Below, piece after piece: positions 1 through 52,257 of a DNA stretch of 52,257 nucleotides. Position 1 is the first letter of the stretch; the number at the start of each line of letters is the position of its first letter. The stretch is from Dinochytrium kinnereticum (lineage: Eukaryota; Chytridiomycota; Chytridiomycetes; Chytridiales; Chytridiaceae). The stretch covers positions 1-52,257 of the forward strand of contig JADGJT010000091.1 of the NCBI GenBank assembly GCA_027604005.1. The letters are read 5' to 3'. Below the pieces are notes generated by a model. It was not told where the DNA came from, did not search any database, and worked only from the letters and a program-made list of their open reading frames with translations. The translations under genes and the position numbers were made by a program.

Positions 1-250
1 AACAGAGCCTGTTTGGACAGAGACTATCAGCATAGAAGCATCACGAACCCTACCGTCAAGAGCAGCAGGTGAAGAGGCTGCATTTTCCCTGGCATCGGGC
101 CCTGCTTCTTTCTGGACTTCAGGAGGTCCTGTTCCTTGGCATTCCCTCTCACAGTGACAATTTTCTCTTCCTATCGTGACCACTACCTTCTTTCTTGATG
201 GTTTATGTGTAGGTGAGCAGAAAAGTCCACCAATGAAATTATTTTGTCTG
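1..250. other. Left edge, possible partial coding sequence of unresolved strand
   Basis: Two overlapping frames run open to the window edge. On the plus strand an open frame enters from the left and stops at about 154. On the minus strand a frame is open from about 246 down to base 1, but it has no ATG until close to the edge, so it would have to be an internal exon. Neither shows a domain I recognise and I cannot choose between them. The neighbouring sequence to the left would settle whether a gene ends or begins here. Confidence 0.25.
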
Positions 251-646
251 GCCTATAAAGCGACCTGCATTTAATTGAGACCCCCTTATATATGCTCTTA
301 TCTGAATGTATTTTGCTTGAAATGTACTAGTGTTGAGAGGGGAATGGGATCGAGGAAGAACGAAAGCAGTGAAAAGAAAACACAAGAAGGGCAAAAGAAA
401 AGGAAAGAAAAACACAATATAAAGGCCAACCCCTCCCAAATCACCGAGAAAGAAGTCAAGGAATACAGGAGAAAAAAAAAAAAAAAGAAAGGGTGTTGAA
501 GTGACGGTAAATGTACGTTTAATCGCCGCTAATGCGAGAAAAATAAGAGAAAAAAAAAGACAAGAACGGATTTGGAGGGACGGGCTTGATCTTGATTGAT
601 GTGAAATGATGGAGAAGGGTGACATGAATAAAGCTGTATTCACAAT
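251..646. other. Non-coding 3' flank, purine-rich
   Basis: About 400 bases lie downstream of the stop codon of the Reeler-domain gene. The plus strand is rich in A and G, with an A run near 472-490. Open frames here are low in complexity and have no recognisable domain. A TATAAA string at about 253-258 on the plus strand has no plausible gene directly after it. I see no RNA gene. Confidence 0.5.
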
Positions 647-1858
647 TTACTCAGAGTCGTCCTCATCATCTTCGTCAGCTCCCTCAAGCTCGTCGTCAAG
701 GTTAGAGATGGCGTTGGCGCCAACACTGCCATACTCAGATTCAAAGCCAGAGTCTCCACCAGCGGGAGCACCGTAGTCACCACCGGGGACAACAGGGGCA
801 GGGGAGACGGGAGCGGCAGTCGCAGCAGGGGGAGCGCTGTACGCAGGGGGAGCGCTGTACGGAGGGGGAGCACCGTAGGCCATAGTCGAGGCGTACTGCT
901 GGTAGACAGCAGGGGTGCTTCCAACAGGTGCAACGTTGGACTGGACGGGAGGAGAGACAGGGGTGACTACAGGAGTGACGACAGGGGTACCGGTGACCTT
1001 GCGGGTGCACTTGCGGATCTGAACCTGGGTCTTGACAATGTTAGTCGTCATGGTCGTGGTCATGGTGATGGTCTTCATGTTGGTGATGGTGGTCGTGGCG
1101 GTGGTCGTGGCGGTCGTGGCGGGCGGGCATCCTCCGACAGGGGCGACCGAGGAGGCGGCGGTGTACATGGGGGGAGCCATGGGAGTGTAGACACCGTTCT
1201 TCATGCCACCCTTGGGAGGAATGACAACGGCCTTGGGAAGGGCAGCGTAAGAGAAGACACCAGTCTGAGCGCACTTTTGCACAACGACCACGTTGAGGTT
1301 CAGGTTGCCCTTCGCCTTTGGTGAGACTGTGTACTCGAACTTTTGGGCACCGGGGTAATTCTCAGCGCCAATGTTGGTGTGGGTGATGGAGGATTCGGGG
1401 AACTCGGAGCCCACGCAGGCGCTTGCATCGTTCTGGAACTTTGCAGGGATCACAAAGTTACCCATGGGCATGGGTGCTCCAGCTGCTGTGGTGGCCTGGG
1501 AGTCGTCCGTCACGTACATCAGGAAGCCCCTGAAATCCGCGCCCGCCATGGTGAAGGTTATCTTCTCACCAGGGCTGTAGCTCTGGACGGAGGAGGTCAC
1601 GGTGTAAGCACCAGCCGGAAGCGCCGTGCTGGGCTTCATCTTGTTTGTGATCGCACCTGCAGCCTTGCTCACATCACAGAGAGGCTGGAGGGAAGACGGG
1701 CACGAGAATGTTAGAAGACTGAGTGAGGCAAATCAGAGAAAACAGAGGAGAAGGAGGAGGATGCGGAGGAGGTGATAACTTACCGACTTGCCAGGAAGAG
1801 CAAGGACAGAGGAGACGCCGAAAGCGACAAGGGCAGCGATGACAGCAGTGAACTTCAT
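647..1858 (-). CDS. Secreted Reeler-domain protein with Pro-rich tail
   Basis: Two exons, complement(join(647..1684,1784..1858)), encode 370 residues; the intron starts GTAAGT and is phase 0. Exon 1 encodes exactly a 25-residue signal peptide (MKFTAVIAALVAFGVSSVLA, cut expected near ALP). Residues about 26-160 match a Reeler domain: YSPGEKI, then a strand ending in FRGFLMYV, a conserved Cys (SACVGS), the SSITHTN segment and an FEYTVSPKAKG strand. A Thr-rich stretch follows (ATTTATTT), then PVVTPVVTP, then repeated APPPYSAPPAYSAPP units, and an acidic C-terminus ending DDEDDSE. The family is extracellular, so a cell-wall or secreted role is likely; the function is unknown. The ATG was chosen because it opens the signal peptide and lies downstream of a TATA-like box. 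Confidence 0.85.
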
Positions 1859-2091
1859 TGTTGTAGGTCGTTGGGAGAGGGGTGAGGATGTGTTTGGGGA
1901 ATACGTTTGAGCTGTTGCAGCGTCGTTCGTCGTTCGATGTCGTTCGGGTAGAAGGGTTTCGATCCAGCGAAAGCACGGGGAGGAGGATACGGAGGGCAGT
2001 ATCGGCGGAGACGAGGGTTGAGGAGAGACGAGGGGAATCCTGAGTGTCCGTTTGTGGTTGCGTTGAAGGGGAACGGCAGGGCAGAGGGACG

Positions 2092-2099
2092 GTTTAAAT
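2092..2099 (-). promoter_or_regulatory. TATA-like box of the Reeler-domain gene
   Basis: The minus strand reads TATTTAAA about 235 bases before the ATG. A CCAAT pentamer lies at 2136-2140 on the plus strand, about 40 bases further upstream, an arrangement typical of a strong RNA polymerase II promoter. The 5' untranslated region would be about 200 nt. This rests on motif and spacing only. Confidence 0.5.
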
Positions 2100-2315
2100 A
2101 CAGCAACCTTGCGTGCGGCAGAGCAGCCAGGGCAGCCAATCAGACAGAGGCCCAGCGGCGTGTGCGACGGCTGTGCGAGGGCAGGACTCCAAAAACAACA
2201 CTGGCCGCACAGTTCCAGCGGTTGGTGTCCCTTGCGGTAGGCCGTTGGGACCATCGAAAACGGCAGACGTTGCACAATGCTGGGCGGGGGGACGGCGCAC
2301 AGAAAGCAGCCCAAT

Positions 2316-2560
2316 GATTTATTTATTTATTTTAATTTAATTTAATTCTTTCTTTCTTTCTTTCTTTTTTTTCTTTTATTATTTATTATTATTGATTATT
2401 ATTGATTATTATTTATCATGAAAAACAACAACAATAATAATATTATTATGTATTATTGATTATTACATATTCCATATCATCATTGTTAATTATCAATTAT
2501 CAATTATCATTATTCATTATTCACTATTCATTCTTAATTATTATTAAACGGCGTTAAACA
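2316..2560. repeat. AT-rich low-complexity and microsatellite tract
   Basis: A run of ATTT and AATTT units is followed by about five CTTT units, a T run, and then long imperfect ATT/ATTG repeats. It lies between the promoter of the Reeler gene and the 3' end of the GH17 gene. It contains no coding potential and probably represents simple intergenic repeat. Confidence 0.8.
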
Positions 2561-2684
2561 ACTTCTGCTTTATTGTCATTATTATCATCACTGTGTACAT
2601 ACTATTATTATTATTACTGCTTTACCTCTCTGCATGCGCAAATCAATGACATTCCTCACCCACCTCTGGACAGACATCCCTCAC

Positions 2685-4901
2685 TCAACACTTCTGCCCG
2701 TCATGCGCAAGTGCTAGCAGTGCCGTTGACTTGGCAACGCGCGCATCGTCAAGGAGACCCCAGTGCTGCTCAACTCCACCGTGCCATTCAGGCTTCCATC
2801 TGCTCAAAAACGCAGCATCAAGAATACAATAATGTGCAACAAATAATAACAAATCAATCAGCTCAAGTTCATGTCCATCGCCGAGGAAACGCGAAATGAA
2901 CGTTACCTTTCATCGCAAAACTCAAACCAAAAATATCCCACCGATCTCGCCCTTGCCTTGCAGCTCCAATCTGGTGCAAAAGCCAAAACATTAAAACGTT
3001 GCGTTAGTGGTATATTTTTCTTCTTCTTTTTCTTCTCTTCAGTTGCAGAGTGCATTGCTGCCCCCAAGCGGATCGGCAAAGGGGCGCAATAAAACAAGCT
3101 GCCAAGCAAAACAGGGTCGTTCCACCCTTCGGAAAATTGAAAAAGACAAGGTTATTAATAAAACATCTCACCTCTGACAACGATCTCCAGGTTTGAAACA
3201 GAGGGGATGGCTGCACTAAAAAAAGATGAAAAAGGATGCAAATTCAGTCAAGATGAAACCGTAAATGATTTCGCAAACAAATCACGAGGGGATCAATCAC
3301 AACCAAAACGCTCACCCCAGGACATCCCCAGCCGTCGGCCATCCGACCTCGCCAAAGATGACTTGAGGGGTTGGCGCAACACCTTCTCCTTTCGTAGATT
3401 TGGATGGAAGGTCCTGTGGTTGAAATCGTGAGAGTTTGCCTCCGGTGTGGAGCTGGTGAACTCTGCTCTGCATAACCTCATGGAGGATGAACTGGTGTTG
3501 TGAGGCTTCTTGGACCGGAATGTTCTCCTGTTTGTTGATTAGCTAAAGTTGTCTCTTGAGGCCCATCTGAATGGGTTGTTACAGGGGGAGTGCGAAAGAA
3601 ATGGCTCACCCAGTAGGGATATACATTGACCATCACAACATCCACCTCTTCAATCAGAGCATCAGGGTAGTAGTATGATCCAGCAAGGTCAGCCACCGTC
3701 ACAATGATACGGTTTGGGTCCGATAAAGCTGCGAGGAAGGAATGGGAAGGGGGTCATTTATAGGGACCTCTTCCATGCCCTGGCATCATGACTTACATGT
3801 AGAGAAACCGTAGATTTCCAGTATATTCCGGACACGCCTCACCCTAGCAATCGTCTCGTCCAGTGTCTGATCTCCTCGGAATAAAGCCTGGGTAAATGGG
3901 AAGAGGACAGAGTAAGAAGATCACAATTAAAAGCTATGACAGGAGCCCATACCTCACTTCCAACAATGATGGCCTTGACGACCTTGGAGAACTCCTCACG
4001 ATGCTGCGTCATGATTCGCACCAACTCCCTGAGTAATTACCAGAACGACGGAATGAGAATGGACTCAAACCACCGTGAATATAGAGCCATACCTCTCTTC
4101 TCCCCAGATATGCTGCGAGTCCAAGTAGATCTTCAGGTCAGGATCCATCGCATCTCCAGCATTTCCAGTGGGCTCCACGGTATCGTCCTCACCCTGACGC
4201 CTTTTCTGATTGCTAGTCGGACCGGGTGGAAGGGTTGAAGGCGGGTTGTCCGGCGTCCTCTCATCCACCCACATTCCTAACCAGACCTCCAACAGAGCCG
4301 CATCATTTCCACCTCCTGAAAAACAAAAAGAGTATCAGTATCATCACCTCACATTGTTAAGCAAGTTTGAAGGGTTTACCTCCCATCCTCGCGGCACCAA
4401 CCACAACCGCCTCCCCATCCCGACAAAAACTCTTGACCGAAGAAGCATTTAGTTTGACATCTCCGCGTGGGGGTTCAAGCACGTCCAGCAGCCTAAACAT
4501 TTTGACGCGTGGTGCCATGGTGGTTGCGATCGTTTCGAGGTCTCGAGCGATGGCTTCTGGTTCCAAACATTTTGGGACTCTTGGATTTGTTGGTGATGTG
4601 GTTCGGGGACTGTCTGTGCTCGTTGTTGTTTTTTCGGTTCAAGGGGATTGAAAGGGAAGAGGTGTGAGTATCTGGTGTCGCTGTTTTCTGGTAGGTTGAA
4701 AGGGAAGAGGTGACGCTCTTTTCACTGTGTTTTCGTCTGTTGTTGTTTTTTTGATGAGAGATTCAGCTTACAGTTGATTCCCCAGAGTGGCAAGTCGGAC
4801 TCTGATGATGTGTTGTTGGGCCCAGCTGATGCGTTACCAGCGAGGATCAAGAGTAGCGCAAACCCCACCAGCTGTCGACTCGTTCTGTGAAGTGGTGTCA
4901 T
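2685..4901 (-). CDS. Glycoside hydrolase family 17 (beta-1,3-glucanase type), secreted
   Basis: Ten exons: complement(join(2685..2799,2907..2970,3172..3215,3316..3527,3583..3728,3797..3887,3953..4028,4093..4315,4380..4613,4772..4901)), 444 residues. It starts with a signal peptide (LVGFALLLILAGNASA), then the GH17 start LWGINYSPRTT, a helix EAIARDLETIA, LEVWLGMWVDE, the proton-donor motif AIIVGSEALFRGD (Glu221), VDVVMVNVYPYW, the nucleophile motif VIFGEVGWPTAGD (Glu360), YFWFEFCDERWKPEW and HWGLL. Both catalytic glutamates are present. The family cleaves beta-1,3-glucan, so cell-wall remodelling outside the cell is likely. Every junction follows GT-AG and keeps the family alignment; naive reading leaves frameshifts, so the intron between 3528 and 3582 is essential. 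An insert of about 40 residues before the third strand is rich in Pro and acidic residues. Confidence 0.9.
4648..4712. repeat. 17-bp direct repeat in first intron of the GH17 gene
   Basis: The 17-mer TTGAAAGGGAAGAGGTG occurs at 4648-4664 and again at 4696-4712, 48 bases apart. It is non-coding under the gene model. It may be a local duplication; a regulatory role is speculation. Confidence 0.6.
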
Positions 4902-4941
4902 TCAAAAGCGCAAGACCCTGAGCATACCAACCCGCCACCTA

Positions 4942-4949
4942 CTTATATC
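4942..4949 (-). promoter_or_regulatory. TATA-like box of the GH17 gene
   Basis: The minus strand reads GATATAAG about 41 bases before the ATG at 4901. This implies a very short leader and supports that ATG as the start. Confidence 0.5.
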
Positions 4950-5057
4950 GTTCTGTTCGAACAAGCTTTCATGACGGTTCATAAGATCAACCGAGAAAAG
5001 TCTATTTTATTTTATCATTCTTCTGGTTTACACGAACGACAGAGAGGAGCCCCCCGT

Positions 5058-5510
5058 TTACGACATTGAAACACCCGACAACGAAGAAGATGATGCATCC
5101 ACCCTTCTTCCAAACAGGGCTCCAACAAACGACTCTGCAAAATCCCTAACAGTGCTCCTCTTCCGTCTCTCAAGCCCCACACCCCGATCCTCCTCAACCC
5201 CAACCTCCCGCGACTCGGACCTAACAATCCCGCTCAACCCTCTCTTCCCCTCCCTACTCGCATCAACCTCCAAATCATCGTACCAGTCATCGGATGAAGC
5301 AGACTGGGAGCGACGACCAGTGGATGAAAAGTCGGAGAGCTCCACGCCGTTGTAAGGATCTTCGTTGATGGAGGGGGATGCGGTGTGGAGACTTGCGGAA
5401 GGCGATGGTGAGTTTGCTGATGGCGGTGGCGGTGGGGGTCGTGCATTGAGGAAGCTGATTGCAGAGAGACGCAGGTTGCGTGAAGCTGATGAGTGGGTCG
5501 TGTTTGGCAT
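5058..5510 (-). CDS. Small disordered protein of unknown function
   Basis: A single-exon frame of 150 residues. The sequence is low in order: a Pro run after FLNAR, Ser-rich stretches, then acidic WYDDLEVD, and a basic segment ERRKRSTVRDFAESF followed by VGALFGRR. The SerSerSerSer-rich C-terminus ends at the stop. I recognise no domain. It is supported as a real gene by a TATAAA box 46 bases upstream of the ATG and by its compact fit between two minus-strand genes. It could instead be the terminal exon of a longer gene. Confidence 0.5.
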   Translation of the reverse strand: MPNTTHSSASRNLRLSAISFLNARPPPPPPSANSPSPSASLHTASPSINEDPYNGVELSDFSSTGRRSQSASSDDWYDDLEVDASREGKRGLSGIVRSESREVGVEEDRGVGLERRKRSTVRDFAESFVGALFGRRVDASSSSLSGVSMS

Positions 5511-5555
5511 TTGGGTGTTGAGGGGAGGGGGTGGAAGGTGATGCCGAACAACACG

Positions 5556-5561
5556 TTTATA
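5556..5561 (-). promoter_or_regulatory. TATA box before the small disordered protein gene
   Basis: The minus strand carries TATAAA about 46 bases before the ATG at 5510, the same close spacing seen at the GH17 gene. Confidence 0.5.
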
Positions 5562-5938
5562 ACCGCCCTGGTCAGCGGAAGATTGCGGGGAAGGGGTGAG
5601 GTTATCGCGGGGTGAGATGCCACCCGAACTCCAGAGCTGTTTTGGAGGTCATGCTGGCCAAAAGGTCGAAAGAATCAAAATTTGCGTTGACCAAACCACC
5701 AAACTGAAACGCACCATTTTATTGTTATTTCCACCCCTCCGAATAAGTAATAATTACCTTTGTGCCTGATGAAACGACCACCTTCCCAACAAACGAAAAA
5801 GAGAGAAAGAGGAGAGGAAAGAAAGAATAGACGTCCCCCAGGAATCCTCCTGATCCTTTATGTTGCCCTTTCTTTCCGCAAAGTTTCTGTTTTAATGTGT
5901 TGATTTTGTTTGCAATGCTCGCAGCTTTCTTTATTTTC
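5562..5938. other. Intergenic, no gene seen
   Basis: This stretch lies between the TATA box above and the stop codon of the WD40 gene. A minus-strand frame at 5725-6009 overlaps the WD40 3' exon in another frame and has no recognisable domain. I see no RNA gene or repeat. Confidence 0.5.
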
Positions 5939-8121
5939 TCAGTAAACGAATTCTGCAGTCTGATGAGGGTCAACGTCGAACACGTAGAGTCCTTTGAATC
6001 CACCTCCAACCGCTACCATGTGCTCACCGCTCGATATAGCGGACGTGTAGACAGAGTGGGAGAAGCCTTGAGCCATGCCCACAGCCTAGCCATTAAGAAG
6101 AATGTGTTTAACAAGTAAAAGGAAACAAAAGAATGTGCCCTCACCCTTTTTGCACCGGTTGACGAAAACATTTTCAGCTCATTCACTCCACCCGCTGAGC
6201 AGCTCACCCCCCCCGCAAGAATGTATTTATTCCCAGACCCTCGTCCGTGACTGTAAGATGTGGTGTAGAGGAAAGACGAGCGTTTATCTCCATCCATGAC
6301 TGACCAGGAAACCGATTCCATTAGCTGGCCTTTGCCATAGGACCACACCTTGTCAATCAACAGTTTAGATTCTTGAAAGGGGTTTTTTTTAAAAGACACC
6401 GAACCTGAATTTGGTTTTCCTTTGAATAGGAACCTGTGAGGATGCGGTCTCCGGTATCATCCATGTCGATGGCGTCACCGCAGATATGGGGGCCGTAGAT
6501 GGATCGGACTGAATGTCCGACGCGGAGATCCCAGATCTGAAGAATGCTGGTTAGTCTTAATTTTGTCTGACTTTTTTCGGTCACCTGAAGCGTGTTATCC
6601 CATCCACCGCTGATCAGAACATTTTGGTCGACAGGGTGGAATTTTACAGAGAAAACGCGGTTGGAGTGACCCGCCGTAACACCCTCTCGGCTGCAGGTTG
6701 GAAAAAAAAACCATAAGCATCTTTTAGTCGCGGGATTTATATATCTACATCAGGCTAAGGAGAGATGAAAGTTACCCAGTGCTCATGTCGACGATATTCT
6801 GATGGGTGGCTCCATCGTAAACCCTCACAGTCTGATCAGATGAGGCTGTCGCAAATTTCGTGCCCAGTGGGTTGTAAACGACGCAATTGATCTGGTCGGG
6901 CTCAGTGATGGTCGAAAGAAGTTGTCCAGAGGTGTAATGCCAGTGTGCGATGCGGCCATCAGCATCTGGAAGTTGGTTAAAAAAAAAGAAGTAAGCGATG
7001 CGACAACAAAGCAAGGACACGCAAAACTCTCACATGATGCCACCAAAACGTTACGATTCTTATAGGAGCTGCTGTCTGGACGGAAGGAGATGGAAGTGCA
7101 AGGAAGCTGTTGGCCGTCGGTCGGTGTTGGAAGAACGAGGCAGGAGGCAAGCTCGCCCGATCTAGTTGAATAAACCTTTGGGACAATTAGAAGGATTTGT
7201 TTGCATTTCCTGAAGCAAAAGGTAATAAGTTACCTGTATTCTGGAATCACCTAAACCAGCGACGACATAATCTTCGTCCGAGGAAAACTTTGTCGTGTAG
7301 ACTTCCGCCTCCTCTCTAGAGATGAATATTTGATTAGTATAATACTTGAAGGTGAAGAATACCACCTTCGACAGAATTTGTACTTCAGCATCCCAGAGAG
7401 CACAGGTTCTCTCAGCGAGCCTATAGACATGCCGGGTCGTCAGAAACCATCAACGAACTAAAACCTGTAACTCACCAGTCGACCCAAACTTTTTCCTAAA
7501 GCCACCGCCAAAAGTTGAAGCAGAAGACGCCCCATTATTATTCCCAGGCGAATATATTGACGAGTTATCCCCAAATCCCCCAACACTTCCAGTAGACCCC
7601 AACCAAGTAACATTCCTATTCATCCCATTCAATTCACCCCTCCTCTTATTTAATGAAGCCAAAGATCCCCCCAAAGAAGCAATAGACCCATTCACCGATC
7701 CTGCAACAGACCCTCGACTTCCTCCATTATAATTCCTCCTCTGCTGCAATTGCTGGTGTCCACCCAAATCATTCACCGACCCCACCGTCGACGGAGCGCG
7801 GGTCGACGACGCAGTATGGAGGGGCTGGCGTGCCAGATTTCCTGACGAAAGTGAAGCCAGACTCGAGCCAGATGGAAGAGCAGCTGACGCTGCGGCGAGA
7901 GAGCTGTGTGATCGTCGTTCGGCAGCATTGCCCTGATGCGCGGCGAGCGAGGCCAGGGAGGAGGTGGATGCGCTGCCCATGCCCTTCTGAAGGGAGACGC
8001 TGTCGGCTGCGTGGGTCGTTCGCGGGTGTGAAGCCTGCTGCTTTGGGAGCGTTGAGGGCGGCTTTGGGGCCTTGCGGGGGGCTGCAGCGTCAGTTGGTTG
8101 TGGTGAGAGGACCTTGCCCAT
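5939..8121 (-). CDS. WD40-repeat protein with Ser-rich N-terminal region
   Basis: Nine exons: complement(join(5939..6085,6145..6348,6405..6536,6585..6690,6776..6965,7034..7175,7234..7315,7366..7420,7476..8121)), 567 residues. Residues 1-215 are disordered, with repeated SLASL motifs and Gly/Asn-rich runs. The rest forms a beta-propeller: VVAGLGDSRIQVYSTRSG, VASYADGRIAHWHYTSG, FATASSDQTVRVYDG, LISGGWDNTLQIWDLR, RILTGSYSKENQIQVWSYG and, near the end, MVAVGGGFKGLYVFDV. The propeller is probably a protein-interaction scaffold; I cannot name an orthologue. The donor at 6404 is GTTCGG, which is weak, but the frame resumes inside a WD repeat. The frame is open upstream to 8373, so the protein could be up to 84 residues longer. 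Confidence 0.8.
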
Positions 8122-9235
8122 GTCAGTCAGCCTTAAGATTGTCAGTTGGAAATTGTTGATCGATTGCGTGAGATGCTGGAGACGGTGCAGGCGCTGCAGG
8201 CTGCGGGCAACGGTGAACGACGGCCCTTGCAACGCTACGCGTAAGGAGAGGCACCTTGACGTTGGTGCAGCCCTGGAGAGACGAGACGAATGGCATTCTT
8301 TCCCCGCGAGACATTCCTTTATTGACCAGTAAGCATTGAATATGTCAATGCGCGCCATTGCAGGCATCATCAAAAAAATAGGGAATGGAAAAAGAAAGAG
8401 GAGTAATGGGCCAGCGCTTGCAAATGCCTACTAGGACGTCCATTACGCTCCGGTTCTAGCGGCTTGGCCACCGCGTCAAACCCACATCAACTTGACTCGC
8501 AGTAGGCTGGCCCCCAGAGGCGCATCGATTATGGCCACGGCCTACTCTGAGCATAAATCCTGCCGTCACGCACCTGCTCAACCGACGATCTTCCGTTGAT
8601 GGGACGATGATGATCTGGTTTGGGGCACTGGCAACTGGGTCAAATTTTCGGCGGCCCTCAACATTGGTTTCGAATCGAATCTCAGGTGAGCGAGCATCCA
8701 GCGAGTTCACCGCTTCGGCAGCCACTGCAACGAGACGGTACTGAGACGGGACGTCTCTGGATTGAGAAGCTGGGAGGCTGGTGGTTGCCGTTTGGTGTGC
8801 CGTGTCGGGGGTTGATTTCATGGGATTCTGAACGGTTGTGGAGCAGCTGTCTGACGCACCTTCTGTTTTGGTTGTGTTGGGATATCGGCTTGTCCCTGGT
8901 GCATCTATGCGCTCTCAATGGATCTTGTTTCGCGTGTGCTGCATTGGCATTGCTGTGCTGCTTATTAGATGAAGAGTTGGGGCTCAAGGTGATGTAAAGG
9001 TTAAGCGCAAGGAATGTTGTCAGCAACACCATCCAGCCTTTGATGTATCGCGATGCGCTTAGCACATACATGCGCCAGGGCCCTGATGCTGGTTCCAAAG
9101 ATATCTGCTCATGGGACGGAGAAGACCATGATTGATTGGAGCAGTGCAATTTACCTCATCACTCATTCTTTTCCACCGCTTCCTGACCATCTCGCTTCTC
9201 TCCAACAGCTGTGGTATCCATCTCCCAGGAAAAAA
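8122..9235. other. Gap between divergent genes, with an unresolved minus-strand open frame pair
   Basis: The 1.1 kb gap holds a minus-strand frame from about 9149 (or an internal ATG at 9071) to 8682, with one hydrophobic segment (GWMVLLTTFLALNLYITL) that would suit a type II membrane protein. It also holds a second minus-strand frame at 8456-8821 in a different phase, which looks protein-like (SPEIRFETNVEGRRKFDP). The sequence between about 8860 and 8990 has no GT on the minus strand, so an intron does not easily join them. They may be one gene with a frameshift, a decayed gene, or chance. No domain is recognised. Confidence 0.3.
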
Positions 9236-10841
9236 ATGATGCCCGCATCACCAGCTCCCTCGATACCCTCCACCCATGCGCCAGGATCCATGGCAAGCTT
9301 GGACATGGCAACCCCAGTCTCCACCTCCCAGTCTCAACTCGCTCAGAATCAACCAAGGCAGCCAGCCACGATATCAACAGCCTCTTCCTCCATCTCGACC
9401 CCGTCAAGCTTTCAATCGTCTGTATCGCAACCTTCTGGGTATGATCGTGAGCCCAGGACAAGTCTCACGCATCCTATTGGTGTTTCTTGGATGTTTCCTG
9501 ATGAGTTTTTGGCCTTGCGGAACGGCCATGAAGAGGCTGTTGGTGGTGATGCTGTGTCTGTTTCTCAGCAGCAGCTGTCGGCCCCAGTGGATGAAGGTTC
9601 ACCATCTCCTGCCACAAAACCCGTCAAAGATCCCATAGACTGGTTAGATAGGCTAGGCATTGAGAAGCTCCCGATGGGCCGCGCTCCTTCCGCTTCCGGA
9701 TATGTAGGGGGATTCAGGGTTGCAGCGAGTTATCTGGATAAATCTATTCAGCAGCAGCAGCAACAGCAACAGAGGATGAAAGCGGGCCCTGGCGATGCCG
9801 AGACTGGGGAACCTGCCGCTGGCCCTCTTGTAAATGGAAAACCGAAGTTGGTTAAGACGATGTACAAGTCCGCACCGCTGCCGATAACACCCCATGGAAA
9901 CTTTGCCTTGAGTTCTTGCCCTGGAAAGAAGGTTCGGATGGATACTGGACCTGTGAATGGAAGAGGTAAGTGCTTTTTTGAAATATTTGTTAACTTGTGT
10001 CTCGTTTTCATCTTAGTTTCGTTTAACTAATGGTTAGCATATTTTGCATATTTTTGTGGTTTAGCTATGATTAATCGCGATCTGAATTTGGACTTTGGGA
10101 GATTAGCCGCATTGAAGATTAAGCTTGTTGTTTGGTATGACCCATTTGCAGATTATAGCCGATCTCTGATCCATTTATCTTTAGCTGCTTGAACAACGCA
10201 GAGATGAGTTACCTTGGGGCTCCGTGGCCCAAGTATAGCGAGGCAGCTCAGAAACATGGCATGGATATCGTTAGGTGTGTTTTGGCGATGCCCTTTAGTT
10301 TCTTTTATTTTACATGACAAGCGCTTAACGTTATTTTTTATTGTTATACCAAGACTGCCGATTATTGAAGGGAGCTGTCCCGAGTCAATGGAGTCACTAG
10401 AGTCTGTCTTAGCGGAAATTGAGAGTAGGATAGGGAATGGTTTGAACGTACTGTGCCATTGTCGAGGAGGTATAGTTGTTAACCTTACTATCGATAATCT
10501 TTACCCTTATTGTTTACTTTTCTTTACTCTATTCTCATGCTGAGTAATACTTTCAATTCTCATAGGCATTGGGCGTGCTGGCTTGGTCGCTTGCTGCTTC
10601 TTAATCCGGAGAGGATATGTAGTGTCGGCTGAACGGGCCATTCAGTTTATTCGGGTTCGCAGGGTGAGTGACTGTGTTTGGCTTCATCCTTTTCCCCCCT
10701 AACAATGACCTTTGAATAATAAATTTTTTTCAGAGCCCCAAAGCGATCGAAACTCAGGTCCAGGAAGATTTCATTGCGCAGTATTTCCATTGGGTAATAT
10801 CCCGAAGAGCGAGTGGTGAGGCCGTTGGGCCTAGTTTATAG
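9236..10841 (+). CDS. CDKN3/KAP-like dual-specificity phosphatase
   Basis: Six exons: join(9236..9965,10065..10134,10185..10274,10354..10469,10566..10663,10734..10841), 403 residues. The first 220 or so residues are Ser/Gln-rich and disordered, with a short Gln run coded by CAG/CAA. The C-terminal domain starts NFALSSCPGKKV and continues DLGRLAALKIKLVVCC-like strands, LPIIEGSCPES (the region that holds the general acid in KAP), the P-loop VLCHCRGGIGRAG (Cys333, Arg339; HCx5R), and AIETQVQEDFIAQYF. KAP-type enzymes remove the T-loop phosphate of cyclin-dependent kinases; that role here is inference from family. The start at 9236 is one of two adjacent ATGs; an in-frame ATG at 9053 would add 61 residues. 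Confidence 0.8.
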
Positions 10842-11487
10842 AATGATTTCATTTTTCTATCTCGGCATATGATTATTTTTTTCTTTCTTCTTACCGTTTG
10901 TTTTATTTTGGTTTGTTTCTCCCCTATGTACTTTCTTTATTATGTTTAATTGATGTTACCTCAAGGCCGGGAGATGGTTGATGATGTTTTCGTGCTCGCC
11001 TTTTCTTTCTTTCGTCTATCTCTGATTTCTTAATTGTTTTTTTTTGATCTGGCGACGCATATTTTAGTGTTTTTGTTAGTGTGGAGGAGGATGGAAGTGT
11101 TGCTTGTGAATATGTTTTATTTTTTTTGGTTATGTTTTCCTTTTATTCTTACTTTTCCTTTTTTATTCTCTTTTTTCTTTCTTTCTCTCTTTCCTCGCTA
11201 TCCTAATCGTCTTTGAACGATACATTGGGTTCTTAATGCTTGATATCGTAGAGTGCCATCGTTTTCTCCGTTTTTAGTTTTGGACCTGTTTCCTTTCAGC
11301 TTTGAGGTATTATTGAAACACCACGTAGAACCACTAGCCATTGATACACTGTGGCAAGCAACGTTAATATCCGGAGAACATCATGTTCAAATATCAGTAT
11401 TTATTGAATATCGTAAGAATAGCGCAGGATATGAAAATGAGGAACAGGCAAAACCCTCAGACACAAGCAAATATTTCCCAGCACACC
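10842..11487. other. T-rich intergenic region
   Basis: This lies between the stop of the phosphatase gene and the stop of the convergent desaturase-family gene. It is rich in T on the plus strand, with hydrophobic low-complexity frames that arise from T runs. The two genes probably share it as 3' untranslated and terminator sequence. I see no gene. Confidence 0.6.
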
Positions 11488-12435
11488 TCATTGAGCCTTA
11501 ACACCCTGAGATCGCTTCTCCTTCATGGCAACAACGTGATTAATAGATTTGTAGCTTCCCATGATCGTGTCCCAGATCCTAAAGTTGAGCGAGAAGTTGC
11601 TGAGTGGGTATAAGTGATGCATCTCATGATCTTCGGGGATTTGTGATAAGTCGAAGGGCTGGAAGACTCGATGGATGACACCGGAAGGGAGGACCATGAA
11701 ATGGAACATGCGGTTGAAGCGAAACCCGCTGAATGAGATGAGTTACGAGGATAAAAGACGCAGAAAGGTCACTTACCAGTGACCAATGTTGAAGATGATG
11801 GCCTGGTTGATGAGCGCGCAGTGCCAGGCAAGCTTGTTGAACCTGATTGATGAGGCGTCGTATGCTGCCAAGGTCAATATGATGACAGGAGCCACGAGGA
11901 TCAAGTTCTCAACGAAAGCCGCGTAGGAGGTCGAGTAAACGTTCAAGTTCTTCTTTTCATGATGGTGCTTGTGAATATAGTTCCAGCAGAACTTATTCTT
12001 GTGCATGAAGCGGTGTCCCCAGAAATACCAAGTGTCAACCGCAAGGAACAGAGCCATCTGCAGCACCAGAATCTCAGTGACATTAAAGCTCACCACTGTT
12101 TTTGCAGCAAAGTGAGCACGGTTGTAAGCTTGGTATAAGGACACCGGGAATGTCACTGAAGTCGCCGCGATGAGCGCCTGGCCAATGTCTCTATCCTCTG
12201 GGAGTGTTTCTTGGACCCTTGTGAGAACTCCACGACGGAACCAAAAGGCGAGAAACTGATGCTGAAGCTCTGTGAGAAGTATGTATAGAGAGTTGAGGAT
12301 GATGGTGGCGGTTGCTGCACGAATGAGGATCGCGATGAGAGGTTCTGGGATGTTGTTGCCGGTTGCATCTGCAAGGGTGTGGGAGGTTGTGTTGAAAGCA
12401 TTCTCGATGTAGTGCGCAATGTCAACGGTGGCCAT
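11488..12435 (-). CDS. Fatty-acid hydroxylase / sterol desaturase superfamily membrane enzyme
   Basis: Two exons, complement(join(11488..11728,11777..12435)), 299 residues. The three histidine clusters of the superfamily are all present: HRFMH (with WYFWGHRF before it), HKHHHEKKN, and DHEMHHLYPLSNF in exon 2. Several hydrophobic segments surround them. The family uses a di-iron centre in the ER membrane to hydroxylate or desaturate sterols, fatty acids or sphingoid bases. The substrate cannot be told from the sequence. I start at 12435 (MATVDIAHY) because a TATA box sits at 12493-12498, which places the longer in-frame ATGs at 12477 and 12579 too close to it or upstream of it. Confidence 0.88.
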
Positions 12436-12492
12436 TGCTGAGATGGTATGAGATGGAGTGAAGACGGTGGTAAACATGTCCACACTCCTATC

Positions 12493-12498
12493 TTTATA
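12493..12498 (-). promoter_or_regulatory. TATA box of the desaturase-family gene
   Basis: TATAAA on the minus strand (context ATATAAAG) lies 58 bases before the ATG at 12435, fitting a leader of about 30 nt. It decides the choice of start. Confidence 0.55.
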
Positions 12499-12929
12499 TC
12501 CTCCAACGCGTCCAAGTGAGAACAAGGTTATCTCAATGGGCCGTGAGTTCTCCCAGCCAGCGTCCCCCACGAAAATCAATAATCGCCCGTGACGTGACAG
12601 AGGAAATCAAGAGCTCAACGCTTGGTTCGATGTTGCATGTTGAGACATGGTCTGACCCTTGACGCCCTTATCTCATGATGGCAGAGGTCACGTCGGGTGC
12701 TTCTGCGTTTGTTTGGGATTGACGCTCAAATTGCTGGCGGAGTGGTGCGGACTGCTTTGTCCAACCCCGCTGGCGGGAGGGCGCCGATGCTGCGCCACTT
12801 GCTGCCAGGCACTCGGCTGGTGAACGGCCCGAGTTTCATCCAGAGCGAAGCAGCAACAACAACAAGCTGTCTGTCCAAAGGTTCGGCTGTTGGTGAAGAT
12901 CATGTTGGCATCAAGTGTGCAGTATTTAT
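12499..12929. other. Intergenic region, no gene seen
   Basis: This is the upstream region of the desaturase-family gene and the 3' flank of the DUF1748-like gene. It contains some open frames with no domain, and no RNA gene or repeat that I can support. Confidence 0.5.
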
Positions 12930-13718
12930 TTATGCGTGCTGATACTTGGCCCTTCGCCCTCCACCTCCACCTCCACCTCCACCTCCACCTCCCACCACCG
13001 TTACTTGCTCAAGTTCGGATAAAACAGAAGACGGCAGTGGTGGCAGTCGCCTCTGTCTATCGTGTTGAGGACCCATATTGGAAACCCTGGCATTCCCCAT
13101 TTGATGAACGATGCAGTTACAACCCCGACACTTCTGGCCAACTTCTACCCGTCCAATACCCCAATCCCTTTCGCTATGAGATGATCCCGATGTCGTCAGC
13201 GCCATAGTTTGCGTTGACAAGGCCTCCCACTCGTCACGAAAAATCACGTCGATACCCTCAGAGTCGACAGAGGTTGCAGAGCCATCATCGGAGCAGGTGC
13301 CATCATAGAGTTCACTTAGCAGGCTATGTCGGGATGGTTTGACGATGGTAGGTGTGTCGGTGGTGGTTTGGCGTTTCTGAGGTTCGCCGACATCCGTTTG
13401 CATGCTTTTGCGGGAAGTTAATCGACGCACCATACGTCGCCTGGGCTTGAAGATCAGACTGTACTTTCGAAACAAATCGATCATGGTGTCCAGAGTGAAG
13501 TCGCCTAATGTAAGCATTTGGGACAGCACCAGCCTCAACGCAAAATATGGGATCTTATCGGATGCCAGCTCTATTTTGATTCATTTGTGAATGATGGGGT
13601 TTTTGGACGGTTCAGTGCTATGGGTGGAGATCTTACCAAACTGTCCAATACGCTTCACTGCTGCTAGAACTGCAGCGAGACCGACGACGTCGATAAGGAG
13701 GGGAATCAGTCTGGCCAT
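12930..13718 (-). CDS. DUF1748/mitofissin (Atg44)-like protein with long C-terminal extension
   Basis: Two exons, complement(join(12930..13570,13637..13718)), 240 residues. Residues 1-70 resemble fungal DUF1748 proteins: MARLIPLLIDVVGL, then LAAVKRIGQF (family LAGIKR), a short loop, and LTLGDFTLDTMIDLF (family GEW..D). Known members are about 70-100 residues long; the yeast protein Atg44 sits in the mitochondrial intermembrane space and supports mitochondrial fission. Here about 170 residues follow: a basic patch FKPRRRMVRR, an acidic Ser-rich region, a Cys-containing segment CRGCNC, and a poly-Gly run near the end coded by the hexamer repeat at 12961. The intron has a GTAAGA donor. The family call is by eye and moderate; it could be an unrelated small membrane protein. 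Confidence 0.5.
12961..12990. repeat. CCACCT hexamer repeat
   Basis: Five tandem copies of CCACCT on the plus strand. On the minus strand it is in frame and encodes a Gly run near the C-terminus of the DUF1748-like protein. Length variation here would change only the number of glycines. Confidence 0.85.
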
Positions 13719-13865
13719 GTAGATTCGTTGAGTCGGAGCTCAAATTTTGTGAGGCTACAGTGTATAAGACTGCATATAAACAAACGGCAAAGTCTGTCTG
13801 TGGACACCATATTGTTAGGTGCTTTATATGTAATATATATCCAAGAAGCATAACAGCTGCGCATG

Positions 13866-16562
13866 TTACCAATAGGTGGCCGGTGATACGTTCCCAGAGG
13901 TGCTCGAAGAATCCCAGATCCTACGCAGCACCACCCCAAGCGAATTGGGGAGATGATCTGCGCCCATCGTGGCACTGATGACAATATCGTTTATGTCCTG
14001 AGGAGGAACCCAAGTCGGTCGATACATTGTCTTCTTCTTCCGTCTCATTGTCGTTGTCGTCCTCCTTCCAGGCGACGATGCTGTATTACCCCGCCTCAAA
14101 AAGGTTCCTCCCCAGCCTCGTTCCTCTTCTTCCGGGCTCTCATAACCAGTGTCAGGCTGTCCAGTGTCCTCAACATACATTCTTTCTTTTTTGAGATATA
14201 GAACGCGTCCAGGAACATGCATAATGATGTATTCAGCCGGGACATCGACGGGCATGTCAACGTGGTCTCGCAGTGGTGATGAGGATTGGTGCCGTTCCAT
14301 CTGACTTTGTGTGCATGCCGCCTCGACGTCTTGTGTATCATCTCTGGAAAGACCAGGGATCCGTCTGTGGAAGTTATCAATCTGTTCCCACCAGCCGTCA
14401 TCGCGGGAGTCCAGGGCTGCCGCCTTGATGCCAAACAGATCTGCGAGGATAAATCCACCAAGAACCTCAACTTTCCTTCTTCTACAACTGCGTACTGCGG
14501 CTTTAACCTGAACCTTCAGGCGTTCGATGGTGCGGCGGTTTAGTCTAGGGACGATGTCGTCGCCAAGAACTATTGATGTACAGAAGCTGCTGAAGTAGGG
14601 AATAGTCTCGGCGGTTGAGATGCAGCCAGGTGGTGAATACGCAAAGCAAGTCGCTTGATGCCCTTTGAGGTTCAGCAAATAACTCAATAAAGATGCAACG
14701 CCCTAAAAAATAATAAAATAAACAACTCATCCAACAACTCTTTAGGACATGAAAAAGAAACAAAAACGACGAACCGCTCCAAGAGAGTGACCGCAAACAA
14801 CCAGCCGATAATCATGGTATTGACTATTCTGGCTTAGCAGCAATTCCTCAAGCAATCCGGAAATCTCGTCTCTGATGTTTCCGGCCGTCATGAGCATTCC
14901 AGCATGAGTTCTTGCCGTTATTAATCTACCCTCCCAAGGTACTTGAATTGTTGCCAAATCACAGTTTAAATCTACAAGAACTGCAAAAAGCCAAAAAATT
15001 AACAAAAGATAATCGAATAAAATAATCACAAACCATCTGCAGTTGAAAGTGTTCCGCGTATCGCAACAACAACAGCCTTCTTATCATGATCCAGAGCAAT
15101 TATGTAAGGGGACCTATAGATGCCGTTATCAAGCGAGATTGCCAAGAGGTCTGCATGACGATGCTGAGGAGGTCTTTCGGGGATGCAGCAGAATGGCCAG
15201 CCAGGGCGGCCCAGATGAGTGCGTACAGACTCCAGGAGGGTTTGAGAGATGGCGGGGCCCCAGCAGGACCCACTTGGGAATATTAGGAATTGTAATCCAG
15301 AGAAGAAGTTCGTGAGCATGTACAGAGGTAGACCTATATAAAAAAGCGAGCAGAGTCACGATAATTATAAGATTTTAAACCTTGAGATATAATATGTTCA
15401 TACCATATATTGCCTCAGCGTATTGAATAAAATGAGTGATGTCTTCCATCTCATCAAGGCGAACGGGTTCTTTAGACTGTAAAGATGGACTCTTATTAAG
15501 AAATGGAGTACCAGTCACATTCAGCGGTATGCCATCCGGTTCTTCAAGCTCCACGCTGGGACGCTGAGCATCAACGGCAGCTGGGTGAGCTTCTGGATTG
15601 AAGGATGTGGTCTCCGACAGTATCTCTCCTGCCAGCTTCCTCTGCTCCTTTCTGTTGCGCTCCAGCCGCTGTTTTCGTCGGACGTAGATGAGACCAACCA
15701 TGACCTTCGTGAGAAAGAGTTAGCATCAATGAAAAGGGGATTGGCAAAGCCATAGGGACATACGTCGCTAACGACGGTATCTGCGTCTTGGAAAAAATCG
15801 GCAAAAATACGAGCGACATCACGCAAGACATCTCCGTTCTCAAAGGTGCTCGATTGATTTCTGTGTCCAGAGCATATAAACTTCATCCTTTTGAGCCACA
15901 GATCCCTATGGTCCAACGAGGACACGTCAAGAGGCGATGATCGAAGCATCATAAATCCAAACGTGATCAGCCACGCAAGGAGGGAGATGAATATCAAGGC
16001 AACGCATGCCTTGGTCACCACAGACGCTGCAGGGAACCCAGGGCAAGTGAGTGGTGATGGTCCTGCAATCAGATAAAAGCCAAGTCCCTGAGCCCACTGA
16101 CATGAGAGTAATTAGGAGAGGAAAAGGGAGAAAAGATACCACGACTTACAAAGTCCAGAAAGACAAAGAAAGTATGTACGGGGATCCAGAACTTCAACCC
16201 ACGTCGAGGCTTGTCATCAGAGACCTAAAGAGAATCATGGCATATATGGTTAGCGCAAGACCCAGGCAGCATCGAAACAGCAATCATATAGGACGATTGC
16301 TACGCACGGTTCCACGCAACGAAGTCCAGCACACGATCGCCTCAATGACGAGCTGGCATGAGCAGATGGCAATATTGAAGGCGAGGTAGGCGACCAGCAG
16401 CATCCTAGGCTCGCACTGCGACGACGCCGGAATTGTCTGGGAGAGAATGAAGACAAAGACGGAGATCCAGATGGCATGGAAGGAGAAGCCGATGACGGCC
16501 GGCACCAGCAGGTCATCGCCGGCGACCAGCCACTGCCTGCCGAAAGCAATTACGCCAGGCAT
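13866..16562 (-). CDS. Sn1-type diacylglycerol lipase (DAGL-like), lipase class 3
   Basis: Seven exons: complement(join(13866..14702,14775..14980,15034..15333,15404..15704,15764..16096,16150..16224,16308..16562)), 768 residues. The N-terminus MPGVIAFGRQW plus four hydrophobic segments (residues about 15-150) matches the membrane part of animal DAGL alpha and beta. The regulatory part holds RIFADFFQDADTVVSDV and a basic segment. The alpha/beta-hydrolase part has VVVAIRGTLS, the nucleophile elbow VCGHSLGAGVASL (Ser487), LGDDIVPRLN (catalytic Asp) and DHLPNSLG (likely His region). The family releases 2-acylglycerols from diacylglycerol at membranes. I start at 16562 because MPG aligns with the family; an ATG at 16616 is in frame. 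It sits 82 bases downstream of the nucleotidyltransferase gene on the same strand. Confidence 0.88.
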
Positions 16563-16644
16563 GACGGGAGGGAATATTTGAGGTTGGTGATTTGCCGGTG
16601 ACACTACTGCTGGCATGCAAGGACATCTGGAAGCATACTTTTAT

Positions 16645-17599
16645 TCAAACGATTGAGCCCGTCGTTTCGTCGACACCCTCCCACGCAGTCGTCCATTCCG
16701 CCAGCGGACCTCCCAAGGGTTCAAGCACGATGTCAAAGAGCTCCTTGAGCGACGCGTGCCGCTCAACTAACTCAAGGTCACCTCGCGCTATCCTTTTGGC
16801 CAGTGGCAGCACCCGACGTGCCGTTTCGTCCTTAGCCATGGTACTCCTCTCCGCAAGATCCCTCAAACGCTTCTTCTCCTTCACTGACCACCAGCCCCTT
16901 GACGAGTATAAGCAATCGAGCGCCAAGGACAAACCCCCAGTGATTATCAGCGCACCACTTGCAGCATCGCCTGCCTCAATGGCATCCCACGCATCATGTA
17001 GCTGATCCAAAAGCTCATACCTAGTCGTGGATATCTTTAAGTCTGACCACTCCTCGCAACCGGGCTTCCTCTGCTTGTGGGTTTCGATAGCGAGGATCTT
17101 AATGGATAACAGCGTGCCCTCATCATCGTCCTGCAGGATATGTCCCTGCCTCCATGCATTCACCGTCGGGTCCTCCAATGACTGGATCTCATTGATCATG
17201 CGGATGGTTGGATTGATAAACACCTCAACGTTGATGTAGTCGGATGGGAAGGAATGACGCCTGTATGAGCTTGAGGTTGTCTTGACATGGTTCATCGCCA
17301 GCAGCTCTGCACTGCGAACGACGGGAAACCTGAACAGCCGACGCTGTCGCTTCATTTCCTTGTGGATCACAAAGAGATCGAGGTCCGACATGACCTGCAG
17401 AAGGGATGCTTCAGCCATCATCGCTCGATACTTGATCTTCACATACGTTGATGTGGCCAGTGGCCACGGACCCTGCCAGGAAGATCCCCTGCAGCGCATC
17501 ACCAAACTCTTCGTTAAGGTCCGCTGACACCTTTTTCACCGCCTGATCAAATGGGCTCGGCACTGTGAAGGCTCCAGAGCAACAGACGCACTTGGCCAT
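16645..17599 (-). CDS. Nucleotidyltransferase-fold protein
   Basis: Two exons, complement(join(16645..17394,17447..17599)), 300 residues. Joining the exons restores the nucleotidyltransferase signature: GIFLAGSVATGHINVMSDLD, with the GSxxTG loop and the SDLDLFV metal-binding Asp pair. A third acidic position is seen in YINVEVFINP. The remaining helices carry no other recognisable domain. The first exon has three cysteines (CVCC) near the N-terminus. Such folds occur in nucleotide-transfer enzymes and in antibiotic-modifying or unknown fungal proteins; the substrate is unknown. The start at 17599 is the first ATG in a frame that is otherwise open from a TTG. Confidence 0.75.
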
Positions 17600-17780
17600 C
17601 TTTTTGGTGAGTCCAGGATGATTCGACAATAAATATTCTGGAGATAAAAAGATCTGTTAGTTTCGACCTCTCATTTTTGAAATCCCAAACGGCATTCACT
17701 CAAAATATCATTTACAACGTGCATGCTTTAAATATCTATTTTATGGTTGTAGAGGATGCAATGTCTGCTTCAGCTCCTCT

Positions 17781-20700
17781 TTACTTTTTCAATCTCTTGG
17801 CTGGACTCCTCCCAGCCTCACCAGTCAGCGCACCGCGCCGCTTGGCGGGTGAACCATCAAGTGTCGGCGCTCCGCGCAGACCTTGAACAGATCCAGGTAA
17901 TTCCAGGGAGCCGGAACAGGCATCAATATACTTGATTATCGTGGGAGGAAGTCCTTCCTTCCCTTGAACTTCAAAGTTGAATCCCCATAACGTCTGGAAG
18001 AGGAGATATGCCAATTCAATGATTTCCTGTCGCTTGGAATTAGACCCGGAATCTACCATGTCCACCGATGCAGGGATCAGAGCAATCAGATCTATGACGG
18101 CGACAGAAACGTCTTTGAATAATGAAAGGGCTTGGCCCCTTTCCAATCTTACAAAAGAGCTCAAAATTCCATCCTCTGAATTCATGATTAGCAGAAAAAT
18201 AAAAGAAAGGCATCCTAACCATTATCCAGCAGATTCTCAAAGGCCTTTGGAGGTTTACGGCATATCCGCAAAACGTCACTTGTCAACAAGGTGTAGTTTC
18301 TCATAGCTAATGCAATTAGCGCATCACTAGAGGATGCAACACCCTTTTCGCTTCTAGATATTTCACCGACCCCAGCAAGAATCCCCAAAAGTCGATGGCA
18401 GAACCCAGGCATGGCAGAATCCTCAGCTTTCATCATTACCATTGGCAGTAGCCCGCTACAACGTTCCTGAACCCCGGCAAGCCACGTCAAAAACAGTTCC
18501 AGCGCCTTATCCATATCTTTTGGCAAGAAAGACAGGCAGATGTCAAGCATCCATGGAAGAAGCCAGGCCATCGGTTCCTCCATATCCTCTGAGTCATATA
18601 AGGACATCGGAGGCGGCACTGACGCAATGAGGGTGAATAATCGAACAGCCGTATCACTCCTCAACTTCTCCTCAGTCTCTTCTAGAGTCCCACTATCAAT
18701 CACGGGGAAGGAGAGGTTTCTCTTAAACCCGCCAGGTAGAAGTTTCAGAAGGATATTTAGAATGCTAAAGTTAATCTGGTTGGCATCCACCGCGTGGTTA
18801 AACTGATTCGCCAATGAGAGTAGGTCAAGGATATCCATGATTGCAAGGTAATAAGCTGACTCAAAACCCCTCACTGGCGACTGCAGGTAGCTGGCGATAG
18901 ATTGCAGGGTGTTTAGTCCAACCAGAACGAACGAGCGAAGAATCTTATCTCGGCTACTTGAAGGGGCGCCGCTTGCACATGACTTGTAGTATGATAGAGC
19001 GAACGATGCTAAAGCCTTTGCTGTCAAAGGTTCACGAGGGATAGACTCCAGCAGGGAAAACAGGAACGGCAGAATCCCATGCTTAATAGATAAATCACTG
19101 ATAACACTTTGGGATACTGATAGGGAGCCTAGGAGCTACAAGCATGTAAGTTAGGGCGTATAAAAAAATTAGTACCTCAAGAATATTCTTCTTTGAAGGG
19201 AATTCGGCATGACTGGCGTGATAAAAGTTGAAAAGCAAGTCAAAAACAAAGCGTCGACGGTATACTTGGTAATCCTAACAATTCTGTTAGTAACCGCAGA
19301 ATAAGAGGGCCTCATACATCTTCACATTTAATCCCTTTCGCCAAAAGTCGAAGAAGCCATTGACGCTCAAGACGCGAGTGTTCAGTTGTCGAGTTGAACA
19401 ATGCATAGAACATAGGCACATCCTATTACTGCATTAGGTCCAGATAAATGCTTAAAAAGATAAGAAGCTTACATGTTCGTCCATAATCGGCCTCGCAAGC
19501 AAAAATCCGTTGACAAGAGGGTAGATAGGGCTTTCAGGTTTTGTCATGATCCGTATACTTTCGGCGATAAAAAGTCCCGTTAATGTCGGGATACGGGGAG
19601 GTGTATTCGATCGGTCCACAATAACGTTTTTCAAACGGCTCAGAACAAGCATGACCTGATTGCCTTCTTTCAGATTCTCTGATTGCTGATAAAAGTTGTC
19701 AATAAGAGAGGCGGAAAGCAAGGGTGGGCACTTAAAGACAGAGGACGACTTACTGAAAGCACGGGGTAAACAGTATCCAGAATAAAGAACCCAGATTCCC
19801 GGACCCGAACATCTAGACTCGTTAAGCACATAACCGTGAATCCAAGGCATCTGCTCTCTATGAACTGCGAAACATCCAAAGACTCTCCAGCAATGGAGAC
19901 ACTCTGCACAATGAAAAGGATCAAAAACTGAAGAGCATAGGAATCTGGCCGGAAAGTGTGGTCCTCCATGCCGCGAGTGTTATCCATCGACTGATTGATC
20001 GGGAAATCATTAATGAGCTTCTCTAACTTTGTCGAATCCAATGAATCCAGAGCTTTTGACGCCAGTGTTGGAGTAATTACTGACGAAGCGCCGGAGGACA
20101 AGTTTCCATCGACACCCTTCATTGCATTCCACTGCAGAATAAAAGTGGCAGTACTGATCTGCGCTTTCCTTTCGTAAACGCTAAGAATGCTTAGTATGAG
20201 ATTTGTCTCCTCGGAATCGAATCCGTCTAAGGCTTTAACAATAACTGAGAGGAGCGGGATTCTGCAGCACTGTTTTGGGTCGAGTTCGATCAGGTCTAAA
20301 AGAAGGCTCAAAACAGCCTTTTTGGTTGTAGAGCTAGAAATGACAGTTAGGAGGGCAGGGTTCTCCACTAAGGTTTGGGAAAGCTCTGACGGCAGTATCC
20401 TTGTTAAAGAAACCGGCAGAGCCGAAACTATCTTCAGTCCTAAGTGGGACATCCGAAGGTAGCAGTGCTGGGTCAGCCGCGATCGCAGAGTACTTGAAAT
20501 GAAAGCTCTAGTCCGATCCAAGGCATCTGAATCACTGGCTAATGCCTCAGAAATCATTAGGACCCCATTTGTCCTGAAATGTTCCTCGAACTGGTTACAG
20601 ATATCCAGCAGGCAAGCCTCAAATCCTGGCTCCGAATCGTCGTCCGACGCCTCTCTCAATTTTGCAAAAGCCTCAAGCAAAATAATGAAAGCATCGAAAA

Positions 20701-23700
20701 CTAGAGCAAAGCAATCTGAAGCCGTGTGCGAGATCTTCACCGCTCCCAATATTTCCGCCAGGTGTTTAGAGATCAAATCCAAAGAAATGACAGGATCGGA
20801 AACTTTCTTTAAAATGAGCCGCGCCTTCATCAAAAATTCCTTAATCTTTAGGCCGTCCTCATCTTGAAGTGCAAAAAGTAAAGTACGGTTTGATAACCGA
20901 AATGGAGTGCCGTCGGACAAGCTAGACAAGAAAAGTGTCTCGGCACGCATCACACTATTCTGAAGCCGCTTCCGAATCATGTTGTTCGATTGTGAAACTA
21001 ATCCTCCACTACCCGCGATTATGTCGAGAAGAACTGGGTCATACGTCGAATCCTCTATTTTTTCCAAAGACGCTAAGCATATCCCTTGGTTGCGCGAGCA
21101 AAGACGTTTCAGAAGAAGTTTGGAAGTAGTACTGCCAGATTCAATCAAAAACTGGAGCATCTTTTCGGGGATGAGGAATGACAAGTCTTCGAATACGTGG
21201 GTGAAAGCCGAAGCAATGTAGATCTCGCCGTTCGTGGTTGGGATTATCGGCGAAAGTAGTAACTTGCCAAAGATCAAACCACATAGCCGATCAAGGATCT
21301 TAGGGCTGCAATTTTCGATTGATTGTGAGATCCTGACAAGAAGCTCCCGATCAACCCAGTGCAACTTCTTTTCATTAGACTCGTACGTGGCGACAGACAA
21401 TAGAGAAGCCAGTGACAGAAATTCTTCGTTAAGAGACGTATCATCAGATGCTAAAATCGCCTGCAAAATAGTGTTCGCAACGTCTACTGTAATCAACTCG
21501 TGTAAGTCCTCCCATAATCTTGAAAGGATCTTTGGAACCCTCTTCTTTCCTACTGCCTCCTTGGTCACTTTAACGAGTTTGGAGATACATGCGGCCTCGT
21601 CTTTCGGAGATTTGCCTTTGGAGGATTTGAGCAGGTCAATTACAAGTAGCTCCAGATTTACTATAACAATAGTTATGTTAGCATTACGCATATTGCAATA
21701 AAAACTAAAAAAAACAAAAACAAACAAACAAAAAAACAAGAAAACAAGAAACTAGAAGGATTAAGTAGGCACGCACTATTAGCTTTATCCAGATCCGCCA
21801 CCTCCAAAAACATCGCACCTAAGATTGGGTGCCTGAAAAAGAGTCTTTCTAAATCTGATGAGCCAACACCGGCCTCATTTCCTCTGATACGATCCAGCAA
21901 AAGCGAAAGAATATCAACAAAGAAATAACTAAGATCATTTCTAACGCCTTCTTCTTGATTCAGTAAGAATAAAGCGATGTGGGCTAACTTCCTACATCCA
22001 GCAGGACTGGACGACTGGATTTTTTTCTTGATCGTGTCAGAAAGAGGCTGAAAAGTAGAAAATGAGCAGTTCGAAAGGAGGAATTCTGCACTGAATTGAT
22101 CCAATAGACCGCTTGGCATGGTATCTATAACGTGCTTTAAACAGCCATGAACTGGGAAATAATACTCGCAGAACACGATCAGCGCTTGAGAATTTTCTCG
22201 GTCCGTCTCAATCTTAGAGGAAAATGCCTTTAAGACCTTCATCGGATCATCGAAAGTTCCCTCCGGTAAAACTTTAGCCTTTGTAGATTTTTTCGTATCT
22301 TCGCAAAAAGCCGTCAACGAGCTTAGGTATTCTTGGCAAAACTTGGAGTGGTCAGAGGATCCCTCCGAAATGTCAGACGCATAGACTGCTAGGGTATTTA
22401 ACATAAACTCGCTAACACCCTGTGTTGCCAAAAGAATGCGGCGGCAAGCAATGGTATAGAACCTCCAAAGAGAGTGATGCTGCCCCAAGGTGATGTCTTG
22501 TCGCTTATGTAACCCAATTAGAAGCTCCAAAGCGCTAATTACAACAACAGAGAAAGGAAGGCCAGAAAACTTCTTCTTAGACTGTCTGCAAGAAATGATA
22601 TGGCATTGTATGTCTGTCTTGAACGGCGATAACGATCTAGATGTGGTTTCGGCGATATTTGAAAGCTTATCGAATAGCTTCAAGTAACCTTTCACGCTGG
22701 CTTGGAGCATGTCATCGAAAAGTAACAGCATCAATTTCGACGTAGAATCATCATCTCCTTCTTTCGACAGCCTCGTAAATTCCCATAACGTTGCAAGCCA
22801 TATCTCCGTTTCTTCCTTAAACTCTCGGAAAAGATTTGACCGCAAAAGTAGGGATTTCGAAACTTTCAGAACAAATGCCTTTTCTTCGATCGACGGGGCC
22901 TGGTAGATCAGGGATAAAAGAGAATGCAGATGTGATGGCTTATTCCCTTTAAACAACGTCAGAAAAAAAAAAGTTAGGAATGTCGAGAGGGTGAATAACA
23001 TACCAGTCTTGGCCCACCACTTGAAAGCAGGTACCTCCTCAATAAGAGCAACGATTTGCCGTCTTACTTTAGTTGGTATGTCGATAAGCCGTTCAGGGAT
23101 AAGTTTCGAGAAATCAAACCGAGATTCAAGCGTGTTGCCAGGGAATAAGGCGACATAGAGGCGAAGAAGCTGAAGACCCGAACATTTAAGTACCTCTTCC
23201 GTAACATCGAAATCCTCTTCATTCTCTTTCTCAGCCTCATTATCATTTTCGCCGTCGCCAGTGCTCTTTGACGTCGGAGGGGGGGCTGAAACGGTAGTTC
23301 GGAAGCTGAAAACAGTCTGTATGTCTGGTACTCTTTTCCACACTTCATCAAGCAGTGCCTTGATACATTCATCAAAGGAAAGGTCGCTTGCTAAAGTTTG
23401 CTGTTCAAGGGCTTTTAGTCTCCGCCGTAGGTCAAGAAGCTTCGTCAAAGAGAAGGAAAGAACCAGAGCAGTTGAATTCCGAACAGTATGGCTTCGATGT
23501 TGCAGTCCTTTACTCAAAACGGCACGCGTCAGGCAGATGGGAAGAATGCTTTCAGATGCTACAGCGCTGTTGAAGGATTGTGGATGGGTGATGCTACTTA
23601 GGTCGGGAATGGGGAGCTTAATGATTCGTGCGATCAACGCCATATTGGTTAGCCACTGTTCGGATAGTCGAGGTTCAAACGACAATGAGAGGCTATCGCA

Positions 23701-25136
23701 GTACCTGATGAGAGTTAGCAAGCGAGCAAAGAAAAACGAATAAAAGCATTCAACTTACGAAGGCACAAGACTTGGACAGTTTCGAAGGAATTCCAAGAGA
23801 ATATCCATCTCGGTTTCGTTTTCACTAGGCCTTAGCGACCGAGCCCATCTTATTAAGTGTGCATTCTTCTGTCGCGGCTTCCTCTTCTCTTCAGAGTCCT
23901 GATTCTGAACAGCCTTTAACCTATCCATAAGCCACCCAATGTCCTTGAAGCAAATTCCGAAACCAGGCTTCGTACATAAATCTTTCAAAAAAGATTGAGC
24001 CAAATCCTTAGCAGACACTTCAAACTCCTCCCCTCGAACCTTAGAGGGCTCTGTTCTGCTGAAAAGTCTTGTAATTTGATCAAGGACGAAGCCGTTAAAG
24101 AACGTGACTTTTGTTGCCTTGGGTATACTGATGTCGTCAAGGATCTTTCGCCGTGACACCGAGAATATCAGGTGGATAGTGGAGACGGAATCTTCCTTAA
24201 TGCCTTTAAAAATGGCACCTAGAGTTCCACGAGATTCCAAGATAGCTTTTTTGATGTCAACATCCCCGTAAGAAACGAAACCAAGCAGGTATTGAATATA
24301 AATATCTCGAACAGCTACGAAAAGTTAACTTCATTTTTGAGTGTCTCATATAAACACATACTCTCTTGATCGTTAACAGGCTCAGATGAATCTGATTCAT
24401 TCTTCCCCTTTTTCCTCATTTTCAAAACGTCATTCATCACCTACAATTGCTCAACCTAAGTCTCCTACACCGTCTCCGTACCTTAAGGGAGAAGTTGAAA
24501 GTTTCATACAATTCCTTTGTGGTGCTAGACCCCTGAGTTGACATAGCCTTAAGAATTTGAACCGTAGACTTGACCAAGCTATACTTTCGGGATGCAAGGT
24601 TCCGGTAGAGCGGTTTCATATGGTTTCTTAGGACATGTCGAACAACACTCGTCCCAATACTTCTGGTACCTCCTAGAAACTTGGTACAAACAATGATATG
24701 ATGAACGACATCCAGGATGACAGTCTCCAATCTGGCAACCTCATGCTGAAAGGAAAAGGTTAACCCTCGACACAGAACTGCGATCCCATACAGTAAGCTG
24801 GTATGTCCAAACTCCCAAGATCTCCGTGCATTCTGGCGACATCTTGAAATATGATTTGATCAATAGAGCTTCATCCGAAAGCTCCCTATCAACAGTCTCA
24901 TCCAGAAGACGCCGCAACACCAGTTCAAACCTCTTCAGGCCTTTTCAACAAGTCAATATCGTACTTTTTAAAAGCGTGGGTTGCCCACCAGCGAAAAGGA
25001 TTTCAACATTGATGGATCGCAAGACCTCGCACAGCTCTGCGAGCGTCATTGTGTCCTGCATGTCTTCGCCAGGCTGCGGGTCTAGCTGCTCTTGGTCGTC
25101 CTCGTCCATAGCGACAGCATCCCCCATTTCGCCCAT
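17781..25136 (-). CDS. URB1: Urb1/Npa1-like nucleolar pre-60S ribosome assembly protein
   Basis: Thirteen exons: complement(join(17781..18175,18220..19135,19176..19274,19318..19422,19473..19685,19754..21660,21777..22946,23004..23704,23759..24314,24362..24440,24482..24745,24792..24940,24989..25136)), 2233 residues, near the length of animal URB1. Family blocks: RHVLRNHMKPLYRNLASRKY followed by STVQILKAMSTQG; then YLLGFVSYGDVDIKKAILES; PLVNGFLLARPIMDEHDVPM followed by FYALF; LERQWLLRLLAKGIKCEDDY followed by VYRRRFVFDLL. Most of the rest is alpha-helical HEAT-like repeat. The C-terminus has two SPAKR-type basic motifs that suit nuclear import. In yeast this protein acts in early 60S assembly in the nucleolus. 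Introns are 38-116 nt; the donor at 18219 (GTTAGG) is weak. Confidence 0.9.
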
Positions 25137-25302
25137 TGAAGTTTGTCAGTTAAAAAAGACGAAAAAAAAAAGTGTTCGAAAGGTAAAGACAACTGTTGTC
25201 GAGGTAAAATACATGCATGCGATCCTATGTTATTATTTTTTTTTCTTTTTTTTTTGTGCCTAATCAAACCGCCATCATCATCAAATATTTATGCGCTGCA
25301 AA

Positions 25303-27972
25303 TTACAACGAGCCAGGTCCGTGCGATCCTGGTGGATCGCGTCTCATGCCAAAAGATAGATTGAAATGAAGAGATATGGGTTGACCCGACATTCGCCCCA
25401 TAGAGAATGGAGAGCGGTTGTTGGTTTGTGAGGAAGGATTGGCGGAAACGGTGACTCCAGGTTGCCGGCAAATCGGACAATTATTGACGTGAGATGTGAG
25501 CCACTGAAAGCAAAGTTAGGCATTAATTGCAAAAAAAAAGTGCCTACTTGATCAATACATTCCGAGTGGAATCCATGGCGACAACGTAGAATACGCAATT
25601 CATCTTCCTCCTCATATGGAAAGAGGCAGATGGTGCATTTCTCCCTAGTTGATGCTAGCAAATCCTTCACACCCAATTGATCAGGAGTCGTCGATGTTCC
25701 AGGCTCGATATCGGCCACGTCATGTGCACCTAAATGAAGAGATTCTTCTAGAGTATCGACCGAGCCTCCGGCGAGAACCGTGTCTCCCTCATCTTTCTGA
25801 GGCGGTTCTATTTCATCCACCTCAACCGTCGCGGAGGATACATTGTCAGTCATGGTGTTGGTTTTCGCAGCTATCAACTTTTCCGGAAGGTTCCCTTCAT
25901 TCTCATATTCGGTAGGGTACCAGCGGACCACAGGAAGTTGCTGAACGACATCTTCCCTCGTAGCGTTGCGAGCACGCGCTGGCCCGATCATTTCCGCAAG
26001 TCGAAGCAATTCCTCATAGTCACCACTCTCAGGATTGGGTATCCTATTATCTCCTGACTCGTCTCTCACCATTCTTGCTATTAAGTTCACAAGGAACGAC
26101 GCAAATGCATCATTTCTCCTCCCGGCATCATTGTGGCCACCACCAGTACCACTGTTTTGCCAGCCACGTTCATTGTCAACTGATATTCCGTCTGTCCCAC
26201 TAGGAACTTCTGGGGCCGCGTTTCCAAGTGCCGATCCTTCCGCTAGGGTTTCGGAGGAGTTGGCGGCGTCCTCGTCTGATGTGGGTGGTGGTCGAGCAGC
26301 TGGTGATCTGCCCAGGAGAGAAAAAAGAGTGGAATCAAAAGAAGGCATTGGCGGGGCATTAGAGGAGGGTGCGGCGATAGGGTCATTAAATCTTCGCCCT
26401 TGAGAAGGATCCGATGACTCTGTATTATCAGAAGCCTCGTTTCGTTCCGGTCCCGCTCCAGCGATGATATAAAATAGCCATCCACGCCTATTGTCTCCAG
26501 TTGCTGGAGATGCCGCCGTTGTGTATTGACTTGTGCCGGAAGATTCAGAATCTTCGCCTTCGCTGCGAGACGTTGAGGAATGGGTGTCATTCCTGTCGCC
26601 TGTTGAAGTCTCTACGCCCTCCGTGGAATTACTCTCAGAATCGGGCGGACCCGTTCGAATGCCAATCACCATCATCGCAGGTCTTGAACCCAAAGAACCC
26701 ATATTCTGTCCTGGATTCAATGGCGGTGATGAACCCTCGTGAGTATGTGTTTCGTCACTTGAGCCAAGAGGTTCGGATGAATCTGGTCGGGGCGGTGCCG
26801 ACCGCTGAGCATTCATCATATTTCTCCTTAGCGCACTCAACATCGCCAGCCGAATAATACCATTCAGAACTTCGTCAGGGACAACAGGGCGATCACGGCC
26901 ATTGCTCGTGGTCCCCTCCGTCCGACCTTGCCCATCTGAAGGCGGTTCCGTAGAATCGGAGGCGTTAGGTGACTCATTGCCTCCCCGTAGCCCACCTCGA
27001 ATAGACCCCTCGTCCCTATCTCCCTCTGACAAAGGTACGCGCTCCAATTCCGCCTCACCCGAAGCGCTGTCCTCATCATCTGAGCCAAAGATCTCGTTCT
27101 CCAGAAATGCGTATTCCTCTTCTGTTAAACGAGAATTACCGGTCGGCTGACTTTCATTCGGTGAACCCGCCGTTGGCGCTGCATCATTCAATTCCAATTC
27201 TAAGGGAATTGTCGATGTAGGTACGTCTCGCGCTAGCGCCTCTCCATCAAAGGTAGAAATTCCCGCGTGAAGTGGCTGCTCTTCGATCGTTTCAGACGGG
27301 GTATCGGAATTAGGCACACAGTGCGGAGGGATGTCATCCTCTACAAGGAAACCTGGGAATGTGCTAGCATCCCTTCCGTCAAAGTGTACGGTTGTAGGAT
27401 TTGCATTGAATTGCTCGTATGATGTCGATACCTCAGCAGCTTTAACAAGTCAGAGAGTCAGATGTCTGAGAAAGCTTACCAGTGCTAGCGCTCTCACAAG
27501 GTGTTATTCTATCGGGCGAAGTTCCAGGCGATTCAAACTTGCCTTGCGGCGATAGTTCTTCAGATATCAGCGCCTCATTAGTGTTGCTGCGGTCCGCGAT
27601 GGTGGTTTCGACAATTGGTTCAGGTATTGAGATTTCGGGAACAATCACTGTATGAGGTTCTTGCAGTCTCGGATCAACTCTTGGTGAGGCATGACCTCGT
27701 CCAAACCACGAGCTAGATCGGGTCCCACGAAAGAATTGCCGGGGCAACGATGAAGTGGAGGATCTGCCATTCGGTGACTGGCTGCCATTTGCCTGCACCC
27801 GACCGGAAGCCATCATTCCGCGCAAAGGCCTCTGGTCGAGGTGCACAGGATCCACGGCTCCGTGTGCCGGCCCTTCTTCCGCCAATGATAATGACGATGC
27901 ATGGTGAGCTGATGCCGATCGGGACCAGAAGGGCACCGAACAAAGGATCGGGGACGACTGCGAATTGCCCAT
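25303..27972 (-). CDS. RING-H2 E3 ubiquitin ligase, probably N-myristoylated
   Basis: Three exons: complement(join(25303..25503,25548..27439,27480..27972)), 861 residues. The protein starts MGNSQSSP, a strong N-myristoylation pattern (Gly2, Ser6). Residues about 20-750 are disordered, rich in Ser, Glu, Asp and Pro. The RING-H2 finger spans about 766-807: CTICLFPYEEEDELRILRC, then HGFH, C, and after the last intron WLTSHVNNCPIC, giving a complete C3H2C3 set. It should transfer ubiquitin from an E2 enzyme, perhaps at a membrane. The substrate is unknown. It begins 222 bases from the next minus-strand gene and ends 166 bases before URB1. Confidence 0.87.
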
Positions 27973-28193
27973 CGCAGGCCCCCCTTAACTAGAGTAATTT
28001 GGGTAGGTTCTGGAGACAGCTGCTGCTGGTGTTGAAGTCTGGAAGGTGTTGGTAATTTGAAGAGGTCGAACGGAGGGATTCAGGCGTATGAGGGCATGGG
28101 TAGGCGCACCTCCACTGATTTCAAATGAGCCAGACTCGAATTGAAATAAATTTTTAAAAATGTACAGCGTCCCTAACTGCGTAATGGGCACAC

Positions 28194-29584
28194 CTACGCC
28201 TTGCTCAGGGCGACATATATACCGCAGAGGCCAGCGACTACGGCCGCGATGGCAACGCTCCGACGCATAAACTCTCTGGGATCATCCCTCACGATCTCCG
28301 ATGCATCCTCATGGCCTGTGGCTGAAGCATTCGTGGGCGACTTCTTTCGCGTTCCGCTGCTGTTGCCGCCGCTGGACTTGCCCGCCTTTTTACCTATAAT
28401 AAACAGAAACGAATATGATCAATATTTAACTCGCTTAGAATCACCTGCCTATGCCTACCTGTGGTGGTCTTTCCGGATTTGACAGACTTAATTATCTTTT
28501 CAACATCAACCTTCCTGCCCTCCTTCTTCTCAGCCTCCGCGAGAGCGGCAACCGTATCAATATCCTTGTCACTTAGACCTTCAAGCTGAGGCGGAAGTTT
28601 AAGACTCTGTACAGCCTTCATGCCTATCCGGATGAGCTCCACTCCCCGCTTTACGTCTACTTCCACCCCAAAACCATTTAGATGGAATATGCCTAGATTC
28701 CAGCAACTCTGCCCATGGCCAACTTCAGCAGCCAGTTTCCATAGCTCCGCTGCAGCAGCAGGGCTTGGGTCACCTAAGCCATGCCCTCCTTCCATGAGCA
28801 TTAATCCAGCTTGGAAGGCCACCGTAACGAACAGTGCCTCCTGCTCCTTTCTGAAAAGATCATCCCCCCCACCGGCAATCATCGATGCACGTGCCCATTC
28901 CAAAGCCTCAGAATAGCTCTTTTTGCATCCATGCGAGCCAGAGGCGAATGCTGTCATGACGATATAGCAAGCTTCGGGGTTCCCGGCCAAGGCCGCACGC
29001 CGGTGCCAATCTAGAGAGACGGCTGGGTTCCTTGAGACAGGAATGACATCCATTTCTTCCTTTCCAAGCTCGTACCAGGCGGCAAGCTTCAGCATGGCAG
29101 CTACAGAGCCTGCCTCCCCAGCAGCGATCATTCGTCGCAATGAGGATGAATCTGAAGAATCGTGGCGAGCGGAGGCAATTAAGAACAGTGAATGCGGGTC
29201 TGCGTCGGAGTCGTTGGCAATACCGCCAAGTACTGGCAGACCCCACACATGGCCTTTTGTTGACTTTTGAATGTGAAGTGTGAGAAGCTTGTATCTGTGG
29301 GGTTCTTGCGGTGGTGCTGCTAAAGCCTTGGAGTCTTGAGTGAATGCTTCTAGATGCCAAACGCAATCCTTCTTCTTAATCGAAGCAAAGAGCCGACCCT
29401 TAAACCGTAATTCTGACTGAACAGTGACTTCTGCGGTATCGTCCGTGAGCTTCACGTCGATATCAGCCTTTGTCGTATCCGCCTTAATAGGGATGGTGAT
29501 AATGCAAGCTGAGATCGTTTGAGTCCAGTTATATCCTGACCCGTCAGCATACGCTGGGGTGTGTCCGCCGTCAACCATGACCAT
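28194..29584 (-). CDS. CS-domain and Sel1-repeat protein with C-terminal membrane anchor
   Basis: Two exons: complement(join(28194..28393,28459..29584)), 441 residues. Residues about 15-85 form a CS (p23/NudC-like) domain: YNWTQTISACIITIPI, LTDDTAEVTV, RFKGRLFASIKKKDCVWHLE. Residues about 150-330 contain Sel1-like helical repeats (AGSVAAMLKLAAWYELGK, ALAGNPEACYIVMTAFASGS, VGHGQSCWNLGIFHLNGFGV). A Lys/Ser-rich linker leads to a C-terminal hydrophobic segment (SVAIAAVVAGLCGIYVAL) that suits a tail anchor. The arrangement suggests a membrane-bound co-chaperone or scaffold; that is inference. Two ATGs (29584, 29578) are close together. Only 53 bases separate this start from the divergent GTPase start. 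Confidence 0.85.
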
Positions 29585-29637
29585 ATTGTATTGATTTCAC
29601 GGGGAAAAAAGAGAAAAAGCAAACCTAACAATCAATA
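29585..29637. promoter_or_regulatory. Very short bidirectional promoter
   Basis: 53 bases lie between the ATG of the CS-Sel1 gene (minus) and the ATG of the YchF-type GTPase gene (plus). It is A-rich on the plus strand (GGGGAAAAAAGAG). Both leaders and core promoters must either be tiny or overlap the opposite gene. Confidence 0.6.
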
Positions 29638-31380
29638 ATGCCAAAAGACATTCTAATCGCTTTTGTTGGAAAACCAAGGTGAGTATGCATGGAGGTTATC
29701 AGGCGTGCTAATGCTCGGGCCTAAGTGCGGGAAAATCATCCTTCTTAAATGCCGGTTTGGAGATTTATTAGATGGATACATCTGACAAAACCAGTGAGCG
29801 ATGCTGCCGCGAAAGTGGGCAACTTCCCATTCACAACCATCAAGGTTTGAGACTGGACTTGGAGAAAGTAATGCTGAAGAGTCTTGAAAGCCAAACCATG
29901 GAGTAGCATATGTCACTGTGGAATGCCCATGCAAACGGTTTGGAAAGGAAGCACAATGTGCCCCAAAGCATGGTATGAATTCATTTATATGGGTCGACCT
30001 TCTGATTGTTGCAGGTAAATGCGAAGCGGGGACTCGGCACGTTCCAATTAAAATGCTTGATGTTGCTGGCCTTGTCCCAGGAGCATCTCGAGGAGAGGTA
30101 TTTTCTGTAATATCTCTAAGCTTATAACATGTCAGGGCCTTGGCAACCAGTTCCTTGATGATCTTCGAACTGCGGATATGCTGATACATATAGTCGATGT
30201 TTCGGGGACGACTGATGCGGCTGGAAAAGTTACCCAAGGCTATGATCCCATAAATGATATTGACTGGCTGCGCTCGGAAATACATAGGTGTTTCTCTTGA
30301 TTCTAGCAAAGGAGGTCTAACTTGATTTACATTCACAGTTGGATATATGGGAACTTGATGAAGCGATGGGGCGGCATTATTCGGAGACACCTTGCACTGA
30401 GTAATTTAGCATTAAGTGAGTAGTGTTTTAAAGATTTCAAAGAGGTGTCGATTGCAGAAACGCTACAAAATCAGCTGTCCGGATATGGTGCGAACCTAGC
30501 TGTAACGCAGAGAACGGTGGATAGGTCAGGGATAAAAGAGCCTATGGATAAATGGGATGATGAAACTGTATCGGCATTTGTAGACGCCTTTCTTGACGAG
30601 CGGTTTCCGACAGTTATTGTAAGCGTATTTTTGGAGTAATCTAACCTATAAATGAAGGCCCTGAATAAAATCGATCTCCCAGACGCTGACAAAAACATAG
30701 AGAAGATTTGCAGAAAATATGATAACGTATGGACATCATCATCTAATCTACTGAGCCTCGTATTTGGTAGTCCAAAATCGTGCTTACGAGCGCAGCATCT
30801 GAGAACTTTTTGAGAAGGCTCAATAAGCAGGGCTTCATTAAATATTATGAGGGGACAGACCAATTTGATCTTTTAGAGCACCAGGTTAGAATTCTATGTC
30901 ATTAAGATTAAACATTATGCTAGGCGCCGGATGATCCAAATCCTTTAAAACCCTTGCCTCCAGGCATTCTCCCAAAGCTGGAAAAACTTCAGGACCTCGT
31001 TCTCTTCCGATACGGAACGACCGGGATCCAAGCAACCCTGAAACTTTGCGTTTCCACATTAGGATTGATTCCAACATATCCAGTTCGAAACATTAACAAT
31101 TTCGGAGATGGTGCAATGGGGAAAGCCGGTGTGTTTAGGGATTGCTTGCTTGTAAGGAGAGGCGCAAGGGTACGCGATGTGATGGACTGGGTGCTTGGGG
31201 ATGCTGCCAAATCGTGCTTATACGCGGAAACAGTCGGAAGCGTACGCGTGAGTGTTTTGATCAGCCGGCATCTTTTCGCTGAATACTTACATGTTGTTGC
31301 AGCTTGGAGAAGAGGACCTGATAACGGAAGATAACTGCATTCTTTCCTTCAAAATGACGAACCAGGATGGCAGAGATTGA
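29638..31380 (+). CDS. YchF-type GTPase, homolog of yeast YGR210C
   Basis: Twelve exons: join(29638..29678,29726..29754,29795..29844,29891..29972,30015..30097,30136..30287,30339..30400,30443..30618,30658..30726,30771..30884,30924..31247,31303..31380), 419 residues. It shows [19 protein letters not shown] (G1 across two junctions, with a 29-nt second exon), [12 protein letters not shown] (switch I region), a [12 protein letters not shown]ys insert typical of the YGR210 group, [20 protein letters not shown] (G3), [19 protein letters not shown], and [15 protein letters not shown] (G4). The C-terminal part ([15 protein letters not shown] loop, ILSFKMT) fits a TGS region. Members bind GTP and are linked to ribosomes or translation. 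All introns are 37-54 nt. Confidence 0.92.
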
Positions 31381-31786
31381 CCTTCTGACAATTTGACCTC
31401 AACCGCCTCCCCTGCCCTTCCCCGAAAGATCCCAAACGGGAGCCCCAGGCGAAGCTGCTCAGATAGATATTGTTGAGCATACATATACCTGTATCAAAGC
31501 AACTGTAATAATCGTAATCAACTTGACCTCTGCTGGTCTTGTGAATGCCAGAATCTCCGATTCTTTGGCATTTCGATGTGCACCATTTTTTTCCACTCAT
31601 TTTCATTCTTTTTCGACTGAATCTGTCGACCTCCTTCAGCAAGCACTCGGAGTCATCCGCGAAGAAGAAGTTCAGCGAACTGAGTATTGTTAAAAAAGGG
31701 GTGCTATCATCTGGGAGTTTCTTCCTTGTGGCCTTGCTTTCGTTGTGGTGGTCTTCCCCGTCATCCGGCGAACCAGCAAACCAAGC
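31381..31786. other. Intergenic, no gene seen
   Basis: This 406-base stretch separates two co-directional genes and should contain the 3' end of the GTPase transcript and the promoter of the Itc1-like gene. Short open frames occur on both strands without any recognisable domain. I see no clear TATA box or RNA gene. Confidence 0.5.
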
Positions 31787-34700
31787 ATGCCTCTCCTAAA
31801 CAAGAAGCCTATCGGTCCTGTTGCCGCTATACCCGCTAATCTCGTGTATTCCAACCCCGACGCCGAAGTTTTCTTTATCGAGTTTACGGGAGAGATATTC
31901 TTGTCCTATGAGTGAGTGGGCTGCCCATCTCGTCTTCTCTTTTGCCTGGTCGAATACTGTTTTGTGCATCCACTCATGCACCTCCATATGCAGTGAGTTC
32001 ATTGCGCGGTATACCCTGTACAAGAAAAGAGTCTGGACATGCGAAGTTACAGGCAAATCGGGGTTGACCTTCAAAGAGGCCATGGAGTGCGAGCAGGCTG
32101 CAAGGCGAAAGTACGACAGCAAGTTCCCTGAAGTTTGGCGCAAGACTGCATTAGAAAAACTGCATTGGAGTACGTTTATCTGGAAACCTGCATTATATTC
32201 TAACTTACGCGCTATTGGTAGACACGAATACGTTATTGTTTCTCCACGATTACTTGCATGAGTACTTTAAAGAGCGTATCTTTTTGGGAGAACTCGTGGG
32301 AGTCGAGCTTGGACCCGACGAGTACAATGCCGTAGTTGTAGAGATATTGACGAATCCGAATACGCCCGAGCAAGTATCTTACAATATGAAGACTTGCCCT
32401 GCAGAACCCCCTGAGGCGAAATCCTGTGAATTCGTTGTGCATCTGTCCACGGGTGATGGGCAGCTATTGGATGACACCGACCCGAAATGCCCTGTTCGTT
32501 ATCAGTTCTCAGCTGCCAAAATCAAGCGAAATAGAAAGGCAATGTCAAAGCAGAACTTTAAGGCCTTTATTAAAGACAGCGCCATAAAGGAGAATTGGAA
32601 TGGAGCCCCTTGGATTGTTAAGGTTTGAACAAATTACCTCGTGGGATATTAATATCTTATTTTGTAGTCCGATTTGGTGCGCAGATATAACCTTCCAGTT
32701 CAGCCGCCAGATTCTGTAACCGCTTCGACCGACGATAAAAAGAAAAAGGTGTTGTTTGTCATAACGTTGCTTTTAATTCAATCTAGCTTTTTGAATCCAA
32801 AAAGAAAGCAATTGAAGAGTCGGACCAGAAAGCAGAAGGTTTTATTTGGTTTTCGAAAGGAAATTCTAACATGCGAAGTACAATTTCCTATTGAGGATCT
32901 TGAGCTCCCCATGAGAGCCCCAAGGCCTTTAGTAGATGAATCCGGTGTTCCATTTCCGGAACGACCTCCTCCGATTACAACATTCTATAATATTCCAAGC
33001 GATATGCTATCGCTTTTGATACAATCGTGGTACTTCCTAAGTGTCTTTGGGTATGAGAATGACTATATTTGCAAAAAGCTCATTTCTTTGAAGGAAGCCT
33101 ATCTGCTTATTCCCGGCTACATTGGATGATTTGGGGCAGGCCCTCTGTTATCGATCCTTTTCGCCGAAATGTGTCCTAATTCATGAGGTTTTTGGCACGC
33201 TTATGAACGTTGTCTGTAGGTATTGGACTGATGGGCTGGATACTTTGGCTACGCAATCATTATACCCTACTCTTCACGATGGCGAAGTCAAGGACGAGTA
33301 TTTGCAAAAGTTTCTCTCGCGAGTTGAATCGATGTCAGACGATGAACGGGTCTCAATCGACCAGTGGTACAAGTGGTTTCCCGGCCGATGGTCTACGGAG
33401 GTTGACGGAGGGAAAGGCGGCAGGGGACCAAAGGCTATACAGGATCACACAAAGCGTTTGAAGGCATGGGAGGTCGCTCTTATCGGATTTCTGAAAGACG
33501 CTGTTCCTGAACATAAATTGCCAAACAAGTGGAAAATCATGTATCTGCTTACGGGAGCTGAAACAGATGACACTTTCATTTTGGAAGCGGAGGAAAAAAA
33601 GGATGCTGAAATGAAGGAGGCTGAGTTGAACGGGGATTCAATGGATGCGACCTCACCGCCGAGCATTGAAAATGAAAGCGATCCGGAAGTTGGTGGAACT
33701 CGAAGGAGTTTAAGGAAACGAAAAAGGGTCATTGCATACAGTTCAGATGAGGAGGAAGAAGATGTGATAGCAGCGGCTAAAGGAGTGCGGTCTTCGTCTA
33801 GGCTGAAGGCGGCAGCAGTTCAACCTACTCCAGCCCCACCGCCACCACAGGAAGAAGTTACCGAAAATGTGCAAGAAACATACCAGCCAAAGCCTAGGGG
33901 CCGCCCTGCAAAACCCCGGGCTGCTGTTGACATCGATAATTTGATCAACCTTGCGTCGAAAAGATTTGCTTTGCTTGAGGTTGCCGATAAAGTCTCTATC
34001 TTGAATGCCTTGATCCAGCATGGTGCTCTTCACTCTGAGATAATTCGAGATTATCTAGAAGATGCCGTTGACAAGGCTCACGAATTGCGAAAAGAACGTC
34101 GAGAGATGGGTAGAGATCAAAAGGCTGTGTGAGTGTCACTTGAAACTTATTTATTTGCGACTAACCTGTCGGCAACGTACAAAGGGAGCAAGCCCGAGCC
34201 GAATTAGAGCAGAAAGAGCGCATAAAAAATGATGAAGAAGAAACCAACGGATTTCATCTCGAGGGCAAGGAGAACGGTGATAGTGAAATAGCGGAGGCTG
34301 TTCAAACTTACGATATTGATACGTAAGATTCATTAATTCTTATTGATTGCAGGCGGCTAAACCGTTATTATAGAATGTCACGCTTAAGTTCTAGGGTCAT
34401 GAAATTGAAGGCCGAGCAAGCAAGACGGGAAGAGGAAGAGAAACGGAGAAGAGAAGAGGCGGAGAAGGCCAGAAAAGAGCATAAAGAAAAACAAAAGGAG
34501 TTGCGAAAGGCTCAAGAGGTAGTTAATTTTCCTGTTTGTTTTTTTTTTCCATATTGTATTAGTTGTCCGTTTTCTTATCTTTATCTGCCTTCTGGCTTTG
34601 ATTTGTGTACAATATCTCTGACCAGAAAAAGGAGCGTAAAAAGGTGGATGATTCAGAAAGGGCACTCTTAAAGAGACAGCTATCGATTGAGGTTGAACTG

Positions 34701-35348
34701 GGTATGATGACGGGAGTATCTAGAATGTCTCCTTTGGGCTGTGATAGATATTTCAATCGATATTGGTGGTTTGATGGTGCCCTAGGCAGCCTCACACCTG
34801 AATCCGAGGCTCTAGATAGAATGTTGAAGAAGTCTGGGGTGAAGGTTGGTGGCCCTTTAGACTGGGCCTCGGGGGCGATTTTTGTTGAGGACGTTGGGTT
34901 CAAAAATGAAGACAGGATGAAGTTCTTTGAGAACAATGGATCTCCAACTGGAGGTCAATGGGGTTATTTGTCTGATGCATCTCAGGTATGCCCTTTTTTT
35001 TGTTTCCTAACGCTAAAGATTTGAAAATAGTTTGAGAACCTGATGAAATGGTTAGATCCTCGGGGTATCCGCGAGATGGGACTTCTTTCGGCGTTGAGCC
35101 ACATTAGCGAAGCCGCAATATTAGGAATGAGAAAAAGGACAGAGGTTGGTTTTCCCTTCTTTTAATTCCGTAGAGCTAACTTTCCTTACGACTCGACTTT
35201 TTAGGACTTGGAAAAGGGTCTAGAAACAACTGCTGTTCGTCGGTCATCTCGTGGCCGTCACGATGGGGCAGATGAAGCAAGCTATATGAGATATTTAAAT
35301 ATTTGGTCATCTCATCAGCTGTATAAGAAAGGCGGACTGCTTCAATAA
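31787..35348 (+). CDS. Itc1/Acf1-like subunit of an ISWI chromatin remodeler (WAC-DDT-WHIM)
   Basis: Twelve exons: join(31787..31911,31994..32169,32222..32622,32668..32748,32787..32838,32879..33050,33094..34128,34185..34322,34353..34518,34626..34985,35031..35144,35205..35348), 987 residues. The WAC domain is at the N-terminus: MPLLNKKPIGPV, EVFFIEFTGEIFLSYDEFIA, VWTCEVTGKSGLTFKEA, FLHDYLHEYFKERIF. The DDT domain (about 310-400) reads FYNIPSDMLSLLIQSWYFL followed by GKPICLFPATLDDLGQALCY. An acidic and basic linker (RRSLRKRKRVIAYSSDEE, PKPRGRPAKPR) is followed by a coiled coil (ARREEEEKRRREEAEKAR) and a WHIM-like block (MSPLGCDRYFNRYWWFDG, GQWGYLSD). The family binds the ISWI ATPase and spaces nucleosomes. 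A PHD finger and bromodomain, found in animal Acf1, are absent as in yeast Itc1. The junction at 33050/33094 rests on DDT conservation. Confidence 0.9.
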
Positions 35349-35376
35349 TAGCTAAACTTGGGAATCCAATGGACGG

Positions 35377-36580
35377 TCATAAATCCTCTTTATTTGCCTT
35401 GATTTGTTGTGTGCGGACATCTTTTAAAACTTCGAAGACTGTCATGCTTATCGTTACGCTGGGTGTGACCCATAATACTCGGGCTGCGAGGCCTCTTGTG
35501 AACGCTCTGAAGCCGCCCTCGTTAAGGTACATCTGACGCACGACAGAGAATATCCCACGATCGCTACTGGGTCCGGCAACCTGAATTCGTGTTTTAACTA
35601 CATCAACAACATTTGAGATGGCACCCGCCATGGCGCCTGCAGAAGCAGAAGAAAGGAGGTAGACTGGGAATGGGATTTGAGATGAGAGAGACACGGGATC
35701 TGAGGGCTTGGATGACAGAGCTTGCGAGTTGGAGGTAGGCGAGTTTGGCCTCGTCTTATAGATGGATAAAAGTCTGGCCTTAAGTTGCTCGTATGTAATA
35801 AAATATCTAGTTAGACCGTTAGCGGTGAGAAAAACACGCTATTTACTTACATGACAGTGTATGGAACAAAAACAGCGAGAGATACCCAATATCCTTTGAA
35901 AAGTCCCCCAATCCCCTCATTCTTAAGAATATCCCTGGCTAGTCTCCAAGTTGAAGTGCTTGTTTGACTCGGAGCCCCATAGGAGTCTACCCTAACCTGG
36001 AGCTTACTTTTAAGCACTTCCATTGGCGTCCTTTATCAATCACCCAAGCAAGCAAACAGACTGTAAGTCGTCATATTCACGATGAATTCATCACCAAACT
36101 TTAGAAGACGAAGGCTCACCAGAAAGCTCCACTTATACACTCCGCAATCACTGCTGAACTAGCATGAACAATAAGAGCTGACTCCCCCTTTCCCGCGTGC
36201 TTGCTCCCAAAAAAGCGCTTGAGCGTATCATACGACGTAAGGTAGATGCTGAGCGCTGGAACGGAGAAGAGCAATGAGACTCCGATACCCCGGTAAAGGG
36301 TCGAAACTGGCGCTTGTCGCAGTGCTTGAATCAGCCCCAAGGGCCCCTTAGCATTCTGTATCCGGGTTTTCAAGGTGTCCAACGGGTGGGTTGCGCATCT
36401 TGCAGCTGTTGAATGGCAAGATTTGGGGTGGTTAGTTTCGGCATTGCTGAGCAAAGAAAGACGGGAGACAAGACGTGGAGAAAGTAGACGACCAAAGGCA
36501 GAACAGGACGAGAATGCGAGACTCGCTATCGTGTCATTCGACAGCGCTGAGGTGAAGACGGATCGTGAGGTTGTCGGCAT
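35377..36580 (-). CDS. Mitochondrial carrier family (SLC25) protein
   Basis: Four exons: complement(join(35377..35806,35851..36030,36120..36405,36493..36580)), 327 residues. Three repeats are visible: RCATHPLDTLKTRIQ, TPMEVLKSKLQVR and SNVVDVVKTRIQVAG, each followed by the second helix of the repeat (LYRGIGVSLLFSVPALSIYL; LFKGYWVSLAVFVPYTVM; FTRGLAARVLWVTPSVTISM). In the third repeat the first Pro of Px[DE]xx[KR] is Val. Substrates of the family are metabolites, nucleotides or cofactors across the inner mitochondrial membrane; I cannot assign one. The donor at 36492 (GTCGTC) is weak and was chosen because it joins a hydrophobic helix directly to RCATHPLDT. The stop lies 28 bases from the stop of the convergent Itc1-like gene. 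Confidence 0.85.
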
Positions 36581-36850
36581 GTTTGAATGTCGCCAAATGT
36601 TTCGATCACTTTCGGTACATACGTTGAACACGACTTTATTTTTGTTGTTCCTGACCTCAAAACAACAGAATAAAACGAAAAGAAAGGAAATCACTTCAGC
36701 GGTAAAGGAATGGAATAGCGAAACGATAAACGAATGGAAAGAAAAGAAAATGGAGTGGAAAAAGTATAATGAAACGGAAACTCTGGTATCAAAAGCACAG
36801 TGCTTCCTTCTTATGAATGCGGAGAGTCAAAAACATTAAAAAGATTACAC

Positions 36851-39800
36851 CTAAGCAGGCATAAAAGACTTTGAAGAATCACCAAGGCGAACCCAAGCGC
36901 CGGCTGACGGGATTCCATCCATCAAGGCAAAGAGCATATACTTCCCTGGTGGGGCAACGCCAGCGGTTGGGGGAGCCATTACGCCAACAGATCCATCCAT
37001 CACCGAGGCTTTAGAAGACAGCCAGACCATTCGCTGCCCAGAGTTCTGCCCGGACAAAGATGAAGCAACTCCAGTGTGAACAAGAGAGAATTCGAGCTTG
37101 GGGCCACTGTCGTTGCCACTAAGCATGACAGATCGCAAATCCGCAGCTCGTGTTGATGGCATTCGAGACGTTGGGATAGAGTGGCTCCAACCTTTTGGCA
37201 TCGAGATTCGAACATGAATCTCCTGCCCATACGTCCAATCTTTCGAGTCCAAACTTTCAATATTCGGTCTGGGCTTTCCCGATGTGAGGTAATGGGGCGA
37301 AAAGTATCCGACAGAGGTTTTCTGACTCTGAGTTATATTGGAATCCAGACCCGTTCCAAGAATCATGACCCTTGCATCCGGCAATAGGACTGCACCAGCC
37401 GCATCAAAATCTCTCATAGTATCTAGATGAGGAATCCCTGCCGGATGCCAGGTACCTGATTGAATAGACTTGAATGCCCCAGTATTCGGTAAGAACACCT
37501 CCATGCCTGCACTCCCGATGTACTGCGGTGAAAGGCCTCCAACAGCAAGCACGCTTCCATCTGGAAGCTGAACCGTCGAGCCAAGGGATCTAGGTGCGCT
37601 CATCGAGGTGCTAACTTCCGGATGGACCTCTATCGAAGTCGAAGAATCCTCTAGCAATAGCTTAGAGGCAAACGTACAACTAGATGATGCACTCGCGCTT
37701 TCATTAGGGCTAGTGGCGATTATCTCGCTTCCCCCGCAAACCATTACTACAGGGTTGTAGTTGTCTGAAGGAGAGAGGGGAAGCATAGTCCCAAAGGATC
37801 CATAATGAGTGGTCAATCCTGAAGTAAAGGCACGGTGTGTTGGACTTTGAATCGATGCCGAATTGGGTGGCAGTTTTAAACCTGTTTTGCCGATTCCGCC
37901 CAATACTCCAGTCGAGCCTTGTGCGTCACTGTTGCCAATATATATCTCTCCCGATGGCAAAATGAAGACCAGAGGTGGTGGAATATGATGAGTAGCCACA
38001 ACGACTGTCGAGTGGGTGATATTCTCGGCTTCCAACTGCCGTCTTAATGGGATATTTCGGCCTGCACTGTGATTCACAGTGTCACGCTGCACAACTGGCC
38101 GGGGCACGGTCTCCATCCAACCAGAGGCGAAAGTTCTCTCCATGCTTGAGTTATCCCCCAGACCACCGACAAACAGCAGGTAGCCATCAAGTAGAGGAAC
38201 GGCTGCAGGATGCTCTCGGGGTATCTAGAAAAGAAGAAGACATCGAATGTCATTAGTCAAAAAGCAATATGGGTGGGTGAAACCGTACCCTTAGAGCCAT
38301 AGGGGATCTCTGAGAATCAAAATGCTTCCATTCAAGATCTGAGATGTGACCAGTAGAATTCACAGATCTTCCGATGACGCTTGGCGCAGCGCCTTGTAAA
38401 TATAAACTCCCATCCGACATAGTAACACCTTAACCAAAAGGGAGAAGGGAAACCAGAATATTAGTCTTCACACCCATAATACGAAATCAAGAAAGAATCT
38501 TGCATACCAGCCCCAAAATATGATCTATGATCAACATCAAACTTTCTTAATGAGCCTGACTTAAAGTCGTACTCCATACTCTCGGTAAGCGCTATAAATT
38601 CAGCCTCAGTCCCATTAGGCATGTAAGCAGACTGAACCATAACCACTGCATTTGTATCCGGAATAGCCGAGATCATCCTCAACGTTGGTTTAAATGCTCC
38701 ACCCACAACCGCGGAAGATGAAGCTTCGGCAAAGGGGATAGTACGGTTAACCTCAAACGATCCAGTGTTAATGCCGTCCACAAAAGCAATCCTACGACCA
38801 TAGGGGCCTTCAGAACTGTACGAAGGCGGAAAGACAACCAAAACGGGATTGTTGGTCGTCCCCGAATTTCCATCTCCATGGGAGCTAGGCTCTTCTGCGG
38901 TACTATTAATGCCCCCAAAACGAGGATTACTGTCATGAGATTTCCCAAAGTTCAATAGAAGAAACGCGATTGCAACAATAACGCCTATAAGGATCAGCGC
39001 TGCAATGATACCAAGCCAAACGTAAAGCCTCTTCCGGCGGTCCACTCCTTCCAGTCGCGTCTTCAACCCCTCGTCAGAGCACAGGTTAAGGCCGAGATCT
39101 TCCTTTTGTGGGCCGTCGAATGCAGGCCTTGCTGAAGTCTCCCTGCTCTTGCTGGAGAATACGCTCCTGCACTTCTGTTTCAAGGTATTGGAGCGACGAG
39201 GTGTAGATGGACTGGTCGGTGGAGTTACGAAAAAGCTTGATGCGGATTTCTTTCTATGAATCGAACCAGACTTCAAGGTTTCAGATTTGGCTCTACTGTG
39301 ACTTTTGGAGATAACCGGTGAATTGGAAAGATCGCCGGCAACTGCAAGCCGTAAAGACTGCGATGGCACAGGGGGACTCTCCGGTTGGAGGTTGGTTTGG
39401 AGTACAGTCCATGATCGATCGCCCACTCGGGTCGGCGCCTGATTAAACATCTTTCCGCTCTCTTGCAGCCACGCCGGCGCTGACGAAACCGAAATCAATG
39501 AGCGCGAAGCCCAGACGGGTCGATCCCGGATACCTTTTTCTGCAGCATTGCGTATAATGCTCTCGGCGACAGATCCTTGAGAGCCGTGTGTTGAGATGCT
39601 TCTGACCTGCGGCAAATCCAGTGTCCGCATTTTCGCAACCTGTGGACCAGGGAACTTGGAAACGTCTGAATCCCCTAATGAAGAACTGCCCCCCTTTGCT
39701 AACTTTGAAGCGAAGGAGGAAGCCCTCTGAATCGGAAAAAGATCCGACTCTTGGCGTGATGTGGCTTCAAGCGGCCCCGTAGCTCCTACGGAACTATCAA

Positions 39801-40848
39801 CAGATCTTGGAAACCAATTGCTGACTGATATGTGAGCAAAAGCCCCACTTTGTCGTTTGTGGGACTCCATTCGACTACTTGCTTTTGACGCCCTCTTTTC
39901 ATGCTCTCTCTGCGCGATCAGGTCCTCCACTGCCTTTAAAGCATCGGAGACTTCCAGCTGGTCATGTGGAAGAATGTTCGAATGTCCACCGACCGCGGCC
40001 TCTCGCGGCATGGGAATATTCAAGGTTTTGATAGAACGAATCGGGGGCGATCCAAGGGTCCTAAAACTCATCGTGCGCGGGCGAGGAGATGCAATCGATT
40101 CTGGAGAAGGTGCCTCTTCTTGCAATATGGACGGTCGCTCATTTGACGGGATGCCGAGGAAACTTGGGCATGTCGTAAAGCTCTCGTGAGATGCCTCGCT
40201 CCTCATCGAAAGAACGCCTGGACCACGCAGCATCGTGGAGACAGCCTTTCCTCGCTCCGGAATTCCAAGGTTGCGTATGGTTACTATGCGAGGAGACGGG
40301 ATGGAGCCGTCAGTCGAAAATGCTTTGGAAGAACGGCTAGCAGGCTCCTCCTGAGGACTGCTGGGCTGGCATCTTGACTCAATTTCATTTCCGCAATCAC
40401 TCTTCAGAGAAGCGATAGTGGAACCTCGAGCCGTCTTGAGCACCCAGGTCCCAATCGCGGGGGGTGTGAGATCTAGCATGGTGATTGTGTGAGGGCATGG
40501 CGATAGAATCTGACTTCCGGCTTCCTCATACAGATCTGCTTCTGATAACAAAGGAGAAAGAGGAAGAGCAATTTGGTCATCCCCAAGAGTCCCACTGTTG
40601 TTACTGAGGGATGCGGATCCTCCATGTGATGCGACTCTTGAGGTATCGAAGACTGTCAAAGAGTCCGGGGATGGAGGCCGTTCTTGGAGCAAGGCCTCTG
40701 ATCCCAAAACAACACAGGGACTGACTGCAGAAGATTGCTGCTGGCCTAGAGTCACGGCATCTTGAAGGCTAAGTTCCTGCTGCTGCTCATGGTGGTTGGT
40801 GTCGGCAAATTGAGTCTGAGAGTCGCTTGAAGACTCGCTCTCTGCCAT
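36851..40848 (-). CDS. Type II membrane glyoxal/galactose-oxidase-like protein, active site lost
   Basis: Three exons: complement(join(36851..38224,38289..38428,38472..40848)), 1296 residues. Residues 1-600 or so are cytosolic, disordered and Ser-rich, with repeated MRTLGSPP-like and RTLDLPQVRSIST motifs. A membrane segment follows (LYVWLGIIAALILIGVIVAI, about 610-635), then a beta-propeller of the glyoxal-oxidase type and a C-terminal DUF1929-type domain (VAPPGKYMLFALMDG). Compared with the paralog at 48279-52055, the radical Tyr after KRW is His844, the axial Tyr-His pair is Phe1112-Asp1113, the C-terminal copper His is Ser, and the Cys of the Tyr-Cys bond is not at its place (a Cys three residues on may or may not align). 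Catalysis is unlikely. The start is uncertain: an in-frame open region reaches 41358. Confidence 0.82.
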
Positions 40849-41474
40849 GGTGAGGAGACCTTTGAGAGGGAAAGCCCAAGCTGAATGCCGACTGAAAGGC
40901 AGCGGCTCCCTGAGGCTCGCCCATACGCGTGGCCGTTGAGCACGCAAGGACCGTTGGGTGCTGGCTAGTTCGTGGTGGTCGAAAGGACAAGCATCAGCGT
41001 GTCCCAAAAGGCCCAAATCCGTGACAAACTGTGCCTGTGGCCAGGGCCTGCCGACGACAAGGGCTGGGCTCAAGCCTTGCTTGCGTCGGGGTTTTCCGAC
41101 CTGCCGCCGCATCGTCGCAACAACTCCAGGGTGTGCTTCGCTGCTGCTGCTGCCTGGTGCAGCCAAGGGTGCGGCTGTGGATTCGTCATTGTCCGAAACG
41201 CGAATATTATAGCTCGGCGCCAACCCCACGAGCAAACAAACAACGGCTGACCGAAAGGAGGAAACACGCATGGATTGCCGTGTTGCCGCGGGCAAGCGTG
41301 CCGTCGCGCTCTGCCAGTCAGAGAGAGCAGGAACGTTGGTCGTTCCTGTCTCCCCCACTGCAGCAGCAGCACACTTTGGCTGGCGGACATCAAATCATGC
41401 GGCCCAAAGGTTGACAAGTCCGTTTGCCCACTGTCAAAAAAACGATACGACGCGGAGGGCTGAAGGGCAGCAGC
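40849..41474. other. Divergent promoter region
   Basis: This 626-base region separates the oxidase-like gene (minus) and the F-box gene (plus). It is GC-rich compared with other gaps, and all frames are open for long stretches, so long open frames here mean little. A TATA-like TATAATAT on the minus strand lies at 41204-41211. If that is the promoter of the oxidase-like gene, the 5' leader is over 300 nt and holds an upstream ATG in another frame (near 41185). Confidence 0.5.
41204..41211 (-). promoter_or_regulatory. TATA-like box upstream of the oxidase-like gene
   Basis: TATAATAT on the minus strand within a GC-rich stretch, about 355 bases before the chosen ATG at 40848. It stands out from its surroundings but there is no further support. 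Confidence 0.35.
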
Positions 41475-43247
41475 ATGAAGAGTCCGCTGCCGTTGACGAG
41501 CCCTGCTGGCTGTGCGCAAGAGAAGGACGACGACGGTGTCATGGCCCTATGGTGGAGGCCACTGAGCGCGCCACGACCGCAGGCCGACATGCTTGCCATG
41601 CGTGAGGAGAAGCCGACCCGTGTTCAAGCTGCTAGTCCCGCCACATCTTCACCACACAAGAGGAAGCTCTCGGCTGTTCTTTTGAACATGGCCCATCGCG
41701 GCGCCAACATGTCTCCGGCCTTGCTACCACCCGTGCTATCCTCACCATCAAAGCCTCCCATCAACTCAATTCTCTCACCCCCTTCTCGACGTTGCGAGCA
41801 ACTCCCCACAGAGATTCTCTACATCACCTTTGAGAGCCTAAGCGATCGTCAGGACCTCAGGGCCTGCAGTCTCGTCTGTCGATCTTGGTACCCGATTGCG
41901 CAACGCTGCCAATGGAGAACCATCACAGTCCCAACCCTGACAGCCTTTCACGCCCTTCTTTCCGTCCTGAAAGACAAAAGATACCTCCTACGCTACACCG
42001 TATGCATGCTTCTTCCGTTCTTGGATCATCTCCCCGTTTTTGAGTGCCCAACGACAGAGGCGGCCATTTGGTGGCATGTTGGTAGACTTATAATGGACGC
42101 CCCCCACCTGTCCTTTGTGAGTGGTTTGGAGAAGGCGCCATTGTCTTGTTACGATGTGCTATGCAGGCTGCCCGGCCTGCTTTGCCTGAACTACACGCCG
42201 CAACTACTTCATTCTATGCAGAAGGTCTTAGCGGGCAAAAGGAGTCAGCTTAGAGAGAATTCACTGTTCCCCAAGGTGTTTATGCTCCTTAAAAAAGGAG
42301 ATGACGATCGTGTGTTGGATGCAGTTACGATAGATACCCTGGGGTGTGTTTTACCAAAGTTGGGGGTCTTGGAGATGGCTATTGCTTCGCCTCAGGCTGC
42401 GAGGACCTTTTTTGACGTCGCGTCTCATTCCTGGACCTCCCTTTTCATGCTCACCCTTGAGATCAAGTCCCTCACCCATGTCCCAGCTTTTACAAGCGAT
42501 GGTGTCCTGCCTTCACTTAGAACCCTTAATCTCGTCGTTTTGGATGACAACGACGATAATGACGACACTCTTCTGTCCAGACTCCTCCCACGTTTCCCGA
42601 ACCTGCGAACTTTTGGCGTCGTCTCTGAATCTGGAATTACATCCAACACCTTCCACTTTCTGGCCAAATACTGCCCCCATATTTGCGAGCTTGCTGGAGC
42701 ACTCTCCCCCACATTTTCTATTGTGGATGCTGAAAAGTCTTTTCCAATGCTTAGGCATCTTCATTCTCTTGTGATGGAGATGACGGCCTCCACCGCTGAA
42801 CTGATGGCCAGCATCAATATTACTTCATGGTTTGGCCGTTTGCGCGCATTTCATATGCACCTACCACAGACTTTCGACGATTCGCCATCACACTCACCTA
42901 TGCTGGATCACCTTCTACACATTCTGTCCCAACTTAAAGCTGTGGAGAGGCTGCATATAATTCCAGGTCTTTCTGACTCTGACGCTGATGAAGTATCATG
43001 GCCGCCTGGGATTTTATCGGATGTAAGAACTTTCTGCCCAAATCTCCGTGAGCTAGGTCTCGTGGATGGGATTTGGCCGGCCTCAAGGCTTTTTGAGGTG
43101 AAGTCTTTCATTTCATTGCCCCCAAAGCATTTCAGCCTGTTGTCGTTTCGGCTCTGTCCTGAGATGGAGCGGAGAGATATTGAAATTCACAGACTGAAGT
43201 TGCTCGGGGAAGCAGAGGGTGTCATCCTTGTCGACTTAGTGGATTAG
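41475..43247 (+). CDS. F-box protein with leucine-rich-like C-terminal region, intronless
   Basis: A single open frame of 590 residues starting at MKSPLPLTSPAG. After a disordered Pro/Ser-rich stretch, residues about 107-150 form an F-box: EQLPTEILYITFESLSDR, LRACSLVCRSWYPIAQRCQW. The rest shows irregular leucine-rich segments (LPSLRTLNLVVLDD, FPNLRTFGVVSESG, CPNLRELGLVDG), as in fungal F-box/LRR-like proteins. The F-box should bind Skp1 in an SCF ubiquitin ligase, and the C-terminal part should bind the target, which is unknown. It is the longest gene here without an intron, unlike its many-exon neighbours. The frame is open upstream to 41424 but without an ATG. Confidence 0.8.
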   Translation: MKSPLPLTSPAGCAQEKDDDGVMALWWRPLSAPRPQADMLAMREEKPTRVQAASPATSSPHKRKLSAVLLNMAHRGANMSPALLPPVLSSPSKPPINSILSPPSRRCEQLPTEILYITFESLSDRQDLRACSLVCRSWYPIAQRCQWRTITVPTLTAFHALLSVLKDKRYLLRYTVCMLLPFLDHLPVFECPTTEAAIWWHVGRLIMDAPHLSFVSGLEKAPLSCYDVLCRLPGLLCLNYTPQLLHSMQKVLAGKRSQLRENSLFPKVFMLLKKGDDDRVLDAVTIDTLGCVLPKLGVLEMAIASPQAARTFFDVASHSWTSLFMLTLEIKSLTHVPAFTSDGVLPSLRTLNLVVLDDNDDNDDTLLSRLLPRFPNLRTFGVVSESGITSNTFHFLAKYCPHICELAGALSPTFSIVDAEKSFPMLRHLHSLVMEMTASTAELMASINITSWFGRLRAFHMHLPQTFDDSPSHSPMLDHLLHILSQLKAVERLHIIPGLSDSDADEVSWPPGILSDVRTFCPNLRELGLVDGIWPASRLFEVKSFISLPPKHFSLLSFRLCPEMERRDIEIHRLKLLGEAEGVILVDLVD

Positions 43248-44039
43248 GAATCATCTCTATCGACGTTTCGCATGCACTTCTGAAAGTGTGCATGAAATTT
43301 AAAGCGACCATATACCTACCTCCGTTTTTGCTGTCTCGAATCTATCGTTTATCTCAGATTAGAGAAAAAGTAATTTCTCTGTCGTGGAGAAAATAAAGAA
43401 ATCATGCCAGTATATGATGCCACATTTTTTCTCTCCCTCCTATATTTAGTAGGTCCTTCTCAGAAAAAGTGTACCATATTCTTCTGATGGAGGTGTGTAC
43501 ATAGAAAGAGGAAAGCATTTAGCTGGAAATCGAAACAGCCTATGACTGGCATCAAACATGTAAGAATAAGCAAAAGGCAGTAGTAAAATAGATGTAAAAG
43601 GAGAGTTAAGATATTAGGCTATTTACATAACGGTTAAAAACCAATATAGGAGATAACCGCCACACCCCGCTCCCCCCCCCAAACCCGTAACACTCAATAG
43701 TAAACGATTCAAAGGAGTTAAAGAGAGTCCGCCAAAGGGCATAACAATCTCTCCTACCATTTACATAAATATCCAAGTATCTTTCCGAGACACTTTACAT
43801 CCCCGACCCTAGCGTACCATAGTATCAGTGATAAAATCCGCAGCGTCGTTATTTTTTACCCTCGATAAGACTATGCAGCAGCAATACTATTCATGCACGG
43901 AATAGTATTACCGGCGCAAAGACTTTGCGGATGGGGTATATGCCGAATATCGAGGCTCCAAAACTGCAGCCAATCAACTAAGTCAATTTCTTAAAATGAA
44001 CAAAGGGATGATCCTGCTTACCAGCAACAGATAACCACA
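43248..44039. other. Intergenic region between convergent genes, no gene seen
   Basis: Nearly 800 bases lie between the stop of the F-box gene and the stop of the Dicer-like gene. The sequence is AT-rich with a short C run near 43671-43680. I searched by eye for a tRNA T-loop (GGTTCGA-like) and found none. No long open frame is present. It is longer than other convergent gaps here, so a non-coding RNA cannot be excluded. Confidence 0.5.
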
Positions 44040-47000
44040 TCAAGTCGATGTGATAAGAGAGTCTAGATTCATGGAATTGTCTAAAGCATCAATTCCCGGG
44101 TAGAGACTACCCACCCCATCCAGACGTTCGACGTCGACGGCACTTTGACCAACGCCTGAGATCATCTTAAAACCAACCAATGGCTGATTAGTGGCGGTGG
44201 TCTCCGTCAACTTGCCCTTGACCACAGCGTTAAAGTGTTCCCCCCATTCATTTGGATCAGCGCAGTTGCAAAACACATCGCCGTAAGCTTTGAACTCCTT
44301 AAGATAGGGTACTGCCTTCTTTGCCGCGTCCTTCTGGGCCGCGTTTACTGAGGTTCCCACGCCGACGCCAATGATAATGTCATGCTTAGTAGCGATGCAT
44401 GTGTCCCTGGCCCTGCCTAACGAGCATGAATAACTGAGCGAAGATGCAGACTTAGTGGTTTTTCGCAGTGCCCTCTTGTACAAGGGATAAGATAAAAAAG
44501 ACTGAGTATTCCATACCTAAAATTAACTTCCTTACAAGACAATACATTCGTAATGCCTTTCATCTCGCCCAAATAGCCATTAGGTGGTTCGGCAGGAGCT
44601 GGGTTATCAATATACTCCTCAATCACAAACCACCAAGGATCAATCAAAACCTTATTAATGACACCTTCAACAGCCTCTATGCAGCAACGTGAGTCAAGAA
44701 AAATCGCACCCAAAATAGCCTCAAAACAATCACAGACTATTTTAGGCGCCTTCTTTACCAATGACGAAGAATCCTTGAAATACATTTCAAGCCCCAGGAT
44801 ACGCTTAAGCTCATCCATCTCAGTATTGTCTCTTGTTGACACTGCAGTGGTAGGACGAGCGTACGGGTGGCCAAAATCACGACGTTGCAACTGCCGATTA
44901 TAGTGTTTGCGCCGTCTAGAACCTTGAAGGTAACGAACTGTCTCATAGAGACAATTGCAACCCTCCATGAAAAACGGAAAACTGTTCTCGCAGATCAGTT
45001 GTGTGTGGAAGCCTATAGAGCATGCAGCAACCCCGAGGAATTGATTGGAGCACAGTTTTTGCCTTAAGTGAGCCATGGATTTAGTCGACATATTTTTCTT
45101 GTCAAACACAACTGCTAAAGCATATTCAAGAACAGCATCACCTTTCGAAATAAATGGTAAACAACAGCAGTGAAGACATTCGGGAGAAAGAAAAAAAAGT
45201 AAAGGAAGAAAAAAACAACAAAAAAAAAAACACACGAGGGGGGCAAGATATGCTCACCGAAGAACTCTAGTCGTTGATATTGTGGTCCGCTAGACCCACA
45301 AGAATGCGTTGTTGCCTCAAGTAGTAGGTAAGGATCCTTGAACTCGTACCCCAACATTTCCGCAATCGCCTTAACTCGATCAAAGCGTTTCGCCTCAACA
45401 CGAGTACCTTTGAATACGTGTTTCAAAGCCTCTCGGGGCTGACCACGGAGCATATCCAAGTACTTGCTCCAATCAGCATTTAAACCTTCCCATGCAAGAA
45501 GTCTTTCTGCCGCCGCCGCTGCACCTATTAATCCACTATGAATGAAGCACGCCCCAAAAATCATCGAAACTAATTGCGTGCTCATGGGAAGTTGAACTTT
45601 AAACATGAATGACTCCCATGTAGGTGGAAGCCAAGTCTCTTGAGAAACGACCTGCCCTCCCAACGCCGTGCTAAGTTGGCCCATAACCTCTTGCCGAAAA
45701 AAGTGGGACGGACTCATCAGCTTATTTCGTCCTGCCGTCAAAACCCCCTCATCCTTCAATGGGTAAGTGCAGTATAAATGCAGTCCGGAAACAAGCTTCC
45801 CAAAGCATAATCCGAGAAAGGTGGCGCGCTCTCGATCAATGGAAGAATGCTCCGCTAGAGTGGAGGTTAAATTGAGCATGTGATTTAGAGATAAACACGA
45901 CTCCAGTCGAAACGTGGTCCAAAAATCATGAACGATAATGGAGTGATGAATCGCCCGAATTATCAACGGAAGGTACAGGGCAGAACGTATCAATAGAGTG
46001 GATGGGATTCGCACTGCCTTGCAGAACTGCGGGATTAGGTAGATGAAGGAACCCGCCATTGAATTTTGAGATGTCGCAGATTGGTAAATATTTGGAATAG
46101 GAATGGCTGACAAAAGCGGCTGATCTCTCAAAATCGTGCAGGAGGAGGAATTCGAACGGCTTTTAAAAAACTCTTCAACACTCGGGTGCCCAAAAAAAGG
46201 TGTGGAGTGAGGTCTCCTATCACGTTCGACGCTGAAAACCCTGAAAAAGTCTCCGCATAGGCTGTTCACTACGAGCTCATCACCGAACAATTCAAACAAT
46301 AGCACCGGGTCGTTCACGTTTGTCACATCCTGAACATCCATAACAGAATCCCAGTCAATCACTTTGCTAAAAGGCTCTCCGTTCTGCATGGCCACGAGCG
46401 CCTCCTCTCCACTACTCAATAACGGAACAGGAAGGTAAACAGCGTTGTCCACCGAAAGGCTATAGGGTCTCTTCAAAATAGTAGACCAAAGGGTAGCTCC
46501 ATACTTCATCAAATCATCTATCCTACCCGAAAGCTCCACAGGCCGACAACTGAAGTGCATTCGCAAAGTTGTCACCTCATGATTCAGCATAAACCTGCAA
46601 GCATCCGCAAGACAATCGGGTGGTTTTCCAGGGACGATAAGGCCAATGTCCAGAACACGATTGACATTATGCTCGTCATCGAATTGCAACAAGATCAACC
46701 ATCCTTTTTCTCCGTCCCATCGATCTTGAAACGCAGATGGAATCTTCTGGCCCTCTTCAACGAATTGAAATTTCCCAGGTGGGCGCTGGGATGGTAGATG
46801 TAACATTGCTTTCAGGTTTCCCGAGTCATCGATCCGACATACTATCAATCTAGTGGGTGCTACGGAGCGGCTTAACCCCCTTTACATGCTATTAGTGAGA
46901 ATAAAGACAGGATGGCCCACGTATTTTGAAGCTTTAAACGCGGCACCGTATTGCATGCAAAAATCTTTGGACGCTCTTCAACAGCACAATTTTCAAAATG

Positions 47001-47686
47001 GATATCCCACATTTCATTCATGCTGTCTTTCATCGCTCGCTGAAAGCAATCGTCCAGGAAAAGCAGGCTGACCTAAAAAAGACCTTAGAAAAATACCACA
47101 ATCCACACCCAACATACATCGCACATTTTGATAAGCTTCCCTCTTAGTAGTATGTTGAACATAAATGGTGTCGTCACTAGGCAGTCTGACGAGAAGGAAT
47201 CACTTTCACGCAGGCATCGTTCCGCGGTCAAGTCCGAAAATTTCTCAACGGCTTGTAGGGCCAGACTGGCCCGATCTTCATTACTAGAGACGATAACCGA
47301 CACTTTCCTCTGCACATCATAAGTACGGTTAATAAATTACAACAAAGAAAACAGGAACAGAAAGAGAAAACACCACTGGCACACCCACCTTATTTTTCTC
47401 AACATCGGCCTCTCTCAAGTGCTTCATCAGCAGAACAGCCACCTCCAGGGATACTTCCGGAGAAGACCGAGACAGTACAGTCTCCACCTACCCATGAATC
47501 GTATGGTGAGTCTCATCTTTCAATCTTCAGCAGCTAACGGGCTACCTTTGCCATTTCAAACATTTGGTCACGGTACCCCGTCAAGTCGACCGAACCAGGC
47601 GATAACCATTGCTGACCTGCATCATGATTAGCTTGCGGTCTTGACTGAAGCGAGGGGTTGAATGGCTCACATCTTGCACCGTTCAT
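44040..47686 (-). CDS. Dicer-like protein with dead helicase and RNase IIIa, intact RNase IIIb and dsRBD
   Basis: Eight exons: complement(join(44040..44472,44517..45141,45258..46841,46886..47072,47118..47309,47389..47487,47546..47616,47671..47686)), 1068 residues, shorter than usual Dicers. Helicase N-lobe traces: LTGYRDQMFEMAK (Q motif), VETVLSRSSPEVSLEVAVLL where Walker A should be, VSVIVSSNEDRA, CLVTTPFMFNILLRGKLIKM, LLFLDDCFQ for the DECH box, RPKIFACNTVP for GLTASP. Helicase C and the dimerisation domain are missing. Platform/PAZ-like: YLPVPLL, ELFGDELVVNS, ILRDQPLLSAIP, LIPQF. RNase IIIa (about 510-640): ERATFLGLCFGK, acids replaced (Thr529, Leu533, Gln611, Ser614). RNase IIIb: QRLEFFGDAVLEY and APKIVCDCFEAILGA keep Glu714, Asp718, Asp854, Glu857. 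dsRBD: VGTSVNAAQKDAAKKA. The junction 46841/46886 is uncertain, and the first intron (47617-47670) could be retained in frame. Confidence 0.85.
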
Positions 47687-48278
47687 AACCTAGCACCTGC
47701 TGTAAGCTTAAGCTTGTCGCATTGACCTGAACTGAGGACGTGATGAATTTTTTAAGAATTATTTGAAAAGTAAAAGAACCAAGTCGACAAAGAGAGCCTA
47801 CATGAAAAGACGTCGAGTTTACTAAAAGGCAATTATAGCCTTGAGTGCAAACGCAAAATACATAGAGATAGGCAAAAGCAAAACAACAGTTCCGCATACA
47901 GAAAAAAAAAATGAAGAGAAGAAAAATACAATAAACAAGAGGAAATATTAAAGAAAAAATCATGATGTTGCTTTGGTTTTTTGTTGTTTTTTCTGTCTAA
48001 ATCCAACATGGCTGAAATAATCATTTGAGAGTTTTTGTGGGTTACATGTAGGGTACGAAGGGGGGAGGAAGATGGTGAGGAATGGTGCACAGAGAAGAAT
48101 AAGCCTTAGTCAAAATAAAGAAATAAAAGGAGAAACGGAAAGGATGGGAAAAGAAGAAAGAGGGGAAAAAATACATAAAGCTAGCAAACAATCCAGCATC
48201 ATAAAGACAAAAATATAGAAAGAAAGGGAAAATAAAAAAACGAGAAAGGAAAATAAAAAGAACCCCAATACACACCCT
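47687..48278. other. Intergenic, A-rich, no gene seen
   Basis: This holds the promoter side of the Dicer-like gene and the 3' flank of the oxidase gene. The plus strand is A-rich; minus-strand frames here are Phe/Tyr-rich low-complexity translations of T runs. No TATA box stands out close to the Dicer-like ATG. Confidence 0.5.
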
Positions 48279-51200
48279 TCAAAGCCCTGAATAGTACGCC
48301 CCTAGCCCAGCCGGATCCCCCCCAACCTGGACCCACTTCCCTTCTCCCACAACCCCATCCATCACCACAAAAAGCAAGTACCACCCAGGCGGCGCAATAG
48401 CAGCACTAGGCGGAGCGCCAACCACAACCTCCCCATTCTCCCCAACACTCCCACTCACCAGCCAAACCAATCTCTGTCCAAACGAGGTGGAATGAGTCCT
48501 GAACCCAGTTTGAACCAGATTGAATCGAATGGTTCGTTGCCTCCCTTCGGCAGGGGACATCAATCGAATGCCTTTCGTTGTCGATGCCGAGGAGTCGGCG
48601 GTGCCGATTCGAACGCTGTAGGTGGTGTTGTAGATCCAGGGTTTGCCGTATTGCCACGCCATCTCGGCGATGATCGGTCGTGGGCGGGATGCGTTGCGGT
48701 TGAGGAGGTACGGCGGGTGGAAGTACTCGATCCTGTATTCATTTTCATAGAGTCTAGACCAGGAGGGGTCGGTCGGGGAATTTGGAGAAGATCCAGCGAC
48801 CATGACCCTCCCATCAGGCAATAACATGGCAGAGGAGTGATACATCCGTGGGATGGTCGACGAGTTTAACACGGACCATCGAGAACCAACTGGTGCCAAC
48901 GGGTTGTAAAGGTGCGCCGCGAGGTTAGGATTCCTACCGAGATCCCATCCAGCCATCCCCCTCTGAGCGCCATTGAGAAGCAGCAGCGTCCCATCCGGAA
49001 GATGAATCAGGTCTCCGAGGACCCTAGGGGACGGCATAACCTCCATGGTCCAGTTGGCGTCAGGCCTCTCGGGGTAGATTAGGCCGCAGGTCGAAAGGGC
49101 GATCGATGCGTTTGATTCGACAGCCTGAAGTCCTTGAGGGTGGACGGCGCCTCCACAGACCATGACACCTGGCTCATAATTGTTTTGCGGGTCAAGAGGA
49201 AGGATGAGGCCAGTACCAGTCCAGGGGTATGATCGGAAAGGCCCACCGGGAAGACGCGGGAACTCGAAGTAAACAGACGTGTCGACCATCTCAATGCGGG
49301 ATGGGGACTGCAAGGCGTTGTTGCATGCGCTAAAATTAGAAAAGAGTTGATCAATTATTAGCTTTCGCCCCCCCAAAAAAAAAGAAGAAAAAAAAAAAGA
49401 AAAAAAGAAAGGAAAGCACAAAAAAAGAATACAGAGAAACAAAAAAACGTACTCGAGAGTAACCGTCGAAGTTCCAGCAGCATCCCCAACAACATTCACA
49501 CAGCTTCCAGACGCCGCATGTCGAATCTCTCCAGACCCAACATCAAATATCTGATCTGAGTCCTCCGCAACACACCTCCTGAACCCAAGCACAGCCCCAA
49601 CCCTCGCAGAATCAGCAACCGTCAAGCACATCCTAGACAAAGTATGCACCACCCATCCAGCACCAGGGTAAGTGTCTCTCAAGATTGGAGCCCCAACAGT
49701 CGCGTCAAAGTTTGTAGGCGACACCTTGGGGCTTCCAAAGAAGGCAAACGATTGCGGATGGTCAGCGGTACGGTTCTGGTTGAAGTCAGAAGCCGATGCG
49801 CAGAGTCTTGTCCCTAAAATTCCAACGATATTTGATCCTGGAGTTACAGCTGTGGCGGTCAAATTAAGCCCAGAGGTAGGAGGTTGGAGGCAGAAACCCC
49901 CGACTCCCGGAGAAGAGCCACTAGGTCGTGCAGAAGCGGAGATGACAGTAGGACGAAGGAAAAAGGTTTTGAGAGCGTTATACCCAAGAGAGGGATCGAG
50001 GATTATCGCGCGGTCGCTTGCGGTAACAAAGATGCGACCAGAAGGAAGCAAGGCGGTGGTCGGATAAAGGTTGGCGGGAAGGGTATCCCAGAGGAATTGG
50101 AGGGGAATCAAAGCGTCATTCGGATTTGAGAACTCCCTTGGTGGGGGGATAATCTCCATAGTGCCCGTGTTGTTCGGGGGGGAAGTGAATGCAACGGCGA
50201 CGATGGTGCCACCAATAATGAGCATTCGACCTTCCGGGAGCATCACCACGCTGGGGTACCATCTCTTGGACTGCAATGGAAACAAGTAGTGATTAGACAG
50301 TTAAGAAAAAGGCTGAAAAGTAAGGAGAAGCGAAGAAGAGAGACCAGACGGCAGGAAAGACAAAAAAAGGCTAAACATACCGCAAGACTAATCTTTGAAT
50401 TGCTAGGATCATCAACCCAATCTTGGGATCCAAACTTGCCTGCAGACCCAGAGGGGCTAAGGAGGCGGATCGCCTTCATCCCATCAAGCAAGCCTCCCAT
50501 CTCAGTATAGTTCTCAGCGCCGCCAAGAACCATCATCTTTCCATCTGGCAGGAGCATGCCGCCGCCACAAAAGACATTTGACCTAAGAGTGAGAGGCCTG
50601 AACGAATCGGTGGTGTAATCGTACTCGGTCGACCAAGCAGGAAAGTTGGTACCAGGCCTGGTAGCATTTGTACCAAGGTAATCCCACCGTTGAAGCATGG
50701 CAACTTTGGAGGAACCCTTCATGAGTCCAATATGAATAGCGACGGCACCAGAGTTGCCACCATCTCCCTTTGCCAAACGATACTCGCCAAGGTTCGAGCG
50801 ATCCTGAGGGTCAAAGACGATACGGCTAGCAGAGGGAGAGGAAGGCCGAGGAAGCGACGTAATGGGAAACGTGCCGGGAGAGGAGAGTGCGGGAAGGTGG
50901 GGGAAAGGGTTGGCCTCGGGCGCCTCGCCATCGTCATCAGCAGGCGATCCGCTGCTGTTCTTCCTGATGACCGTAAAGTAGATGGCCAGAACGGTCCCAG
51001 TCAAACACAGCACGGCAACAATGACAACGGCAATGATGGCCCTCCGTCGTCGCTGCTCACTGACCAGCAGCCTGCGCATCGCCGCGGCCTGTTGTTGTTT
51101 AGGGTTTTTGGATGGGGACGTTAGTGAGGAAGGATTAGGTTGACGGTCCAGATGCTGATGGGACAATTAAGCTTTTGCGCGCACGTCACACGCGAATATA

Positions 51201-52055
51201 AGATTCCAGCCAATGAGCATGCATGATCCAAGGCCAGCCCAGGCAACTGGGAGCCGATCCGGCGGATCCGTGCAAGCCCAGAAGCCAAGCAGCAAGATTG
51301 GACATGGCATTGGCCGCACCAACAGAGGCTGAAGGGGGCGGAAGTGGACGAAGAAAGGACGGGTCTAAACCCAAAAAAGATCCAAAAAGAGAAAAAAAAA
51401 AAAAGACTTTTGACTCATGATTGGCGCAGACAGAACCTTCGGTGGCTTCCTTCCCATTCCTGCCTGCTTCAGAGCCCCATCGATCCTTCACGCCAGTCTC
51501 CTGCGAGACCGTGGGAACAGGGCAGAAATAAAGGGAGGGCAAAGGCAAAGGCAAAGGCAAAGGAGGAGGGAGGGGATGAGGACAGCGTCTTGACACGACG
51601 GAGAGATGCCATCCAGATTCTGAGGGAGCGAATCCATCGCCCTCAAGGAGCGGGGTTGGGAGGGGGGGGAGGCACTATGGGAGGCACTGTCTAAACACAA
51701 GTAAACAGAAACGCACCTGGTAAGGATCATCAGGTTTTGGTCCACTTGGCATGGCATCATCAACACCCAGTGGCGACTCTGCAGAGGAATCCGTCCTCTG
51801 CCATGACCCTCTAGCCGACTCTGATGATGGTAGCAGCCGTGAGGTCGTATCCTGCATCGCATAGTCGTTTTGATGATCTGGCGCAAGGGTCCGAACGAGG
51901 CTGACATTGTTATCCTGTGTGGGTGAGCTGGATGGGAAGTGGGTTGAGGCAGATGTGGAGGGTGTGTCCTTTTCTTGGGAGACGAGCCAGTGGTGGACTG
52001 ATTGCTTTTTGTCCTGCGAGGGACCCCCTGCCGCTGAAGTTGCTGCTGGTCTCAT
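48279..52055 (-). CDS. Type II membrane copper radical oxidase (glyoxal oxidase-like) with inserted beta-trefoil-like segment
   Basis: Five exons: complement(join(48279..49329,49453..50270,50381..51088,51717..52055)) in four pieces under my model, 971 residues. Residues 1-129 are cytosolic; a membrane segment (AIIAVVIVAVLCLTGTVLAI) spans about 130-153. The propeller has the full catalytic set: Cys287 in NVFCGGGMLLPDG, Tyr354 in SKRWYPS, Tyr785-His786 in RMYHSSAML and His901 in FRTHSTSFGQR. The DUF1929 domain ends with IAPPGWYLLFVVMDG. Between about 520 and 625 a segment with two Cys-bearing repeats (MCLTVADSARVGAVLGFRRC, GSCVNVVGDAAGTSTVTLDA) resembles half of a ricin-B/CBM13 beta-trefoil, a sugar-binding fold. 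The family makes hydrogen peroxide by oxidising aldehydes or alcohols. The first intron is long (628 nt). Confidence 0.85.
51540..51563. repeat. Short AAAGGC tandem repeat in an intron
   Basis: Three and a half copies of AAAGGC inside the first intron of the oxidase gene, followed by AGG repeats. Simple sequence; no coding role under the gene model. Confidence 0.75.
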
Positions 52056-52257
52056 TGAGCGCCGTCAAGTGAGTGGGGAGGGATTCTGCGGGCTGGTAGA
52101 GTTCGACGATGGCTCCAGTAGCTGAGAGGGGATGGGATGGATCTGATGGGAGGTGGAGGAGTATACAGAATAGAAAGTGAGCTTTGTCAATAAAAAAATG
52201 CAGAGTCGGATTTGTCTTTGAGCAGTCAGAGCAAAAAAAAAAAAAAAATACAAAAAA
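52056..52257. other. Right edge, upstream region of the oxidase gene
   Basis: About 200 bases upstream of the ATG at 52055. They include CT/GA-rich sequence and a 17-base A run near 52233-52248 at the very end. A TATACAG-like string near 52162 lies on the plus strand; on the minus strand I see no strong TATA box. Confidence 0.4.

Follow-up and report, generated by a model that had tools for sequence, protein, structure and literature searches.

Can a Dicer that has lost the active site of one of its two RNase III domains persist as a working gene, and, if so, what would it cut? This question is raised by the Dicer-like protein 2 gene of Dinochytrium kinnereticum (Chytridiomycota, Chytridiales), which runs from 47686 to 44040 on the minus strand of the window (the whole stretch of DNA analysed, 52,257 nt of contig C91; the genome searched was the 22.4-Mb assembly). 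A first-pass annotation of this DNA had described the locus as a remodelled Dicer with one live RNase III domain. The description stands to the extent that one complete active site is present, but the loss of the helicase and Dicer-dimer regions and the existence of intact paralogues in the same genome had gone unmentioned. Our gene model, with splice sites taken from the sequence and from comparison with the paralogue C35, has exons of 141, 99, 192, 152, 1622, 606 and 377 nt and introns, all GT-AG, of 58, 79, 45, 41, 116 and 119 nt. It comprises 1062 codons before the stop with 0 internal stops, in agreement with the earlier account of an open frame with clean splice sites, although our model has seven exons where eight had been counted. 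The coordinates of the gene and its parts are collected in Table 1.

Table 1. Position of the Dicer-like protein 2 gene, its exons and its recognizable parts within the window.
Feature	Position	Strand	Residues, basis and remarks
Whole gene	44040..47686	-	7 exons; open frame; GT-AG introns; same gene as P0001
Exons	47686-47546, 47487-47389, 47309-47118, 47072-46921, 46879-45258, 45141-44536, 44416-44040		
HEL1 remnant	46921..47587	-	residues ~34-195, exons 1-4; degenerate Walker A; DDCF replaces DECH
Helicase motif VI remnant and linker	46771..46879	-	alignment to C35; flanking HEL2 body and Dicer-dimer domain gone
Platform and PAZ-like region	45964..46770	-	residues ~232-500; identity to C35, foldseek
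RNase IIIa pseudo-domain	45499..45921	-	residues ~515-655; alignment
T548 in place of IIIa Glu	45820..45822	-	alignment
L552 in place of IIIa Asp	45808..45810	-	alignment
Q630 in place of IIIa Asp	45574..45576	-	alignment
S633 in place of IIIa Glu	45565..45567	-	alignment
RNase IIIb	44633..45366	-	residues ~700-905; E733, D737, D873, E876; split by 116-nt intron 45257-45142
C-terminal dsRBD-like segment	44283..44416	-	weak Pfam match, predicted structure, alignment to C35 C-terminal region

The product matches the deposited protein named Dicer-like protein 2 (P0001, 1067 aa) save for splice choices past residue 879; residues 1-879 are the same in both. P0001 omits the conserved GAIFLDSRCCI of IIIb (33 nt, window 44678-44710) and is spliced differently at its C-terminus, and the deposited annotation is probably wrong at the IIIb motif. 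As for the surroundings of the gene, Rfam gave 0 matches within the window, and repeats in or near the gene are limited to matches that are short, A-rich or present in two copies. Galactose/glyoxal-oxidase-like open frames flank the gene on the minus strand (36851-38224, 48279-50300 and 50243-51166) and match Pfam GO-like_E_set and Glyoxal_oxid_N, the latter below the cut-off for 50243-51166; the frame at 48279-50300 also contains a weak ricin-B-lectin-like stretch (21.0 bits against a cut-off of 29). An F-box protein on the plus strand (41415-43247) adjoins the 3' end of the Dicer gene in convergent orientation.

All four acids of the IIIa active site are replaced and all four of the IIIb active site are present, exactly as had been claimed under residue numbers 19 lower than those of the 1062-aa model used here. 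Pfam Ribonuclease_3 matches IIIb at 62.1 bits (cut-off 27). IIIa, said earlier to align well with Dicers outside its active site, has a near gap-free alignment to the intact paralogue C35; given that the whole of IIIa also lies inside one 1622-nt exon, alternative splicing cannot restore the acids, and a splice form that does so, which had been named as a means of overturning the observation, is ruled out. The alignment of both domains with other Dicers, likewise proposed earlier, was run on 157 sequences, namely Dicer-like protein 2, the paralogue C58 and 155 proteins from databases, some of which are not strict Dicers; P0001 was left out, being Dicer-like protein 2 itself. The IIIa loss and the IIIb retention both hold in this set, for which the database proteins were sampled with bias (120 of 776 matches in one search and 36 in another). 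All four IIIa acids occur in 150/157 sequences, all four IIIb acids in 154/157 and all eight in 147/157, and Dicer-like protein 2 is the only one of the 157 to have zero of the four IIIa acids. Six other sequences deviate in IIIa. The deviations of P0002, P0058 and P0059 are gaps in deposited models, P0034 has one difference that is absent from a second alignment, P0036 has two differences, and P0033, an unnamed metagenome protein of 587 aa with a dsRBD, reads V/M/D/K in IIIa and E/D/D/E in IIIb. Judged from this alignment, the loss of the IIIa acids in Dicer-like protein 2 is more than chance.

The helicase has been altered as well. Compared with C35, Walker A is lost (G59V, K60S and T61L) and DECH has become DDCF, while the HEL2 body and the Dicer-dimer domain (DUF283) correspond to a gap in the alignment; the reading frame is preserved across the helicase, HEL2 and Dicer-dimer losses. 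Pfam Helicase_C and Dicer_dimer had no match in Dicer-like protein 2 up to an E value of 1, and the same scan matched Dicer_dimer in both C35 and C58. Above the cut-offs, only RNase III families were matched in Dicer-like protein 2, compared with Helicase_C, Dicer_dimer and RNase III in the C35 frames and DEAD, Dicer_dimer, PAZ and RNase III in the C58 frames. Pfam PAZ had no match in Dicer-like protein 2 nor in the scanned C35 frames. The platform/PAZ region is the best-kept part of the protein by identity, with 42% identity to C35 over residues 206-500. The structural model, which was predicted from P0001 (11 IIIb residues absent) with an alignment made up mainly of normal Dicers and leans to the Dicer fold, can be superposed on the core of Dicer, a single chain providing both IIIa and IIIb, and has pLDDT values of 64-94 in ten-residue blocks across residues 511-660. 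Foldseek matched this model to the platform-PAZ cassette of human Dicer (4nh5, E 8.6e-6), and VIA-align aligned it to DCL3; the predicted structure thus indicates that a platform and PAZ fold is present. At the C-terminus, Pfam dsrm scored 12.7 bits, under its cut-off of 23, and a dsRBD-like strand-strand-strand-helix arrangement is predicted at P0001 residues 937-987. In terms of its aligned domains, the protein is Dicer-derived but without the canonical helicase, Dicer-dimer and IIIa-acid features.

A search of the genome for other Dicers had been suggested and was carried out, and it found two more, C35 and C58, with all eight acids present in each. C35, deposited as P0037 and belonging to the Dicer-like protein 1 clade, is the nearest complete Dicer within the genome. 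Introns 1-3 and the IIIb intron of Dicer-like protein 2 correspond in position to introns of C35, which shows that the copy arose from DNA and not from a transcript. Phylogenetic trees were built on rows picked from the 157 (34 rows for FastTree, 15-18 for SH-aLRT/bootstrap and 16 for the rates, or 13 for the helicase). On residues 206-985, Dicer-like protein 2 falls in a clade with C35, Chytridium lagenaria and Phlyctochytrium bullatum (SH-aLRT/bootstrap 100/100), which is recovered on platform/PAZ at 98.9/99 and by FastTree at 0.999. A narrower group with C35 and Chytridium has 95.4/97 on residues 206-985; Chytridium as the sister has 70.2/85 on those residues and 0.88 by FastTree, whereas platform/PAZ alone favours no particular sister (21.6/44). 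The helicase, IIIa or IIIb taken alone do not place the protein: with IIIa it comes out beside Phlyctochytrium (58.5/33), and with the helicase remnant it falls, unsupported, outside the clade (12.9/45). The nearest relative could be C35 or Chytridium, with long-branch attraction possible, and we conclude from the sequence comparisons that Dicer-like protein 2 descends from a Dicer. Protein searches for an orthologue (36 and 5 proteins) gave nothing besides the protein itself and distantly related Dicers or RNase III proteins, but these searches were insensitive and also missed the relatives P0037, P0038 and P0039: a word filter lost P0038 and P0039, and P0037 was over the length filter of one search. 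A candidate frameshift in C35 was rejected, since P0037 shows a short intron there (43 nt, L008 3713-3755).

The genome also contains four Argonaute-like genes in two neighbouring pairs on contigs C285 and C39, a by-eye count from 12 exon matches. For RNA-dependent RNA polymerase (RdRP), Pfam PF05183 had no match in the genome, and the control was likewise without a match. The pattern G-x-D-L/F-D-G-D occurs at 0 sites in the genome; D-Y/F-D-G-D occurs at 24, none of which is RdRP-like on inspection of the translations and two of which we take to be RNA polymerase largest subunits. The sections of one study available to us report that RdRP is missing in several chytrids, all of them Rhizophydiales, which is not predictive for Dinochytrium (PMC9926174). 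A single RNase III domain match of 28.5 bits was seen at C22:73696-74037 (L009), and the stops inside it may be intronic.

The first-pass annotation had maintained that the gene is not in simple decay, and the open frame, the codon-position identities and the domain-specific rates all speak against uniform decay. Identity to C35 over 995 codons is 48.6, 57.9 and 34.0% at the three codon positions, suggesting constraint at the level of the protein; third positions, at 34% identity, are near saturation. On a fixed 16-row tree, the terminal branch leading to Dicer-like protein 2 measures 4.38 for IIIa (5-95% of 60 bootstraps, 2.80-7.47), 1.17 for platform/PAZ (0.91-1.43) and 1.34 for IIIb (1.03-1.94), and the helicase remnant measures 2.93 (2.04-4.48) on a 13-row tree, with lengths above about 3 being near saturation and imprecise. 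Without the active-site columns, the IIIa branch falls to 3.00 (2.10-4.38), whereas that of IIIb is 1.63; the medians of the other tips with and without these columns are 0.47 and 0.54 for IIIa and 0.52 and 0.64 for IIIb. Setting Chytridium as the sister gave 4.02 for IIIa, 1.14 for platform/PAZ and 1.19 for IIIb, and an earlier run of 40 bootstraps gave agreeing rates. The IIIa/IIIb branch ratio is 3.27 in Dicer-like protein 2 compared to 0.51-1.93 in the 15 other tips, and roughly threefold rate differences between domains argue against uniform decay. The kept parts are fast too (1.2-1.3 versus medians of 0.5-0.7 for the other tips), at roughly twice the pace seen in other chytrids. Among highly conserved sites, defined as those constant in 90% or more of 23 other chytrid Dicers, the protein keeps 7/21 in helicase exon 4, 17/32 in IIIa (residues 531-655), 18/24 in platform/PAZ and 23/31 in IIIb; C35 keeps them all. 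Conserved sites are thus lost in the kept regions also, 8/31 in IIIb and 6/24 in platform/PAZ, R405D included. On the evidence of these rates and sites, selection in the past relaxed on the helicase and on IIIa but kept its hold on IIIb, the cap and the frame.

We put at about one in two the probability that Dicer-like protein 2 is a retained, sub- or neo-functionalised, ATP-independent Dicer paralogue with a pseudo-IIIa and a live IIIb, predicted to nick one strand. The common introns and the tree show a duplication at the DNA level in the lineage of Dinochytrium, Chytridium and Phlyctochytrium, after which the copy lost helicase function via point changes and frame-keeping deletions, and also the IIIa active site. 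The rates and the sequence show that selection meanwhile preserved the platform/PAZ region, the active site of IIIb and the reading frame. In the protein, we infer that pseudo-IIIa pairs with IIIb in one chain in the manner of Dicer and holds RNA, that the platform/PAZ-like cap holds the RNA end and fixes the distance, and that IIIb alone cuts. The expected product would be an end-measured nick in the 5'-end-bearing strand, made without ATP and perhaps completed by C35, C58 or an Argonaute. The assignment of the strand is carried over from animal Dicer, in which, according to the available part of the source, IIIa is responsible for cutting the 3p arm and IIIb for the 5p arm, and one dead site results in a nicked precursor (PMC12700799).

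Of the alternatives, we weighed most seriously that a Dicer duplicate is becoming a pseudogene, with the helicase and IIIa the first to go and selection elsewhere ending only recently. Several regions are lost, the branch is long in every domain, and the insensitive searches detected no orthologue. A disrupted frame, the mark of a pseudogene, is absent, with no stop in 1062 codons, but zero stops would be compatible with as many as about 0.03 neutral substitutions per site: simulated change of that extent gave a mean of 3.4 stops, with none in 4.5% of 200 runs. However, few codons change at 0.03 per site, and it is very unlikely that the loss of all IIIa acids and of Walker A is recent; most losses would predate any release of the frame, and the rates differ about threefold among domains. 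Loss of function under way is, in our estimation, unlikely, though it deserves to be taken seriously. The preservation of platform/PAZ, the best of any region by identity (42%), together with a dead helicase and IIIa, could instead suggest a regulator or decoy that does not cut but binds RNA, holding dsRNA ends or competing with C35, for which the IIIb acids would matter little. All four of these acids are retained, however, and the active-site columns of IIIb keep their usual ratio to the rest of that domain while those of IIIa are lost in excess, an argument that is weak given that the IIIb bootstrap intervals overlap; we find this explanation rather unlikely.

That each chain has one complete active site could also mean that both strands are cut by pairing the IIIb domains of two chains, as in budding-yeast Dcr1. 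The initial claim that cutting both strands needs a second copy or a partner is sound in counting one site per chain, but the predicted chain already contains IIIa and IIIb together, and the comparison with Dcr1 is weak. Given that a IIIa-like domain is retained (17/32 conserved sites, pLDDT 64-94) and fills the place of the partner in the predicted chain, the RNase III pair needs no second copy, and pairing of two chains appears improbable. Finally, a wrong gene model or an assembly error could make a normal Dicer look damaged, and the deposited and present models do differ near the second IIIb motif and at the C-terminus. This we consider highly improbable: a single long exon, offering no splice choice, encodes IIIa together with the first IIIb motif, the differences from other Dicers are spread substitutions and not frame errors, and the protein deposited from a 67484-base contig is the same at residues 1-879, though perhaps built from the same reads.

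If the reading of a retained paralogue with a live IIIb is taken one step further, Dicer-like protein 2 could be a natural nicking Dicer that has traded its motor and one site for strand-selective, end-measured cutting beside two complete Dicers, a proposal that we regard as doubtful but worth stating. The identity of the nicked strand would then determine the choice of guide strand or the turnover of RNA. Four Argonaute-like genes are present in this fungus, and RdRP was looked for in its genome and not found. More generally, a natural one-site Dicer beside complete Dicers would make it possible to ask what one-strand cutting is good for, whether IIIa can survive as a pure scaffold, and which Dicer modules (motor, dimer domain and IIIa site) can be shed while IIIb and the measuring cap remain. 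A survey of 2911 fungal Dicers classes them by the domains present, and the terms "catalytic residue", "inactive" and "Dinochytrium" are absent from its main text (PMC12663654). A literature search that covered few subscription papers found no account of Dicer-like protein 2 or of a natural Dicer paralogue with a dead IIIa and a live IIIb; in the literature found, a Dicer with one RNase III site dead is either a mutant from a tumour or a construct made in the laboratory.

These human and mouse IIIa or IIIb mutants resemble Dicer-like protein 2 in having two folded RNase III domains and one active site. They are, however, laboratory or tumour forms of a full-length protein, whereas Dicer-like protein 2 has this state fixed in a gene of its own, in a genome that also has complete Dicers. 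The active-site mutants retain the helicase. In the available text of one report, a Dicer IIIb mutant leaves nicked precursors (PMC12700799). P0033 is alike in its altered IIIa and intact IIIb and carries a dsRBD, but Pfam helicase, PAZ and Dicer-dimer families do not match it. The IIIa region of P0033 scores 26.3 bits against mL44 (cut-off 27), and the protein is apparently an independent case of a pseudo-IIIa. Among other RNase III relatives, and as far as the accessible portions of the sources describe them, Mucor R3B2 acts in RNA silencing with altered catalytic residues (PMC4395119), and in the trypanosome editing endonucleases a catalytically competent RNase III protein has a related, non-catalytic RNase III partner (KREPB proteins; PMC9508840). 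R3B2 has a single N-terminal RNase III-like domain and two C-terminal dsRBDs, in contrast to the two RNase III-like domains of Dicer-like protein 2 on a Dicer core, and the trypanosome proteins are separate members of an editing complex rather than one Dicer-derived chain. Dcr1 of Kluyveromyces polysporus has, in the part of the paper at hand, a single RNase III domain and tandem dsRBD (PMC10328071). Budding-yeast Dcr1 and Dicer-like protein 2 have in common one complete RNase III site per chain, to which the latter adds a second, dead RNase III domain and a platform/PAZ-like region. Closest is the Dicer-like protein 1 clade (C35/P0037, Phlyctochytrium bullatum P0038 and Chytridium lagenaria P0039), with which Dicer-like protein 2 shares descent, the platform/PAZ-like region, the IIIb acids and the C-terminal part and, in the case of C35, intron positions. 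That clade retains the acids of both RNase III domains, and C35 also Walker A, DECH, HEL2 and the Dicer-dimer domain, whereas Dicer-like protein 2 is without the latter four and retains the acids of IIIb only.
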